Of a stretch of DNA of 64,000 bases, positions 1-64,000 are shown in pieces. The stretch covers positions 186,001 through 250,000 of the forward strand of contig MAAO01000008.1 of the NCBI GenBank assembly GCA_002163155.1, written 5' to 3'. Each line of letters opens with the position of its first letter. Position 1 is the stretch's first letter. The DNA comes from Halobacteriovorax marinus. GTDB taxonomy: Bacteria > Bdellovibrionota > Bacteriovoracia > Bacteriovoracales > Bacteriovoracaceae. The position numbers were made by a program, and so were the translations under genes. The notes beneath the pieces are model-generated. The model saw only the letters and a list, made by a program, of their open reading frames with translations. It did no database searches and was not told the DNA's origin.

Positions 1-1302
1 GGAATCAGTACTTCGTCTAAAGAGAAATAATCCTACGATAATTCCTAGAATTAAATATTCAATGAAGCCAATAATTGAAAATACAGCCGTAGCCCCTAAA
101 TGACGATTGGACATATAAAAGAAGAATATCGCTAAACCACCTGCTAAGAAAGAGTATACCAAATTCTTGCTATGATATTTCTTTGAGCTTTGTTCTAAGT
201 CTTTTGTAAAAGCTTTCTTGGCGGACATTAGTATTGTGCGATTGAAACGACTAAACTTTGTTCCACCACCTTTACATAATTCATTATAGAGAATTTTTTC
301 TTCCGAAGTTAATAGTTTCAATGCCTCTTCATTATTTTCAATTGGAAGAACTGTCAAAGTCCCTTCTTGGTTAATTTCAATTGCACCTTTAACTGCCATA
401 TTTATAAGAGCAGAACTTAAGGCATCATTGGAATACTTACCAAGATAGATATAATTTAATTTAGCAGGAGACATTTCTTTAGGTGACTCAAAGTGAGGAA
501 AGATACTCTTTCTCTTAGGATCAATGCCATGAATATACCAAATTCCAAAACTACAAAATAAAGTCAGTAAGAGCCAAAGCAGTTCTTGGGTTTTATTCAA
601 CAATTTCATGTCGAGCATAAAGGCCTTAAAGCCTGTAGGAATGAGAACTTCAGACTTAGGAAACTGTACCGCCACAGACCAGCCCTCACGAGGAGCAAGA
701 GAGCGTGTTAAATCTAGAGTTACAATATGACTCTCAGACTTTACTGAAAAGTCTTCCCCTCTAGTTCCCGTCTTGCCAGTGTAAGCAGTGAAGAATTCTA
801 ATTTTTCAGGAAAATCTGTTGCGAGTTCAAAACTCGCACTAGATTTTTCAATAGGGAAGGCCCATCCATCTCCTGTTATATTCCAAAATAATTCAATCTT
901 TCCATTTTCCTGCAGCCGTAATTGCCTTGAGGTTTGATAGGTTATTTCAAAATGATGAATACCTTTTTTAAGATAACGATCCTTATTACCAATTTTAATT
1001 CTCTTGCCACCACTTATAGATTCTAATTTGTAGTTCTCTTTTCTTTCATCACGCAGCACAGAGAGAACTTTAAGACCTATTGTTGATATAGCTCCCGACT
1101 TATTCATTCTCTTAAGAGGAAGGTCTCGAAAAATTCCTCTCTTAATATTTTTTCCTTCCACCATGACTGTGATATTTTCTGTCACAGTTATAGTTGAATC
1201 TTTATTTATAACAATATGACTATCAAATTGTTTGATGCTTTCTTTGGCTTGAATATGAAAACTCACTCCAATAAGGAGCAGAATAATTTTTAAAATTTGC
1301 AT
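1..1302 (-). CDS. DUF2207 family membrane protein (C-terminus cut by window edge)
   Basis: Membrane protein of the DUF2207 family; only the first 434 residues lie in the window and the frame stays open to the left edge. It opens at an ATG at 1302 preceded by AGAGAG. Residues 1-19 look like a signal peptide, followed by the family hallmark KRGIFRDLPLK at 54-64 and a large domain expected outside the cytoplasm. A membrane span lies near 228-252 and two more near 378-430. The gene starts 9 bases after the lemA-like stop codon, so the two form an operon. LemA/DUF2207 neighbours are common in bacteria, but the biochemical role is unknown. Confidence 0.85.
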   Translation of the reverse strand, partial: MQILKIILLLIGVSFHIQAKESIKQFDSHIVINKDSTITVTENITVMVEGKNIKRGIFRDLPLKRMNKSGAISTIGLKVLSVLRDERKENYKLESISGGKRIKIGNKDRYLKKGIHHFEITYQTSRQLRLQENGKIELFWNITGDGWAFPIEKSSASFELATDFPEKLEFFTAYTGKTGTRGEDFSVKSESHIVTLDLTRSLAPREGWSVAVQFPKSEVLIPTGFKAFMLDMKLLNKTQELLWLLLTLFCSFGIWYIHGIDPKRKSIFPHFESPKEMSPAKLNYIYLGKYSNDALSSALINMAVKGAIEINQEGTLTVLPIENNEEALKLLTSEEKILYNELCKGGGTKFSRFNRTILMSAKKAFTKDLEQSSKKYHSKNLVYSFLAGGLAIFFFYMSNRHLGATAVFSIIGFIEYLILGIIVGLFLFRRSTDS

Positions 1303-1311
1303 ATTTTCTCT

Positions 1312-1875
1312 CTATAGAAGTTCTTGAACCTTAGGTAGGGCCTTTTGTGATTCTTCGACTTCGAAGAATTCTCTCTTAGTGAAATTAAACTTATTTGCGA
1401 TTAAATTTTGAGGAAATGAGTCTATGGATATATTTAAATCCCTTGTCGTTCCATTATAATATCTTCTGGCCATTTGAATATGATCTTCAATGTCAGAGAG
1501 CTCATTTTGAAATTCTAAAAAATTCTTATCACTTTTTAACTCTGGGTAACTCTCCGCAATCGCCAATATAGATTTAAGTCCCATGGAAATCCCACTTTCA
1601 GCTTGTGATAAATTCTTAACATTATCGCCTGCACCCATACATCTTTCGCGGGACTCAGCTAGTTTAGTGAAAACTTCACTTTCATGGGCAGCGTACTTTT
1701 TCACCACTGCACTTAGATTAGGAATAAGGTTATGTCTTCTTTTCAGTTGCACATCGATCCCGCTCCAACCTTCATCAACCATGACTCGTTTCTTTATAAG
1801 ACTATTGTAGATTGAAATAATATAGAACGAAATGATGAGTAAAGTAGTAAAGAAAATACTGAGTACAACTGTCAA
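1312..1875 (-). CDS. lemA: LemA family protein
   Basis: LemA family protein of 187 residues, the usual size. One N-terminal membrane span (about residues 3-24) is followed by the conserved cytoplasm-distal helical domain, which begins near 31 with the typical segment VDEGWSGIDVQLKRRHNLIP and continues as long amphipathic helices. AGAGG lies just upstream of the start. It is the first gene of a two-gene operon with the DUF2207 gene. The molecular function of LemA proteins is not settled; envelope roles have been proposed. Family assignment is firm, function is not. Confidence 0.9.
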   Translation of the reverse strand: MTVVLSIFFTTLLIISFYIISIYNSLIKKRVMVDEGWSGIDVQLKRRHNLIPNLSAVVKKYAAHESEVFTKLAESRERCMGAGDNVKNLSQAESGISMGLKSILAIAESYPELKSDKNFLEFQNELSDIEDHIQMARRYYNGTTRDLNISIDSFPQNLIANKFNFTKREFFEVEESQKALPKVQELL

Positions 1876-1998
1876 AATAACCTCTTTTAAATATTGTTAG
1901 TAAATAGTTATCGGTTAGTTTGAGTTAAAACCTATGGTAAATAATTGAAATTTATCAAGTTTTCCCTTTTCTCCTTAAATATTTCAAATCGTTAACCT

Positions 1999-2022
1999 CT
2001 ACTGACATAACGCTGTCAGTAG
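1999..2022. promoter_or_regulatory. Perfect inverted repeat upstream of the VOC/WYL operon, candidate operator
   Basis: Nine-base arms CTACTGACA (1999-2007) and TGTCAGTAG (2014-2022) are perfect reverse complements around a 6-base spacer. The dyad lies 46 bases before the VOC start, in the intergenic region shared with lemA. The operon encodes a WYL-type DNA-binding regulator, so this is the natural candidate for its site. The symmetry is seen directly; binding by that regulator is inferred. Confidence 0.6.
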
Positions 2023-2067
2023 CCCTCATTTATATTCATCTCAACGAAACAACTAAAAGGAGTAAAA

Positions 2068-2454
2068 ATGATTGGTTACATCACACTTGGGACAAATAAT
2101 TTAGAACGATCTGCAAAATTCTATGACACTCTCCTGTCAAAAGGTTTTGACGCAAAAAGACAAATGGAAGAGGAAAAATTCATTACCTGGGGAACAGAAG
2201 AAGCGCCGAGCCAAATTGCTGTGATAAAACCCTTTAATAATGGACCGGCCACGGTTAGTAATGGTGGAATGGTTTCGCTAATGCTAAATTCTAAAGAAGC
2301 CGTAGATGAGTTTTACAAGACGGCCATTGAGCTGGGAGCTTCAGACGAAGGTAAACCTGGACCAAGAGAGAGCGCAGCTTTCTACGCTTCGTATTTCAGA
2401 GACCTAGACGGAAATAAGCTATGTGCTTTCTTCTTTGATAAGTCCCTTTCATAA
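2068..2454 (+). CDS. VOC (glyoxalase-like) family protein
   Basis: Small vicinal-oxygen-chelate fold protein of 128 residues. It opens with the typical first strand and helix (residues 1-27, including LGTNNLERSAKFYDTLL) and closes with the second-repeat signature FRDLDGNKLCAFF. The histidine that usually acts as first metal ligand in the opening strand is replaced by tyrosine (Tyr4), so a classical metal-dependent glyoxalase activity is doubtful. AAAGGAG precedes the ATG. It lies 12 bases upstream of a WYL regulator gene, a pairing seen in many genomes. The substrate cannot be told from sequence; resistance or small-molecule binding roles are possible. Confidence 0.85.
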   Translation: MIGYITLGTNNLERSAKFYDTLLSKGFDAKRQMEEEKFITWGTEEAPSQIAVIKPFNNGPATVSNGGMVSLMLNSKEAVDEFYKTAIELGASDEGKPGPRESAAFYASYFRDLDGNKLCAFFFDKSLS

Positions 2455-2466
2455 AATGAGTAGGTA

Positions 2467-3156
2467 ATGAGAAAGGCAGAGAGATTATTTCAATTAGTCA
2501 CACTACTAAGAGGTAGAAGACAAATTCTTACGGCAGAAGTTATTGCCAAATCTCTCCACGTATCCGTAAGAACTGTCTACCGAGATATTCAAGCGCTGTC
2601 TCTCTCAGGAGTACCTATCGAAGGGGAAGCTGGAGTTGGTTACCGACTTAGCTCCAGCTTTAATATTCCCCCAGTCATGTTTAATCAAGAAGAGATCACC
2701 GCCCTGAGTTTGGCGCTGAAGATGGTTAAGGGCCATAGCGACGAAGTCCTCTCTAGAGGTGCCGCTAGTGCTGAGGATAAGATTCTCTCCATCATTCCAG
2801 ATAATGTAAGAGAAGTGATCGATAAACTTCCCTACTATGTTCCTAACTTTTCAAATTATAGAGAAGAGACCAAGTGGCACACTCTACTAAGAGAAGCGTG
2901 TCTCATGCACCAGAAAGTCCTTGTCACATACAAAGATCAAAATGATGTTCAAACAAATAGAACCCTCTGGCCCTTGGGTCTTATGTTCTGGGGACAGTCT
3001 TGGACACTTCTCTCTTGGTGTGAACTTAGAGAAGATTATCGCAATTTCAGATTGGATCGTTTTAATTCACTCGAAAAACTTGAAGAACAATTTCCACAGT
3101 CAGAAGATATTTCAGTTTCGCATTATCTAAGCTCTCAGGACTGTGAAAAATACTAG
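2467..3156 (+). CDS. HTH-WYL (YafY-type) transcriptional regulator
   Basis: Transcriptional regulator of 229 residues. An N-terminal winged helix-turn-helix (about 1-60) contains LHVSVRTVYRDIQAL, typical of the YafY/DeoR-like group. The C-terminal WYL domain (about 140-205) ends in NFRLDRF; the eponymous triad reads Trp179-Thr180-Leu181 instead of Trp-Tyr-Leu. WYL domains are thought to sense ligands and control the attached DNA-binding domain. It is co-transcribed with the VOC gene and the 1999-2022 dyad is its likely operator, suggesting autoregulation of a small-molecule response. Confidence 0.87.
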   Translation: MRKAERLFQLVTLLRGRRQILTAEVIAKSLHVSVRTVYRDIQALSLSGVPIEGEAGVGYRLSSSFNIPPVMFNQEEITALSLALKMVKGHSDEVLSRGAASAEDKILSIIPDNVREVIDKLPYYVPNFSNYREETKWHTLLREACLMHQKVLVTYKDQNDVQTNRTLWPLGLMFWGQSWTLLSWCELREDYRNFRLDRFNSLEKLEEQFPQSEDISVSHYLSSQDCEKY

Positions 3157-3221
3157 TTACTTATAACTTATAAGAACACTCTCCCTTTCCAATTTAACTA
3201 TTATCTTTTTTTTATTCCAAC

Positions 3222-3251
3222 TTGAATGCTTAGGTCATTCTAGCTTATAAT
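3222..3251 (+). promoter_or_regulatory. Sigma-70-like promoter for frmA-frmB
   Basis: A TTGAAT element (3222-3227) and a perfect TATAAT (3246-3251) are separated by 18 bases. The predicted transcript start is about 28 bases before the frmA ATG, leaving room for the AAGGAAA ribosome site. Prediction from consensus only. Confidence 0.6.
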
Positions 3252-3270
3252 GCCTTAGTAATTAGACTAA

Positions 3271-4407
<1,137 letters not shown>

Positions 4408-4409
4408 AA

Positions 4410-5255
4410 ATGATCATAAATTCTCTTAAGAGTGTAAAGAGCTTCGATGGTCATACTAAATACTTTGAGCACGCCTCAAATTTAACAAAGACCACCATGA
4501 AATTCTCTACCTTTATTCCAGGTAAGAAAAAAGTGAAAAATGCCATAATCTGGCTCTCAGGTCTTACTTGCACTGAAGAAAATTTCATTACAAAATCAGG
4601 TGTTCAAAAATTACTTGCTGACACTGATACTATGATCATATGCCCTGACACATCTCCTAGAGGTCTAGAGCTCACAAATGAGCACGATTCTTACGACTTT
4701 GGTTCTGGTGCAGGTTTCTATATTAATGCTACAACAGACGGTTATAGAGATCACTACAAGATGTATGATTACATTTTTGAAGAGATCACTGAGATTTTAC
4801 ATAACAACTTTGATATTCAAAATATATCAATCATGGGTCATTCCATGGGTGGCCATGGAGCGCTGATTCTAGGGTTAAAAGAAAAAGAACTCTACAAGGC
4901 CATTTCTGCTTTCTCTCCCATTACAAATCCCATAAATTGTCCTTGGGGACAAAAGGCCTTCAAAGGTTACTTTGGAGAACAAGCACAGGAATTAGCTCTT
5001 GCTAATGACGCCACAGAAATTCTCAGAAAGGGTAGGGCCACTCGCAATTGTATTCTCATTGAACAAGGTCTCGATGATGAATTTCTGAAAGAACAACTTC
5101 TCACAGAAAACTTTGAAAATATTTGCAAAGAAGTCGGACAGGAGTTAAAAGTAAATTACCGCGAAGGTTATGACCATAGCTATTTCTTCATAGCCACTTA
5201 TCTTGAAGAACATGTTCAATTTCACTTAGAAGCTTTTAAAGAAGTTCAGGACTAA
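4410..5255 (+). CDS. frmB: S-formylglutathione hydrolase
   Basis: Esterase of the alpha/beta-hydrolase fold that splits S-formylglutathione into formate and glutathione, completing formaldehyde detoxification begun by FrmA. Its 281 residues carry the nucleophile motif GHSMGG (Ser145), the conserved LSGLTCTEENF at 49-59 and the C-terminal GYDHSYFF with the catalytic histidine. Length is normal for the family. It starts 2 bases after the frmA stop, so translation is probably coupled. Cytoplasmic, with no signal peptide. Confidence 0.96.
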   Translation: MIINSLKSVKSFDGHTKYFEHASNLTKTTMKFSTFIPGKKKVKNAIIWLSGLTCTEENFITKSGVQKLLADTDTMIICPDTSPRGLELTNEHDSYDFGSGAGFYINATTDGYRDHYKMYDYIFEEITEILHNNFDIQNISIMGHSMGGHGALILGLKEKELYKAISAFSPITNPINCPWGQKAFKGYFGEQAQELALANDATEILRKGRATRNCILIEQGLDDEFLKEQLLTENFENICKEVGQELKVNYREGYDHSYFFIATYLEEHVQFHLEAFKEVQD

Positions 5256-5263
5256 CACAAAAT

Positions 5264-5995
5264 ATGTTTAAAACCTTTTGTCTTATATTTATCTCTCTCA
5301 TTTCTCATTCCATATATGGCATTGAAGCTCCGAAGAAGGTTTTTACCTTAGGCGTAACAAAAGTAACACTTGAGACAAATCAGGGAAAATTTCTAAAGGC
5401 CGTTCAAACGGAAATCTTCAAGAAATTAAACTACCAATTAAAAGTCATTATTCTGCCTCCCTTACGATTAAAACAACAATCAAAATCGGGAAAAATCAAT
5501 GGCGAATTAGTAAGAATGTCTACTTTTGGTATTGGACGAAAATATCTTACAAGAGTAGAAGAACCAATGATGAAATTCTCCGTAGTTTCCTATTCTGCAA
5601 ATAAGAAAATTAAAATTAATAGTTGGCTTGATTTAAAAAACCTCCGCGTAGGTTATAGAAGAGGAATTCTTATTGTAGAAAATGAACTTGTTAAAGTCTG
5701 CAAAAAATCTAACTTATTTAATTATACAGACTCTTTACAAGCATTAGAACTTCTCAACCTCGGCCGTTTAGACGTCTACGTAGGACTTGAGTTCTTTATT
5801 GATGGTATTTTGAGAAATATGCCTGCTAAACAAAGATCCTCAATTTATAAAGTAAAAACTTTAAAAAGAGACAGTGCTCACACTTTCCTAAATGCTAAAT
5901 TCTCGAAACTAGCAAAAAAGGTCTCCAAAGAGCTTAAACTCATGAAAGAAAACGGTCGCTACATGGCCATTCGAAGAAAAGTCTTTTCAAAATAG
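5264..5995 (+). CDS. Periplasmic solute-binding protein, family 3-like (orphan)
   Basis: Exported protein of 243 residues with a clear signal peptide (about 1-19, ending SIYG) and the layout of family 3 (amino-acid type) periplasmic binding proteins: an opening strand near 29-35, then an ASRK-like mid-region and a hinge segment around LKNLRVGYRRG. It is weakly conserved and the ligand cannot be predicted. It starts 8 bases after frmB and may be co-transcribed, but no permease or ATPase genes are nearby. It might act as a sensor or binding subunit rather than part of a transporter. Confidence 0.65.
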   Translation: MFKTFCLIFISLISHSIYGIEAPKKVFTLGVTKVTLETNQGKFLKAVQTEIFKKLNYQLKVIILPPLRLKQQSKSGKINGELVRMSTFGIGRKYLTRVEEPMMKFSVVSYSANKKIKINSWLDLKNLRVGYRRGILIVENELVKVCKKSNLFNYTDSLQALELLNLGRLDVYVGLEFFIDGILRNMPAKQRSSIYKVKTLKRDSAHTFLNAKFSKLAKKVSKELKLMKENGRYMAIRRKVFSK

Positions 5996-6038
5996 TACTG
6001 TGAGCATTAATAGATCTCTCGATTCTAAGACTGTAAGC

Positions 6039-6374
6039 TTATTTTAAATCCATAATAAATCTATAAATAACTTCCTTTTCACTTTCTGTTAAAGGTGGCC
6101 CCCCAAAAGGCATACTATCATCAAACACTCTATTATAGAGTAGGGATCCCTCAGGGTTTCCCGCCTCTACTCTCGATAACACACTAGACTCATCAATCGC
6201 CCAAGCATGACACATCAAACATTTTGCTTTAAAGATATTCTCTTTAACAAAAGAAAACTTCACAACTTCAACAGCTTCAAGACTAATAATCTTTAACTGA
6301 GAAGCTTCATCAGTACCCACATTAATACAACTTTGTAAAAAAAGAACCAAGAACAATAAACTGATTTTTTTCAT
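6039..6374 (-). CDS. Monohaem c-type cytochrome lipoprotein
   Basis: Small secreted lipoprotein of 111 residues. I place the start at the ATG at 6374, preceded by GGTGAT, rather than at 6389, which lacks a ribosome site and overlaps the upstream gene. The signal peptide ends in a lipobox LQSC (lipid cysteine Cys16). A haem-attachment motif CLMCH spans 52-56, and Met88 in the MPFGG segment is a plausible axial ligand. The C-terminus (LTESEKEVIYRFI) resembles class I cytochrome c endings. It is the last gene of the envelope operon and lies 4 bases after the haem-tagged barrel gene. Confidence 0.78.
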   Translation of the reverse strand: MKKISLLFLVLFLQSCINVGTDEASQLKIISLEAVEVVKFSFVKENIFKAKCLMCHAWAIDESSVLSRVEAGNPEGSLLYNRVFDDSMPFGGPPLTESEKEVIYRFIMDLK

Positions 6375-6378
6375 ATTA

Positions 6379-7458
6379 TCACCACACATTAAAAAATAAT
6401 TGAGAGATTAAGAGGTTTTCTTCAAGATCATTTCTCTTTGTTTTCTTATAGTCTGTTTGAAAAGTTATATGGGGATTAACTCTCATTCTCATCCCAACAG
6501 TCTGTCTCTCTTCTTTAAGTTCGAAATACTTATTTCTCCTAACTGATTCAAAACGAAGAAAGATTTCTGTATGTAAATTTAGAAACCAACTCAGTTGAGT
6601 GAGAGTTGCTCGTTGATCAAATGTTTCTTTGAGTTTTAATTCTCTATATGTATAAGAGTACTCACCCATTAGAACAAAAGAAGAAATGGCCTTTTTAAAG
6701 AAAGAACTCACAACTTTTCTTTTTATGACTTCTCCAAATCCAGCAAGAACAACCCCGCCCAAGATCAAGTTATCATCTAGATACTTTCTATATTCACTCG
6801 CAAAACCATGTTCTTTATTTCCCTCAAACTCTTGACCACTAGGAAAGAAAAGCTCAGATTTAAAACTCGAGCTCTCCCCTTGATAGAAGTACTTGGCCGT
6901 TGTCTTTAAATCAGAAACATTCATTCTATTCAGAGATTTTGTAAGTACTGTATGATCAACAATATTTAATCCTTGTATCTGACGATCTCTTCCAATTATT
7001 AAATTATGTGACCCAGAATGAACTTTTAAGACTGCTTTTCTTAGGAAGATGAGATCGCTTCCACTTGGGTTTTCGATACCAGAACTTATAGCTTGCGACT
7101 TCGGGGCCCTAGCAATAGTAATGACGGCTTCTACGTTCTTCGTCGCTTGAAAAGCTCCAAGGTAGTCCCCCTGCATAGGGAACTTTCTTGATTCTCCATT
7201 AGTTTTAATGTAGGCGTAACGCCCATAGAATGCGTGATCGAGTTTTCCCTTTGCATTTATGAACTTTTTAAAGGGTCCTTCTTTATGGGTCCCTTTAATA
7301 AGAGATGTAGATGAGGAAATAACTTTTCCGTAAGTCGTAAGTAGACCTCCGCCTTCAGGAGATCTATGACAAGCAACACAACTATTATAGTTCTTAACAA
7401 TCATACTTTCGTATGCAAAACTCTTACTAGTTAACAGAAAAAGTAAAAGTGAAATCAT
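6379..7458 (-). CDS. Outer-membrane beta-barrel protein with N-terminal c-type haem motif
   Basis: Secreted 359-residue protein. A short signal peptide (1-15) is followed at once by a haem-binding motif CVACH (27-31) in the context HRSPEGGGLLTTYGK. The rest is rich in alternating hydrophobic strands and ends in a C-terminal tryptophan (FFNVW), as expected of an outer-membrane barrel. A single haem at the mouth of a barrel suggests electron transfer or haem-linked assembly, but this is inference. It sits between YceI and a monohaem lipoprotein in one operon. I do not know a characterised homologue. Confidence 0.7.
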   Translation of the reverse strand: MISLLLFLLTSKSFAYESMIVKNYNSCVACHRSPEGGGLLTTYGKVISSSTSLIKGTHKEGPFKKFINAKGKLDHAFYGRYAYIKTNGESRKFPMQGDYLGAFQATKNVEAVITIARAPKSQAISSGIENPSGSDLIFLRKAVLKVHSGSHNLIIGRDRQIQGLNIVDHTVLTKSLNRMNVSDLKTTAKYFYQGESSSFKSELFFPSGQEFEGNKEHGFASEYRKYLDDNLILGGVVLAGFGEVIKRKVVSSFFKKAISSFVLMGEYSYTYRELKLKETFDQRATLTQLSWFLNLHTEIFLRFESVRRNKYFELKEERQTVGMRMRVNPHITFQTDYKKTKRNDLEENLLISQLFFNVW

Positions 7459-7466
7459 TAAAACTC

Positions 7467-7955
7467 CTATTCAAACTTAAATTTAATTTCAACAGAATCC
7501 TTCACAGTAACTCCAGCAAAGTTTGGTAGATCGAAACCAAATCCAGTCAGAGAGAGATTATAGAGAAGATAAAAATGTTTATCATTTCTTACAATACTGA
7601 GGATAATTTCTCTTTCTATACCTGCTAAGGATAATTTCCCAGACAGTTCACACTTTCCATTTTGAAATTTACATCCCTTCAGGCCAGTAAAAGTAATCAT
7701 CTTATTCTTTAGAAATTCTTGTAAGTGATCATCCCTTAAGTCCATTCCCGTCTTTAACAGTTTAGGATTAAGGGAAAATTTTATATTTTTAATCGCTTGA
7801 TCAGAAACTTCATACTTGAGAATAAGAGGTATATTCGAATAACCACTCACTGACATTCCAGGAACATTAGTCTTTACTAAAAATTCTAAACTTCCCTTAA
7901 CTTGCACAGCACTTATAGTGAAAATACATGTTAAATATATTAATAAAAATCTCAT
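7467..7955 (-). CDS. YceI family periplasmic protein
   Basis: Secreted 162-residue protein of the YceI family: a signal peptide of about 20 residues, then a lipocalin-like eight-strand barrel. Typical landmarks are the segment TGMDLRDDHLQEFL, which matches the family's conserved M-x-x-R-D-x-H-L region, the central LSLAGIEREI strand and the C-terminal VKDSVEIKFKFE. Members bind long polyprenyl chains or related lipids. Here it lies 8 bases upstream of the haem-tagged barrel gene, which would fit handling of a quinone-like lipid near the outer membrane, although that link is speculative. Confidence 0.85.
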   Translation of the reverse strand: MRFLLIYLTCIFTISAVQVKGSLEFLVKTNVPGMSVSGYSNIPLILKYEVSDQAIKNIKFSLNPKLLKTGMDLRDDHLQEFLKNKMITFTGLKGCKFQNGKCELSGKLSLAGIEREIILSIVRNDKHFYLLYNLSLTGFGFDLPNFAGVTVKDSVEIKFKFE

Positions 7956-7975
7956 GATACCTCCTAAGAATTAAA

Positions 7976-8362
7976 CTACTGAAACTTAATGATGTGCCAA
8001 ACTCCACCAAGGCCATCGCCATTTACATCATTTGCTTTTGTATCTCCAGCAAAGAAGTAAAGAGGTGATCCATTTAGAGCTATTTGTTTTTCGCCACTAG
8101 GTCTTGTAATAATTGAAAAAGGTAGTGGAAGTTCGCTTAATTCAGTCACAAGCGCGGGCCATGTGGCCAGACAAGCTCCAAAACATCTAGATTCATTCAC
8201 TCCATCTACGTCAAAAGTGTAAAGAGTCATTCCACTATTCGCTGTAAGAATCAATTTGGAATTTGCTGTATCAGTACCGATGAGTCGTACTTGAACAACT
8301 TCACTCGCAACTACCTGAAATGATAATGTTAATAGAAGGGCAAAAGCTAATATTTGTTTCAT
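7976..8362 (-). CDS. COG4315-type secreted protein with Yx(FWY)xxD repeats
   Basis: Exported 128-residue protein with a signal peptide (about 1-20). It carries two copies of the Yx(FWY)xxD motif that defines this family of unknown function: LYTFDVD (Tyr48, Phe50, Asp53) and LYFFAGD further on, plus a cysteine pair (Cys60 and Cys64) in RCFGAC. The C-terminal DGLGGVWHII matches family members. First gene of the four-gene operon running to 6039. AGGAG precedes the start. Function unknown in all members I know of; secretion is supported by the sequence. Confidence 0.85.
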   Translation of the reverse strand: MKQILAFALLLTLSFQVVASEVVQVRLIGTDTANSKLILTANSGMTLYTFDVDGVNESRCFGACLATWPALVTELSELPLPFSIITRPSGEKQIALNGSPLYFFAGDTKANDVNGDGLGGVWHIIKFQ

Positions 8363-8373
8363 AAAAATCTCCT

Positions 8374-8401
8374 TTTGTGCTTATGGTTATGTTTGCACAA
8401 A
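8374..8401. promoter_or_regulatory. Inverted repeat between LysR gene and envelope operon, candidate operator
   Basis: Arms TTTGTGC (8374-8380) and GCACAAA (8395-8401) are perfect reverse complements with a 14-base spacer. The repeat lies in the divergent intergenic region only 11 bases from the start of the COG4315 gene. LysR regulators usually bind such dyads next to the divergent target operon; the link to the adjacent LysR gene is inferred. Confidence 0.45.
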
Positions 8402-8473
8402 GATCTTTTACCCCTTGCAACATAGTAAAAATATATATATTAATGAATAAGTCACATCTCCTAAAGGAATACA

Positions 8474-9301
8474 ATGAATCCCTTAAAGAACGAATTTGAA
8501 TACTTTCTTTGTGTCTGTGAAAATGGAAGTTTTTCTAAAGCTGCAGAGACTTTAAATATGCAACAAGGTGCTCTTTCTAAGTCTATTAAGAAACTAGAAG
8601 ATAACCTTGAAACTAAGCTCTTTATTAGGCTTGGCAGAGGAGTAAAGAAAACGGAGTTCGGCGAGATCCTCTATAAAGAATGCATCGCACTCAAAAACCA
8701 ATGGGCAAATAGTTTTGGAGAAAAACTAGAATTACTATCTACTCCAACAGGAAACTACAAATTTGGCGTTCACCCTACTATTGCCATAAATAGTTTAAAA
8801 GATTTCATACCTCACATGGCCTCTCATTATCCGGCCATAAATTTAGATATTCTCTTTGATCAAAGTTCTAACATTACTAATATGGTCATCACTAATAAGT
8901 TAGATTGTGGGCTAGTGATAAATCCGCAAGAACATCCTGACCTAATCATAAAGAAAGTAAGTATTGAGAGGATTGCAGCTTGGTCAAAGTCAGAAAATAG
9001 TGAAAGCTCCATTGTATTCTACAATCCAGAAATGATGAATATTTCTAAAATATTAAAGATATTCCCTAAAAAGAAAAAGTTAGTAGCGATTAGAGACTAC
9101 GAAGTCTTAGCTGCCTGTGGAGCTAGTTCTGATGATATAGTTATTCTTCCTGAACCTGTCGCCAAGAGATATAAAAATTTAAAAAAAGTAGGAAAGGATA
9201 TTTCCAAAGTTAATCTCTGCTTAGTCTATAGACATGATAGACAGAAAACTGTGGGCTTTAAAACGGTCATCTCAAAATTAATAGATTTCTTAAAAACCTA
9301 G
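8474..9301 (+). CDS. LysR family transcriptional regulator
   Basis: LysR-type regulator of 275 residues. The N-terminal winged helix-turn-helix (about 4-64) has the typical sequence SFSKAAETLNMQQGALSKSI and is followed by a linker helix and a periplasmic-binding-protein-like effector domain. It is divergent from the envelope operon starting at 8362, the standard arrangement for a LysR protein that controls its neighbour, so that operon is its probable target. The effector is not predictable. The gene ends 3 bases before the convergent DoxX-like gene. Confidence 0.92.
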   Translation: MNPLKNEFEYFLCVCENGSFSKAAETLNMQQGALSKSIKKLEDNLETKLFIRLGRGVKKTEFGEILYKECIALKNQWANSFGEKLELLSTPTGNYKFGVHPTIAINSLKDFIPHMASHYPAINLDILFDQSSNITNMVITNKLDCGLVINPQEHPDLIIKKVSIERIAAWSKSENSESSIVFYNPEMMNISKILKIFPKKKKLVAIRDYEVLAACGASSDDIVILPEPVAKRYKNLKKVGKDISKVNLCLVYRHDRQKTVGFKTVISKLIDFLKT

Positions 9302-9304
9302 AGT

Positions 9305-9700
9305 TTACTTAGATTTAAAAAGAGATCGAAAGTGCCTCTTCCACAAAATGAGAAAGAGAGTGAGTTCAGTAGAAAGAACAAGTAATCCAGGAGCAATACC
9401 CTCTAAATCTAAGAAGAGATGAAAGAGCATTATATTGATCACTATGGGAGCGAGTCCATCAACAGCAAGTGGTACAAACCTATTACACAACAGAAATAAT
9501 CCGAAAATAATTTCAACAATTTTTTCAAAGGGCCAAAAGTACTCTGTCTGTGCCAAAGCATTTACAAATTGCTGTGCCTCATCCCCCTTTCCAGGCATGC
9601 TAAGAAAATGAAAGAAACCATTGAGTCCCATGACAAAGAATGTAAGACCTTGAATAATTCTTGCCCCATGAAAGACGTAGTACTTCTTTGTTTTAATCAC
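9305..9700 (-). CDS. DoxX-like integral membrane protein
   Basis: Membrane protein of 131 residues with about four hydrophobic helices. It has the layout of small DoxX-family proteins: an N-terminal ARIIQGLTFFVMGLNGFFHF segment, a middle VEIIFGLFLLCNRFVPLA helix and a PIVINIMLFHLFLD stretch. Such proteins are often linked to redox functions, but the precise role of this subgroup is unknown. It is transcribed alone, convergent with the LysR gene with a 3-base gap. The family call is by resemblance of the helices. Confidence 0.7.
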   Translation of the reverse strand: MIKTKKYYVFHGARIIQGLTFFVMGLNGFFHFLSMPGKGDEAQQFVNALAQTEYFWPFEKIVEIIFGLFLLCNRFVPLAVDGLAPIVINIMLFHLFLDLEGIAPGLLVLSTELTLFLILWKRHFRSLFKSK

Positions 9701-9913
9701 AAGTTATCTCCAGCAAGGAACTCGTATATTTTATAAGTATTTTGTTGGAGAAATGTGAGCAGAACCTTAATTATTTAACCAATAATCGGACACTTACTGA
9801 TCTTAAATTTCCATAACCAACTCTCAAAAGGTAAAGACTACAACCTTCTCGTAAAAAATATTATTTAGTGTATATATTCATCAATTTTAAAACTTACAAA
9901 GATCGGAAAGCCC

Positions 9914-10429
9914 ATGAGAAAACTACTTCTATTAATACTTATATCATTTTTTACTGTTTCAACTCTAGCTAGTACTACTACGAAGCTGGCCACTATTGAA
10001 ATTACAACCTGGATTAAGAAGTTTGGAAAGATTAACTTCAATGTCGTCACAAATGATCAAGGGGATATGGAGAGGATAGAATTTTCTGGAAAATTAATGT
10101 ACCCCATTGGAAAGATTTCTCAAAGTATAGATGCTTCAAGATTTGTTGGAGGCAAGAGTATGAAGTTCTTTGTTAAGGGTTATAATACACCTAGCATTAT
10201 TCTTGATCCTGAAGTGGATTTCACTAAGTCCCGTGGTGGTGATGCCTATTTAAAATGGTTAAAGAAAGATGGAACCTGGGGAAGTGCACACGTCTCGATT
10301 TGGAAAAATACAGCAGGTGAATTTAAAGTTTGGAATGAAGACAAATCAGGTTCTCCAATAATTAATACAATAAAAGCTCAGATGTCTGCATCGAGTTGGA
10401 ATAAAGTTGTTAAAGTTGAGTTCAAATGA
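9914..10429 (+). CDS. Secreted protein of unknown function
   Basis: A 171-residue protein with a clear signal peptide (about 1-19, ending TLAS). The mature part looks like a single beta-rich domain with regularly spaced aromatic residues and no cysteines, which suggests a periplasmic or surface location. GGAAAG precedes the ATG. It stands alone between two noncoding stretches, with a strong hairpin 58 bases after the stop. I do not recognise a family. Confidence 0.6.
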   Translation: MRKLLLLILISFFTVSTLASTTTKLATIEITTWIKKFGKINFNVVTNDQGDMERIEFSGKLMYPIGKISQSIDASRFVGGKSMKFFVKGYNTPSIILDPEVDFTKSRGGDAYLKWLKKDGTWGSAHVSIWKNTAGEFKVWNEDKSGSPIINTIKAQMSASSWNKVVKVEFK

Positions 10430-10486
10430 AAATCGAAAATTATAACCTAAATTAGTATCGATCAAAACATGACAAATATCATCCTT

Positions 10487-10508
10487 GAACTTACAAAACT
10501 GTAAGTTC
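10487..10508 (+). terminator. Hairpin downstream of secreted-protein gene
   Basis: A perfect 9-base stem, GAACTTACA (10487-10495) with TGTAAGTTC (10500-10508), closes a 4-base loop. It lies 58 bases after the stop at 10429. No T-run follows, so it may be a weak terminator or a 3'-end stabilising hairpin. Confidence 0.4.
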
Positions 10509-10591
10509 GAAACACACGACTTAATCTTTAAATGCTAATAGAATGACATTATACCTATCGAAGAAAAATCTTTTCGAGAAAGGAGTCAAGA

Positions 10592-11005
10592 ATGTCATCT
10601 TTTATATATATAGTTTTTGTCATACTTATGACTATTTATCTCTATAAGATGGCAACTAATCATTTTATAAAAGTACCGATTGAAATCGATTCTCTAAGAC
10701 GAGATTTTCTTTGTACTATTAATAAGAAGATCAAAGAAAATTTTAAGGAAAATAAAATAACAGAAAGTGAATATGAACAGGTTTTAGGATATATCAAAGA
10801 TAATCATCTATATATAAAGAGCTTTACCTCACTCTTTGCTATGCAAGTGCTAGAAACCAACGGTAATAAAGTCTCTACTTATCAATATAAATATATATTC
10901 AACAATTACATTCTTGTATCATGGTCAGCAATATGGAACGGAATGAAGCTACAAAAAAGTTTTGATCACTCACTCAAAGAAACACTTAATAAACTAGGAC
11001 AGTAG
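10592..11005 (+). CDS. Small membrane-anchored protein of unknown function
   Basis: A 137-residue protein with one N-terminal hydrophobic helix (about 2-19) and a charged, mostly helical remainder rich in Lys and Glu. The helix lacks a clear cleavage site, so it probably acts as a membrane anchor with the rest on one side of the membrane. AAAGGAG precedes the ATG, supporting expression. No domain is recognised. It is convergent with the desaturase-like gene. Confidence 0.55.
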   Translation: MSSFIYIVFVILMTIYLYKMATNHFIKVPIEIDSLRRDFLCTINKKIKENFKENKITESEYEQVLGYIKDNHLYIKSFTSLFAMQVLETNGNKVSTYQYKYIFNNYILVSWSAIWNGMKLQKSFDHSLKETLNKLGQ

Positions 11006-11024
11006 AAAATTATAATATTAAACA

Positions 11025-11837
11025 TTAAATAATTATAGCATCGTTATGTTTGAGCTCTTCTTCTAGGTAATTATAAGCTTTCTTGTACTGATAAAATGGA
11101 ATTTTTGGATAGAGATGATGAATTAAATGGTAACTCTGACAAGCGGTGAAATACTTTAAAAGTGTTCCTTGGATAATCCTAGAACTTCTATACTTACCTT
11201 GCTCTTCATGCGGATGATGAGGAATCCAAGCAAATACAATAGATAATATACTCAAACCTATTATTCCTGGTAGTGCCCAAGTTAAAAGTGGATACTTAAA
11301 ACCAAATTTAATCCCAAGAAATATAAAAACTATATTAAAGAGCATGTTAAAGAAAATAGTATTTCTCATAAGTTTCTTATTTTCTAACGATTTAAGTTTC
11401 AAAACATTAAAGTAGGCCACGATAAACACCACGACTGATTTAATTAGGGCCATAGGAAGCGATGATGAATGAATATAAAAGTCTGGATCCTTATATGGAT
11501 GATTTGTATTGGCATGGTGTTTTAGGTGCTGAAGTTTTAAAATAGGAAAGGGTGCAAAGAGAGGAATTCCACTTAAGTACCCAATCAATGTCTCAACAGG
11601 CTTCATTCTTTTATTCCTGCCACTAATAGAGCCATGAGTGGCTTCATGCATGGGAGTGAAGAGAAAGTAGGCCAAGAGAGAATTTATAAGTACGCAATAC
11701 TTTAATGGTAACTGATCTGTGTATCCCAAATATGTCGTAAGCATATAAGCTGAGAAGAGAACAATAAAGAACATAATAGTGGGTAAGGCCACTATCTCTG
11801 TTGCTATTATTTTTCGTTTCTCTAACTTTGATTGCAT
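11025..11837 (-). CDS. Fatty-acid desaturase / carotenoid hydroxylase family membrane protein
   Basis: Integral membrane di-iron enzyme of 270 residues with all three histidine boxes of the desaturase superfamily: HEATH (64-68), HLKHH (104-108) and HLIHH (237-241). Several hydrophobic helices lie between them. The pattern HxxxH, HxxHH, HxxHH and the short length resemble beta-carotene hydroxylases of the CrtR type as well as short acyl desaturases, so the substrate is open. No carotenoid genes are nearby. It is transcribed alone. Confidence 0.82.
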   Translation of the reverse strand: MQSKLEKRKIIATEIVALPTIMFFIVLFSAYMLTTYLGYTDQLPLKYCVLINSLLAYFLFTPMHEATHGSISGRNKRMKPVETLIGYLSGIPLFAPFPILKLQHLKHHANTNHPYKDPDFYIHSSSLPMALIKSVVVFIVAYFNVLKLKSLENKKLMRNTIFFNMLFNIVFIFLGIKFGFKYPLLTWALPGIIGLSILSIVFAWIPHHPHEEQGKYRSSRIIQGTLLKYFTACQSYHLIHHLYPKIPFYQYKKAYNYLEEELKHNDAIII

Positions 11838-11972
11838 AAATAATCCTCTATATAATTCAAAATTATAAAGGATTTGATAAAGATCTCTGGTTTAGTTGTA
11901 AATTCTCTAAGGGTGTATAAAAGAAGGACACTAGTAGATACCAAGTAACTTATTGAAATAATTGAATACTCT

Positions 11973-11993
11973 TCCCTGCAGACTATGCAGGGA
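11973..11993 (-). terminator. Hairpin after the SH3-protein gene
   Basis: Perfect 8-base arms TCCCTGCA (11973-11980) and TGCAGGGA (11986-11993) close a 5-base loop, 22 bases beyond the stop of the SH3-domain gene on the minus strand. The stem is GC-rich, but only a weak T content follows. Probable 3' end of the protease-SH3 operon. Confidence 0.5.
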
Positions 11994-12014
11994 GATCAAA
12001 TTAAAATTATTATA

Positions 12015-12665
12015 TTAAAGAAGGAAGAAAGTATCGAAGCTATCTTCAAAGAAGTAAGTATGACATTGTCCAGTGGTTGAGTTTCCATTTCTAGAAACAT
12101 TATACTTTAAAACATTGCCACTTATCGTGACTCCAATAGTGCTATTACTATTAGAAAACTCGAAAGCTTCTACTCTATTTCCATAGAAATATTTTTCAGA
12201 AGTGAGAGTTTCTTCAGAGTTAGAATTTAATTTTGAAAAGTAGAGTTTTGCTCTTCCTTCAAAAAGATCAATTTCTAAATCGAATTCAAATTCATCAGAA
12301 CGACAGACACTAACAAGGTCAAGAAGATCTTCTCTCTCAAGACTACTTTGTACGAAAAGAGTTGGCCTCATGTATTTGTAACTAGCTCTTGCCCAACAAG
12401 TATCACCATCATTATTGTAATAAAATTCCATCCAACGAGCATCATCACTATCTAATTTCCACTTTCTAGTGGTCTCATGAATTCCATCTCTCTTAAATCG
12501 TTTTAATTTCTTATATTCTTTTCCTGGACCTTTTCTACAATTAAGAGACGAGGCAGTAATACGAAAGGCATCGACTTGTATGATGGCCCTAATAGGAATA
12601 TCCATCGTGCTACCAGCAAATACATTAAATGAGATTAGGCTTAAGGCCATGACTAATTTTTTCAT
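12015..12665 (-). CDS. Secreted SH3-domain protein coupled to the large protease
   Basis: Exported 216-residue protein with a signal peptide (about 1-17). A bacterial SH3-type domain covers roughly 35-105, with the characteristic ASSLNCRKGPGKEYKKL start and closing WARASYKYMRP. The second half is a beta-rich region without a recognised domain and with three cysteines. Its ATG overlaps the stop codon of the upstream 1045-residue protease gene by one base (TAATG), so translation is coupled. Bacterial SH3 domains often bind cell-wall peptides, so it may anchor or guide the protease; that is inference. Confidence 0.78.
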   Translation of the reverse strand: MKKLVMALSLISFNVFAGSTMDIPIRAIIQVDAFRITASSLNCRKGPGKEYKKLKRFKRDGIHETTRKWKLDSDDARWMEFYYNNDGDTCWARASYKYMRPTLFVQSSLEREDLLDLVSVCRSDEFEFDLEIDLFEGRAKLYFSKLNSNSEETLTSEKYFYGNRVEAFEFSNSNSTIGVTISGNVLKYNVSRNGNSTTGQCHTYFFEDSFDTFFLL

Positions 12666-15600
12666 TAGTTAACACTCCTAAAAGTTGTTCGACGATTTAG
12701 AATAACACCTGTTGTCCCTAGGGAATAATTATCAGTGTCATCATCAAGTATTGTATTTCTAACAAATTTTGCAGAACTTGATTCTTTTGCAATTAAGACG
12801 TAATTTTTAATCATATCGAATGTATTAAAATAAATATCTGCAGTTGTATCACCATCTAAATAGATACCATGATAACTTTCTTTTATCGTATTTCTTATAA
12901 TAGAAGCCGTAGCATTATCATTTAAACTTACTGCACTAGCTTTCTCAGAAAGAATTTCATTACGCTCTATAATTGTGTAAGAGTCAGCACTAGCTTTTAT
13001 TCCCATATCTCTACAATAAACAAGTTTATTATCAACTATAGATGTTCTAGCAAACTTACCCATTTCTAGACATTCGTCAGCATTCTTAATTGTATTCTTA
13101 TTAAAGTGAGTCACAAAACTATTATCTTGCTTTTCATAAGAGACCCATAACACCCAACCTTCAGGCATATTAAAAAAGTTATCCTCTATGATACCTGTAG
13201 CTTTATCATTTATTGAAATGGCTCCAGACTTGATAGGTGTTGTAAACTTAGAGTTTCTAATTCCGAAAGCTGCAGTGTCCGCACTAGTCACGGCTTTTTT
13301 TCTGAACTCATTAAAGATGATATTATTTATTTTGATTCCAGAGTTTCCATAAGAATTGATCCCATAATTTATATTACGAAATTCAGAATCACTGAGAGTT
13401 ACTCCAGCATTACCAGAAACTTTTATTCCCTGATACATAGATTCAAATTTAAGATCCTTAGCAAAGAGCTTAGCATCATCAATCATAGCGATACCAGAAC
13501 CAGTACTTTTAATATCGGAACCAGCAAACCTAACATTCTCTAGCGTTGTCACACCTTTTGAAAGTATAAGTATCCCATTAGTGTTCTTATTTTCATCGTC
13601 ATCAACACCATCTAATGAAGGTTGATAAAATTTAATATTTTCAATTTTAAACTCTTCAGCAGAAATTTCAAGAGTTGCATCCTTTACTCCACCAGAATCT
13701 AACTCATTCGTTCCCTCAAAAATCACTCCAGCACCAACTCCAAGAAGAGTAAGATTCTTTGTAATCACAACTCTTGTGAGTGTATATGTTCCTGGATAAA
13801 CTTTAATCGTAGAACCAGGCTCAGCAAGCTCTACTAAGTCTAAGAGACTCATTCCTCCTGGTTTGAGCTCAGGATTGGTAGGATCACCATAAGGAGTATA
13901 GAGATTGGTAAAAACCGTTAAGTTTTGATCTCTCGCTATATAGTAAGGTTTAGTTTCTCTACTCCCACCAATAAAAGGAGTGGCGCCTTTTCTAAGGAGA
14001 AATCTAGCCACCTGTAACTTCTGATTTAGAGTTGCGTAAGCAAGTGCTGTGTAACCATTTACATCTACAAAGTTGATAGTTTCTTTTGAAGATGTTTTTA
14101 AGATAAGTTTTATAAGACGAAGATCATTACTTTTTACCGCCTCAATTAATAGGTTTGATCCCTGTGAATCATATTCCTTATTGATATCGAAAACTTCTGG
14201 GAAATTTTTAATTAAGAATTGTACTAGTTTTACATTTCTTTCCATAACAGCAAGAAAGAGTAAATCAACATCCCCTTCCCCATAACCTAGGTCAAATCCT
14301 CGACTGGCCAAGAATGAAATCATCTCGGTGTCCCTAAACTCAAGGGCAATATATCTATTTGTTGAATTAATAGAAAAGATCAGTCCAAGTTCTTCCATAC
14401 TATTAATAAAAGAAATATTCTTAGACTTAATTGAGGCGCTAACAACATCACCGGAGAAAGGATACTTCTTTAAGTTAATATCAATTCTTTGATCTTTTAA
14501 AATTTCTTCTACAGCTGTTAGGTCTGCAGATTCTAAAGCACTTAGGTAATTCTTTTCAAGTTCAAATCTAGCGTTAATTTCATTATCAAGCGCCAAAAGG
14601 AAATCATTATTTCCTAATTCAGAAATGGCCTGCTTAATCGTTCTTCCATCAATATCTGTTCTAGCGAAATCTATTTGTCCTAGAGACAATAAATAAAAAA
14701 AGAGTTCTAAATTATCATTATCAACTGCCTGAATAATAGGAGTTTGACCCCAAAAGTTTAGAGCATTGATATTGGCTCCACTTGCTATATAACCAGCAAT
14801 GGACTCTTGCACTTCTATAGAAAAATCAAAGACTTCATCTAAGTAACTTAGGAGGTTTTCAGTTTCAGGACTAAATGTATCTGAATTTCCACCATCAGTA
14901 GGATTTGTTGCGGGGACATTAGTAATATATTTTTCTAATTCAGCGACTGAAATTAAAGTCACTCCTTCTCCACCACATTCTTGTCCACCTGGCTCATTAT
15001 CACAAACATTGACTCTAAAGCACCCATCTGTCTCATCCTCTACATAGTCAGTAGCACCATTAACGAGAATTCCAACGATTTCCTTAGTATCTACGTTAAA
15101 TACAGCGGAACCAGAGTTTCCTCCAAATGTATCAAGGTTGGTTTCAAATGAAGTCGATCCTACAGAATAAACTTGAGCACCTGGAGCAATCTTAGTAGGA
15201 AGTCCAGTAGGATGACCAATAACTAGGATCTCCTGTCCTTTAACTACCGTTGTCTCTTGATATCTTAAAGGAGCTCTACCGAGTACATTTCGATCAAGGA
15301 GAAGAACTGCAAAGTCCTTTGGGTCATCTCCCCTATTTAGGATTTTCTTACAGTTATAGACATTATCTTTTGAGATTCTATTTGTTTTAGCAGCTTCGCT
15401 ATCCCAACCAAATACCCAAGATCTATCGTTACAGTCTTCTTGTGAAGTAATGCAATGTCCTGCAGTCACAACAACATTAGGTGCAACTAAGAATCCAGAA
15501 CAATTTGGAAGCATATTTTGATTATAATATCTCTCATCAGAACAGAGTTCTCCATTACTAAACCAAGGACCAAACAATCTTTCGCTCATAGGAGAATTCT

Positions 15601-15802
15601 CGTAGGAAAAATAATTCCCCATATCAGAGAGATCACTCTTATCAACCATCCCAGCTGTTGAATCAGCGAGAAGCTGAAGATCTGCGGGGGCATCAGAATA
15701 TTCCATTCTATTATCTTCGCCGTAGGCCACTTTTGGAACGTCAGCAGAAGCATAACTAGAAAAAATAGACATTATTACAAAAATCAAGACATTTGATTTC
15801 AA
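12665..15802 (-). CDS. Secreted V8/trypsin-like protease with ankyrin repeats and a parallel beta-helix
   Basis: Very large secreted protein (1045 residues) with three modules. A signal peptide (1-20) is followed by the YGEDNR signature and an S1-family protease domain with a complete triad: His116 (TAGHC), Asp163 and Ser230 (GGNSGSAVF, as in V8-like enzymes). Residues about 315-640 form ankyrin-like repeats (for example NALNFWGQTPIIQAV and VNGYTALAYAT). Residues about 655-1035 form a right-handed parallel beta-helix of the pectate-lyase/NosD type, with many N-G and N-T turns. It begins at TTG, supported by AGGAG 7 bases upstream. It is coupled to the SH3 gene. A role in digesting or binding prey or polysaccharide is speculative. 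Confidence 0.85.
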   Translation of the reverse strand: MKSNVLIFVIMSIFSSYASADVPKVAYGEDNRMEYSDAPADLQLLADSTAGMVDKSDLSDMGNYFSYENSPMSERLFGPWFSNGELCSDERYYNQNMLPNCSGFLVAPNVVVTAGHCITSQEDCNDRSWVFGWDSEAAKTNRISKDNVYNCKKILNRGDDPKDFAVLLLDRNVLGRAPLRYQETTVVKGQEILVIGHPTGLPTKIAPGAQVYSVGSTSFETNLDTFGGNSGSAVFNVDTKEIVGILVNGATDYVEDETDGCFRVNVCDNEPGGQECGGEGVTLISVAELEKYITNVPATNPTDGGNSDTFSPETENLLSYLDEVFDFSIEVQESIAGYIASGANINALNFWGQTPIIQAVDNDNLELFFYLLSLGQIDFARTDIDGRTIKQAISELGNNDFLLALDNEINARFELEKNYLSALESADLTAVEEILKDQRIDINLKKYPFSGDVVSASIKSKNISFINSMEELGLIFSINSTNRYIALEFRDTEMISFLASRGFDLGYGEGDVDLLFLAVMERNVKLVQFLIKNFPEVFDINKEYDSQGSNLLIEAVKSNDLRLIKLILKTSSKETINFVDVNGYTALAYATLNQKLQVARFLLRKGATPFIGGSRETKPYYIARDQNLTVFTNLYTPYGDPTNPELKPGGMSLLDLVELAEPGSTIKVYPGTYTLTRVVITKNLTLLGVGAGVIFEGTNELDSGGVKDATLEISAEEFKIENIKFYQPSLDGVDDDENKNTNGILILSKGVTTLENVRFAGSDIKSTGSGIAMIDDAKLFAKDLKFESMYQGIKVSGNAGVTLSDSEFRNINYGINSYGNSGIKINNIIFNEFRKKAVTSADTAAFGIRNSKFTTPIKSGAISINDKATGIIEDNFFNMPEGWVLWVSYEKQDNSFVTHFNKNTIKNADECLEMGKFARTSIVDNKLVYCRDMGIKASADSYTIIERNEILSEKASAVSLNDNATASIIRNTIKESYHGIYLDGDTTADIYFNTFDMIKNYVLIAKESSSAKFVRNTILDDDTDNYSLGTTGVILNRRTTFRSVN

Positions 15803-15954
15803 AAGGGACTCCTTATATTTATTAAATTTAGGGTCTTATACCTGATAGCTTTACTAAAGTCATTCAATTTAGTTAGCAATTATTCTTGCCTGAAAAAATG
15901 AAAGACTTTTGTGAAAACATATATAAAGATTCACAATTATTTCGTCATTGAAGA

Positions 15955-15971
15955 GGGAGAAGAACTCTCCC
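15955..15971 (-). terminator. Hairpin after the GFA-family gene
   Basis: Perfect 6-base arms GGGAGA (15955-15960) and TCTCCC (15966-15971) with a 5-base loop, 42 bases beyond the GFA-family stop on the minus strand. The following bases are only moderately T-rich, so this is a tentative terminator. Confidence 0.4.
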
Positions 15972-16012
15972 ACTAATCATTAGAGATATTTAATTAATCT
16001 ATTTGAAGGTTT

Positions 16013-16411
16013 CTAAAACTCAGGCAAAGCATCAAAGTGCTTAATCCCTTCATCGAGACAACTCCAACCGAACTTATCAGTAACAAAGCAATCTGCAACA
16101 GGGGCTATATTTGATGGTTCATCAATAGCAGAGATGGCCACACTTAAATAATCAGTCCCCTCCACACCATAATTCATAAGACGAGAGCCGCATTCAGAAC
16201 AAAATGTTCTTATTCCCTGATCTTTTGTAAATTCTTTTAGGAGCTCTCTACCTTTTATAAATTTTAAACTTTCTTTCTGAGCAAATACTTGCGTAGCAAA
16301 AGCACTACCATGGGCCTTTCTACATCTTGAACAATGGCAATTAAACACCATATTTGGGATATCTTCTGCTTCAAAAGCAATTTTCCCACATAAACAACTA
16401 CCCTTTAACAT
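16013..16411 (-). CDS. GFA / CENP-V family zinc protein
   Basis: Cytoplasmic 132-residue protein of the GFA family, named after glutathione-dependent formaldehyde-activating enzyme. Its zinc cysteines are all visible: Cys6 and Cys8 (CLCGKI), Cys25, Cys27 and Cys30 (CHCSRC) and Cys71 and Cys74 (CSECGSRL). I start at the ATG at 16411 because GGAG lies 6 bases before it, while the ATG at 16423 has no ribosome site. Most GFA proteins have unknown substrates, so a formaldehyde role, though tempting given frmAB in this window, is not shown by sequence. Confidence 0.88.
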   Translation of the reverse strand: MLKGSCLCGKIAFEAEDIPNMVFNCHCSRCRKAHGSAFATQVFAQKESLKFIKGRELLKEFTKDQGIRTFCSECGSRLMNYGVEGTDYLSVAISAIDEPSNIAPVADCFVTDKFGWSCLDEGIKHFDALPEF

Positions 16412-16497
16412 TTCAAACTCCATTTTAATTTTCGTATTCCACAGTTTAAATGAGCTTATTACAACAAGGCAATGTATAATTTCACCACGGGTAAATT

Positions 16498-17244
16498 ATG
16501 AAAGATGAAAGAATAACAATTATTGGAAAAGGTTGGCTTGGTACAATCCTTTACAACGAATTAGTAAACAATGGGCATACAGATATTATTTGTACTAAAC
16601 GCCATATAGAAAAACCAATAAAACATTGCATGAAGTTTGATCTTGAACAAGAAAGTCTACCTGATAAATTAATAGGATCCATTCTCTACTTCCTCATTCC
16701 CATTAAAGCTACAACTGCTTTTCTTTCAAGTTTTTGTCAATTACTAGATAAAATACCTAAAAGTACACACTTTGTTTTTTTAGGGTCAACTGCAGTTTAC
16801 TCTGAAGAACAAGGTGATTGTACAGAAGAAGTTTTACCTATTGCTAATAGCTCTAGAGCTCAATCTTTAATCGACTTTGAAAATGAAATCATAAAGAGAA
16901 TAGAAAACTTCACTATTATTCGTTCAGGAGGCCAATATGGTTTTGGAAGATTTCCTGCAAACTCTCTTAAGAATAAAAATAACCTAGATGGCTCTAAACT
17001 AGTTAATGTTATCCATGGAACTGACCTTGTTCGTATTCTAACTTTACTCATAAGCACTCAACAGAGACCAAGAATCATTAATGCCGTTTCACCAAACCAT
17101 CCAATGAAGAAAGACTTCTATCAACAACAAGCAATGAGCTTAGGATTTGAGCTACATTGTTTTGATGAAAGAAAGCTTCTTCCAAATGGAAAAGTTATAA
17201 ATTCAAACTATCTAAAAAGTATACATTTTAAGTTTGAGAACTAA
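16498..17244 (+). CDS. NAD(P)-binding epimerase/reductase-like protein
   Basis: A 248-residue protein with an N-terminal Rossmann motif GKGWLG (11-16), atypical for the extended SDR group and closer to YeeZ-like members. A central FLGSTAVYSEEQG segment matches the Ser/Tyr region of NAD-dependent epimerases, and SGGQYGFGR follows where the substrate loop is expected. The catalytic YxxxK is not clear, so it may be a binding protein or a weakly active reductase. A TATAAT at 16475-16480 leaves only a short leader. Monocistronic. Confidence 0.7.
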   Translation: MKDERITIIGKGWLGTILYNELVNNGHTDIICTKRHIEKPIKHCMKFDLEQESLPDKLIGSILYFLIPIKATTAFLSSFCQLLDKIPKSTHFVFLGSTAVYSEEQGDCTEEVLPIANSSRAQSLIDFENEIIKRIENFTIIRSGGQYGFGRFPANSLKNKNNLDGSKLVNVIHGTDLVRILTLLISTQQRPRIINAVSPNHPMKKDFYQQQAMSLGFELHCFDERKLLPNGKVINSNYLKSIHFKFEN

Positions 17245-17262
17245 GAAATCAAACTTTTGCAC

Positions 17263-17919
17263 TCAAAGTCTTTTAAGTTTAATATTAAAGTTTCCTGTGC
17301 GCGTTCCACTTCTTGTATCTTTTTCTAAATCAATCACCACTTCATTTCGATCATCTTTATTTAACTTTTGCAGTATGCGGTCGTATTTATTTAGTTTCTC
17401 ACCCTTAAAGTATAATTGAGTCACTAACTCCTCAAAACCTCTAAGACTTATTTTGTAATGGATATGAGGAGGTCTAGTCCATGTACTAGTAGCATCATAA
17501 GCGCCTGGAAAAATAGTCTTGAAGGAATACTCTCCTCTTCTATTTGTTCTCACCTGTGCGTAGTACTGAAAATTTGGATCTAGTACATTATTTGATGTGT
17601 CAGAAGGATGGTTATATTTCCCACTCTTACAAGCTTGCCAAATTTCAACTATAGCTCCTTTTACTGGTCTACAGTCCTCATCTTGAACTATACCTGTCAC
17701 TATAATGACTTCTCCTTTTGCAGACATAGATCTACCGCTCACTCTCGTAAGGTCAACATTTGTATCTTCAGGCATAGTTTTTGGATAAAAAGGTCCCAGA
17801 GGTTGTTCTGGGGTTGGCAGGAAGTTACAGGCTTCACTGGCCACGGCCTTAGTCACCGTAAGTGTAGTGATAGCACCAATACCTAATTTACTTACAAAGT
17901 TTCTTCTATTAATACTCAT
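17263..17919 (-). CDS. Exported intradiol ring-cleavage dioxygenase-like protein
   Basis: A 218-residue protein of the intradiol dioxygenase family (protocatechuate 3,4-dioxygenase type). It starts with a twin-arginine-like signal (RRNFVSKLG, 5-13), unusual because classical members are cytoplasmic, but exported homologues exist. The core has the PLGPFYP start, a tyrosine-containing YNHP region, QYYAQVRTNRRGEYSF and PPHIHYKI, which supply the two Tyr and two His iron ligands of the family. It is divergent from a LysR gene. The natural aromatic substrate is unknown and no catechol pathway genes are nearby. Confidence 0.85.
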   Translation of the reverse strand: MSINRRNFVSKLGIGAITTLTVTKAVASEACNFLPTPEQPLGPFYPKTMPEDTNVDLTRVSGRSMSAKGEVIIVTGIVQDEDCRPVKGAIVEIWQACKSGKYNHPSDTSNNVLDPNFQYYAQVRTNRRGEYSFKTIFPGAYDATSTWTRPPHIHYKISLRGFEELVTQLYFKGEKLNKYDRILQKLNKDDRNEVVIDLEKDTRSGTRTGNFNIKLKRL

Positions 17920-18004
17920 CTCAATCCCCTTTAGAATCTGTGGTTTAAAACTATATTGACTTAAAGCCTGGCCTTAGGGAAGTGGACAAAACTCCATAGC
18001 TATG

Positions 18005-18020
18005 ATAGGTTATTACCTAT
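18005..18020. promoter_or_regulatory. 16-base palindrome at the start of the LysR gene
   Basis: ATAGGT (18005-18010) and ACCTAT (18015-18020) are perfect reverse complements around TATT. The dyad ends 2 bases before the ATG at 18023 and fits a LysR-type autoregulatory site. If translation starts at 18002 instead, the dyad would lie inside the coding region. Confidence 0.45.
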
Positions 18021-18022
18021 AT

Positions 18023-18853
18023 ATGAATATTAGAGACTTAGAAAATTTTTATAACATCAGCCAATACAAGAGCTTCTCATTTGCTTCTAAAATGCTTGGT
18101 GTTACTCAACCCACTCTATCTGAATCTATCAAGAGGCTTGAAAAAGATATTGGCACACAACTCTTTTATCGCTCAAAAGCTGGCATAAAACTCACCCCAA
18201 AGGGAGAGCAAACACTTTCTCATGTCATAAGACTGCTCAATATAAAAAATGAAATAGAGACAGTCTCAAAAGAACATGATCAAATAAATCAAACTTTTAA
18301 AGTGGGTTGTCACGCAGTCGTAGCTGGATATTTTTTAACATCCTTCTTACAAACTCTCCATAAGAGTTATGAAAATGTAACTGTAAATTTTCAGCATGAT
18401 CACTCGCGAAGTGTACAAACATTAATACAAGATGGAAATATTGATTTAGGTGTAGTTGTTAACCCCATAAGAAACCCTGACTTGATCATCAAGAAACTAT
18501 GTGATGACAAAATCTGTATCTGGCAAGCAACTAAGAGCAGTCCAAGAACAGACCAATTCATCGCAGACATGGGTCTCTCTCAGGTTCAAGCTATTCTTCG
18601 TTCCTGGAGTCAAACTCCTTTTAAACATATCTCTACAACAGACTTCCATCTCATTGGTGAATTAGCTGAATCTGGGATCGGTTATGGAATTTTGCCAGAA
18701 AAATTTGTCAGACAGAAGAAATTAAAACTTAAACAGGTATTTCCAAAGGCCATTTACAAAGATGAATTAGCCCTTGTTTACAGACCTGAATTTGGAAAGA
18801 ATGAGGTCGAAGCATTTCTCGTCAAGTCTCTTATTCAAAGTTTTAAGAAATAA
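18023..18853 (+). CDS. LysR family transcriptional regulator
   Basis: LysR-type regulator of 276 residues from the chosen start at 18023, whose first residues MNIRDLENFYNISQYKSFSF match the usual beginning of the helix-turn-helix; an ATG at 18002 would add seven residues. Neither start has a strong ribosome site. The DNA-binding domain (about 1-60, with TQPTLSESIKRLE) is followed by an effector-binding domain. It is divergent from the exported dioxygenase gene, its probable target, and carries a palindrome just before its start. The ligand may be aromatic by analogy, but this is not shown. Confidence 0.9.
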   Translation: MNIRDLENFYNISQYKSFSFASKMLGVTQPTLSESIKRLEKDIGTQLFYRSKAGIKLTPKGEQTLSHVIRLLNIKNEIETVSKEHDQINQTFKVGCHAVVAGYFLTSFLQTLHKSYENVTVNFQHDHSRSVQTLIQDGNIDLGVVVNPIRNPDLIIKKLCDDKICIWQATKSSPRTDQFIADMGLSQVQAILRSWSQTPFKHISTTDFHLIGELAESGIGYGILPEKFVRQKKLKLKQVFPKAIYKDELALVYRPEFGKNEVEAFLVKSLIQSFKK

Positions 18854-18863
18854 CTTGTTATAA

Positions 18864-20381
18864 TCATGCTGACTTTCTTGAAGAAGATTTTTCAAAATAA
18901 ACTTCTGCATACTTAGTATCTACTCCTACTATATGTGTAAATAACCAATTTCTTAGAAAGCTAGCAAGTTTAGATTTTTCTAAATTCCCATTATCAATAT
19001 CTTCTCCATATCGAAGTACCGTTTGAATAAGATTATCGTGTACTCTCTTGTGCGATTCATAAGAATCGTAAGAAAAACTAAGCATAAAATCTTCTTCATG
19101 TTTAAAATGTAATAGAGTGTAACTCTTTAATTCTGTAAAAGCTTCTTTAGTCTTTTCTGTATGATTAGAATTCATTGCTTGAATAAGTATATTAATTCTG
19201 TTCAAAATATTTTTATGTTCAGTATCAATTTTCTCTATATTTATTTCGTATTCCTTTGACCAAGGTATTTCATCTAAGCTTGTGTCTATTTCTACATAAT
19301 GTGTTCTTGAAAGGTTAAATAGAGATTCATTAAATTTATCAATTTCCTTAGCTAATTCTTTTGCAAGATTAGTCGTTTGCCCTACTACAAGTGAGTTTTG
19401 TTGAATAGATTCATTGACACTTAAAGTAGCATCATTTATCTCGGCCATAGCTTGAGCCTGTTCAGCTGCAGCAAGTGCAGCGGTCGAAATTAGTGAAGTG
19501 ATCACCTCAGCACCTGAGCTCACTCTAGAAAAGCTTTCTTTAAAGTCACTTATTGTACTTTGACCATCTCTTGTTTGATCATTAATTATTTTCTCTAAAT
19601 ACGAGCTCTTTGATGAAATCTCATCAATAATGTTTCTTACTTTATCTTCAGTAATACCTAAAGTTCCCTGAATTGAGGAAGCACTTTCACCACTCATTCT
19701 CGCAAGCTTTCCAATTTCCTCGGCCACAACAGAGAAACCTTTTCCGTGAACTCCGGCTCTTGCCGCTTCAACTGAAGCATTAAAAGATAAGAGTTTCGTC
19801 TGAAAAACTATATCGTTAATAATGTTTGTTTTACTAACCACTTGCGAGAATAGAGACGTTAGATCCTCTAACATATCCTTTGTACTATTGATCATAGTCA
19901 TGACTTCTTCATTATTGTCATTTCCCTTCTCAAGTACTCTTTCCATTCTTAAAGAGTCTTTAGAACTTCTCTCAATAATTTTAGTAATGTCTTCAAGTGA
20001 GTCATTTATATATTTGAAATTTTCCGAGTTCGTAGAAGTTAAAGTATTCACTTCATAACAAGAAGAACTTGTTTGAGTTATAGCACTGGCCTGAGATCCA
20101 GTCGTTTCGTTTATTTGACTACAAGAACCATATATTTGTTCAACTGTTCCTGAGAGATTATTTTTAAACTTTTCAACAATGGTTAGTAACTGATCGATCT
20201 TCCGAGCTGATTCTCTTTTACTTATAACAAGAGAAGTAAAGAGGAAAATAATGAAAATATAATTTACATAATAGGTATAATCAACAAACAAATCAAAGCG
20301 ATTAAGACACAATGTTCCAAGTATAGTAATTATAAAAAAAAACAATTCAAACCTAAACTTCAACAATGCTTTCTTTATCAT
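18864..20381 (-). CDS. Methyl-accepting chemotaxis protein with C-terminal hemerythrin domain
   Basis: A 505-residue chemoreceptor. Two membrane helices (about 11-28 and 34-54) enclose almost no periplasmic loop, so there is no external sensor. The cytoplasmic part has the methyl-accepting signalling core, with the hairpin tip FNASVEAARAGVHGKGFSVV near 198-217. A bacterial hemerythrin domain follows (about 370-497) with ligands visible in DTEHKNI, HFKHEEDF, SHKRVH and HIVGVDTKY. Hemerythrin-MCP fusions such as DcrH sense oxygen, so oxygen taxis is the best guess. The gene is isolated from the che operon at 48622-54931 but could signal through it. Confidence 0.92.
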   Translation of the reverse strand: MIKKALLKFRFELFFFIITILGTLCLNRFDLFVDYTYYVNYIFIIFLFTSLVISKRESARKIDQLLTIVEKFKNNLSGTVEQIYGSCSQINETTGSQASAITQTSSSCYEVNTLTSTNSENFKYINDSLEDITKIIERSSKDSLRMERVLEKGNDNNEEVMTMINSTKDMLEDLTSLFSQVVSKTNIINDIVFQTKLLSFNASVEAARAGVHGKGFSVVAEEIGKLARMSGESASSIQGTLGITEDKVRNIIDEISSKSSYLEKIINDQTRDGQSTISDFKESFSRVSSGAEVITSLISTAALAAAEQAQAMAEINDATLSVNESIQQNSLVVGQTTNLAKELAKEIDKFNESLFNLSRTHYVEIDTSLDEIPWSKEYEINIEKIDTEHKNILNRINILIQAMNSNHTEKTKEAFTELKSYTLLHFKHEEDFMLSFSYDSYESHKRVHDNLIQTVLRYGEDIDNGNLEKSKLASFLRNWLFTHIVGVDTKYAEVYFEKSSSRKSA

Positions 20382-20527
20382 ATCGCTCCCGAATTAATAT
20401 TTTTCCTAAATCACCTATCGTAAGATTATAGTAATATTATGCGGTTTGTTTCTATGATAAATATCAGATTTCAGGATTTTAATTTGTTGCAAATTTTATT
20501 TATATACATAATTTTAAAGAAATTGAA

Positions 20528-20559
20528 TCCCCCCAAGTTCATAAATAAAATAGGGGGGA
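20528..20559. repeat. Long-loop inverted repeat of C and G runs near the porin 3' end
   Basis: TCCCCCC (20528-20534) and GGGGGGA (20553-20559) can pair across an 18-base AT-rich loop, 23 bases beyond the porin stop. The homopolymeric arms are striking in such AT-rich DNA. Possible terminator or structured 3' end; no T-run follows. Confidence 0.45.
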
Positions 20560-20581
20560 ATTTTAAGATACGTTTAGTTCT

Positions 20582-21700
20582 TTAGAAAGTGTAAGTAACA
20601 CCTGCGCCCATAGCATTGTCTGCTTTTGATCCGTCACTATAAGAACTATTGTCAATTTTTCCTTCTGCATAAAATGTGACTTTCTTATGAGGGTTATATG
20701 ATGCTCCTACAATATAGTATTGTTTTTCATAAGCATCATGATAAGCAAGATCTTTGGGAGTAAGCTTATTAAATCCAACGTAGTACTTAGCTCTTTGGCT
20801 TGCTTGGTAACCTGCATAAATCTCTTGTCCTCTTCCATCAAAAATAGTTCCAGAGTTATCAACTTCATGATTTTCATTAATGCTATAGAGATAAGCAAAA
20901 GTAAATTGACCAAGACTTACAGAAGTGGAAATTGCTGTAGTCACTTGTTTATCAGAATCAAATTGAAGATTACTAGCATTTTGTATATCATAATTGGCCC
21001 TATTATGAGCAACACCAAATCTTAGAGCTTTAAGAGGTTGATAAATGACCGAAGCTCCATAACCATTTTGATATTTAATCGAATATCCACTAGCAATAGG
21101 ATCTTCCACAAGCTCCTCACCTTCTTTAAACTGTGCTTGCACTGCAATTTTAACTTTTCCAAGATCAATCCTATGAATCACTGAATTCTCTGCTCTACCT
21201 GTTCCACTAGCTCCACCATCAGAGTTAAAATTATAAGTACCAGAACCTTCTCCACCGAAGACATTAAATTGATCTGTAAAACCGGTAACATCAGAATAAG
21301 CTGACCATTGCTTACCAATTGATAGTGTTCCAAATTTCTTAGATCTAAAAGAAATATAACCTAGTCTCGTTTTAAAAGGTTTTCCACTTGGGGTATTATT
21401 ACTAATTTTATGTTTGTCGTTAAACTGATCATGACTGTCACTATCTGTTATATTAAAAGCCCATTCACCTCTAAACAGAGCATCAATATCTTCAGTTATA
21501 GACCTCTCAAGAATGACTCCCGCTCTAGAACCATTATCGATGAGACTAGTTTGTGAGCCTGAATTATATATTAGTGCAGATACTTTTCCGGTAAACTTAA
21601 CTGTTACATCATCGGGTCTAAAAGGTATTTCAATTTCTGCAATTGCTGCTGTTGATACCATTAGAACCATTCCCATTACATTAACCTTAGCTTTGTACAT
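20582..21700 (-). CDS. General porin (Gram-negative porin family)
   Basis: Outer-membrane porin of 372 residues. A signal peptide (about 1-22) is followed by the typical first strand DVTVKFTGKVSALIY and regular amphipathic strands; the segment KTRLGYISFRSKKFGTLSIGKQ is a hallmark of trimeric porins, and the protein ends in phenylalanine (TYTF), the signal for barrel assembly. A mid-barrel loop is rich in Gly and Ser. AAAGGAG precedes the ATG. Monocistronic and probably abundant, although substrate selectivity cannot be read from sequence. Confidence 0.9.
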   Translation of the reverse strand: MYKAKVNVMGMVLMVSTAAIAEIEIPFRPDDVTVKFTGKVSALIYNSGSQTSLIDNGSRAGVILERSITEDIDALFRGEWAFNITDSDSHDQFNDKHKISNNTPSGKPFKTRLGYISFRSKKFGTLSIGKQWSAYSDVTGFTDQFNVFGGEGSGTYNFNSDGGASGTGRAENSVIHRIDLGKVKIAVQAQFKEGEELVEDPIASGYSIKYQNGYGASVIYQPLKALRFGVAHNRANYDIQNASNLQFDSDKQVTTAISTSVSLGQFTFAYLYSINENHEVDNSGTIFDGRGQEIYAGYQASQRAKYYVGFNKLTPKDLAYHDAYEKQYYIVGASYNPHKKVTFYAEGKIDNSSYSDGSKADNAMGAGVTYTF

Positions 21701-21794
21701 CTCTTTCTCCTTTAAGATATAGTTGACTGCTACAGCCTTAAGATCGCCTTAATTTTATTTAAGTTCAATGTACAAATTTGTAAGTTAGGGTGAC

Positions 21795-21821
21795 AAAAAA
21801 AAGACCTCAAAAATTGAGGTC
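21795..21821 (-). terminator. Intrinsic terminator
   Basis: On the minus strand a perfect 8-base stem, GACCTCAA with TTGAGGTC (21803-21821) and a 3-base loop, is followed directly by eight T (21795-21802 read as A on the plus strand). It lies 28 bases after the stop of the outer-membrane gene that starts at 22574. Confidence 0.9.
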
Positions 21822-21848
21822 AACTGATTTATTTGTAATTTCTTTTTT

Positions 21849-22574
21849 CTAGAAACGATAGAGAAGTGTAAGCCTTGAAACTGGAGTTGTACTTGAACTC
21901 ACTGTTGGTGAATCCTTGATGCTACTACTACTCACTTCATAACCAAATGAAAGCTTAGTAAGAAAATTCTTAGAGATTTGGAAATCATTGCCAAGACTAA
22001 AGTAGAAAGTACTTCCGCTCCCGCCTGCATATTCCGAAAGTTTCGAAGAGTCTCCAGCTTTTACACCATAGTAGTAATTAACATAATTAGCATCATAGAA
22101 CTTAACTCCTACTCTAGGAATAAGTTTCCATTCTTCTGTTACGGCAACTGGGATAGCAGAAAATACATCAGTGACAGTTCCCTCACTTTCACCAAAGACA
22201 TCTTTATACCAATAGACATTAAAGATATAAGCTCTTAGGAATGCTCCAGGCCATATACTAGAGTCTTTCTCGACTCCTAGATCACTAGTATAATTCTCAC
22301 CAAGATATTGATAAGTAGGACCCATTCCAAAGTAGCGAGATTTCATGAGATCGTAGTGAAAGAAGAGACCTTCAAATACTGTTTGTTCAGATTTATAATA
22401 GACATAGGGATAAAATTTCTTAGTATTTTTATCCCCATCTGTTTCTGCGTTGCCAATACGATTATTCTTTTTAACCATATGACCACCACCGAAATACCAG
22501 CCGGATTCATTGGGACTTTGGGCAAATATGGATGAACTAATGAATGCTGTAATGATTAGTACTAGAATTTTCAT
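21849..22574 (-). CDS. Outer-membrane beta-barrel protein of unknown function
   Basis: Exported protein of 241 residues from the ATG at 22574, chosen because AGAGAGAG lies just before it and the product then begins with a proper signal peptide (MKILVLIITAFISSSIFAQ). The upstream in-frame start at 22643 gives no signal peptide. The mature part begins with WYFGGGHMVKK and consists of alternating strands ending in LYRF, typical of an outer-membrane barrel. No family is recognised. It is followed by a strong terminator. Confidence 0.7.
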   Translation of the reverse strand: MKILVLIITAFISSSIFAQSPNESGWYFGGGHMVKKNNRIGNAETDGDKNTKKFYPYVYYKSEQTVFEGLFFHYDLMKSRYFGMGPTYQYLGENYTSDLGVEKDSSIWPGAFLRAYIFNVYWYKDVFGESEGTVTDVFSAIPVAVTEEWKLIPRVGVKFYDANYVNYYYGVKAGDSSKLSEYAGGSGSTFYFSLGNDFQISKNFLTKLSFGYEVSSSSIKDSPTVSSSTTPVSRLTLLYRF

Positions 22575-22664
22575 GATCTCTCTCTTGTTATTTATTATAG
22601 ATGAGATCAATTTATAGAAATTTGGGAAATTGTGAACATACATTTCTGTAAGCTGTAGTAAAAG

Positions 22665-24020
22665 CTACTTTAAACCTCTTAATCTTAGAAGATATTCAGT
22701 TCCTAAGCAGCTGGCACCAAATATCCCATCTAAGCCTGCTTTTTCAAATAATTTTAATCTATTATGAATGGCAGTTACTCTATTCATAATAAGTTTATTG
22801 TCTGGACCACAGTCATCAATGGCGCCTCCCCTAATTTGCATCAATTCAGGATCTAACTCAACCATTTTTGCGTATTTCTCGTGGGCAATACCTAAAATAT
22901 GATCAATTCCTTTGGCGTTTGCATTTTTTAGCTCTTTAACAATGATATCGTTATAAGTAGATAAACTCTTTTCCATTAACTTATCGGCCTTAAGCATAGC
23001 GCCCTTAGAAGTCTTAAATACCTCTGTCATACTTTTAAAACCACTAGCTCCACCTCCAGTAACAGAGAGATATTCAGTGAGGCGAGTTGTCATATTCGTT
23101 ACACCTAATCCTCTGGCGTCGGCGCCAACAATCTTTTCCACTCCATCACCTTTTTTGATGACGATAAAGAGATCATCTCCAGTTTGGGCGGTAGAAGTAC
23201 TATAACCGAGAGCATTAGCTGAATTCTTTGCAGTGAACGCCCTAGATAGTTCTTTTTCAATATCATCTGAATTAGCAAAGGGAGTCTCCATCAAACTATC
23301 GAGTCCGTTAATAAGTTGTTTAAAATTCTTATCCACATCACCCATACCAGTAGATCTGAAAACTTCAATTTCTTTACTTAATTTCGACATAAACTTTGGA
23401 TCTTGCGCCTCTAGTCCCATAGAGCTAGTTGCCCTACTTATTCCCTGTTTCATTTCCTTATCGATAAATTCATGAAGTGGTTCTGTGACATTAGTATATG
23501 TTGCCTTGGCACGTGCTTTAATATAACTTTCCTGGTAATTGGCCCCTTCTGAAGTGAAAATATTAAAGACTTCACTATCTGGAAGATAGCCAGGTTTCGC
23601 TTTTAGTTCACTCAACTTCTGTGGACTTAAATCTGGAAAACGAGGCTTAGGAACCTTGCTAACTGCTACCTCAATAGCGCCTCCACAAGTTGACTTTGGA
23701 GTACAAGTAATAAAGTATCCCTTAAAATCCGTTTTAGTTATTTTAACGTTAACGTTTGGATTTGATTTCTTAAATTCACTTGAGTTAAGTTTATTACAAA
23801 GATTTTTTTGATAGACATCTAAAGAGCTATTCACTCCTCCAAGTCCATGACGGTTATTCATTTCCTTCATACCATTGAAGGCCACGCGCACTCCAGAATT
23901 ATCAGAGTTACCAATCAAGGCCTGTCTAAACGCCACACTAGCTTCACTAGTTATATCAACAACCTCACAGCACCATGCAGAGTAAGAGAAGAAAAATAAA
24001 AGAAGTCTTAAAAATTTCAT
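22665..24020 (-). CDS. Large secreted protein of unknown function (second gene of pair)
   Basis: A 451-residue protein with an N-terminal signal peptide (about 1-16, ending AWC). It contains nine cysteines, several near the N-terminus, and a long helical middle. I do not recognise a family. A segment near 289, TGDDLFIVIKKGDG, and the early stretch MNNRHGLGGVN recall GGDEF-type sequence superficially, but order and spacing do not fit. It starts 4 bases after the stop of the 583-residue secreted protein, so both probably act together. AGGAG precedes the ATG. Confidence 0.6.
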   Translation of the reverse strand: MKFLRLLLFFFSYSAWCCEVVDITSEASVAFRQALIGNSDNSGVRVAFNGMKEMNNRHGLGGVNSSLDVYQKNLCNKLNSSEFKKSNPNVNVKITKTDFKGYFITCTPKSTCGGAIEVAVSKVPKPRFPDLSPQKLSELKAKPGYLPDSEVFNIFTSEGANYQESYIKARAKATYTNVTEPLHEFIDKEMKQGISRATSSMGLEAQDPKFMSKLSKEIEVFRSTGMGDVDKNFKQLINGLDSLMETPFANSDDIEKELSRAFTAKNSANALGYSTSTAQTGDDLFIVIKKGDGVEKIVGADARGLGVTNMTTRLTEYLSVTGGGASGFKSMTEVFKTSKGAMLKADKLMEKSLSTYNDIIVKELKNANAKGIDHILGIAHEKYAKMVELDPELMQIRGGAIDDCGPDNKLIMNRVTAIHNRLKLFEKAGLDGIFGASCLGTEYLLRLRGLK

Positions 24021-24024
24021 TCTC

Positions 24025-25776
24025 CTACTTCCCCTTTGCCTTACATTGTTTTACTAAATCATCCAACTCTTTTACAACTAAGGACTTCATAGCAGCAGGA
24101 GATAAATGTTTGTTTTGTTTTTCAATCATTTCTGCGATTCCTAGAAGATATTTTTCATCAGCACTACTAAGATCATACTTTCGTAATTTTGATACAATAT
24201 TTATAGGATTGTACTTACTCATAAGATTCCTAAAGCTACCTTCATTCTTTAATCTCTTTTCAAGAGTAATTAATAGATCTCTTTGAGCGGAGTCGACTCT
24301 TCTGTCTCCTACTCTTTGATTATTTACAACAGGCTTATTACTTACTCTTCTTTTAGTGAATGTTTTCTGTGTCCTCTTATAAGCTCCTTGCAGCACAGCT
24401 TTACCGGCACCGCCAACAAGGGCCAAGGGAGCTAAGTAAAGAGAGAGGTTTCGATCAAATTCTTTATCTTCTGTAGTTTTAGAATCAGTGAGACCTGTGA
24501 AAAAGGAATTTTGCGCCCTCTCATAACGATCCTGAGACACTCCAATAGCTAAGGCCTCTGCTCCAACTGCAACACCCACAATACATCCGACACCCCAAGT
24601 GAAGGCACAAACACCACCTCCGATTAAAGCACCAGCTCCGATATATAAGTCGGTTTTTAAAGTATCCATGTCTAAATCATCTTTAAGCTCTTGGGTCACA
24701 TCACACATGATTTGACTGGGTCCCTGCCTCTTTAGAAAATTTTCAACGGCAACATTGAAACCAAGTAGTTCTTCCCGCTCATCACCCTCTAGGCCTTTGA
24801 TTCTAGCGATGGCCTTTTCTCCCTCTTTATCTAAAGTATTTAAGACTGTTTTGACTTCCGATAAAACGACTGCGTCAGTTTCTTCACCTGTAATAGAGAG
24901 AATACTTAACATTGGATTTGTGGCAAGAAGTTGATTATAAGCAGACTTGTAAACCTTATTTTGCCTATCAAACTTATTATTTACTCTGTAAGCAACTATC
25001 CCTTCAAACATACGACACTTATTAGTTTTGAATAATTTGAGATCTGTTGGGACACTTGCATCAATACATTTACGTATATCTTTAATTTGACTGTAGTCTT
25101 CATCTACGCGAGCTGCTTCGCTATCACTCAAAAGATTGAGTTTAAGAATATCTTGTGTGAAAGCAGTATCCAAAACTTCAGTGTGTTCCTTTAATCTCTG
25201 CGCTTCTTTTGGAGTGACATTAGCGATAAGCTTTTCATTGACTGGATGCTCAAGGTTAGATCTTTGAAATCTTTCCACTTCTTTTTGACTTGAATAAACA
25301 TGTCCAGGCATATTCATTTGTGCCATTAGCATTCTAAGTTGAGGAAGGTCTTCTCTAACAGAAAGCAGTAGACCATGCTTTATTTTTTCACAATTCTTAG
25401 ACATCTCATTTGTTGCTAAACATTGTCTGACTTCTTTTAATTTTGATTGATTATTTTTTAACTCTTCTAGAATATTTTCTTGAAAGCTTGCTAAGAATTG
25501 CTCAGATATAATTTTCTTTTCGACAGCATTAATATCTTTAAGTAAGTGTTCCATTTGATTTTCTTGAACTAAATTATTATCAATGCACTTTAAATAGTAC
25601 TCCGTTTCGTTCTCATCATTATATTTTTGGCAGCTTTTAAAATCATAACTCTCACTCGCCTCAAGTTCATAATCGAAACTTTTCCAATATCCTTGAATAG
25701 ATTCAATAGGTCCGGCACAAACACTTTGCAAGGAAACTAAAATTGATAAATAGATAGAAAGAGCTGTGATTCTCAT
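24025..25776 (-). CDS. Large secreted protein of unknown function with a Gly-rich hydrophobic hairpin
   Basis: A 583-residue protein with a signal peptide (about 1-21). Residues to about 370 are mostly charged helices with several cysteines. Near 378-412 comes a Gly- and Ala-rich hydrophobic stretch (IGAGALIGGGVCAF, VGCIVGVAVGAEA) that resembles a membrane-inserting hairpin, then a basic C-terminal region. That layout, a soluble helical part with one glycine-rich hairpin, is seen in some pore-forming or envelope-inserting proteins, but this is only a resemblance. First gene of a two-gene operon with the 451-residue protein. Confidence 0.6.
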   Translation of the reverse strand: MRITALSIYLSILVSLQSVCAGPIESIQGYWKSFDYELEASESYDFKSCQKYNDENETEYYLKCIDNNLVQENQMEHLLKDINAVEKKIISEQFLASFQENILEELKNNQSKLKEVRQCLATNEMSKNCEKIKHGLLLSVREDLPQLRMLMAQMNMPGHVYSSQKEVERFQRSNLEHPVNEKLIANVTPKEAQRLKEHTEVLDTAFTQDILKLNLLSDSEAARVDEDYSQIKDIRKCIDASVPTDLKLFKTNKCRMFEGIVAYRVNNKFDRQNKVYKSAYNQLLATNPMLSILSITGEETDAVVLSEVKTVLNTLDKEGEKAIARIKGLEGDEREELLGFNVAVENFLKRQGPSQIMCDVTQELKDDLDMDTLKTDLYIGAGALIGGGVCAFTWGVGCIVGVAVGAEALAIGVSQDRYERAQNSFFTGLTDSKTTEDKEFDRNLSLYLAPLALVGGAGKAVLQGAYKRTQKTFTKRRVSNKPVVNNQRVGDRRVDSAQRDLLITLEKRLKNEGSFRNLMSKYNPINIVSKLRKYDLSSADEKYLLGIAEMIEKQNKHLSPAAMKSLVVKELDDLVKQCKAKGK

Positions 25777-25959
25777 GACTTACTTGTCGGAATAACTCAG
25801 AAATATTTGAGCAAATTCATCTTAAAACCTGTTCAAATATAGTGCAGACTCAAATTTTATACAGTAAATCTCTCTTAAGTAGTTAATATCATGAAAGAAA
25901 TATGGCCCTATATTTGCTTTAAAACACATTAACTATTGAATTCAAATGGAGATAAAGAG

Positions 25960-26514
25960 ATGAAGCAACTTATTAGTTTTTGTTTACTATTACTCATTAC
26001 GATAAATGCCTCAGCAGGGAACTCACTCAAGTCTCAAATATTAACAAGTTATAAAACGAGAGTCTCACTCTATTTTACTGAAAGTGAATTGCACCAGAAA
26101 ATAAAGACACTACAAGAACTACACTCTCCTATTCCAAAGGGACTAAGAGAAAGCTATTTTAAAATGGCCATGAATCTAAAAAATCACAAGAAAGATTCCG
26201 TAAATATTATGAAATCGATTATATACACTTGCTTGAATAACTATAAAGACAAGGCCCTTCAGATGCTTTGTAAAAATCAATCTCTAGTGGATAAGATCGA
26301 CTCCTATTACGAAGTACATGCTGGTCAAAATGCATTGCTTGATCAATACATGGATGATTTCTTTGACATTCAAGCGGTTCTAACTGAGTTTACACCAAAG
26401 ACAGAGAGCACTGACTCACAAATTAATAATAACAAGAGGAAGAATGGTAAATTAAAGCCATCTACTAAAGAAAATATCAATCAAAATTCAAATCACACTA
26501 TCATGGATAAATAA
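25960..26514 (+). CDS. Secreted protein of unknown function
   Basis: A 184-residue protein from the ATG at 25960, which has GGAG and AAAGAG before it and yields a clean signal peptide (MKQLISFCLLLLITINASAG). A TTG at 25936 in the same frame is less likely. The mature part is helical and basic with two cysteines, ending in a polar Asn/Lys/Ser-rich tail after residue 150. No domain recognised. The next gene starts 43 bases downstream, possibly in the same transcript. Confidence 0.6.
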   Translation: MKQLISFCLLLLITINASAGNSLKSQILTSYKTRVSLYFTESELHQKIKTLQELHSPIPKGLRESYFKMAMNLKNHKKDSVNIMKSIIYTCLNNYKDKALQMLCKNQSLVDKIDSYYEVHAGQNALLDQYMDDFFDIQAVLTEFTPKTESTDSQINNNKRKNGKLKPSTKENINQNSNHTIMDK

Positions 26515-26557
26515 AATAATATAAGATAAGAACATTGAAAATTTGGAGAAATTAGAT

Positions 26558-27019
26558 ATGTTTAAAAAAATCATCTTTATATCACTAATAGTAATATCCA
26601 TTGGTTTCCCTACGAGACTTTTCCTACTGGGAAGTAAGAGTGCAGAAATGCACCCTACTGTAGGGATTCAAGACGGAGTCCTAACTCCATGTCCTGAGAA
26701 ACCTAATTGTGTCTCTTCATTTGCAAAAGAAACAGATGAAAAACACTACCTAGCATATGTGGCATTAACAGAGAGCCCACTTCAACAAATAAAAGAATAT
26801 GCAAAGAAAATGAATATGACTCTAGAAAAAGAGAGTGAAGGCTATCTTCACTTCACAGAGAAGACTGCTATTTTTAAATTTGTCGATGATATTGAGTTCC
26901 TATACATAGCATCTGAAAAGAAGTTACACTTTAGATCTGCTTCAAGAGTTGGACATTCAGATATGTCTGCCAATCGAAAACGAATGAATGCATTTCTTGA
27001 AATGCTAAGATCTAAGTAA
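26558..27019 (+). CDS. DUF1499 family protein
   Basis: Exported or membrane-anchored protein of 153 residues with an N-terminal hydrophobic helix (about 2-22). It has the DUF1499 hallmark LTPCPEKPNCVSSFA near 41-55 and the closing RSASRVGHSDMSANRKRM typical of the family. I use the ATG at 26558, which has GGAG upstream; the TTG at 26543 overlaps that ribosome site. Function of the family is unknown. It ends exactly where the convergent barrel gene ends. Confidence 0.85.
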   Translation: MFKKIIFISLIVISIGFPTRLFLLGSKSAEMHPTVGIQDGVLTPCPEKPNCVSSFAKETDEKHYLAYVALTESPLQQIKEYAKKMNMTLEKESEGYLHFTEKTAIFKFVDDIEFLYIASEKKLHFRSASRVGHSDMSANRKRMNAFLEMLRSK

Positions 27020-27604
27020 TTATTTAAATCTTAGACTAAATTCTATTGCAGGAAAAATGTAAGTATATGTTTCTGAAACAGTTGAGACAACTGAATTTGA
27101 AGAGGTTTCTGTAATATTTAAAACATGATAATTATAAGAAAACCCAATATAAAAGAGTCTTTTAACTTTCAATTGTAAACCAGCAGATAAAATATAACTT
27201 GTTCCTTCAATATTAGCAGAAGTCCCTCCATTAATTTCTCGCGTCCCCTTGGCATAGAAATTATAGGTTCCGGACATATAAAAGTTTCTACCAGAGTTAA
27301 AAAAATATTGAACTCTAGGTCCTAACTCCAACATGGAGATGGCCGATTCACCAGTCATTGCAGAGTTCTTTGTCCCCCTAGACCATGAATAAATACTTTG
27401 ACCAATAACCCAGTTCTCCTTCTTACCAAAACTCGCCCCTAGAAGGGTATAGTTTCTCATGGCGGTATATTCAAGGCTTTCTGCCCCCTCAGTCTCTGAT
27501 TCGTAATTGAAGCTATGCTGAAAGTAAAATCCTGCAAAAGTATCTTGCACAAGAATAAACGTTAGGAAAAACAAAGTGAAAATGAGTTTAATTGTAACTT
27601 TCAT
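27020..27604 (-). CDS. Outer-membrane barrel-like protein of unknown function
   Basis: A 194-residue exported protein: signal peptide about 1-24, then GFYFQHSFNYES and regular amphipathic strands, ending FSLRFK. The pattern suggests a small outer-membrane barrel of the OmpW/OmpA-like size class, without a specific family match. No Shine-Dalgarno sequence precedes the ATG; a perfect TATAAT lies only 8 bases upstream, so the message may be leaderless. It shares no bases with the convergent DUF1499 gene but abuts it. Confidence 0.65.
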   Translation of the reverse strand: MKVTIKLIFTLFFLTFILVQDTFAGFYFQHSFNYESETEGAESLEYTAMRNYTLLGASFGKKENWVIGQSIYSWSRGTKNSAMTGESAISMLELGPRVQYFFNSGRNFYMSGTYNFYAKGTREINGGTSANIEGTSYILSAGLQLKVKRLFYIGFSYNYHVLNITETSSNSVVSTVSETYTYIFPAIEFSLRFK

Positions 27605-27612
27605 ACAAGTTA

Positions 27613-27641
27613 ATTATAGACATTTTGATAGCTTGCAAGAA
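27613..27641 (-). promoter_or_regulatory. Promoter placing transcription start at the ATG
   Basis: On the minus strand a perfect TATAAT (27613-27618) is 17 bases from a weak TTCTTG (27636-27641). The predicted transcript start falls at about 27605-27606, one or two bases before the ATG at 27604. The -35 match is poor, so confidence is modest. Confidence 0.4.
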
Positions 27642-27815
27642 CATGGTAATTAGGTTCTTAAAATCAAATTCTATTTTCATCAACTATGAAGAACATTTCT
27701 TAAATATGATTATAAAATTAAGTCATTACTTAAATAACTTCAAGAGTATATAAAGTTATTTAAATGAAACAATTTTCTCTTGAGTAGATAGTAAAGCTAT
27801 GAGTCCTCTTAAATT

Positions 27816-28385
27816 TTAATAGAGGCACTCATACTCTTCATCAGTCAAACTTTTTACAAATGTTCCTCTAATGGGATAGTTCACTTTAGGATTTCTAATA
27901 TATGCAAGACCGGAGACCAGAGAGTTCAAATCAGGTCTGGTAAAAGGAGCGTTAGATATATCAATAACCTGAACTTTTCTCTCCTTATTAACTACAAAGA
28001 GAGCGGGTTCAGAAAAGGGATGATCAGATTCCTTTATTGAACGTGGACTTGAGATATATAAACCAAGTTCTTTCATTTGCTCAAGATGAAGATCATGAGC
28101 TACGGGGAAAGTAAGTTGATTTTCCTCTTTAAACTTTGTTGCCGAACCTTTTGAGTCTGCAGACACCACAACAATATCGACATTCAATTCGTAGAATTTG
28201 TTTTTCATCTCTTCTAGGGATTTTAGATAGCCCTTACAGATAGGACAAAACTGTCCGCGATAAACCACAATCATTTGCCAGTCATTGTCCCCTTGGGGCA
28301 CACCAAGAGTGAGATGACCTCCACCAACAAAGGGGAGCTTAATATTTGGTAAAGTTTTTCCCGAAGTAAATTTACATGTATCCAT
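27816..28385 (-). CDS. Peroxiredoxin-like (AhpC/TSA) protein
   Basis: Thioredoxin-fold protein of 189 residues related to the AhpC/TSA group. The start at 28385 is preferred because GAGAGG lies 6 bases upstream; the upstream start at 28433 has none. The active-site region reads GQFCPICKGYL, a CxxC arrangement with the likely peroxidatic cysteine first. A VVVSADSKGSATKF segment follows as in bacterioferritin-comigratory-like proteins. It lacks an export signal. Probably reduces peroxides with thiol donors; the reductant is unknown. Monocistronic. Confidence 0.85.
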   Translation of the reverse strand: MDTCKFTSGKTLPNIKLPFVGGGHLTLGVPQGDNDWQMIVVYRGQFCPICKGYLKSLEEMKNKFYELNVDIVVVSADSKGSATKFKEENQLTFPVAHDLHLEQMKELGLYISSPRSIKESDHPFSEPALFVVNKERKVQVIDISNAPFTRPDLNSLVSGLAYIRNPKVNYPIRGTFVKSLTDEEYECLY

Positions 28386-28609
28386 TTTCAACCTCTCAAG
28401 AAAACATAACTCTCCTACATAGTACTTCAACAATTTTTAAGAAATATTAATGAATAGCGAATAGGACAATATTAATTAGCAACCTGTTTAAATAAGGGAC
28501 ACTGTAAAATAAATAGACAGTATCTAACACCTTTTCATATATAATTTCCATAACTTAAGTCCATTGGAATGCAATTTGCAGTATATCTACTTACTACTAG
28601 GAGATTACC

Positions 28610-31339
28610 GTGAAGAATACATCTGGATTTATCTTGATACTAAAGACAGTATTATATTTATCGCTACTTACTTTATCGCAGTCATATGCGCAGGAGCAAG
28701 ATGATGACAGCTTGGGATCTTTTGTCTCCAATATTAGAGAAAATTTAAAAGACGGAACTGATTCTCTCAGTGAACACAAAGAAAAAATAGAAAGACTGAG
28801 CGATGAAGCTCTTTATAAACTTTCAAAAAAATCAGATAAATTAAAATTTAAAGTTGCCAATAAAATATTTGATAGTATCTCGGATAGAACTTTAGTGGAA
28901 TTTGAAAATGATGATATTAATGGTAAGTTAAAGATTGAGAGAAAAGTTTTTTCGAATCACGATCTCATTAATAGTTACACTGTTGTTGATAGACTCGCTC
29001 TTCCCTTCTTTCTTCCAGGTTGGTCACAACAAATAGGATCAAGTCACTTAAATTTTTCTATATCTTCCTCTCTAGGAATTGACTTCTTAAATATTAGACA
29101 AGTCACTGCTAGTAATGCACTTTTTGAAAATCCATTTAAGGCCTCACAAAAGAAAAAGAAGAAAATGCTTAAAAGTAACTGGTATATGGAATCAATAGAA
29201 TTATTAAAAGAAATGAAGAAAAATCCTGAAATAATAAAAGGTGAACAATTTATTGTAGAGCGTGAAACGATTAAGGATGATAAATTTCTTTATCTTGATG
29301 CACAGAAGACGGCAAGATATTCAAACTTTTTTAACCTACTCGCCTTTCCTCTTCGCATTCCACTAAAGAACAAATGGTTACATAAATTGGAAGATGGAGA
29401 GATCATTTCATACGCCGGCACAGGACATCTTTCGACAGGAGTGACTCTAGGATCTAGTTTTGACGTTCTAAATCCGCTAGACCCTCTCGGTGCAAGTATT
29501 CATGCAAAAGCTTATTTAAGAGGACGTTTTCAAATTACAATTTTAAAAGAGAGTGAAGACTCTGTACTCGTTAAATTTACAAAACTTAGGGCCGCCGGAG
29601 ATAAAAATGGTTTTAATATTGGCGTAAGTAATTATGATTTTTTTGAATATGAAGCTTATGGACATTCACTTCTAAAATTAGGAACAAGTAGTTTTAAAAT
29701 TAATAGATCAGTTGTAGATGAAATCTATAAAACTACAGATCATGTCTATAGATATGACTTAAAAACAAAAGAGGGAATCGAGGCCTATGAAGATGCCACA
29801 ATAGGAAGATTTGAGACTTCTTATGCTTATAGTAAGAAATTTAGAGATATGGAAAATGCTCCAGTTGTTAGAGTTGCTAAGGCCCATAAAACAGGAAAAA
29901 CTCATAGAACAAATAATAAGCAGGAACTATTTATCTTCTTAGAAAGGAAGAAAGAGTCTACACACAATCATTTCACTACTCAACTAACACTTTCAGATGG
30001 TTCAAAGCATATAATTACAGCGAGTCATGTAAGTAATCGATTTGAAGAAGAGGATTTCTGGGCAGAAAAAAATATAAGAAATTACTCTTTTAGAACAGAA
30101 AATCATAAAGACCTACAAACAAATAAAGAAAAATTTGGTTTTACCTTTGAAGGAAATTTTCAAGACTCACAAACAAAGGGCCTTGAATTAAATGCTTACA
30201 CTCAGGCAATTGAAGTTCTTTTTAACCAAAAGTCTCTCTTTCCAGAGGTTCCTATTTACCTACCAACTCCAGGAACGAGGTGGAGAAAAATTCACAGAAA
30301 GAGAAAACAAATTAATTATAAGAGAATGGCCAAGTACGGAAGTTCAAATTTCAGTTTCAAAGTATTCCTAAACGAGCAACAGATTAGTAGTCTAATCAAC
30401 GTAGATGAACAAGAGATGTGGTCTATATTAGAGAAGAGTTTCAGAGTCAAGACTGGAAAATGGTCAAATAAGAGCGCAAGGACAAAGAGTCTCTACCTCT
30501 CCACAATCTTCGGAAAAGTTATTGGAGCACCTCTATTATTTACAGCAAATCTTTTTAGTGATGGCATAGACAGTGAGGGACATTTTAGAACTCCTATGGA
30601 TAGTGCCTATATAACCAGTGTTGCCCTCAATTTTCATGAAAAATGGATGGAACTTAAGACTAAAGACCTAAGAGTTGATAAGGCCGAAGTGACAGAACTC
30701 ATTGGAGAAATGTTCTACGATCAAAGCTTTAATTTGGAGCTTATGCGAACTATTTTAATAACTCAAGTAGGGAGTGAACTCGCCTACAGTATAGCAGGAT
30801 ACAATAGAGCTTTTGGACAAATCCATAAAGCAGGAAAACAGATCGTTCGAATCGATACAGTAACAGAAGAAGTGACAAGACTTTTAAATATTGAAAAAGA
30901 TGTTGAGCTTATGAAAAGAGATACAGGCTTAGTCGTAGCTTATATTGATAGTGAAATTATTTCTGATACAAAAATGAAGTTGAAAATAAAGTTTAATAAA
31001 ACTCCAAAAGTAATCTACTTTAAACTTGAAAACTCTGGTGGAATTAAATCTAAAAGAGTTCTTAGTGAGTTCATGATGTTGAATTATCAAAAAGATGACT
31101 CTGGTGAACTGCAACCAATTTTTGAAGGTGGAATAGAAAAAGAGATTATTCTTGATCGTGAAAACAGTAGAGGTTTTGCGAAAACCTTAATTGATTCCAT
31201 GGAAGCTGATGACTGGCACACTTTATCAATTGCTTTCTCTATGACGGGAAAACTTTTTGGAAATATCGTGAATCAAAGAATAAAGTCCCCTGACTTTCCA
31301 ATTGAAGAAGAGCTTAATGATGAAGAGGATGAGCAATAA
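28610..31339 (+). CDS. Very large secreted protein of unknown function
   Basis: A 909-residue protein starting at GTG, supported by AGGAG upstream. A signal peptide (about 1-27, ending SYAQ) leads into a helical acidic segment (about 30-90) and then a long region of mixed strands and helices with LPFFLPGWSQQIG near 123-135 and a repeated-looking Phe/Gly-rich midsection. The C-terminus is strongly acidic (EELNDEEDEQ). No cysteines are evident and no family is recognised. Length, export and lack of known domains suggest a lineage-specific periplasmic or surface protein. Confidence 0.6.
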   Translation: MKNTSGFILILKTVLYLSLLTLSQSYAQEQDDDSLGSFVSNIRENLKDGTDSLSEHKEKIERLSDEALYKLSKKSDKLKFKVANKIFDSISDRTLVEFENDDINGKLKIERKVFSNHDLINSYTVVDRLALPFFLPGWSQQIGSSHLNFSISSSLGIDFLNIRQVTASNALFENPFKASQKKKKKMLKSNWYMESIELLKEMKKNPEIIKGEQFIVERETIKDDKFLYLDAQKTARYSNFFNLLAFPLRIPLKNKWLHKLEDGEIISYAGTGHLSTGVTLGSSFDVLNPLDPLGASIHAKAYLRGRFQITILKESEDSVLVKFTKLRAAGDKNGFNIGVSNYDFFEYEAYGHSLLKLGTSSFKINRSVVDEIYKTTDHVYRYDLKTKEGIEAYEDATIGRFETSYAYSKKFRDMENAPVVRVAKAHKTGKTHRTNNKQELFIFLERKKESTHNHFTTQLTLSDGSKHIITASHVSNRFEEEDFWAEKNIRNYSFRTENHKDLQTNKEKFGFTFEGNFQDSQTKGLELNAYTQAIEVLFNQKSLFPEVPIYLPTPGTRWRKIHRKRKQINYKRMAKYGSSNFSFKVFLNEQQISSLINVDEQEMWSILEKSFRVKTGKWSNKSARTKSLYLSTIFGKVIGAPLLFTANLFSDGIDSEGHFRTPMDSAYITSVALNFHEKWMELKTKDLRVDKAEVTELIGEMFYDQSFNLELMRTILITQVGSELAYSIAGYNRAFGQIHKAGKQIVRIDTVTEEVTRLLNIEKDVELMKRDTGLVVAYIDSEIISDTKMKLKIKFNKTPKVIYFKLENSGGIKSKRVLSEFMMLNYQKDDSGELQPIFEGGIEKEIILDRENSRGFAKTLIDSMEADDWHTLSIAFSMTGKLFGNIVNQRIKSPDFPIEEELNDEEDEQ

Positions 31340-31361
31340 AGAGCGCCCTCACTCCAGTCTA

Positions 31362-31381
31362 AGGCCTATTACCAAGGGCCT
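31362..31381 (+). terminator. Weak hairpin after the 909-residue gene
   Basis: AGGCC (31362-31366) and GGCCT (31377-31381) pair across a 10-base loop, 23 bases after the stop codon. The stem is short and no T-run follows, so this is a low-confidence terminator. Confidence 0.25.
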
Positions 31382-31459
31382 ATTGCCATTTACATTAATG
31401 TAAAAATGAGTCCAAGGAGCGAGGCAGAAAACTGAATTAAAAAGTTCTTTCAATAAATA

Positions 31460-31786
31460 TTACCAAGTACTGTAGCAAGACTTCTTAGAGAGAAATTTCT
31501 GAGTTTGATTATAGATAAAAGTACAGCTTCTATAGTTATAGTGAACCATAAATTTATAGTGATCATCTTCTTCTTCTTGATAGAGAAAGAGATTTGGAAC
31601 GAAGTAAAGCTCTAGATCAAGGTGAGTATCTGTGGCACAGAACTCTTCGCCTGATTCGTATCCATAAGCTTCAGTCGCAATAAATTTTAGTGTTTCAACT
31701 TTTAACGGATCATTTTGAAAATCAGTACACTGATATGCTCCAGCTGAAAAAGTCGTAAATAAAAAAGTGAATAGTATTAATTTCAT
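31460..31786 (-). CDS. Small secreted cysteine-containing protein
   Basis: A 108-residue protein with a signal peptide (about 1-17, ending AGA) and four cysteines in the mature part (in YQCTDF, FCATD, RSCTF and KSCYS), enough for two disulphides. It is acidic in the middle and ends in tryptophan. No family recognised. It may be periplasmic or released; the neighbouring protease gene is on the same strand but more than 100 bases away. Confidence 0.55.
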   Translation of the reverse strand: MKLILFTFLFTTFSAGAYQCTDFQNDPLKVETLKFIATEAYGYESGEEFCATDTHLDLELYFVPNLFLYQEEEDDHYKFMVHYNYRSCTFIYNQTQKFLSKKSCYSTW

Positions 31787-31893
31787 TGAGTTACCCCTGC
31801 TAATTGTGAAAAGTTAAACTACTCTACTTTTGTTTGTGTAGTCAAACTTATTTTATCATCGCATTGAGTCCAATTCTTTGAATAAGTTATAAA

Positions 31894-32763
31894 TTAATTT
31901 GAATGAAAGTCCGTTCTTAGAATACGGGTTACTTCTTCTCCTTCAGAGCAGTTTGAAGCAGTACACTTTTTAAGGACCTTACACAGACCCCTCGTTTGAT
32001 AATCAGGGCGGCCTCTAACGAGTACACCTTCGACTTCAAAGGACTTAGCATTAAAGACTGGTGATCCCGAATTATTATGAAAGGCATCAAGGTCAGTTCT
32101 AAAAAAAACGGAATCACTATTTTCAAAAATGTTCGCCTGGTCCGCAACTTTTAGTGGAAGACCACTAGGAGTTCCAATCATAAAAACAGAAGTTCTATTC
32201 TCCACCTTCCCTTCAGTTCTTAACTTAAGAGGTGTGCGACCTTCTACATTTCGATCAAGTTCAATAATGGCGTAGTCTAACTTAGTACCTGATTTATCAT
32301 TCACGGATCTAATAACTTTCTTACAATTGTATACGTCATTTGTCGCAAGCTGATGGCGGTCGTAGGGAGGAAATGGTCCGGAGACATTCTCAATATTGTA
32401 ATCAAAAACGAAGGAAGTTGAACTACAGTGATAACTAGTAGAGATACAATGGCCGGCCGTCATAACTTTATTAGGGGCCACTAAAAATGCGGTACAATTG
32501 GACGCCGAAGGTTGTCCCTGGAAGGGAACTTCACGGCAAAATTTTTCAAATTCACCATAGATACCAAATACTATTTCATAGAGCTCATCTTTACGCTTTA
32601 AATGACTTTTATAGAACATGGCAGCTACAGACTTAGACAACTCTCTAACTCTACTATCTGGATGAAGACTAGCTTCTTGCCGATCATCTTCCCCGTACAC
32701 GGCCTTCTCAGAAGCCAGAGTAGATATTTGTAACAGAATAAGCAATAGAAATAATGTTTTCAT
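31894..32763 (-). CDS. Secreted V8/trypsin-like serine protease
   Basis: A 289-residue secreted protease. A signal peptide (1-18) is followed by the AVYGEDDR signature shared with the two other proteases of the window. The S1-type triad is complete: His104 (TAGHC), Asp163 and Ser232, where the usual GGNSGS reads HNNSGSPVF, so the two glycines before Asn are lost while Ser and Gly are kept. This change is near the oxyanion hole and could affect activity. Six or more cysteines suggest disulphides. It has a promoter region of its own and no obvious inhibitor gene nearby. Confidence 0.85.
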   Translation of the reverse strand: MKTLFLLLILLQISTLASEKAVYGEDDRQEASLHPDSRVRELSKSVAAMFYKSHLKRKDELYEIVFGIYGEFEKFCREVPFQGQPSASNCTAFLVAPNKVMTAGHCISTSYHCSSTSFVFDYNIENVSGPFPPYDRHQLATNDVYNCKKVIRSVNDKSGTKLDYAIIELDRNVEGRTPLKLRTEGKVENRTSVFMIGTPSGLPLKVADQANIFENSDSVFFRTDLDAFHNNSGSPVFNAKSFEVEGVLVRGRPDYQTRGLCKVLKKCTASNCSEGEEVTRILRTDFHSN

Positions 32764-32883
32764 AAGAGTGATATACTTTAGTTTTTATCACTATTCTAAA
32801 GTATTGAAAATTCTATAGGTTTAACTGCTTTGATATTTAATATTTGATAAAATTAATAATCTATAAATAACTTTTGCAATTTT

Positions 32884-32900
32884 CCACTATGATATAGTGG
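32884..32900 (+). promoter_or_regulatory. Palindrome overlapping the GNAT ribosome site
   Basis: CCACTAT (32884-32890) and ATAGTGG (32894-32900) are perfect reverse complements around GAT, ending 4 bases before the ATG at 32905. The right arm supplies the only Shine-Dalgarno-like GGTG, so a hairpin or a bound protein here would block translation initiation. Confidence 0.45.
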
Positions 32901-32904
32901 TGTT

Positions 32905-33420
32905 ATGAAAGAAATAATAGCTAAAGACGGATCAACATTCTTCATCAGACCAATTACTAGCGAAGACAAGAATCTTTTAATTGAGGGTTTAGATAAACTC
33001 TCAGAAGAGTCTAAACATCACCGATTCCTAGGTTTTAAAAAGGCATTCACTGAAAAAGAATTAAAGTATCTAACTGAGCTTGATGGAATAAATCAAGTGG
33101 GCCTAGCTCTTGGTTTTGAAAATGAAGATAGCTCGGTTGAAGGCATAGGAGTCGCAAGATACCACCGTCTAAAAGACAATTATTCTCGCGCTGAATTTGC
33201 TATCACTCTCTTAGATAATATGCAGGGAAAAGGTCTTGGAACTCAGTTGATGTTAGAACTTATACTAAATGCCAAAAGTAATGGGGTCACACACTTTGAA
33301 GGTTTATTAGAAACTACAAACGAACAAATGATTGCTCTTGTAAAGAAATTAGAAGGTTTTACATTTTCAAATATAGGTAATGGCCTTTTGAAAATAGAAG
33401 GTGATCTATCCTCTTATTAA
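32905..33420 (+). CDS. GNAT family N-acetyltransferase
   Basis: Acetyl-CoA-dependent GNAT transferase of 171 residues. The opening ITSEDKNLLIEGLDKLSEES resembles the domain used by acyl-CoA-regulated acetyltransferases of the Pat type, and the acetyl-CoA binding segment NMQGKGLGTQLMLEL sits at the expected place (about 110-124). Substrate unknown. Its stop codon overlaps that of the convergent 615-residue protein gene (shared bases 33417-33420). A palindrome covers its ribosome site. Confidence 0.88.
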   Translation: MKEIIAKDGSTFFIRPITSEDKNLLIEGLDKLSEESKHHRFLGFKKAFTEKELKYLTELDGINQVGLALGFENEDSSVEGIGVARYHRLKDNYSRAEFAITLLDNMQGKGLGTQLMLELILNAKSNGVTHFEGLLETTNEQMIALVKKLEGFTFSNIGNGLLKIEGDLSSY

Positions 33421-35249
33421 AGACTAATAAAGATCTTATCACCCTCAACCTTAGTTCTTTCATCGACAACAAAGGCCTTAAGAACGAGTTGTACGAGAAA
33501 CTTTGCGGGAATAATTTTATAGAAGCGTGTCTTTTTAATATCAATAACAATCTGTGATTTTTCACGGTCAAAATTTATTTTTCCATTAACAGTTACGTGG
33601 ATAGGAATAAAACCTAACACCTTAGGACTAATGGTCAATTTAAACTTATCCTTACTCAAATTTCGAGAAAAGAAATTTACATCATTAATGGCTTTTATAC
33701 CAAAAGTCTTTAACTTAGCACCAAATTTCTTAAAGAACTTATCTCCATTATAAACAGCAACTAAGTGATCAAGATGTAGATCACTGGAGTGTAGACAATT
33801 TTCTAGAATGGATTGCCAGTCATAATCCTTAGCTACATCATAAGAAGCCGCGAGTTCACAGGAAACTCTGAAATCTTTATACTTATTATCTAAACCATTA
33901 AGAGAATAGACTCCACGAGGAGAATTAAACTCTAACTTCTGTTTATCAATTGAGAGCTTATTGATTGATATATTTGTTTCAATATCTTTATGTTTAATTT
34001 CGATCTTTGGAATAAGAAGTTTTGAACTATCAAAACAACCCTTTAAAACCGTTCCCAAAGTTATCTCTTTCTCATTTGTGATCTTCTTACATTCAATTTC
34101 AGAATCTAAGAAATCAAGAGAAAAAACTTCTTCGTTATCAGAGAACGATATTCTGGGAGACTCGAGTCTAATTGTATCTTCAGTAATATCAAACTTAGAT
34201 TTTCCTAGTTTTACTTTTGTAGATTCATTTTCCACAACTAGTGAATTGAACTCAATCGCTGAAATATCCATACATCCAATGGCCAAATCACCATACTGGA
34301 AACCTTCCTCAAGAGATGGAAGTTTACAATAAGCACTTAATTCTTTAACTACAAAATTTTGATCAGTATTTTTAATACTCACTGTACTAGCAAGAAATTT
34401 CATTTCCTCACCATTTGCAACAAGCTCCTCAATATCAACAACCCCTTCAATTGAGCGTTCTTCATCTTTAAATATTAGTTTTGGAGCTTTAATGTTTGCA
34501 TCAGTTAAGCAAATTCGGGCCACATCTAAGTCGCTCACATCTTGAGTATAATGCCCTTTGGGACATTTAATATCTATAGACTCAGCACCAAAAGTTGTAC
34601 TGCCAGTTTTGGCCACAACAAGACCAGTCTTAACATTCATTTCTTCTTCAGTTAGGTAACCATCTTTAATATCAAAACTTAAATTTGAATTTTCATTTGT
34701 ATATTCAATATGTGTATCAAGCTCTATCTCTTTATTTGAAGAAGAGATAACAGAGCTATTTAAGCAAGATTCAGTAAGGGCCTCTGGAGCAGCAAAGAGA
34801 GATTTATCAAGATCACAAAACAATTCTAAATTTGAAAATTTCAAAACATCTTTATCAATATTAAACTGTGCAAACTCTCCATTTAGATGAATCTCTGAAT
34901 CATTCGTAAATAGTGTAAGGTTTTTTATCTTAGAATAGCTAATGGATTCAACACCTGGAATCGCTTCCAATGAATATGATAATTCGAACATATTATTATC
35001 AAAAATAAACATTTCTTGATTCATGAGTATATTTGCATCAAAACGAAATTCTTTCTTTAGAACTAAATTTGCAAGAGGAGTCTTTACCACAAAGCGAGAA
35101 GCACTTAGACTTCCAACATGTTTCCTAGAAACGAGCTCTATCATACTTGGCGCTAGATAATCTAGATTTTCAATATTGATGTCTAATTCAAACGCTTGTG
35201 TTTGAGGAGTAAGACACGCCAGTACTGCTAAGAATTTTAAAGCTTTCAT
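33417..35249 (-). CDS. Secreted protein with five ~79-residue cysteine-pair repeats
   Basis: Exported protein of 610 residues. I start at the ATG at 35249, preceded by AAGGA, which gives a signal peptide ending TQAF; the TTG at 35264 is less likely. Between residues 140 and 490 a unit of about 79 residues recurs five times, each with a cysteine pair: 145/162, 229/247, 308/326, 387/405 and 464/485. The second cysteine is followed by hydrophobic-x-x-Ser/Ala-x-Ile/Leu. The last 120 residues form a basic, lipid-binding-like beta region. No known family; this resembles a long extended barrel or AsmA-like bridge, which is inference. Confidence 0.7.
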   Translation of the reverse strand: MKALKFLAVLACLTPQTQAFELDINIENLDYLAPSMIELVSRKHVGSLSASRFVVKTPLANLVLKKEFRFDANILMNQEMFIFDNNMFELSYSLEAIPGVESISYSKIKNLTLFTNDSEIHLNGEFAQFNIDKDVLKFSNLELFCDLDKSLFAAPEALTESCLNSSVISSSNKEIELDTHIEYTNENSNLSFDIKDGYLTEEEMNVKTGLVVAKTGSTTFGAESIDIKCPKGHYTQDVSDLDVARICLTDANIKAPKLIFKDEERSIEGVVDIEELVANGEEMKFLASTVSIKNTDQNFVVKELSAYCKLPSLEEGFQYGDLAIGCMDISAIEFNSLVVENESTKVKLGKSKFDITEDTIRLESPRISFSDNEEVFSLDFLDSEIECKKITNEKEITLGTVLKGCFDSSKLLIPKIEIKHKDIETNISINKLSIDKQKLEFNSPRGVYSLNGLDNKYKDFRVSCELAASYDVAKDYDWQSILENCLHSSDLHLDHLVAVYNGDKFFKKFGAKLKTFGIKAINDVNFFSRNLSKDKFKLTISPKVLGFIPIHVTVNGKINFDREKSQIVIDIKKTRFYKIIPAKFLVQLVLKAFVVDERTKVEGDKIFISL

Positions 35250-35373
35250 AATTTCCTTTTTCAATAGAGTAAGGCTTATTAAGCAATATCCATTCCAAAG
35301 GAAGTACGTAATTTAAAGTAGTTACAGGTAGAAAGATTGATTAAATAGAGAACACTGACCAAAGGCTAGACAG

Positions 35374-36624
35374 CTAATAAATTTTGAGCCTCTTTTTTTC
35401 CAACTTATCCAAGAGACCTTTAATAGGCGTATCTGGAGCTTTAAATAGAGTTCTTAAACTCTCAATCATTAATTCTGCAATTTCTGGCTTAGCGTCCCTA
35501 TCAAAGAATTGAGAAAATCCTTTTGAAGAAGATAACATCTCTTTTCCCTTCTTGAGAAAATGTATACTATTCAATGAATCATTACCTTTACTCTGAATGA
35601 TTCTCGATCTTTTATTTGGAGGTAACATCTTCACTTTTGCATTTAATTCCTCTTGAATATCTGGACGCGACATAAAGGCTAAAAACTTTTTAGCATTGTT
35701 CTTGTTTCTAGAGTTTTTTGGAATCATTAATATATCCAATGGCATTTCTTCAAAATACTCAACGTTTGAGTTGATAATTGGAAAACGAACAAAATCGATC
35801 TCATTCTCAAGAGTTTTTGGAATGAGATGACTCCAGAAGTTCCCCATTAACAACATTCCTGCTCTCTCGCGATAGAGAAAAGGAAGAGCTTTACGCCAAT
35901 TAAGATTCTCATGCTGCTTAATGAAATATTTCTTTTTAATCATATAGACTAGTTTTTCGAAAACTAAATGAACCTTCTGATCAAGATAGGACACATTGCC
36001 TATCATTAGGTCCATGTGAAACTTAAGTCCATTCATTCTAAGATTCAAATAATCAAACCACCCCAAAAGGGGCCAACCATCTTTTGAAGATACTGTTATT
36101 GGACTTATTCCGACACTTTTTAATTTTTCACAAACCTTTTCAAACTCATTCCAATTAGTCGGTGCCTTGAGTCCATGTTTTTTGAAAACAGATTTCTTAT
36201 AATAGATTCCCCATTGATACAAATGAATAGGTATTCCATAAGGTTCTCCAGCGACACTTACCGAGTTCTTAAGAGATTGATCAAACTCTTTATCAAGGTT
36301 TTCCGATTCCCATGTATGGGCAATGTTCTCAACAAGTCCTTGATTTACATAATGGGTTAATTTGTAGCCACTAAACCAAAACATGATATCAGTTCTAGTT
36401 TTTTTACCTAGGAAATCATCAATTTTTTTCTTGTAATTTTCTTGTTCGTATCCCTCAAAAAATATATCAATATTAGGATGCTCTTTTTCGAAACGACCTT
36501 CAAGGCTTTGATAAGCAGAACGTTGCACGCCGTCTATAACCATTAGACTAAATACTAGTTTATCTCTAACTTTTGCAAATGAGCACATTGAGAATAAATA
36601 AGAAAGCAATATCAATTTCGACAT
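35374..36624 (-). CDS. Family 1 extracellular solute-binding protein (orphan)
   Basis: Secreted protein of 416 residues with a signal peptide (about 1-17) and the structure of sugar-type ABC solute-binding proteins: FEKEHPNIDIFFEGYEQ in the first lobe, PYGIPIHLYQWGIYYKKSVF near 126-145 and a C-terminal FLAFMSRPDIQEEL helix. It binds a carbohydrate or similar ligand in family members. No permease or ATPase gene is near, so it may serve a distant transporter or act as a sensor. A run of 12 T lies in its upstream region. Confidence 0.85.
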   Translation of the reverse strand: MSKLILLSYLFSMCSFAKVRDKLVFSLMVIDGVQRSAYQSLEGRFEKEHPNIDIFFEGYEQENYKKKIDDFLGKKTRTDIMFWFSGYKLTHYVNQGLVENIAHTWESENLDKEFDQSLKNSVSVAGEPYGIPIHLYQWGIYYKKSVFKKHGLKAPTNWNEFEKVCEKLKSVGISPITVSSKDGWPLLGWFDYLNLRMNGLKFHMDLMIGNVSYLDQKVHLVFEKLVYMIKKKYFIKQHENLNWRKALPFLYRERAGMLLMGNFWSHLIPKTLENEIDFVRFPIINSNVEYFEEMPLDILMIPKNSRNKNNAKKFLAFMSRPDIQEELNAKVKMLPPNKRSRIIQSKGNDSLNSIHFLKKGKEMLSSSKGFSQFFDRDAKPEIAELMIESLRTLFKAPDTPIKGLLDKLEKKRLKIY

Positions 36625-36662
36625 GAAACTTCTCCATAGCAGTAAGGTAAATATTAGCGTAG

Positions 36663-36674
36663 TTTTTTTTTTTT
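36663..36674. repeat. Homopolymeric tract of 12 T
   Basis: Twelve consecutive T on the plus strand (A on the minus), 39 bases upstream of the start of the orphan solute-binding protein gene. Such tracts are prone to slippage and can alter promoter spacing. Confidence 0.9.
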
Positions 36675-36813
36675 AGAAGTACCAAAAGAGAAGTTAAGAT
36701 TAAATTATAAGAATTGCAAAGAACTCATATGACTCTTCTCAATCGTACCCTAGATAAAAGAGAATTACTCCAGTAGTACAATTAAGAAAAATCAAACATT
36801 CTTTCCAAAAAAA

Positions 36814-37086
36814 CTATTCCTTACAATGAGCAACATGAGGCGTAAGTGACGCATGTTCAATAAGCTTCACACAAGAGACATTAATCATTGGATCATTTCC
36901 ACTAGCAGATCCAAGCCAACAAATACAGGCCGTTTTATCTATATAGTAGTACCATCCATTTAAGTCGATATCAGCTTGAATGAGATAGGTTGCATCATCA
37001 TCCATCGATATGGAATCCAGGGTTGAGTCTTCTGCAAAGATATTAACAGACAAAAATAAAGAAATAGAAAATAGTAACAGCTTCAT
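36814..37086 (-). CDS. Small secreted cysteine-rich protein
   Basis: A 90-residue protein with a signal peptide (about 1-18, ending NIFA) and four cysteines in the mature half (ACIC, SCVK and HCKE). AAAGGAGAG precedes the ATG. It lies 37 bases after a small lipoprotein gene, in the same orientation as the FecR-domain gene, so the three probably form an operon. No family is recognised. Confidence 0.55.
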   Translation of the reverse strand: MKLLLFSISLFLSVNIFAEDSTLDSISMDDDATYLIQADIDLNGWYYYIDKTACICWLGSASGNDPMINVSCVKLIEHASLTPHVAHCKE

Positions 37087-37123
37087 GATAATCTCTCCTT
37101 TAATTTATATATAGGCCCTAAGC

Positions 37124-37345
37124 TTAGCGCATACATTTATTATTGATCGCCAATATCAATTTTATTTCATTTGCATCTTTTTCTAGATACCAACGATTAT
37201 TAACAGGTTTGTCGTTAATTTTAATTTGATAGATATCATCTTGGACATGTTTCTCAACTGTACACTTATCTTTGGTGCGAATGATCTTAGGTGCTCCACA
37301 ACTAGTGAATATAAATGTCAGAAGTATAATACCCATCATTTTCAT
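37124..37345 (-). CDS. Small lipoprotein
   Basis: A 73-residue lipoprotein: signal peptide with lipobox FTSC (lipid cysteine at 16), then a short basic mature part with two further cysteines. GAGG lies just upstream. It starts 12 bases after the FecR-domain gene stop and precedes the small cysteine-rich gene, forming a likely three-gene operon. The mature sequence matches no family I know; it probably sits in the inner or outer membrane leaflet. Confidence 0.6.
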   Translation of the reverse strand: MKMMGIILLTFIFTSCGAPKIIRTKDKCTVEKHVQDDIYQIKINDKPVNNRWYLEKDANEIKLILAINNKCMR

Positions 37346-37357
37346 TTTTATTTCCTC

Positions 37358-38533
37358 TTACTTAAGTTCAAAGTCGTCAAATTCAAATTCATCGCAGTCC
37401 TTCTCTTCTCTAAATCTCTCATGAGTTAACCCATCAGATGAAATATCAAAGTACCAATAGAAGCATTCATTCACTCTCTTGCGTTTCGTTCTATGCACTA
37501 AAGCATCTTTAATATCCCAAGCGGTAGCTGTTATATATTGAATAGATTTCTTTACCGCAGATTTAACAGCTGTAGCTTTTGATAACTCTGGAACAGACGG
37601 AACACTAAGACCTCCAGAGGCAGGCATAGGGGCAGAAGCAGCTCCTGTTCCACCAGTACCAGTGCTAGCACTTGAAATTAAAGAACCAGAACCTCCTCCT
37701 CCCGGAGCAGAAGGAGCCGCGAGAGCTTTTGTTGTTGCGGCCGAAGAAGCTGTCGTTGTTGCGGTAGTAGATGTAGAAGAAGTTGTGGCCGTTGTGGCGG
37801 TTGATTTTGGAGTGGCGGCTTTTTTAACAGTTTCTTTAACTGAAGTTTTAGTAGGGTCAGTTTTTATATTTTTGATCTCACTATCTAGATCAATGAAACT
37901 TCCGTTAGGAAGTTGAATATTAGGTAAGAAGGCCTCAGAATTTACAATCAATTTGCTCAAGCTTTCTTTTGAAATGAATCTTACTTTTCCACTCGCTATA
38001 TATTCAGTAGAATTTAAGGCCTGCCCAGGGGCCAGATCAACAGCTGTTGCTCCCAGAACTTCAGCATTTACCTTACCAGTTAAAAGCACTGTATCAGTAA
38101 CAGACTTTTCAGCGACAGCATAACTACTCACTAGAAATTCTGTACCCCTAACTCCAATTGAAGACATTTTAGTTTTTACGACGAACCCTTGCTCATTTTC
38201 GAAGTTCTGTATCTGTGCTCTAATTTTCCCTTTTATGAGATTTACCACCGAATCTCGTTTTCCATCTACAATCTGGTACTTCTCTAATTTCATAAGTGAA
38301 TTTCCAGGAAACATAAGAATAGAGCCATCCTTCATCTTGAGCTTTACAAAAGATTTATCAGAAACCGAAACAGTATCAAGGACAGAGACTGAATCTTCTT
38401 GTTTTAATTCACTAACCTGCTCTCCCTTATCATCAACTAGAAATGCACTTCCTCGCAACAGAGAAACCTCACCTATCACTTGTGCATAGAGTGAGAGTGA
38501 AAAGAGAAATAAGACAATGATTTTCCTAGACAT
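37358..38533 (-). CDS. FecR-domain secreted protein with low-complexity linker
   Basis: Exported protein of 391 residues. After a signal peptide (about 1-17, ending YAQV) comes a FecR domain (about 20-180) with the landmarks SFVKLKMKDGSILMFPGNS and SSIGVRGTEFLV. Residues about 235-310 are a Thr/Ala/Ser/Gly-rich linker of low complexity, and a short basic, then acidic C-terminal part follows. FecR domains bind or sense at the cell surface in envelope proteins of this type, not only in iron regulation. It leads a likely operon with a lipoprotein and a small secreted protein. Confidence 0.8.
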   Translation of the reverse strand: MSRKIIVLFLFSLSLYAQVIGEVSLLRGSAFLVDDKGEQVSELKQEDSVSVLDTVSVSDKSFVKLKMKDGSILMFPGNSLMKLEKYQIVDGKRDSVVNLIKGKIRAQIQNFENEQGFVVKTKMSSIGVRGTEFLVSSYAVAEKSVTDTVLLTGKVNAEVLGATAVDLAPGQALNSTEYIASGKVRFISKESLSKLIVNSEAFLPNIQLPNGSFIDLDSEIKNIKTDPTKTSVKETVKKAATPKSTATTATTSSTSTTATTTASSAATTKALAAPSAPGGGGSGSLISSASTGTGGTGAASAPMPASGGLSVPSVPELSKATAVKSAVKKSIQYITATAWDIKDALVHRTKRKRVNECFYWYFDISSDGLTHERFREEKDCDEFEFDDFELK

Positions 38534-38756
38534 AGGACTCCCTAATCGATTGGTACACTATTTAATTATAGAGAGTTTAAATGTGATTTTATAAATAACT
38601 ATGAATACATATTAACAATTCAAAACTTTGCGATAAAATCAAAGGCTTCTTAATATATCTTATTGTTATATTGAATTGTTCAAAGTGAGATTTACGAGAA
38701 AATAGACTCTATGAAAAAACTTTTTATTTTAAAAACTATTACTTCTACGGCAAAAA

Positions 38757-39518
38757 TTAAAAAGACTTATTAAGACATTGCAAGAAACCTTCTACAAACT
38801 GCTCTCTCTTATTCTCAACTTCTAAAGAAGAAGTATTCTTAGTCTTATCCTGAATTGAGTTGTAAGTAGTGGGACTAAGCCCACAGGGATGAACCTTCAT
38901 GATTTCTTGCCACATAGTGGGATCTTTCCAAAGATTAAGTGCCATTCCATGACAAGTGACAAATCTCTTCAAATGAAGTCCGATACTCGCCAATTTCTTT
39001 TCTCTTATCCACAATCCTAGCAGTGAATTATCAATATCAATATGTTCTAGATTCCAAAGGTTTTCTAAAGTAGTTTTGGTAGCTCTTAGAATCAATTCGA
39101 TAAAATCAAAGACCTTAAGCTTTTGATGATTCAAATGTATTATAGGATAGAAGACAACTTGCCCGGGTTGATGAAAAGTTATTCCACCGCCCCTTTTAAT
39201 TTTATGAATAGGTATGGAGATTTCATTTTTGTTAGATTCATCAAATTCAACGAGTCCCGCCTCTTCAACCATACTTCTTTGTAGGCCCTTTCCAACTGTG
39301 AAACAATTGGGATGAGAAGTGAAGATAAAGACTTTTATATAAGTAAATTTTTGAACGATTTCCACGCACTTCATTTGAAAGTCTAGAGCGACTAGGTAGT
39401 CCCAATTCGTCTTACTCACAATAAAGAGGTTCTCTTTGGGCATAGAAATATGTGTACTATCGATTTGAAATAATTCAAGATCACCCAATTCTAAAATGAA
39501 GTCTTCATAAGAATGCAT
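38757..39518 (-). CDS. lipB: Octanoyl-[acyl carrier protein]:protein transferase
   Basis: LipB, which transfers octanoyl groups from acyl carrier protein to lipoyl domains. Its signature RGGGITFHQPGQVVFYPI is present, as is the conserved lysine in EKKLASIG and the catalytic cysteine in HPCGL. At 253 residues it is longer than the usual 210-220, with about 40 extra residues at the N-terminus; AAGG upstream supports the first ATG. It follows lipA by 8 bases, so both lipoate steps are in one operon. Confidence 0.95.
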   Translation of the reverse strand: MHSYEDFILELGDLELFQIDSTHISMPKENLFIVSKTNWDYLVALDFQMKCVEIVQKFTYIKVFIFTSHPNCFTVGKGLQRSMVEEAGLVEFDESNKNEISIPIHKIKRGGGITFHQPGQVVFYPIIHLNHQKLKVFDFIELILRATKTTLENLWNLEHIDIDNSLLGLWIREKKLASIGLHLKRFVTCHGMALNLWKDPTMWQEIMKVHPCGLSPTTYNSIQDKTKNTSSLEVENKREQFVEGFLQCLNKSF

Positions 39519-39526
39519 AGAACCTT

Positions 39527-40498
39527 CTAGATATCATGACCTTTAGCTTTTAAGTGATCCAAGTAATCTGCGGCCTTATAACTACTTCTTACAAGGGGAC
39601 CACTGGCCACAAAATCAAAACCAACTTCGTAGGCAATTTCTTTAAATTTAGCAAACTCATCTGGGTGATAGTATTTTTCTACTTTTAAATGTCTGGGTGT
39701 CGGTCTTAAGTACTGACCGAGAGTCACAATATTAGTTCCCACACTTCTTAGGTCTTTTAAACATTGAATAATCTCATTATCCGTCTCCCCTAGCCCCAAC
39801 ATAATGGAAGACTTGGTCGCAATTTCAGAGAACTCTTCATTATAATACTTTAAACAACCTAGTGTTTTCTCATATCCAGCTCTTCTATCGCGCACAGGAT
39901 GAGTGAGTCTTTTAACTGTTTCAATATTTTGAGCGATAACAAAGGGACGACTAGAACCAAGCGTATGCATGTGTTCTTCATTTCCATCAAAATCTGGAAT
40001 GAGAACTTCTACTAAAGTATCGGGATGATCTTTTCTGATACGTTTTACAATATTTCCAAAGTGAGCAGCACCAAAGTCAGCCAGATCATCTCTATCAACA
40101 CTTGTGACCACGAGATATCTAAGCCCCATAGTCTCCACCATATCAGATGCATTTTGAATTTCCTGGAAATCAATAACGCCACCAGGATTCCCTGTATCCA
40201 CGGCGCAAAACTTACAAGCGCGAGTACACGTCCCACCAAGAATCATCATGGTCGCAGTCTTGGCACTCCAACACTCTCCTTGATTGGGGCAAGAAGCCTC
40301 TTCACAAACTGTCCAAAGATTCTTTTCTCTAAGCTTCTTTCTCACCTGTTCGTATTCTTTACCGGAAGGCAATTTGACTTTAAACCAATCGGGCTTCTTT
40401 TCACGAAGGTTTGTCTTACTCTTCGCCTGCTCGAAAGCTCGTTTCTTCTTCTCGAGAGTTTTATCGCGCGCGGCTTGGTAATCATAAGTCTTAGTCAT
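39527..40498 (-). CDS. lipA: Lipoyl synthase
   Basis: Radical SAM enzyme that inserts two sulphur atoms into protein-bound octanoyl chains. Both iron-sulphur cluster motifs are visible: the auxiliary CEEASCPNQGEC (Cx4Cx5C) and the radical SAM CTRACKFC (Cx3Cx2C), plus the C-terminal RSSY with the serine ligand of the auxiliary cluster. I place the start at 40498 where GGAAAGAG precedes the ATG, giving 323 residues, the normal length; the longer frame to 40573 is unsupported. It is the upstream gene of the lipA-lipB pair. Confidence 0.96.
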   Translation of the reverse strand: MTKTYDYQAARDKTLEKKKRAFEQAKSKTNLREKKPDWFKVKLPSGKEYEQVRKKLREKNLWTVCEEASCPNQGECWSAKTATMMILGGTCTRACKFCAVDTGNPGGVIDFQEIQNASDMVETMGLRYLVVTSVDRDDLADFGAAHFGNIVKRIRKDHPDTLVEVLIPDFDGNEEHMHTLGSSRPFVIAQNIETVKRLTHPVRDRRAGYEKTLGCLKYYNEEFSEIATKSSIMLGLGETDNEIIQCLKDLRSVGTNIVTLGQYLRPTPRHLKVEKYYHPDEFAKFKEIAYEVGFDFVASGPLVRSSYKAADYLDHLKAKGHDI

Positions 40499-40694
40499 GC
40501 TCTTTCCAGGAAATGGACTACTTTTAAATAATGTAGTTAAAACTATAACTACCTGAAAGTATTCTCGTTGCAAAATATTTCTCTTAGATATTTTAGATAT
40601 TCGTTTGATATTCTACTAAGCCTTAAGATATCAATTATTTAAAGGGCGATAAACCCAAGTTTCCCTGAAAAAAGTCTTACATCTCTCCATTTCT

Positions 40695-40724
40695 TTGCCA
40701 AAGCCTCCCTCTTTTTGATGTAAT
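40695..40724 (+). promoter_or_regulatory. Candidate promoter of the dihaem cytochrome gene
   Basis: TTGCCA (40695-40700) and TGTAAT (40719-40724) are separated by 18 bases and lie 20 bases before the ATG. Consensus prediction only. Confidence 0.4.
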
Positions 40725-40743
40725 AGAGTCTAAGGAGAGAGAT

Positions 40744-42438
40744 ATGCATAAGGTCCTGTTTTCATTAGTTTTAATGATATCCACTACTGTATTTGCCAAC
40801 ACTAGTTCTTGGGATAAGGCCGATTGGTCACGAAATGCCACACTAGCTACTGGTGAGCATCGAGAGAATATCTACAAACTTGGAAGTGAAGAATTTAAGA
40901 AGAAGCAGCGAAATGGCTTTATTCACGCTCTTCAATATCCAGTTACAGTAACTGGTCTCCTAGTTCCTTTTGAGCCTTTAAAGAACTTCCTAGAGGCCTC
41001 TGAAACGAATCCCCTAAGAAGACTCATCCAAAGAGTTGCTAAAAAGAAAATTGGCTTTAATGACATCCAAGGCATGTATGACTGGGTGGGATTAAATCCT
41101 TACAATGACGAAAATGCTGTGGGAATTTATAAAATCCCATATCCAAATGGAGTGAAGCCGGAAGTTCCCATGGGAGCGACCATTATGAATACGGCGAAAG
41201 GAAAGGGGCTGACTTTTAGTTGTGCCACTTGCCACACAGGAAGACTCTTTGGAAAAAGTATCATGGGTCTTACCAATAAGAGAGTTCGTGCCAATAGATT
41301 CTTTCACATGGCGAAGAAAACGATCCCCTTTGTTCCTAGTAAACTTTTTAAAGCTTCAACTAGGGCCACAGAAGATGAGCGCTTACAGTTTAGAAGAACT
41401 AAGTATAATTTAAATTCGGTAGGAGTGACAGATCCACAAGTGCTAGGACTCGATACTTCCCTACCACAAGTGGCGCTTAGTCTTTCTAGAAGAAATCTAG
41501 ACGAGTACGCCACTAAGAATAAATTCCTAGAAAAATTTCCCAGAAGAAACCCACTCCATAAATTTGTTGCCGATTCAAAACCAGCGGTATGGTGGAATTT
41601 AAAATATAAAACGAGATGGCTCTCTGATGGATCAATCGTAGAAGGAAATCCTATTTTAACAAATTTCCTCTGGAATGAACTGGGTCGTGGGACAGATCTA
41701 AAAGAGCTAGAAAAGTGGATGGCAGATAATACGGAAACCATAAAAGAGTTAACGGTAGCGGCTTTCTCTACTAAGGCCCCAAGGTGGACTGATTTCTTTG
41801 CCGCATCTACTATTGATCTTCCGGCTGCAAAACGCGGTGAAGATGTCTTTAAGAATAGATGTTCTAAGTGTCACGGGGATTATGAGAAGGCGTGGAACTT
41901 ACCAAACGCCTCAGAATTATCTGACATTAAAATATTAGAAACAACAATAGTTAAGTACCATAAGAAAACTCCTGTAAAAGATGTGGGGACAGATCCTAAC
42001 AGATATCAAGGGATGAAGTATTTCGCTAAGAGATTAAATGATTTAAAAATTTCTAAGTGGATGAACACAGTTGTTGTTCCGCAAAAGGGTTATGTACCAC
42101 CACCACTTGTTGGAATTTGGGCAAGATATCCTTACCTTCATAATAACTCTATCCCCAATTTGTGTGCTCTATTAAGTAAAGTGAGTGAGAGGCCAAAGAC
42201 ATTTTTTCAAGGTCCCGCTAATGATATTGAAAGAGATTTCTCTAGTGAATGTGTGGGATATCCAGTGGGTGATGATATTCCAAAAGAATGGTTAGCGGAT
42301 ACTGATGCCTTCTTTGATACTCGTAAACCAGGACTTAGAAATATTGGTCACACTAAAGCATTCATTGACTCTAATGGAAATGAATTGTTAACTCCTGCAC
42401 AGAAAAGGGACCTCATAGTCTTTTTAAAGACTCTATAA
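40744..42438 (+). CDS. Exported dihaem c-type cytochrome (RoxA/dihaem peroxidase-like)
   Basis: Periplasmic protein of 564 residues with a signal peptide (about 1-18, ending VFAN). Two haem attachment motifs are visible, CATCH (160-164) and CSKCH (373-377). Their wide spacing and the closing region VPPPLVGIWARYPYLHNNSIPNL resemble the large dihaem group that includes cytochrome c peroxidases and RoxA-type oxygenases, but no catalytic assignment is safe. GGAGAGAG precedes the ATG. It is monocistronic with a strong hairpin 13 bases after the stop. A role in peroxide reduction or electron transfer is likely. Confidence 0.85.
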   Translation: MHKVLFSLVLMISTTVFANTSSWDKADWSRNATLATGEHRENIYKLGSEEFKKKQRNGFIHALQYPVTVTGLLVPFEPLKNFLEASETNPLRRLIQRVAKKKIGFNDIQGMYDWVGLNPYNDENAVGIYKIPYPNGVKPEVPMGATIMNTAKGKGLTFSCATCHTGRLFGKSIMGLTNKRVRANRFFHMAKKTIPFVPSKLFKASTRATEDERLQFRRTKYNLNSVGVTDPQVLGLDTSLPQVALSLSRRNLDEYATKNKFLEKFPRRNPLHKFVADSKPAVWWNLKYKTRWLSDGSIVEGNPILTNFLWNELGRGTDLKELEKWMADNTETIKELTVAAFSTKAPRWTDFFAASTIDLPAAKRGEDVFKNRCSKCHGDYEKAWNLPNASELSDIKILETTIVKYHKKTPVKDVGTDPNRYQGMKYFAKRLNDLKISKWMNTVVVPQKGYVPPPLVGIWARYPYLHNNSIPNLCALLSKVSERPKTFFQGPANDIERDFSSECVGYPVGDDIPKEWLADTDAFFDTRKPGLRNIGHTKAFIDSNGNELLTPAQKRDLIVFLKTL

Positions 42439-42451
42439 GTTTCAAACGAGA

Positions 42452-42488
42452 AGATACCTTTGTAACTTTAAACTATGCAAAGGTATCT
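42452..42488 (+). terminator. Hairpin terminator of the dihaem cytochrome gene
   Basis: An 11-base perfect stem, AGATACCTTTG (42452-42462) with CAAAGGTATCT (42478-42488), encloses a 15-base loop 13 bases after the stop codon. An AT-rich tail follows, but no long T-run. Confidence 0.6.
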
Positions 42489-42617
42489 AAATAGAATTTT
42501 AATCCATAGGAACAATATAAAGTTTTTCTGCATAAGCAAAAGTATGATTCTCTTCTAGTCATGTTTAAATAATCATCACAGATTGCGCATAATACAAAAG
42601 AACAAAATTCATTTTCA

Positions 42618-42646
42618 ACGTTGCCTGGAAAGTTTCAGACGTTGCC
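42618..42646 (+). repeat. Two direct repeats of ACGTTGCC, 21 bases apart
   Basis: ACGTTGCC occurs at 42618-42625 and 42639-42646, each preceded by TTTCA. The repeat period of 21 bases is two helical turns, so a protein could bind both on the same face. The site lies 114-142 bases upstream of the response-regulator gene. Confidence 0.55.
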
Positions 42647-42657
42647 AATACAAATGG

Positions 42658-42673
42658 GTAAGAATTTTCTTAC
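42658..42673. promoter_or_regulatory. Short palindrome upstream of the response-regulator gene
   Basis: GTAAGAA (42658-42664) and TTCTTAC (42667-42673) are perfect reverse complements with a 2-base centre. Its position just after the direct repeats suggests part of a control region, though this is only inferred. Confidence 0.35.
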
Positions 42674-42759
42674 AAACAACAAAAAGTAACGACTTTCATT
42701 ATGTAAGCTCATAGAAATATGTATAATAGAACCTTAAGAAACTAACCGACAGGAATCAA

Positions 42760-43419
42760 ATGGGTTTAGAAAATACCGTCAGCGACAATAAATTATCCAT
42801 TGGAATTATTGATGATCATCAGATCTTCAGAGAGGGAATTTGTTCGCTACTGACAAAGAATCCTCTCTTTGATGTGCAACTTTCTGCAAATGGTTACGAA
42901 GAAGTTATATCGATGGACTTAACTCACTTAGATATATTAATTGTGGATATATCTCTTGGGGCCGTAAATGGAATATCTATTGTCAAAATGCTTAAACCAA
43001 AATTTTCTCATTTAAAAATAATTGTTCTCAGCATGATGAATAGAGATGTTTACGAAAAAAAGGCAATCGCAGCTGGAGCGGATCTATTTATTGATAAGAA
43101 CGAAGCTTTTAACTCTCTAGAGAAAGGAATACTAGCGACATCAGGAGAGAAAGAGATTAAGCAGAGAAGAATTTCCAAAGATCTCTTATTTAAAGACAGA
43201 GGCCAATGGGAAATTTTGATTGAGGATCTCTCTGAAAGAGAAAGAGATGTTCTAGAATATACTTTAAGAGGAGTTCCACAAAAAGAAATCTCTTTTGACT
43301 TAGGAATAAATGTTAAAACAATTAGTACCTACAAACGAAGACTCTTAAGTAAATTAAACCTATCAGGTGATATCGAACTTATAAACTTATATAACACTCT
43401 GAAAAATAGAGATACCTAA
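42760..43419 (+). CDS. NarL/FixJ family response regulator
   Basis: Two-domain response regulator of 219 residues. The receiver domain (about 12-130) has the DDH acidic cluster, a phosphoacceptor aspartate in DILIVDISLG and a conserved lysine near 110. The C-terminal LuxR-type helix-turn-helix (about 155-215) shows LSERERDVLEYTLRG and NVKTISTYKRRLLSKL. The partner is probably the histidine kinase encoded convergently next door, with which it shares four bases at the stop codons. Targets unknown. Confidence 0.92.
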   Translation: MGLENTVSDNKLSIGIIDDHQIFREGICSLLTKNPLFDVQLSANGYEEVISMDLTHLDILIVDISLGAVNGISIVKMLKPKFSHLKIIVLSMMNRDVYEKKAIAAGADLFIDKNEAFNSLEKGILATSGEKEIKQRRISKDLLFKDRGQWEILIEDLSERERDVLEYTLRGVPQKEISFDLGINVKTISTYKRRLLSKLNLSGDIELINLYNTLKNRDT

Positions 43420-44717
43420 ATAAAAGTATCTTTGAAGTGAATCTCCAACTTGTAAGAGCTATCACCCACCTTATTAGATATTATCTTTCCATTAATATAC
43501 TTAACTCTTTCCTCAATTGTCACATTTCCCAAACTATTAGAATTCTCACTCTTCCTAAACTCTGTCTCAGGACCCTTAGAATGATAGAGAAAAGCAAAAG
43601 TATCACCAGATGATTTAATATACATTTCAAGAGATTGCATTTTGGAATACTTCATTGAGTTTTGCAGGAGTTCTTGGATTATCCGGTATAAATTAATTTG
43701 AGAATTTAAAGGAAGACTTTCGCAGTCATCAGAGACTTCTACTTTTAGTTCTTTTAAATTTGTCGATTTATTTAGAAGCCAATCTACACTTTCTTTAAAT
43801 GTAGCATTAACCACTGGCGCCGGAAGAATGTCATAGGATAATTCCTTGACTTCAGAAATAATCATCTCAATATTATCAACAAACTCACTGTCCATCCCTT
43901 TTACCTGAGAACTTAACTTTAAAGAAGCTAGATTTTGTCCAATACTATCATGTAGAAAGAAAGAAATTTGTTTCCGCACCTTTTCTTGCTCATCTTGTAG
44001 GATTTTATTATATTCGCTTACTTCCTGTTGAGCCTGATTGGCTTCTTTAATATACAATTCATTCTTAGTTTTTAATTCATTTAAAGAATCTATGAGAAAG
44101 TTTACTTCTCTAGATTTATCTTTTTCCTCAATGTAAACTGGATCCTTATTTTCATAAGTTAGTTGAGAGACAATTCTCAGTAGGGGTTTCACAACAAGCC
44201 TGGTTATTAAGAAATAGACAAAAACAGCTAAGAAAAAGCTTTTAAATAATCTCGATAAAAAGAGACCCAGTATTTCATGCCTTAGTTTTTCATAGAATTT
44301 TTTATTAGAGAGATAAACTCTAATCATACCAATTTTCACTCTATTTGAAGAACTAGGCGGCGAGAGGAGTTCAATGTCATGAACCATTAATTCTTTATCC
44401 AAACTCTCCCCTGAGCTAGAAAAAACAGTTTCAAACTGATCTAAAACTTCGACCTTTTCAATATGTTCAAATTGACTTATCGCCGTTGTTAAGGCGGAGG
44501 TTACTTCTCGATCGTAAGTCCAAACAGATATAGAGATAGAAGGTGCATAATTATTTTTTAAGTATTCAATAGTGTCATTTCGATTTTTTTCATTTTCTTG
44601 AAACTCAAGGTAGATATCTACACAAAAAATCATAAAGGAAATAAAGAAAGTGAAAAAAGTCACATTCTTTATGACTTTAAACTGCAATGAATCTTTATAT
44701 TTTAAGTCATTTAACAT
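43416..44717 (-). CDS. Sensor histidine kinase (NarL-partner type)
   Basis: Membrane histidine kinase of 433 residues. Two membrane spans (about 18-39 and 150-172) flank an extracytoplasmic domain with ISVWTYDREVTSAL, a pattern seen in CHASE8-like sensors. A HAMP-like segment and a coiled coil lead to the HisKA_3 motif FLHDSIGQNLASLKLSSQ with the phosphoacceptor histidine; the ATPase domain shows ELLQNSMKYSK. HisKA_3 kinases pair with NarL-type regulators, matching the convergent neighbour. Ligand unknown; the sensor family is a tentative match. Confidence 0.9.
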   Translation of the reverse strand: MLNDLKYKDSLQFKVIKNVTFFTFFISFMIFCVDIYLEFQENEKNRNDTIEYLKNNYAPSISISVWTYDREVTSALTTAISQFEHIEKVEVLDQFETVFSSSGESLDKELMVHDIELLSPPSSSNRVKIGMIRVYLSNKKFYEKLRHEILGLFLSRLFKSFFLAVFVYFLITRLVVKPLLRIVSQLTYENKDPVYIEEKDKSREVNFLIDSLNELKTKNELYIKEANQAQQEVSEYNKILQDEQEKVRKQISFFLHDSIGQNLASLKLSSQVKGMDSEFVDNIEMIISEVKELSYDILPAPVVNATFKESVDWLLNKSTNLKELKVEVSDDCESLPLNSQINLYRIIQELLQNSMKYSKMQSLEMYIKSSGDTFAFLYHSKGPETEFRKSENSNSLGNVTIEERVKYINGKIISNKVGDSSYKLEIHFKDTFI

Positions 44718-44876
44718 GCTTTAGTCTCTTCTCTGTCAATTATCACTAGACCATTAGTGTATATTAGATACAATAATACTTATGAATACAATCATTTTAC
44801 AGTTCTTTTCTGTCTCCACAAATTAATATTTTAAAGAAGATTTGAGAGGAATGTCTCTCCAAGGGTAAAGAATAAT

Positions 44877-45764
44877 ATGGAATTTGGAATAATCATAAAA
44901 GTCATCCTACCCATCTCGCTCATTATCATCATGATGGGAATGGGAATGTCTCTAACCATTGGTGACTTTAAAAGAGTCACTCAATATCCTAAGGCCGTAA
45001 TCACTGGAATGATCGCGCAGATGATCCTCTTACCTATAATGGCATTCATTGTGATTACCCTCTTCGATTTAGATCCTCTCATGTCCACAGGTTTAATGAT
45101 CTTGGCCTTCTGTCCAGGAGGAGCCTCATCAAATATGATTTCCTTTCTAGCAAGAGCTGATCTGGCCTTATCAATTACCTTAACTGCCATAGTAAGCTTA
45201 ATCGTACCCTTTATTATTCCATTGCAAGTAGCAACGACTCTTACTTACTTTATGGGAGACAGTAGCTCCTTCAACTTTCCAGTTTTAGAAACTATTATAA
45301 AACTCTTAGTCGTCACAATCATTCCCATAGTAATCGGTTTACAAATCAATAGATCTTTTCCAAAGTTTTCCAAGAAAGTAGAAAGTCCTGTAAAGATCTT
45401 CTCCTTTCTTTTCTTATTTCTCATTATTGCAGTTGTGCTTAATAAGAATTGGCACAATATTGATGTCGTTTTCAAAAGTGTTGCACCCATAGCAATTATA
45501 CTAAGCACGTGTAACTTTATTCTTGGTTACTTTGTGTCTAAGTTGATGGGACTTAAACATAAGCAATCGACAACCATAGGAATTGAGGTGGGAATTCAAA
45601 ATGGAACCATCGCTCTTATCATAACAGGAACAATTCTTGGTAATCCAGAAATGTCCCTGGCTCCAGCAACTTATGGACTCTTCATGTACTTCACGGGGTT
45701 AGTCTTTGTATGGATTACAAAGTTCTTTGAGAAGGGCACCCCGGAAATTGAAGTTATGAATTAG
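44877..45764 (+). CDS. BASS (bile acid:sodium symporter) family transporter
   Basis: Integral membrane protein of 295 residues with about ten hydrophobic helices, typical for the BASS superfamily. Two signatures are present: FCPGGASSNMISFLARADLALS (near 78-99) and EVGIQNGTIALII near 232-244, both implicated in sodium binding and the crossover helices. Bacterial members often move organic anions such as pantoate or pyruvate, so the substrate is unknown. Its stop overlaps the stop of the convergent flavodoxin gene. Confidence 0.9.
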   Translation: MEFGIIIKVILPISLIIIMMGMGMSLTIGDFKRVTQYPKAVITGMIAQMILLPIMAFIVITLFDLDPLMSTGLMILAFCPGGASSNMISFLARADLALSITLTAIVSLIVPFIIPLQVATTLTYFMGDSSSFNFPVLETIIKLLVVTIIPIVIGLQINRSFPKFSKKVESPVKIFSFLFLFLIIAVVLNKNWHNIDVVFKSVAPIAIILSTCNFILGYFVSKLMGLKHKQSTTIGIEVGIQNGTIALIITGTILGNPEMSLAPATYGLFMYFTGLVFVWITKFFEKGTPEIEVMN

Positions 45765-46264
45765 TGACTTTTTAATTCATCTCTTACCTGTAAGACCCAC
45801 TTATTTATTCTTTCATCAGTTAACTCATCTTGGTTATCTTCATCAATGACCAAGCCTAGGAATTTTCCATCAAGAATCGACTCACTCTCTTCATGGTCAT
45901 AACCTTCTGTGGGCCACTGTCCAATCAGTTTAATTCCTTTATCCTTGATGCGATTATAAATAATACTAAGAGCATCACAGAAAGTGTCACCGTAAGAGTA
46001 TTGATCTCCCAGACCTATAAAACCCACGTATTTATGATTTAGGTCTAATTCATCGAGTTTTTGTAGGTGCTCCTCCCAATCATCGCTCAGCTCTCCCGTG
46101 CCCCAAGTTGAAGAAGCGAAGATAAGAAAATCATAGTTGCTCATTTGTTCTTTTTTAACATCTGATATATTAAAAATTTCTGCTTTTAAAACATTTTTAA
46201 CTTTAGTGGCCACATCCTCAGTATTTCCGATATTACTTCCATAGAATATTCCTATACTTTCCAT
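45761..46264 (-). CDS. Flavodoxin, long-chain type
   Basis: FMN-binding electron carrier of 167 residues, the long-chain length. The phosphate-binding loop GSNIGNTE is at 9-16 and the FMN-stacking regions STWGTGELSDDW and GLGDQYSYGDTFCDA are at their normal positions. Flavodoxins replace ferredoxin under iron limitation or oxidative stress. It lies 19 bases after the unknown 144-residue gene and probably in the same operon. No Fur-like site was identified by eye. Confidence 0.94.
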   Translation of the reverse strand: MESIGIFYGSNIGNTEDVATKVKNVLKAEIFNISDVKKEQMSNYDFLIFASSTWGTGELSDDWEEHLQKLDELDLNHKYVGFIGLGDQYSYGDTFCDALSIIYNRIKDKGIKLIGQWPTEGYDHEESESILDGKFLGLVIDEDNQDELTDERINKWVLQVRDELKSH

Positions 46265-46283
46265 AGTATTTCTCCGAATAAGG

Positions 46284-46718
46284 TTATTTAATTAATAAGA
46301 ATTTATATTTGTTTTCATTGACTGTAGATTTCAATACAGAAAGCTCATAGAGCATCTCTTGACTCTTATAATAAGCGGCCAAATCTCTATTTAAAGAAAT
46401 TAAGAGCTCTCCTGCTTTTACTCTAACGTAGGTATTCTCATCATTTGAATCATACAAAGACTTAAGAGATTCCATCCCAGCAGATATTTGCTTAACAACA
46501 CAATCACGGCATCCTTTAGCTTCACTACATGACTTTAGAAGTAGAACAGTTTGGTAATACTTATCCAAGACATCCACTTGTTCGACTACGTTTACACTAC
46601 GAAATCTAGTTCTAAGGATTGAGTTACATTCCACTGCATATAAATAAGCGGATTTAAAATTTCCCTCGTTAAGACTATTTTGTCCCAACCAATAACTATC
46701 ATTCCATTTTTCTAACAT
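46284..46718 (-). CDS. Helical protein of unknown function upstream of flavodoxin
   Basis: A 144-residue cytoplasmic protein with no signal peptide. It is almost entirely helical, with pairs of helices such as SLNEGNFKSAYLYAVECNSIL that recall tetratricopeptide-type repeats, and a cysteine cluster (SCSEAKGCRDC) near 78-88. AGGAAG precedes the ATG. It is the first gene of an operon with flavodoxin and divergent from sodN, so a stress-linked role is possible. No family is recognised. Confidence 0.6.
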   Translation of the reverse strand: MLEKWNDSYWLGQNSLNEGNFKSAYLYAVECNSILRTRFRSVNVVEQVDVLDKYYQTVLLLKSCSEAKGCRDCVVKQISAGMESLKSLYDSNDENTYVRVKAGELLISLNRDLAAYYKSQEMLYELSVLKSTVNENKYKFLLIK

Positions 46719-46752
46719 TTCTAAACTTCCTATTTTAATGCTTTAATAAAGT

Positions 46753-46781
46753 TTGACTATTCAAACAAATATATATACGAT
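46753..46781 (+). promoter_or_regulatory. Candidate promoter of sodN-sodX
   Basis: TTGACT (46753-46758) and TACGAT (46776-46781) are 17 bases apart, 40 bases before the sodN ATG. The -35 element lies inside a small inverted repeat TTTGA-CTAT-TCAAA (46752-46765), a possible regulator site. Consensus prediction only. Confidence 0.5.
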
Positions 46782-46821
46782 CGAACAAATTAAATCAAGA
46801 CTTTAAAACAAGAGGTATTTT

Positions 46822-47337
46822 ATGATTCACGCAATCTTAGAAACTATGGATAGTTTCGCTCCATTTAAAACAGTAAAAGCACACTGTGATGTTCCGTGTG
46901 GTGTTTACGATCCTACTACTGCAGTGATTGCTGCCATGACTGTAGCTCGTATGACAGACACAATTCTTGAGCTTGAAGAGCATGAGATTAAGGACCACCA
47001 AGGAACACGTGATCTTCATTATCAAAATAAGATTACAAGAATGATTAATGAAAAAGAGAGATCTGCAGAAATTGTAAAAGAAGAAGTTCGAATTATTTGG
47101 GGAGATTTTTTTAAGGAACCTCAATTTAAGCAATTCCCTCAGATTCACTCTCTCGTTCACGAGGTACTGTTACTCGCTTCAAAGTGTAAACAGAATATCG
47201 ATCAAGACGCTACAAGAGATCTTGTCACTAAGTTAAATGATTTTTCAGAAATCTTTTGGAAAATAAAAAATATAAAATTCAAAAACGTAACCTACCATTG
47301 CAAACCCAATCTAGAAGTTATTCTTCCTGAACTATAA
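46822..47337 (+). CDS. sodN: Nickel-type superoxide dismutase precursor
   Basis: Nickel-dependent superoxide dismutase. The nickel hook HCDVPCGVYDP starts at residue 21, so the first 20 residues (ending KA) are a propeptide; after cleavage His1, Cys2 and Cys6 bind nickel. The mature part has the usual four-helix length, total 171 residues. AGAGG precedes the ATG. It is immediately followed, without a gap, by the protease SodX that performs the cleavage. NiSOD is found in actinomycetes, cyanobacteria and scattered marine bacteria. Confidence 0.97.
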   Translation: MIHAILETMDSFAPFKTVKAHCDVPCGVYDPTTAVIAAMTVARMTDTILELEEHEIKDHQGTRDLHYQNKITRMINEKERSAEIVKEEVRIIWGDFFKEPQFKQFPQIHSLVHEVLLLASKCKQNIDQDATRDLVTKLNDFSEIFWKIKNIKFKNVTYHCKPNLEVILPEL

Positions 47338-47637
47338 ATGATTTCAATATTTAAAGTTCAAGGTCAAAGCATGTCTCCTCTTTACGAAGATGGAGACTAT
47401 CTTTTTATCTTTAAACCATTCTGGAAAAAGCCTCCTCTTGCAAAACAGATTATCGTATTCAATCATATTAAGTATGGCCTGCTCTTAAAGAGAGTTGTAT
47501 CCGTCGATAAAAAAAGCAAGATCTTTTTTTCAAAAGGTCACAATAGTCATAGTATTTCGAGGGAAGAAATTGGAGCGATTAAGTTCGAAGAGATTAAAGG
47601 TACGCCAATTTTTCATATAAAAGGTAAGAAAACCTAG
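47338..47637 (+). CDS. sodX: NiSOD maturation protease (S26 family)
   Basis: Short signal-peptidase-like serine protease of 99 residues that removes the NiSOD propeptide. The catalytic dyad is visible: Ser11 in GQSMSP and Lys51 in LLLKRV, and it lacks a membrane helix, as is typical for SodX. Its ATG directly follows the sodN stop codon, with no ribosome site of its own, so it depends on translational coupling to sodN. No nickel transporter gene is near. Confidence 0.93.
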   Translation: MISIFKVQGQSMSPLYEDGDYLFIFKPFWKKPPLAKQIIVFNHIKYGLLLKRVVSVDKKSKIFFSKGHNSHSISREEIGAIKFEEIKGTPIFHIKGKKT

Positions 47638-47643
47638 AAGTAG

Positions 47644-47682
47644 AAAAAAAAGGTTGGCACTTGTTTAATCCAAGCACCAACC
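47644..47682 (-). terminator. Intrinsic terminator
   Basis: On the minus strand a stem of GGTTGG (47652-47657) with CCAACC (47677-47682), extended by a CTTG/CAAG pair across a small internal loop, is followed by eight T (read as A at 47644-47651). It ends the DUF3365 gene and may also act for sodX on the opposite strand. Confidence 0.85.
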
Positions 47683-47696
47683 AATTTAATTAATAT

Positions 47697-48488
47697 TTAT
47701 CCATCCATCAAAATAATAATACTAATACCACCACCTAGAGTCTTAAGCGGATAACCTTTACCACTCTGGTGAATATTTGGACCATTTTGACCTGCTTCAG
47801 CTCCATGACATCCAATACACCCTTTCTTATAGTATTCAGGTAGCAATTGTCTGAAAGCTTTTTGACCTTTATAAGTAGTGACTTCAGAAAAAGGACTTCC
47901 TCTCTCGTAGCCAGCTTTTGAGAAAATACTATTCAGAATTTTTTTCTCCCATTCGTCAGGTGCATTACTTCTTTTTACTAAGAGTTTATCGGGAGCAGTT
48001 AATTTTAAAAGGGCCTTACCTTCTGTTCTAGCATTAAACTCCTTCATCACTTCAACTGCGTAACGAGCAGGTAAGAATTTATTATCATAAACATTAACTC
48101 CTTTTTTAAAATGAGTAGCCGGACTGTATTTAAAGACCCCTTCGTATTGTCCCTTCACAGCTTTTATGATCACGGAGACAATGGAATCGATAAGATGACC
48201 ACGAAGAACTCCCTCTGGAGTGTCATCAGTAGGAGGAAATCTAGAACCTGTCGTTTTCTTATAAATTTTCTTAGTCTGAATTAAGAAAGAAATAATAAAA
48301 TCATCAGGAGATTCCCCTTTTAAGGACTCTCTAGGGTTTCCAATAAAGGGCTTATTCTTCGTCACAATAGAGCGTGATGAGCGAAACAGAGTTGTTAGCT
48401 GAAAAGCTAACTGCTTATTATCCATAGCGAACGTATCCACAGATAGAAGCATTAATAATGCAAGCATGGGCGCCTTAAGTTTTTTCAT
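47697..48488 (-). CDS. Tll0287-like (DUF3365) haem-binding exported protein
   Basis: Exported protein of 263 residues related to the Tll0287-like domain, a PAS-like haem sensor fold. From the ATG at 48488, with AAAGGAG upstream, a signal peptide (about 1-18, ending TFA) is present; the longer frame to 48575 lacks one. A single CIGCH haem site is near 222-226, followed by the typical GPNIHQSGKGYPLKTLGGG stretch. Known homologues bind haem and sit in sensors; this one is stand-alone and lies downstream of the chemosensory operon. A redox or gas-sensing role is inferred. Confidence 0.8.
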   Translation of the reverse strand: MKKLKAPMLALLMLLSVDTFAMDNKQLAFQLTTLFRSSRSIVTKNKPFIGNPRESLKGESPDDFIISFLIQTKKIYKKTTGSRFPPTDDTPEGVLRGHLIDSIVSVIIKAVKGQYEGVFKYSPATHFKKGVNVYDNKFLPARYAVEVMKEFNARTEGKALLKLTAPDKLLVKRSNAPDEWEKKILNSIFSKAGYERGSPFSEVTTYKGQKAFRQLLPEYYKKGCIGCHGAEAGQNGPNIHQSGKGYPLKTLGGGISIIILMDG

Positions 48489-48621
48489 TTCATTCTCCTT
48501 TCTTAACAGTTGTCTGAATTGATCTTCACAAAAATGGCTATAGTTGTAATGGATGACCATTTTACACCTTGCCAACCTAGTTATTCATTAATAAATTCTT
48601 AATATAATTATTCTCTTATAT

Positions 48622-50508
48622 TTACTTTAATTTATTGAATGTCATTAATGCTATTTTTTTAAGAGGGAGAATATACTTCGCAGCATTTAGTTTTATAGCA
48701 GCTCTTGGCATACCAAACACTACTGAAGACTCCTCATCTTGAGCTATAGTGCTAAAGCCATTATTCTTTAATCTTAAAAGTCCTCTAGCACCATCTTCTC
48801 CCATCCCAGTAAGAATACAGGCCACAACATGTTTATCAAATTCATTAATATTCGCTATAGAATTAAAGAAAAAATCAACAGAAGGCTTATGTCTATTAAA
48901 AGGAGGGTCATCTGTGACAAACAATTTAATAACACTACCCGTTTTAACAATTTTTAATTGCTTTCCACCAGGTGCTATATAGATAGTATTCTTTAAAATT
49001 GTTTCATTATGCTCGGCTTCCTTTACTGTAAATTCATAGAGTTCATTAAATCTTGCAGCCAATTTCATTGAAAATGACTCTGGTATATGTTGAATTACAA
49101 TTGTAGGAGGAATTTCACAGGGATAGGAATTAAATATTTCCTTTAAGGCTTCTACGCCCCCAGTAGAAGAACCAATGACAACAATATTATTTTCAATTTT
49201 TGAAATATGATGTTTTTTGACTTTGACTATTTTTATATTTTTCAAAGACAAAACTTCTCTAATTTTCTTTGAACTCTTAATCGTTCTACAAAGTTTCTTT
49301 GAAATCTCATCGAGACTATCAAAACTAGGCTTTTCAATATATTCAAAAGCACCAAGCTCTAATGATTGAAAATAATAATCAGAATCATCTTTAGAGAAAG
49401 AACTAACTATGATTACGGCGATATCAAGCTCTTTTGCATATTTCTTTAGGAATTCTATTCCTGTCATTTCTGGCATTTGAATATCTAAAGTTATCACATC
49501 TGGTTTATAGATTTTAATTTGCTCTAAGGCCTCCATGGCAGAGCTTGCAGTACTGACTACTTTAATATCACTATCATCTTTCAAACACCTTTTAATGACT
49601 TTTTGTACGGGTAGAGAATCGTCTACAACTATTACTTTTTTAACATGGGTAATTTTTGAGGTACTCATTTCTGACAATTTAGGACAACGCTTATAAATAG
49701 ATTTACCCAAATAACTTAGTCCTTCAATTTCATAATCGATAGCCTCAGACATGCCAAGAATAAGAAGACCTCCTTCATGAAGTCTAGTAGCAAGGGCATG
49801 AATGATTCTTTTTACAGTCACTTTATCAAAGTAAATAAGAACATTTCTTATCATAATGAGATCGAACTTCATGCTAGGGTAGGCCACAACATTTGTCAGA
49901 TTCAAATTTCTAAATTTTATTTTATCAACAATTTCATTTTTAAATTTGTAATAACCAGAATTGTTACCAGTGCCTCTAATAATATAATTCTTAAAAGGTA
50001 GTTGATGAATAGACTCACCAAATCTTTCTGCTGGGTAAACACCCTGCATACACTGAGCAAGAACGTTATTATCAATATCTGTGGCAAGTAATTTTAATTC
50101 ATTAAATCTATTCGATTTCTTTATAAAATGATCAATCTCGCAAGCTAAGGTATAAGGCTCTTCCCCAGTAGAAGCGGCAGCACACCAAACATAGAGGTTT
50201 TTATGTTTACATAAGTCAGGCAGGTAGTGATTAATAATATATTCAAAATGTTCAGCTTCTCTAAAAAAATGAGTTTTATTTGTAGTTAGACAAGAGATAA
50301 ACTCCTCTATCAGTCTTTTCTTATTTGTACTCAACAATATAGATAAGAGTTCATCCCAATCATGAATTTTCACTTCATGCATAAGTTTAAATAACCTAGT
50401 TTCAAAAAAGCTCTTCCTATCATCAGCTACAACGATACCCGTTTCTTTATAAAGAATATCTTTAAGAGCTATGAACTGGGATGAATTTAAGACATCTATT
50501 TGATTCAT
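48622..50508 (-). CDS. CheR-REC-CheB fusion: receptor methyltransferase and methylesterase in one chain
   Basis: Single protein of 628 residues combining both adaptation enzymes. Residues about 1-270 are a CheR methyltransferase with the SAM site WCAAASTGEEPYTLA at 108-122. About 290-405 is a receiver domain (VVDDSLPVQKV, DVITLDIQMPEMTG). About 435-628 is a CheB methylesterase with the catalytic serine in GSSTGGVEAL, histidine in IQHIPESFS and aspartate in TGMGEDGARG. CheB-CheR fusions are known, but this order with an internal receiver is unusual. It ends the chemosensory operon, 3 bases after cheW. Confidence 0.94.
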   Translation of the reverse strand: MNQIDVLNSSQFIALKDILYKETGIVVADDRKSFFETRLFKLMHEVKIHDWDELLSILLSTNKKRLIEEFISCLTTNKTHFFREAEHFEYIINHYLPDLCKHKNLYVWCAAASTGEEPYTLACEIDHFIKKSNRFNELKLLATDIDNNVLAQCMQGVYPAERFGESIHQLPFKNYIIRGTGNNSGYYKFKNEIVDKIKFRNLNLTNVVAYPSMKFDLIMIRNVLIYFDKVTVKRIIHALATRLHEGGLLILGMSEAIDYEIEGLSYLGKSIYKRCPKLSEMSTSKITHVKKVIVVDDSLPVQKVIKRCLKDDSDIKVVSTASSAMEALEQIKIYKPDVITLDIQMPEMTGIEFLKKYAKELDIAVIIVSSFSKDDSDYYFQSLELGAFEYIEKPSFDSLDEISKKLCRTIKSSKKIREVLSLKNIKIVKVKKHHISKIENNIVVIGSSTGGVEALKEIFNSYPCEIPPTIVIQHIPESFSMKLAARFNELYEFTVKEAEHNETILKNTIYIAPGGKQLKIVKTGSVIKLFVTDDPPFNRHKPSVDFFFNSIANINEFDKHVVACILTGMGEDGARGLLRLKNNGFSTIAQDEESSVVFGMPRAAIKLNAAKYILPLKKIALMTFNKLK

Positions 50509-50511
50509 TAA

Positions 50512-51009
50512 TTATCCGTTAACAGCATGATTTCTTTCTATTTCTTTTATTTCATCTATATCTAATAGTGGAATAAGGTCTAAGAGAAATCTTAGATTAG
50601 ACTTATTCTCTTCTTTTATAACTCCTGTAACGAATAGGTTCTTCTGACTTTTAATGTGATTTTGATCATCAATGACAGAATCACAAATTAATTGAACTGC
50701 CAAAACTTCATCAACTAAGGCCCCAACTTTTATGTCATCAATATTAAAAATTACAATACAAGTTTGTTTCTCAACGAATTTAGTTGGCGTCTTTTCAATC
50801 CTCATTCCGAGATCAAGTACCGAGATAATTTGACCTCGTAAATTAATCAACCCCTTAAAGTGAGATTTAGTAAGAGGTACAGAAGAAATTTCAAAATTAG
50901 GAACAACTTCACTAATGTCTTTTAGAGGAACACAGTAATGTTTATCAGAAACGATAATTTCGAGATAACGTCTTTCTGTATCAGATTTTAAAATTTCAGT
51001 TGTTTCCAT
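50512..51009 (-). CDS. cheW: Chemotaxis coupling protein CheW
   Basis: CheW adaptor of 165 residues linking receptors to CheA. The two SH3-like subdomains are seen, with the conserved VPNFEISSVPLTKSHFKGLINLRGQIISVLDLG, broken in short: the NLRGQIISVLDL core near 52-63 is diagnostic. It lies 3 bases after cheA and 3 bases before the CheR-CheB fusion gene. The chemosensory system has only this CheW in the window. Confidence 0.94.
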   Translation of the reverse strand: METTEILKSDTERRYLEIIVSDKHYCVPLKDISEVVPNFEISSVPLTKSHFKGLINLRGQIISVLDLGMRIEKTPTKFVEKQTCIVIFNIDDIKVGALVDEVLAVQLICDSVIDDQNHIKSQKNLFVTGVIKEENKSNLRFLLDLIPLLDIDEIKEIERNHAVNG

Positions 51010-51012
51010 TAT

Positions 51013-52881
51013 TTATCCTACATTCTTATAATGTTCTACAATTTGTTTCATTTCTAATACCAATGCCACTCTTCCATCATTTAAAATTGTTCCACCTGCG
51101 ATACCATTTATATTTTTAACATTAGGCATTAGGTCCTTCAGAACTATTCTTTCCTGTGAAACGAGTTCATCAAAAATCATCATATACTTTTCATTTTCAT
51201 AAGGAATAATCGCACCGATCTGCGTTTTTGGATTAGTACTTAGACCTTCAATTTTAAATTTTTCTTTAAGGCAGATAACAGGAAGTACTTCATTTTTATA
51301 ATTAATAACTTTCTTATTGTCGTTAATAGTCTCAACTAGAGAGAGATCTATTTTTTCCGTTTCTGAATAATCAGAATTCGGCATAATGAACTGCTTATCA
51401 CCAATTCTTAAAATACACCCTTGAAACATGGCAAGAGCTAATGGAAGCTTTACAACAAATCGGGTCCCCTTTCCAAATTCAGAATGAATCTCACAGGTTC
51501 CTTTTAAGTCACTGAACATTTTCTTGACCACATCCATTCCAACACCACGACCAGAGACATCAGAAGCTACATTCTTTGTAGAGAAACCATTTGTAAAAAT
51601 GAAGTTATATATCTGCTCATCACTATAGGAGACCTCGCGTTTAGCAATCCCCTTTTCGATAGCTTTCACAAGGATTTGATCTTTATTTAGACCCCTTCCA
51701 TCATCAATTATTTCAATATAGAAAAAGCCCCCCTGTCTAAAAGCTTTTAATTCAACTTTTCCCTCTTTAGTTTTACCAAGACGTAAACGTTCTTCATTTG
51801 TTTCAAGACCATGATCAATAGCATTTCTCACCATATGTGTTAGTGGATCAACTAGACAATCAGCAATTGTTTTATCTAACTCAGAAGCTTCACCAGTTTT
51901 AATAAAAACAATATTCTTTGATACTTTCTTTGAAGTCTCTCTAGCAACTCTTTCAAGTCGTCCAAAAATTTGTTTCAATGAGATCATCCTAAGGGTAATG
52001 GCCGTTTGTTGTAAATCTAGTGTAATCTTATCGAGATTAGCTGAAGTCGTTTTTATTTCTTCAATATTTTTTTCAATACCATCATCAATTAAATAACTAA
52101 GTTTCTTTTGCCAAATAACTTGTTCTCCAAAGTAGTCTAGCAAACTGTCAATTTTATCCAGGTTAACTTTAATTGATTCATTCTTATTTGAAGATGAAGT
52201 AGTAACTTTATTAACTTCAATAGACGCTTCTGTTGTTTCTTCCTTAACTTCAACGATACTTTCTATTTGCAAAAGACTTTCTTTTTTATTATTTTTTTCA
52301 GTTTCAGTCTTACTATAAAAATCAGGATCCATATCAGCTAATAATTGAAGGGCCTCTTCATCACTAATGCTAGAATCTTTCTTTATTGTTGTTTCAATAT
52401 CTTCTTCTACCTCATTAATGAACTCTTCTAAATCTTCTATTACATCTTCAAATTTCTCACTCTTAACTGTTCCCTCATAAGTTACTGTTTCATCTCCCTC
52501 ATAGTAAGCGATGGCCCTAAAGCCTTCATCGTAGACACCTTCTTCATTCCCATGAGTTAATGCGATTAACGCCTTTTTAATAGTGTCGGAAAATAACAGC
52601 AAGGTATCGGCGACTTTCTGATCTTTAGCAATGACACCATCGCGAATTTTAATAATAAAATCTTCAGCATGGTGACAAAACTCTCCCAACCGATCAAACT
52701 TAACGGCAGAGCTAGACCCTTTCAAACTATGAAAAAGTCTAAGTATTTCATCCATTGTCTTCGAATTGTTGGGATCTTTTTCATATGATAGAAAGCACCC
52801 TTCAGCTTCTTCAATCATATCCCTTGCTTCTTCAATGAAATCTTGTCTTATTTCAATGAGAAAATCATCAATACCACTCAT
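51013..52881 (-). CDS. cheA: Chemotaxis histidine kinase CheA
   Basis: Cytoplasmic kinase of 622 residues. The N-terminal HPt domain carries the phosphoacceptor His51 in LFHSLKGSSSAV. An acidic linker (about 130-220) takes the place of a clear CheY-binding domain, then the dimerisation helices, the ATPase with THMVRNAIDHGLE and DDGRGL, and a C-terminal CheW-like domain with GGTILNDGRVAL. AAGGA precedes the ATG. It follows the receptor gene by 13 bases. Without a nearby cheY the output may go through a distant regulator, possibly the response regulator at 55059. Confidence 0.95.
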   Translation of the reverse strand: MSGIDDFLIEIRQDFIEEARDMIEEAEGCFLSYEKDPNNSKTMDEILRLFHSLKGSSSAVKFDRLGEFCHHAEDFIIKIRDGVIAKDQKVADTLLLFSDTIKKALIALTHGNEEGVYDEGFRAIAYYEGDETVTYEGTVKSEKFEDVIEDLEEFINEVEEDIETTIKKDSSISDEEALQLLADMDPDFYSKTETEKNNKKESLLQIESIVEVKEETTEASIEVNKVTTSSSNKNESIKVNLDKIDSLLDYFGEQVIWQKKLSYLIDDGIEKNIEEIKTTSANLDKITLDLQQTAITLRMISLKQIFGRLERVARETSKKVSKNIVFIKTGEASELDKTIADCLVDPLTHMVRNAIDHGLETNEERLRLGKTKEGKVELKAFRQGGFFYIEIIDDGRGLNKDQILVKAIEKGIAKREVSYSDEQIYNFIFTNGFSTKNVASDVSGRGVGMDVVKKMFSDLKGTCEIHSEFGKGTRFVVKLPLALAMFQGCILRIGDKQFIMPNSDYSETEKIDLSLVETINDNKKVINYKNEVLPVICLKEKFKIEGLSTNPKTQIGAIIPYENEKYMMIFDELVSQERIVLKDLMPNVKNINGIAGGTILNDGRVALVLEMKQIVEHYKNVG

Positions 52882-52894
52882 GATCGATTCCTTT

Positions 52895-54931
52895 TTAAAT
52901 CTTTTCCCATTCGTCCTGATCTGATGAATCCGCTACACTCACAGTATCGTCTCCCACCGCCATATTTGTCGCACTTTCAAAAGCAGGCTGAGGCACGGAT
53001 ACCATATTTGGAGATAACGATAGAACATTTGAGACCTGATTTATTACAGAATTATGCGACGTTTTCTCTTGAAGACTAATATGTTTATTATTTTTTCCCT
53101 TAACAAGAGAGACTATATCGTCTACGGCAGTTGTTAATAATACAGATTGTTTATTTAGCTCCTGCGAAGAAAGAGAAGTTATATCAGACAGTTTTACATT
53201 TTGCTGAGTTGTTAAATCTAACTCTGAAATGGCCTTATTCACTTGTTCTATTCCATCCGCTTGATCCTTTGATGAAATAAGAATTTGTTCTGAGTTCTTA
53301 GTGATTTTTATTAATGTAGATGAAATCTCATCGATAAACGCAGTCGCCTCAGTGAGAATATTATGACCTTGAGTCACTTTTTCTTTGTTCTCCGAAGCTA
53401 CTGTTTCAGCTGCTTTAGTTGATTCTTTTACGATACTTGAAATTTCTGTGGCGGCCTTTCCAGAGAGTTGCGCCAGGTTACTAACTTCCCTTGCTACAAC
53501 TCCAAAACCTCTACCATGTTCACCTGCTCTTTCTGCTTCAACCGAAGCATTAAATGATAAAATCTTTGTTTGAAAAACAATATCATCAATTATTTTAGTC
53601 TTTTCAGATATTTCGTCAAAGATTTTTACCAGTCCTGAAATTTTCTCATTACTATCAATAATACTATTCATAGAGACTGTAAGTTCTTTCATCTTTCTAA
53701 TGGCAAGATTTGAAGTCTCAGTCGTAGAGTCTGAGATATCTTTTGATTTTTCTGCTTCAGATACATTCTTCCTAACCATACTAGATATTTCTTCTATTGA
53801 TGCTGCTGTTTCTTGAATAGAACTAGAGTTCTCAGTGGCATATTCTGAGAGCTTTAAGCTATTTTTTGAAAGGTTCTTAGACTCTAGAGACACAACACTT
53901 GCCCCCGAGTGAAGACTATCTATCAAAGAATTTAGTCTTTCATTGATTCCTCTTATTGTATAACAGCTTAATCCAACAACTATTAAGAAACCTAAGGATG
54001 TCATGAAGGTCATTAGGTAGATTTTAGAACTCTCCTTTGCAATAGATGGAGCAATTAAGTTATCTGTTAAATGAGAAAATTCACTTTCTAAAAGAAGATT
54101 TATATCTTGAACAGCACTTGAAATCGTATCAAAAAACTTAATAGGCTCAATACCAAAGTCCCCATTGTATTTTCGCAGTAGAACCTTTTCGTATGACTTC
54201 TTTACTATTTTCCAGGTTTCTTTTTCTTTAAAAGTAGCAAGAGTCTTTTTCCCCTTTCCAGAAAGCTGTAATACTGGGGAATTTAGGTTTGATAGAGCAG
54301 AGTTATATAGCTTTAAAAGGTTATTAGCTGTTTTCTGTCTAATAGGATCATTCGCAGTAAATATATTGGTTAAGTTGGCCCTAAGCAGGCCTAAGTCTTC
54401 TTTGGCTTCCTCTAAGATTCTAAGGCTGATTATGAGTGAAACATAACCTAAACTACTTCCATTATCAGCAGTATAATTATAGTGACCAAGTAGAGAATAG
54501 ATCAAATCTGAATAGTTCTTTAAATGTAGCGCTAAATCTGTTTTATTATCAACGAGCTCTCTAAAATGAACTAGATTTTTCATTTTGTGTTTCAATTCAA
54601 CTAATACAACATTATCAGTTAAATCAGCATCAACAATTGATTTTTCAAAATTAATAATATTTCTATCTACTACTGATCTATGGGATAATATTTGTTTTAA
54701 GTTTTCCACTCCAGAGATATATCCTGAAGACAATCCTCTCTCTATTTGCAGCGAATTCACTAGAGGAGCCACCTCCTTTAAAACTTCCATATATCTATCT
54801 ACTTTATTCTGAGCATTGTAGACATCGTAATTTGATGAGAGATAAAGAGTTGAGATTCCCGTAAAAGAAAGTAGTGAGATAGTAACTAAAATAACAATTT
54901 GCCAAGTTAAGGTAATGTTAATTTTTTTCAT
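52895..54931 (-). CDS. Methyl-accepting chemotaxis protein with NIT sensor domain
   Basis: Chemoreceptor of 678 residues, first gene of the che operon. After a membrane span (about 8-29) comes a long extracytoplasmic helical domain with LQIERGLSSGYISG near 59-72, the signature of the nitrate/nitrite-sensing NIT domain. A second span (about 303-327) leads to the cytoplasmic signalling core with FNASVEAERAGEHGRGFGVVA at its tip. AGGAAA precedes the ATG. The sensing of nitrate or nitrite is inferred from the domain; most NIT domains are uncharacterised. Confidence 0.92.
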   Translation of the reverse strand: MKKINITLTWQIVILVTISLLSFTGISTLYLSSNYDVYNAQNKVDRYMEVLKEVAPLVNSLQIERGLSSGYISGVENLKQILSHRSVVDRNIINFEKSIVDADLTDNVVLVELKHKMKNLVHFRELVDNKTDLALHLKNYSDLIYSLLGHYNYTADNGSSLGYVSLIISLRILEEAKEDLGLLRANLTNIFTANDPIRQKTANNLLKLYNSALSNLNSPVLQLSGKGKKTLATFKEKETWKIVKKSYEKVLLRKYNGDFGIEPIKFFDTISSAVQDINLLLESEFSHLTDNLIAPSIAKESSKIYLMTFMTSLGFLIVVGLSCYTIRGINERLNSLIDSLHSGASVVSLESKNLSKNSLKLSEYATENSSSIQETAASIEEISSMVRKNVSEAEKSKDISDSTTETSNLAIRKMKELTVSMNSIIDSNEKISGLVKIFDEISEKTKIIDDIVFQTKILSFNASVEAERAGEHGRGFGVVAREVSNLAQLSGKAATEISSIVKESTKAAETVASENKEKVTQGHNILTEATAFIDEISSTLIKITKNSEQILISSKDQADGIEQVNKAISELDLTTQQNVKLSDITSLSSQELNKQSVLLTTAVDDIVSLVKGKNNKHISLQEKTSHNSVINQVSNVLSLSPNMVSVPQPAFESATNMAVGDDTVSVADSSDQDEWEKI

Positions 54932-55058
54932 TAAATATTTCCTAGTAGGTTTATAGATTTTAACTACAATCGGAAATCTTTGAAAAAAATTTAGTCTCTA
55001 TACCTGAAACACACGCTAATTTAGATAAATTTAAATTTATAATTTGAAAGGAAAGTGC

Positions 55059-55613
55059 TCAGGCAATTGTTAGCAAATGCTTTATTTTGTCTTTCTTAAA
55101 CATGAGAATTGTTGAAACAGCACTTAAGCATTCGAACCTTTGATTATCGTTAAGGGCCACATAATCAAGATTTGTCTTGTAACTAAAGATTTCACAAAGA
55201 ACTGTCACTAGCTCCGATTCCATTTTTTCTTTTTTAAGACTTACTAGAGCATCATTCACTCTCTTAATGACAGTCTCTTCTATAAACGGCTTATCAATAA
55301 TGTCATAAGCACCACAACGCATGGCCAATCTAGAGACCTTAACATCTGCATACCCAGAAATTAAAATGACAGGAATCAGAGGATCAACCTCTTTGATTTG
55401 TTTTAAAAGATCAACCCCTGAAACTTCCTTCATCTTTATATCAGAAAGAACCAGTTGAATATTCTCTTCTCTTATAATTTTAATGGCATCCTCACCAGAC
55501 TCTGCTTCAAATATATGGTCACATAAATTTTCACAGAGATAAGTAAGGAGTTTTCTTATATCTAGGTCGTCATCAACAATTAATATACTTGTTTTTAGTT
55601 TGTTTTTTCTCAT
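55059..55613 (-). CDS. Response regulator with short C-terminal region
   Basis: Receiver-domain protein of about 184 residues. The receiver (about 10-125) has the acidic pair in ILIVDDDLDIRKL, the phosphoacceptor in LVLSDIKMKEVSG and the lysine in IIDKPF. A 60-residue helical tail follows without a recognised output domain. I place the start at the ATG at 55613; no strong ribosome site is visible, and a TTG at 55703 would add 30 poorly conserved residues. It lies next to the chemosensory operon and could be its phosphate acceptor. Confidence 0.8.
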   Translation of the reverse strand: MRKNKLKTSILIVDDDLDIRKLLTYLCENLCDHIFEAESGEDAIKIIREENIQLVLSDIKMKEVSGVDLLKQIKEVDPLIPVILISGYADVKVSRLAMRCGAYDIIDKPFIEETVIKRVNDALVSLKKEKMESELVTVLCEIFSYKTNLDYVALNDNQRFECLSAVSTILMFKKDKIKHLLTIA

Positions 55614-55750
55614 TCGAATATTATAGGAGAACTTTTTAAATTTAGGATTTAATAAAATGATAAGATCTAATACGCTTTTAAGAGGAAAGAAAATTCCCGA
55701 CAAACGTTCTCAATTAAGACAAATACTAGTCAGAATAATGAGGTTTTATA

Positions 55751-56458
55751 TTATTCAAGATTATGATAAACAGTCACCACGTCATCATCTGCTTCTAACA
55801 TATCAATAAGCCTTTCTACTTGATCTACAGTTTCATCATCTGCATCTTTAAGCGATATAGGTAATCTCACAAGAGAGGCTTCCTCTGGTATTATATTAAT
55901 CTCTTGAAGTTTTTCTTGAATAGATCCAAAAGACTCCATTGCCCCAGACACTTCAAAGAATTCATCGACAAGTTCAACATCTTCGGCACCAGCATCAATC
56001 ATATGTAGAGTGAAATTGTCTTCATCTACTCCAATAGGAGGAATTGTAAATATCGCTTTACGTTCAAAAACAAATTCAAGCGAACCAGTGACACCAAGAG
56101 AACCATTACATTTCTTAAAATAACTTCTTACGTTGGCAACAGTTCTCGCGACATTATTCGTTGAGGCTTCAATAAAAATCGCCACACCACCTTGAGCATA
56201 ACCTTCATAAGTTATATCTTCATAACCTACACCATCAGAACCCTGACCTTTCTTAATCGCCTTCTCTATAAGGTCCTTAGGTACATTTAATTTCTTACAT
56301 CTTTCAACGGATACTTTTAGGAGAAAATTTGTAGATAATTCTGGTCCACCACCTTTAGATGCCTTGAAAACATCTTTCAAAGCTCTTCCGTAAACCTGTC
56401 CTCTTGCCTTATCTGCTGCACCTTTCTTAGTTGCAATTTTGGCAGATTTTCTTCCCAT
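55751..56458 (-). CDS. yebC: YebC/PmpR family regulatory protein
   Basis: YebC/PmpR (TACO1) family protein of 235 residues. The opening MGRKSAKIATKKGAADKARG and the central YEGYAQGGVAIFIEASTNN are family hallmarks, as is the ending DDDVVTVYHNLE. Members bind DNA or act at the ribosome to ease translation of difficult stretches; which applies here is unknown. CGGAA precedes the ATG. It is monocistronic, although the ruvC neighbourhood often seen elsewhere is absent. Confidence 0.93.
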   Translation of the reverse strand: MGRKSAKIATKKGAADKARGQVYGRALKDVFKASKGGGPELSTNFLLKVSVERCKKLNVPKDLIEKAIKKGQGSDGVGYEDITYEGYAQGGVAIFIEASTNNVARTVANVRSYFKKCNGSLGVTGSLEFVFERKAIFTIPPIGVDEDNFTLHMIDAGAEDVELVDEFFEVSGAMESFGSIQEKLQEINIIPEEASLVRLPISLKDADDETVDQVERLIDMLEADDDVVTVYHNLE

Positions 56459-56561
56459 GACTAATTCCGTTGTTTTAATTTTTCGTAATATTAACTATTT
56501 TCTTATAATATTACCAGACAAGAATTAGCGACTGCTTCTATTTAGACTTAGTTAATGTAAT

Positions 56562-56587
56562 AAAAAAAGGCCCCAATAGGAGCCTTT
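56562..56587 (-). terminator. Intrinsic terminator of the third protease gene
   Basis: On the minus strand, AAAGGC and GCCTTT arms with inner GC pairs (56566-56587, one mismatch) are followed by a T-run (read as A at 56562-56568). It lies about 30 bases beyond the protease stop at 56618. Confidence 0.85.
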
Positions 56588-56617
56588 ATAATTCTATAGA
56601 ATTTTAATTTATTTTGA

Positions 56618-57652
56618 TTAAAGAGTAAATTGACCATCTAATGAGAAATCGAAACTAAAGTCAATATCTTCAAAGTTATAGTCTTCAAAGTCATAATCTT
56701 CTACTACAACAGCTTTAAAAGGTGATTCATACGCTGAGCTTGGATCTTCATTCTTAGTGATCGCTTCAGTAATTCCAACCATTGAGATTCTTGTAACTTC
56801 TTCACCGTCACATCCGTAACCACCGTACTCTTCACACATATTAACAGTCATACAAGAATTACCAGCTTCATCTTTTACTCTACTGTAATCTTTTGCCCCT
56901 CTCACTAGAATCCCTTCAACTTCTCCAGTAGTTGCATTAAATACTGCAGAACCAGAATTACCACCAAAAGTATCTAAATCAGCTTCAAAGTAAACATCAT
57001 TTGTATTGACCTTAACAACAGAGTCACCAGCGATTTTAAGTGGTAGTCCTGATGGAGAACCGATAACAACTAGACCATCTTCAAGAGCAATTTTTCCTTC
57101 CGTTCTAAACTTTAAAGGAGCTCTTCCTTCAACAACTCTATCAAGTTCAATTAAAGCGTAATCACTCTTAGTCGCACCATCAAGTTGTTGCTTTATAACT
57201 CTCTTACAAGAATAAACTTTACTAGCTTCTAAATTATAATCTTCAATTTCACCTTTCTTATAATCAAATACCCATTTGGAACCTGAACAGTCTGACAATG
57301 AGGCCATACAGTGACCTGCAGTTACAAGGTACTTATCTCCAACAAGAAATCCTGAACAATTTCCTATCGCTAATTGATTTTCAAATTTCTCACCCTTACA
57401 AAGAGGAACTCCCCAGCTAAGTTGTGGCATGAACTGAGCAAGTGTTGTTTGAGCTAGATCATATGATCCATTATCTTTAAGTGTTAAATTCTTATTAGGG
57501 ATTTGCGTTGCTGTAGAAAGAGATAATTCCTTCATTATAGTGTTAGCACTATCAACTACATCAACTCTATTATCTTCACCGTAAGCTACTTTCTCTGTTG
57601 CACTTACACTGATGACACTACTTAATAATACTATGGCCGTAATTTTTTTCAT
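56618..57652 (-). CDS. Secreted V8/trypsin-like serine protease with acidic-aromatic tail
   Basis: A 344-residue secreted protease. A signal peptide (1-19) precedes the KVAYGEDNR signature. The triad is complete: His114 (TAGHC), Asp164 (SDYALIEL) and Ser233 (GGNSGSAVF). Several paired cysteines are conserved with the two paralogues. The C-terminal tail (318-338) repeats Glu-Asp-Tyr/Asn/Ile-Phe units, an acidic-aromatic run absent from the others. GGGGAG precedes the ATG, and an intrinsic terminator follows. Role probably extracellular proteolysis. Confidence 0.88.
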   Translation of the reverse strand: MKKITAIVLLSSVISVSATEKVAYGEDNRVDVVDSANTIMKELSLSTATQIPNKNLTLKDNGSYDLAQTTLAQFMPQLSWGVPLCKGEKFENQLAIGNCSGFLVGDKYLVTAGHCMASLSDCSGSKWVFDYKKGEIEDYNLEASKVYSCKRVIKQQLDGATKSDYALIELDRVVEGRAPLKFRTEGKIALEDGLVVIGSPSGLPLKIAGDSVVKVNTNDVYFEADLDTFGGNSGSAVFNATTGEVEGILVRGAKDYSRVKDEAGNSCMTVNMCEEYGGYGCDGEEVTRISMVGITEAITKNEDPSSAYESPFKAVVVEDYDFEDYNFEDIDFSFDFSLDGQFTL

Positions 57653-57974
57653 TTTGTATTCTCCCCTTTTTTCTGTAAATGCAAGTTACAAAACCAATCG
57701 AGAAAGGTCATTCTTACTTTTAAAAATGTTGTAATAAGTTCATATAATGTAAGAAATGGTAAGATTGATGTCAGAAATAGAGCTCTAGATGGGTAAAGAT
57801 TAACTTGATCTACACCTAAGCTACCTAAATCACATGAGCCATCAAATGAGGCGTATTTTATCAATTGAAAGAAACTCGGAAAAACTATCTATTCTTACAG
57901 TTGTAGAGCGTAGAGAACTAAATAAAAAAAGGAGAGGCGCTTTCACACCTCCCCCAGCGATAATTCAAATACTA
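57653..57974. other. Noncoding region between the protease gene and the RND operon end
   Basis: A 322-base stretch upstream of the protease gene. It holds the terminator of the RND operon (57924-57954) and presumably the protease promoter. No convincing gene is seen; a short minus-strand reading frame in it (57649-57864) starts at TTG, has no ribosome site and is rejected. Confidence 0.55.
57924..57954 (-). terminator. Intrinsic terminator of the RND operon
   Basis: On the minus strand a 7-base GC-rich stem, GGGGAGG with CCTCTCC (one G-T pair; 57931-57937 and 57948-57954), is followed by seven T (A at 57924-57930). It lies about 20 bases after the czcA stop. Confidence 0.88.
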
Positions 57975-60900
57975 TTATATTTTCTTCATAAGCTCTGGTT
58001 GCATCTGCTTAATAAACAAACGGTACAAACTTGGTAGAACTATCAGTGTTAAGATAGTCGCAGAGATAATCCCCCCTACAACAACTGTGGCCAAAGGTTT
58101 TTGTACTTCAGCTCCAAGCCCCGCAGAAAACATCATAGGAAGGAAACCGAAGATATCTGTTAAGGCCGTCATAAGCACTGGCCTGAGCCTAGTCATGGCC
58201 CCTTCTTTAACAACATCGTCAGGAGATTTCCCATCACTTATCAGTCTATTAAAGTAAGTGACCAGAACTACGCCATTTAACATACTGATTCCTGAAAGAG
58301 CAATGAAACCAACTCCAGCAGAAATACTAAATGGCATTCCCATGATATTTAGGGCCAAGACACCACCAATAAGGGCCATTGGTGCACAAGCAAAAATAAG
58401 AACAACCTGGGCAAAGTTTTTAAAAGCAGCGTAGAGCATGGCAAGAATTAATAGGAGAGACATGGGAACAAGTACCCCAAGTCTTTCTTTTGCGCTTTGT
58501 AGGTTTTTAAAAGTACCGCCCCATTCTATGAAGTACCCATCCGGTAAATCTATCTTCTCTTCAACTTCTTTTTGCGCCTTTAAAACAAAACTTTCTATAT
58601 CTCTAGTCTCAGGATTAACAAGGACGGCGACTCTCCTTTGAGAGTTCTCTCGACTCACGGCCGAGAAAGTTTGAACAAATTCAATATCTGCGACCTGTTC
58701 AATTGGTACTGTATAACCTTCAGAAATTCCCACAGGAAGTTTTCTTACAATCATGACATCCTTACGTTGATCCTCAGAGAGTCTAGTCACAATAGGAAAT
58801 CTCTTTACTCCATCATAAACATGACCAACTTCTCGTCCACCAATTGCGGTACTAATAGCATCTAATACAGGACGTGCAGTCACACCAAGTTGTGCTAACT
58901 CCTCCATTTTCGGAGTGTATTGCAGCATAGGAGACTTACCTTTTGACTCTGACTCAGCTTCACCAGCTCCTTCAATATTACCTACAATCTCCGCTACTTC
59001 TTTAGAATAACCTATGAGCTTGTCCAAATCATCACCGTAAACCTTAACTGATAAGGCGGCCCTAGTTCCCTCAAGAAGCTCATTAAAGCGCAGCTCAACT
59101 GGCTGAGTCATCATTAACACTTGCCCTGGAACATGGAGTTCTAACTTACTTTTAATCTCTTTGATTAAATCTTTCTTAGTCTTAATTTTCTCATCTAGTG
59201 GCCAATTCTCTTTGTCATGAAGCATGATATAGGAATCTGAAATATTGACTCCCATCGGATCAGTGGCGACTTCCGCAGCACCAGTACGTGCAAAGACATC
59301 CTTAACCTGAGGAAACTTGCCAATGACTTTTTCAGATATTCTCTGAAGTGCGACTGAGTTCTCTGTACTTATATTGGCCGGTCGAATGAATTGTATTGCG
59401 AAATCTCCTTCATCAAGTTGTGGAATAAATTCAGCCCCCATTCTAGAAAAGAGAAACACCCCAAGAACTATTGAACCTATACCTATAGTGAGAACCACTC
59501 TCTTAAACTGTAAGGCCTTATCAAGTGCAGGACTAAAAATTCTCTCAGCAAGTCCCATAAGAAATGGTTTCTTATCTCTAGTTTTTCCACTTAGAAATGT
59601 TGCTGCGAGGGCCGGAACCACTGTAAACGAAAGAATAAGCGCCGAAGCTAAGGCCATGATAAAAGTCGTGGCCATGGGACCAAACATTTTCCCCTCTACT
59701 CCTGTTAGAGCAAAGAGAGGAATAAAAACAGTTATAACAATTAACTCTCCAAACCCTGCTGCTGATCTAATTTCAATGGCAGCATCAATAACAAGCTGTT
59801 TTACTTCTTTCCTTGTAAGTTCTCGCCCTAACTCTTTACCTCTTTTTTGTAATCTGTGAACACAGTTCTCAATAACGATAACTGCTCCATCAACAATAAT
59901 ACCGAAGTCAAGTGCCCCCAGACTCATAAGATTTCCAGAAACATTTTGCCAACGCATGAGAATGAAAGTCATAAGAAGTGAAATAGGAATCATAAGAGAA
60001 GTAATGATGGCAGCTCGCATATTCCCAACTAAGAGCATGAGAAAAACCATAACAAGTCCCGCACCCATAATAAGATTATGCTCAACAGTTCCAAGTGTAG
60101 CATTAACCATATTGGAGCGATCATAGAGAACTTTAAGCTCTACCCATTCAGGGAGATCTTTCTTAATTTCGTCTAATTTTCCTGCGACTCTCTGGGAAAC
60201 AACTCTTGAGTTTTCTCCAAGTAACATAAAGGCGGTACCAATAATAGACTCTTCGCCATTAACAGTGGCCGCACCGGTTCTAATTTCTTTATCAAACTTA
60301 ACAGTACCGATATCTTTAATTTTTATAACTTGATAAGAAGAGAGTCTTTTTACAACTACATTCTCAATGTCTTTTATTCCACGTAGAAGACCAACCCCTC
60401 TAACCAGTAGCTGTTCACCAGTTTGTTGAATATATCCGCCACCAACATTGATATTCGTTTTCTCAATCACAGATTCAATATCATCAAAATGTATTCCATA
60501 CTTAGACATCTTTTTCATATCTGGTTGGATGAAGAACTGCTTTTCGTATCCACCGATAGTATTGACTTCAGTGACTCCCTTAACTGTAAGGAGTCTGGGC
60601 TTTATGAACCAATCTTGAATAGACCTAAGTTCCATGAGCTGAACAAGTCTCTTCTCAGAATCAGCTTCAACAACCTTTGCTTCCACTGAGTAGTGAAAGA
60701 TTTCACCGAGACCAGTACTAATAGGTCCCATTTCTGGTTTAACACCAGCTGGAAGCTCAATGCCTTGTAACTTTTCAAAGGCCAGCTGCCTTGCGCGGTA
60801 AATATCTGTTCCTTCATTAAAAATGACAGTGACTTGAGAGATACCATAACGAGAGATGGAGCGAATCGTTTCAACTCCAGGCATTCCATTCATTGAATAC

Positions 60901-61109
60901 TCAATGGGAAAAGTGACCATTCTTTCAACTTCTTCAGGAACAAGACCTTTAACTTGTGTATTGATTTGCACCTGAGTGTTAGTGATATCTGGAACAGCAT
61001 CAATTGAAAGTTCTTGAAACGACTTAACTCCAAAAACAAGTAGTATCAATGTTGCCATAAAGACAAACATTCGATTATTTACTGAAAATTCAATAATTTT
61101 ATTTATCAT
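57975..61109 (-). CDS. czcA: Heavy-metal efflux RND transporter of the CzcA type
   Basis: Inner-membrane proton-driven cation exporter of 1044 residues, the standard length, with twelve membrane helices and two large periplasmic loops. The helix-4 motif DFGIIVDGAVIVIENC and the segment QPVELRFNELLEGTRAALSV match the Czc/Cnr subgroup for divalent cations (Zn, Co, Ni, Cd) rather than the copper/silver CusA group. AAAGGTT precedes the ATG. It is the third gene of the operon. Metal choice is inferred from motifs. Confidence 0.93.
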   Translation of the reverse strand: MINKIIEFSVNNRMFVFMATLILLVFGVKSFQELSIDAVPDITNTQVQINTQVKGLVPEEVERMVTFPIEYSMNGMPGVETIRSISRYGISQVTVIFNEGTDIYRARQLAFEKLQGIELPAGVKPEMGPISTGLGEIFHYSVEAKVVEADSEKRLVQLMELRSIQDWFIKPRLLTVKGVTEVNTIGGYEKQFFIQPDMKKMSKYGIHFDDIESVIEKTNINVGGGYIQQTGEQLLVRGVGLLRGIKDIENVVVKRLSSYQVIKIKDIGTVKFDKEIRTGAATVNGEESIIGTAFMLLGENSRVVSQRVAGKLDEIKKDLPEWVELKVLYDRSNMVNATLGTVEHNLIMGAGLVMVFLMLLVGNMRAAIITSLMIPISLLMTFILMRWQNVSGNLMSLGALDFGIIVDGAVIVIENCVHRLQKRGKELGRELTRKEVKQLVIDAAIEIRSAAGFGELIVITVFIPLFALTGVEGKMFGPMATTFIMALASALILSFTVVPALAATFLSGKTRDKKPFLMGLAERIFSPALDKALQFKRVVLTIGIGSIVLGVFLFSRMGAEFIPQLDEGDFAIQFIRPANISTENSVALQRISEKVIGKFPQVKDVFARTGAAEVATDPMGVNISDSYIMLHDKENWPLDEKIKTKKDLIKEIKSKLELHVPGQVLMMTQPVELRFNELLEGTRAALSVKVYGDDLDKLIGYSKEVAEIVGNIEGAGEAESESKGKSPMLQYTPKMEELAQLGVTARPVLDAISTAIGGREVGHVYDGVKRFPIVTRLSEDQRKDVMIVRKLPVGISEGYTVPIEQVADIEFVQTFSAVSRENSQRRVAVLVNPETRDIESFVLKAQKEVEEKIDLPDGYFIEWGGTFKNLQSAKERLGVLVPMSLLLILAMLYAAFKNFAQVVLIFACAPMALIGGVLALNIMGMPFSISAGVGFIALSGISMLNGVVLVTYFNRLISDGKSPDDVVKEGAMTRLRPVLMTALTDIFGFLPMMFSAGLGAEVQKPLATVVVGGIISATILTLIVLPSLYRLFIKQMQPELMKKI

Positions 61110-61129
61110 GATAGAACCTTTGTAAAATA

Positions 61130-61702
61130 TTAATGAGAGTGACCGTACTCAGACTTATCAGTTGAATAAACATCAGTAACTCTTAGTAGACCGACGCCAC
61201 CAACTACAATTTGATCACCTGCTAGAATACTAGAGACTTTAACAATGTAATCATTTCGAAGCTCTTTTATAATCTCAACATGCAAGAGTTTGAAGAATCC
61301 GGCCCTAAAGAGATAAATACCTTTAACGTTCTTAGAAGTTACAAGTGTAGATTTTTTAATCTTCAACTCTAATTTATCAAGCTTACTTAATTTAATACTT
61401 AGTGATTTGATAGCTTCAGGGCTTAGTTTAAATCCTTTAACTTCATCTACTTCGATTATCGCCTTACCAACACCAATGGCCTTTCCTCCACCATGACCGT
61501 GATCATCGTGGCCTTCATGCTCATCATGTTTGCCATGTTCTTCGTGGTCTAAGGAGTCATGATCGTGTTTCTTAGCCTCTACTCTTCTCTCCATAGGGAT
61601 GCCATCAGGACTTGAATGCTCATGATCGTGGTCGTGACCGTCCTCAGCTGCAAAAGATGAGAATGTAAATATCATTGTAAATACTATTAATAATCTATTC
61701 AT
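61130..61702 (-). CDS. Short His-rich exported protein resembling a truncated RND adaptor
   Basis: Exported 190-residue protein with a signal peptide (about 1-18). Residues about 20-80 are extremely rich in His, Asp and Glu and must bind metal. The remainder (about 85-175) resembles the two ends of a CzcB-type adaptor: LSPEAIKSLSIKLSK from the N-terminal strand region and SILAGDQIVVGGVGLLRV from the membrane-proximal C-terminal domain, without the lipoyl and hairpin domains in between. Full-length adaptors have about 350-450 residues. It sits between the outer-membrane factor and the RND pump, where an adaptor gene should be. Confidence 0.75.
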   Translation of the reverse strand: MNRLLIVFTMIFTFSSFAAEDGHDHDHEHSSPDGIPMERRVEAKKHDHDSLDHEEHGKHDEHEGHDDHGHGGGKAIGVGKAIIEVDEVKGFKLSPEAIKSLSIKLSKLDKLELKIKKSTLVTSKNVKGIYLFRAGFFKLLHVEIIKELRNDYIVKVSSILAGDQIVVGGVGLLRVTDVYSTDKSEYGHSH

Positions 61703-61711
61703 ATATAACCT

Positions 61712-62953
61712 CTATAACTTTTTCTCTAATACTGTTCCGTTTAACTTATAAATATTCCATAACGCCTCTACGGCACCGAGCTCAAATTCAAATCGCGTAT
61801 TAGCGAACTCAATCAATTGACGATGAGATTCAATAACCATCGCTGTAGAAATGATTCCTCTTTTAAACAACTTCTCTATTCTATTATGCTTCCGATCCAA
61901 ATCAGCTCGATTAGTAATAATTTTCAAAGAACTACTAAAGGCCTTATACTTATCTATCCAAGATTGAAGGTCGAGAGATGCTTCTCTTTCAATATTACGC
62001 AAATTCATATTTGCTGTTAGCAACTCACTATTGGAAATGGCCCTACCACCTTTATTAGTATTAAAAATAGGGAGGTCCATAGATAGCACTAGTCCAAAAG
62101 ACTGAAAGTTTCTTCCATTAATATTTTCATTTTCAAAAGCAGGTCCTACTTTTAAGTCAGGAAGACTTTTAGAATTAGAAAGTGCTACTTTAGCAGAGGC
62201 GAGTTCAACTTCATTTCTAGCGGCCAACAATTTCGAATAACGATTATATCCCGAATCTCCTAAGAACTTCTGAGACAAATTTACATCCCTAGGGAGTGCC
62301 TTCATGGGAATTGCACAGCTCTTACCAAGAAAGAAAGAGAGGTGACGACTTAGATGAGTTTTCTCTGCATTCAAACGAGCTATTTTTAACAAATAGTCAT
62401 TTGTTGCTAACACCAAAGTTTCACTTTCAACTTGCTCTTCTGGAGATAGAGATTTACGACTTTTCTTAGTCTTTAAAATCTTAGACAAGGCACCAAACGC
62501 CTCATCATAGACTGGTAACAATTCATATATCTGTCGCAACCTATAGGCCTTAACAACAGAATCAATAATGATATCTTCATTACTACCTTTGAGTTTATTA
62601 TTGGACACTTCAATGTACTTCTTTGCGACATCTACTCTTGAATCTCGCTTACCGCCCAGTTCAAAAGTGTGCTTAATTGAAAGAGAAGTGGTAGTCACAT
62701 CCCCATCAATTGAATCCCCTTTCATATAGTCTGCGTCAAATTCAGGATTTGGTCTTTGCTTGGCCACATCAATTGTATTCATGATGGCCTTTTTACTGGA
62801 GTTATTGAGATTAATTCCAGGGTGGTTCTTTTTAATGAGGTCTAAAACTTCATTTGCACTACTTATATTACAAGTAGCAAAGACTTTAGAGTTTAGACCA
62901 ATTAAGAATAAAAATGAGATCATCCTTAAGAGATTTTTCTTACATATATACAT
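61712..62953 (-). CDS. Outer-membrane factor of the TolC/CzcC family
   Basis: Outer-membrane efflux channel subunit of 413 residues. A signal peptide (about 11-26 of the frame) leads to the repeated alpha-helical coiled regions of TolC-type proteins, with KHTFELGGKRDSRVDVAKK and the LSMDLPIFNTNKGGRA strand region typical of CzcC/CusC. The ATG at 62953 has AGGAAA upstream; a second ATG 30 bases later lacks good spacing. First gene of the efflux operon, 9 bases before the His-rich gene. Confidence 0.9.
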   Translation of the reverse strand: MYICKKNLLRMISFLFLIGLNSKVFATCNISSANEVLDLIKKNHPGINLNNSSKKAIMNTIDVAKQRPNPEFDADYMKGDSIDGDVTTTSLSIKHTFELGGKRDSRVDVAKKYIEVSNNKLKGSNEDIIIDSVVKAYRLRQIYELLPVYDEAFGALSKILKTKKSRKSLSPEEQVESETLVLATNDYLLKIARLNAEKTHLSRHLSFFLGKSCAIPMKALPRDVNLSQKFLGDSGYNRYSKLLAARNEVELASAKVALSNSKSLPDLKVGPAFENENINGRNFQSFGLVLSMDLPIFNTNKGGRAISNSELLTANMNLRNIEREASLDLQSWIDKYKAFSSSLKIITNRADLDRKHNRIEKLFKRGIISTAMVIESHRQLIEFANTRFEFELGAVEALWNIYKLNGTVLEKKL

Positions 62954-63024
62954 ACTAAGTTTCCTAGTAATTCTAGTTACACAAAAAAATATATTTAAAT
63001 TTTAGATTAAAACGATGGGATTTG

Positions 63025-63393
63025 TTAAGAAAATAGTGGTGGTTTAAGAGCGGGATCCAAAGAGGGTTCACTATATTGAAAGTAATACTTCCAAAGTATT
63101 TGCGTACTTCTGTATAGACTACTAGAGAGTGCTACACTTTTATTTGTAATTACAACGTTATGAACGCCAGAACAGTGATGAACACAATGAGCACCTTCAC
63201 TGTGGCAAGACTCATCTTCACAATCATTACAGTCAGAATCTACATAGGAAATTTCACTAGCTAGGATAGTATTGGTTTTTGCGACCAACTGACTATTATC
63301 TTCTTCATGATCGAAAGCATTACCCATAGATTCGCCTACAACTCCAGAGAAGAATGCAGTAAAAATAAATATGAGTACGAACTTATTAAACAT
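63025..63393 (-). CDS. Small Cys/His-rich secreted protein linked to the efflux operon
   Basis: A 122-residue exported protein with a signal peptide (about 1-19) and a dense cluster of metal-binding residues in the middle (DCNDCEDESCHSEG and HCVHHCSGVH). It ends in a Pro-rich tail (PALKPPLFS) like small proteins found before Czc/Cus operons elsewhere, so it probably handles metal in the periplasm. It lies 71 bases upstream of the outer-membrane factor gene on the same strand and may be the first gene of the operon. No clear ribosome site. Confidence 0.65.
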   Translation of the reverse strand: MFNKFVLIFIFTAFFSGVVGESMGNAFDHEEDNSQLVAKTNTILASEISYVDSDCNDCEDESCHSEGAHCVHHCSGVHNVVITNKSVALSSSLYRSTQILWKYYFQYSEPSLDPALKPPLFS

Positions 63394-63511
63394 AGTTTGA
63401 TCAATATAACATCGATCCAGTTTATATTCAACTGAAGAAGTCAGCTAAGCTCAAAGCTACTTATATCATTAAGAATAGATATGATGAATTACACATTTAT
63501 ACTTTAGACAT

Positions 63512-64000
63512 TCAATCATTAACATTTACATTAATAATAATTTTCATACAATTGTCTCGAGCCAACGCCAAATCAAAGGCTTTTGAAACATCAGAGAAAT
63601 TAAATTCGTGAGTAATCATTTTTGAAGATATATGAGAGAATTTATCAATCCAAAAGTCTCTTGTTCTAGCAAGAGTTTCTTTTGGCATTCCTCGCATCCA
63701 CTTTATCGTAAGATTATTCATGGCAAATAAATTTGAGTGTATTTCACTTGTTCCTATATACTTACCAACGATTAGACACACACTACTTGTAGAGATAAAG
63801 ACTTTTGCATATTTCCAAAAACCACTTTGCTTATTTCCGTTTCCAGATGCATCAATTATATAGTCAAATTTTTTCTTGTCATCCAACAAAGCCATTCCCA
63901 GAGCTTGTATATTTACTTCTAAATCTCTAGCCATTTTAATTCTAAAATTATCTTTTTCAATAAGAGTGTAATCATATCCTTCTTCTTTTAATTTTAAGGA
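63512..64000 (-). CDS. Medium-chain alcohol dehydrogenase-like protein (N-terminus cut by window edge)
   Basis: Partial gene: the frame is open to the right edge, giving 163 C-terminal residues; the ATG at 63934 is internal, since 22 sense codons precede it in the window. The visible part holds the second half of the NAD(P)-binding domain (KFDYIIDASGNG) and the C-terminal catalytic lobe end of medium-chain dehydrogenases (VSKAFDLALARDNCMKIIINV). The substrate cannot be told. It is separated from the metal efflux genes by about 120 bases. Confidence 0.7.
   Translation of the reverse strand, partial: SLKLKEEGYDYTLIEKDNFRIKMARDLEVNIQALGMALLDDKKKFDYIIDASGNGNKQSGFWKYAKVFISTSSVCLIVGKYIGTSEIHSNLFAMNNLTIKWMRGMPKETLARTRDFWIDKFSHISSKMITHEFNFSDVSKAFDLALARDNCMKIIINVNVND

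Follow-up and report, generated by a model that had tools for sequence, protein, structure and literature searches.

In the window (the whole 64,000-nucleotide stretch of Halobacteriovorax marinus DNA that was analysed), a single open reading frame without an internal stop encodes a protein of 1045 amino acids in which a signal peptide, an S1 serine protease, about ten ankyrin repeats (a number estimated from the length of the block) and a right-handed beta-helix are joined in one chain. This three-part order is real and unusual in its full form, and it is built from known parts: the BspK-type protease, the ankyrin repeats and the helix are each already known and the S1-ankyrin order is recurrent in the family, the new element being the addition of the beta-helix. 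The reading preferred here, held with about even confidence, is that of an exported BspK-family protease with a predicted preference for lysine, which would have gained its ankyrin and helix tail in this species and would be aimed by it. The gene, its start signals, the parts of its product and the gene downstream of it are located as follows.

12665-15802, minus strand: S1-ankyrin-beta-helix gene, TTG start, stop TAA at 12667-12665, 1045 amino acids
15809-15814, minus strand: Shine-Dalgarno sequence AAGGAG, 6 nt 5' of the TTG, read in the sequence
15743-15802, minus strand: signal peptide, residues 1-20 (MKSNVLIFVIMSIFSSYASA, followed by DV), sequence pattern judged by eye
14915-15730, minus strand: BspK-type S1 protease domain, residues 25-296 (Pfam Trypsin_2, triad, AF2, fold match)
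15457-15455, 15316-15314 and 15115-15113, minus strand: catalytic H116, D163 and S230, invariant in the alignment
13868-14857, minus strand: ankyrin arm, residues ~316-645 (Pfam Ank_2, Ank_3, Ank_4 and Ank; consensus scan; partial AF2 model)
12743-13849, minus strand: right-handed beta-helix, residues ~652-1020 (Pfam Beta_helix and NosD; AF2 strand coils)
12015-12665, minus strand: orphan gene, 216 amino acids, predicted exported SH3-like protein (open reading frame; signal peptide judged by eye)
12679-12675, minus strand: AGGAG belonging to the 216-residue gene, read in the sequence

That one frame joins these three parts, as the first-pass annotation had proposed, was confirmed: the frame is intact and all three parts exceed the Pfam gathering cut-offs (trypsin-like at residues 101-245, ankyrin at ~335-640 and beta-helix at ~660-1020), the search having been run on the whole 1045-residue protein and then repeated on the separated pieces. 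Support is strong for the protease and the ankyrin repeats and comes mainly from profile HMMs for the helix. The same annotation had called the protein secreted, of which the N-terminal signal peptide is the part that stands: from this signal peptide the protein is predicted to be exported via Sec, and a periplasmic and a released location are not separable from the sequence.

The protease fold begins at residue 25, directly after the signal peptide, and is modelled by AF2 (68-row alignment) at a pLDDT of ~95, with Pfam Trypsin_2 scoring 62 bits. The triad His116/Asp163/Ser230, reported as complete from the outset, is unchanged across the 68 aligned sequences, in which the six cysteines of the domain are likewise invariant. 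The description of the domain as V8-like holds for its fold only. Residues 25-296 superpose on Staphylococcus epidermidis Esp and on V8 with Z ~21 and an rmsd of 2.7 over 196 aligned residues (VIA-align), and the catalytic triad is common to both sides; these glutamyl endopeptidases (S1B) differ, however, in being single-domain proteins, in their identity of only ~18-24% and in the S1 pocket. In glutamyl endopeptidases, a histidine at chymotrypsin position 213 is the pocket residue for glutamate specificity. Its counterpart in 1p3c, the glutamyl endopeptidase of Bacillus intermedius, aligns with Leu246, which is leucine in 68 of 68 sequences, and V8-type specificity was rejected on account of this replacement. 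An aspartate six residues N-terminal of Ser230 is also invariant, but it is found in the Glu-specific 1p3c as well and so does not decide specificity.

Judged by its sequence, the protease is a BspK-family S1 enzyme, with BspK as its closest characterised relative. It is 43% identical to L161, which lies at an ortholog-like locus of Bdellovibrio bacteriovorus, and, counted from its GTG, L161 has the domain-start cysteine at 99 and the active serine at 230 (placed by hand on the alignment), the same numbers as published for BspK; kinship with BspK was thus judged through L161 and the published residue numbers (PMC5288813). BspK (Bd1962 of B. bacteriovorus) is secreted, cuts after lysine, cleaves itself and requires Ser230; it had been annotated as V8-like although it was shown to cut after lysine, and the authors of that work suspected binding of the substrate and catalysis to be separate (PMC5288813). 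The two proteins share the S1 domain family, the active serine at 230, the domain-start cysteine and a signal peptide, whereas BspK is a single domain of 31 kDa to which the 1045-residue protein adds ~750 residues of ankyrin repeats and beta-helix. Cleavage after lysine is predicted from this homology, at ~43% identity, and not from the aspartate before Ser230.

Proteases of the BspK type are present in most of the relatives' genomes. Two further ones lie in the window itself (56633-57628 and 31987-32745, both on the minus strand, in frames of 355 and 296 amino acids), and in another genome of the genus (G002:C3:490550-493826) a gene related to the window's desaturase (11025-11837) stands between two of them. 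Other proteases of these genomes (L060, L131, L147, L071, L062, L078 and L156) carry other C-terminal additions: pre-peptidase/proprotein-convertase-like domains and a common tail of ~90 residues of unknown kind with a KFLDLCGL-like motif.

In the ankyrin arm, Ank_2 scores 61-67 bits in three stretches, and Ank_3, Ank_4 and Ank also lie above their cut-offs; a consensus scan places the best repeats at 349, 545 and 580 and weaker ones at 413, 476, 508 and 612. The AF2 model of this block reaches a pLDDT of 75-93 at residues 515-610 and 57-78 at 390-440, the remainder being low. The S1-ankyrin order is not restricted to this protein. Across 129 genomes of the family (Bacteriovoracaceae/Halobacteriovoraceae, Bdellovibrionota), at least 37 proteins extend well into the ankyrin part of a profile built from five such proteins, a lower bound counted by hand among the matches listed, with ankyrin repeats confirmed directly only in those proteins whose sequence was examined. 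Like the protein described here, those S1-ankyrin proteins (among them L092, L105, L119, L120 and L128) have a signal peptide, a BspK-type protease and C-terminal ankyrin repeats, but their ankyrin part is shorter, their frames are mostly 390-590 amino acids long, no beta-helix was seen in them and their origins are separate. The initial claim that the domain order was undescribed therefore survives for the three-part form, which was not found elsewhere, but not for the combination of S1 protease and ankyrin repeats; in the literature searched, no description was found either of the S1-ankyrin theme or of the architecture with the beta-helix.

On a tree of the protease domain, drawn from a sample of the family and with groups named after their domains had been seen, the S1-ankyrin fusions require four changes, of which supported branches force three or more. 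Placing all S1-ankyrin fusions in a single clade was rejected (p-AU 1.85e-6), as was constraining the twelve other fusions together (p-AU 0.004), and the 1045-residue protein clusters with five genes from its genus and close relatives that encode the protease alone (support 100/97). By this tree, ankyrin repeats were fused to a BspK-type protease about four separate times, and the fusion studied here arose apart from the others. Because such fusions recur with about four origins, a recurrent advantage is suggested. None of the four other genomes in the genus has the tail, so the protease can fulfil its basic role without it.

What the ankyrin arm may do can be compared with Bd3460, an exported ankyrin protein that blocks the predator's own DD-endopeptidases with its repeats over the active-site cleft (PMC4686830). 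Both are exported ankyrin-repeat proteins and Bd3460 acts on a hydrolase of the predator itself, but it does so in trans and on DD-endopeptidases, whereas here the repeats stand in cis with a protease. The chief rival to aiming, conceivable though on balance unlikely, is that the arm folds back and silences the protease during its export through the cell's own periplasm, as a cis version of Bd3460; cleavage at a lysine in the linker would then switch the protease on. Such self-protection by ankyrin repeats is proven in the same phylum, the repeated fusion of ankyrin repeats to BspK-type proteases would fit, and so would the self-cleavage of BspK after lysine (PMC5288813); most BspK-family proteases, however, have no ankyrin domain, and no separate ankyrin gene was found next to the protease-only ones, with the exception of an open reading frame ~3 kb away in L108.

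A tail that is neutral or merely stabilising, produced by domain shuffling in an ankyrin-rich species and leaving the job of the enzyme unchanged, is rather improbable. It would be in keeping with the source genome (4.55 Mb in 16 contigs), in which 39 ankyrin matches are spread over more than ten open reading frames and trypsin-like matches number 25, this protease among them, and with the restriction of the tail to one species among the genomes compared. Yet the ~750 codons of the tail stay open throughout with host-like codon use, which gave no sign of a recent foreign origin, and fusion of S1 proteases to ankyrin repeats occurred repeatedly. Several ankyrin reading frames of this genome have signal peptides and form an ankyrin-rich exported set. 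The genome also encodes a second protease-ankyrin protein (L059/L234, G000:C15:17000-19700), a lipoprotein-like trypsin-TPR-ankyrin chain of 564 amino acids whose protease belongs to a different subgroup and whose TPR and lipobox were judged by eye.

The beta-helix opens with an N-cap-like motif (SLLDLVELAEPGSTIKVYPGTY) and is matched by Beta_helix (64-68 bits in two stretches) and NosD (53-56 bits), all above the Pfam gathering cut-offs; a hydropathy period search gave no informative signal for it. Single-chain AF2 reached a mean pLDDT of 34, and the 68-row alignment was used instead. With it, structure prediction agrees with the annotated protease and with parts of the ankyrin block; in the helix it gives repeated short-strand coils at a modest pLDDT of ~45-77 for residues 708-831, and again at 957-1015, but residues 840-955, for which there are no homologues, are unmodelled, so that the helix fold rests mainly on the profiles. 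About half of the whole tail is without a confident model. No sequence match to the helix was found in the PDB. In fold searches of the PDB and of viral proteins the protease domain took up the result lists, and the absence of ankyrin or helix structures among their results is no evidence against these parts.

The helix had also been proposed to cleave polysaccharide, a suggestion that found no support. That it actively degrades polysaccharide as a lyase or hydrolase, which would make this a two-enzyme protein against protein and glycan, is very improbable: the pectate-lyase-like superfamily profile PF12708 does score 28-31 bits against a cut-off of 27, but only generic beta-helix, NosD and pectate-lyase-like profiles are matched, no catalytic lyase, glycosidase, GH28 or CE8 family was found on the helix even at E<=10, and the PDB offered no sequence match. 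The helix shares its profile and the N-cap-like motif with NosD and generic right-handed beta-helix proteins, but a role as a NosD copper-maturation protein was rejected, as the match to NCBIfam TIGR04247 scores 37.8 bits where the cut-off is 300. Autotransporter passengers commonly contain helix stalks, and a surface protein of that kind, the helix serving as passenger stalk, was weighed as well; it is barely credible, since Pfam finds no C-terminal translocator barrel, the chain ends just past the helix and the enzyme lies at the N-terminal end.

Matches to beta-helix profiles occur in 72 of the 129 family genomes. Among the family's helix reading frames that were fetched (the best loci and most of those of at least 600 amino acids), none except the 1045-residue protein has an S1 or ankyrin part, and the S1-ankyrin-helix combination was found only here among the 129 genomes. 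The helix sequence has no clear relative in 291 genomes of the phylum, where one weak match of 32% covers the first ~110 residues, and none in viral contigs. A single-sequence search of other genomes' contigs gave no relative of the whole protein, a phage search gave none, and a plasmid search gave three matches, protease-only, in rhizobia.

Aiming by the tail is the simplest reading, because ankyrin repeats are most commonly used to bind proteins and because the authors of the BspK study suspected separate substrate binding. After export, the tail would hold the protease: its ankyrin arm would bind a protein partner, either a substrate or an envelope protein, and the helix would serve as a rigid stalk or as a binder of surfaces or glycans. 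A broadly acting lysyl protease would thereby be aimed at particular targets, most likely proteins of the prey or of the envelope, and self-cleavage after lysine, by analogy with BspK, could later free it from the tail. An attack on another cell's envelope, as first suggested, is plausible for this lineage.

The gene downstream follows directly: its ATG shares a single base with the fusion gene's TAA (TAATG), and this overlap together with its own AGGAG makes co-translation of the two genes probable. Residues 25-112 of the 216-residue product match a cell-wall-binding SH3-like profile weakly (E 6e-4, far below the cut-off), and the protein was found in no other family genome; it is possibly a partner or immunity protein. 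More speculatively, and with little probability in our estimation, ankyrin fusion may have provided this predator family time and again with a cis safety catch, or a device for aiming, on a lysyl protease; in this species a surface anchor formed by the beta-helix and an SH3-like partner that binds the wall and is translated along with the protease would complete a two-gene, self-releasing proteolytic system.

The three-part protein is the extreme case of the S1-ankyrin theme. That one family of secreted proteases in predator-type bacteria acquired ankyrin repeats repeatedly and independently points to selection acting on the aiming or the restraint of such enzymes, and how predators keep their own proteases from damaging them becomes testable in small proteins of ~390-590 amino acids.
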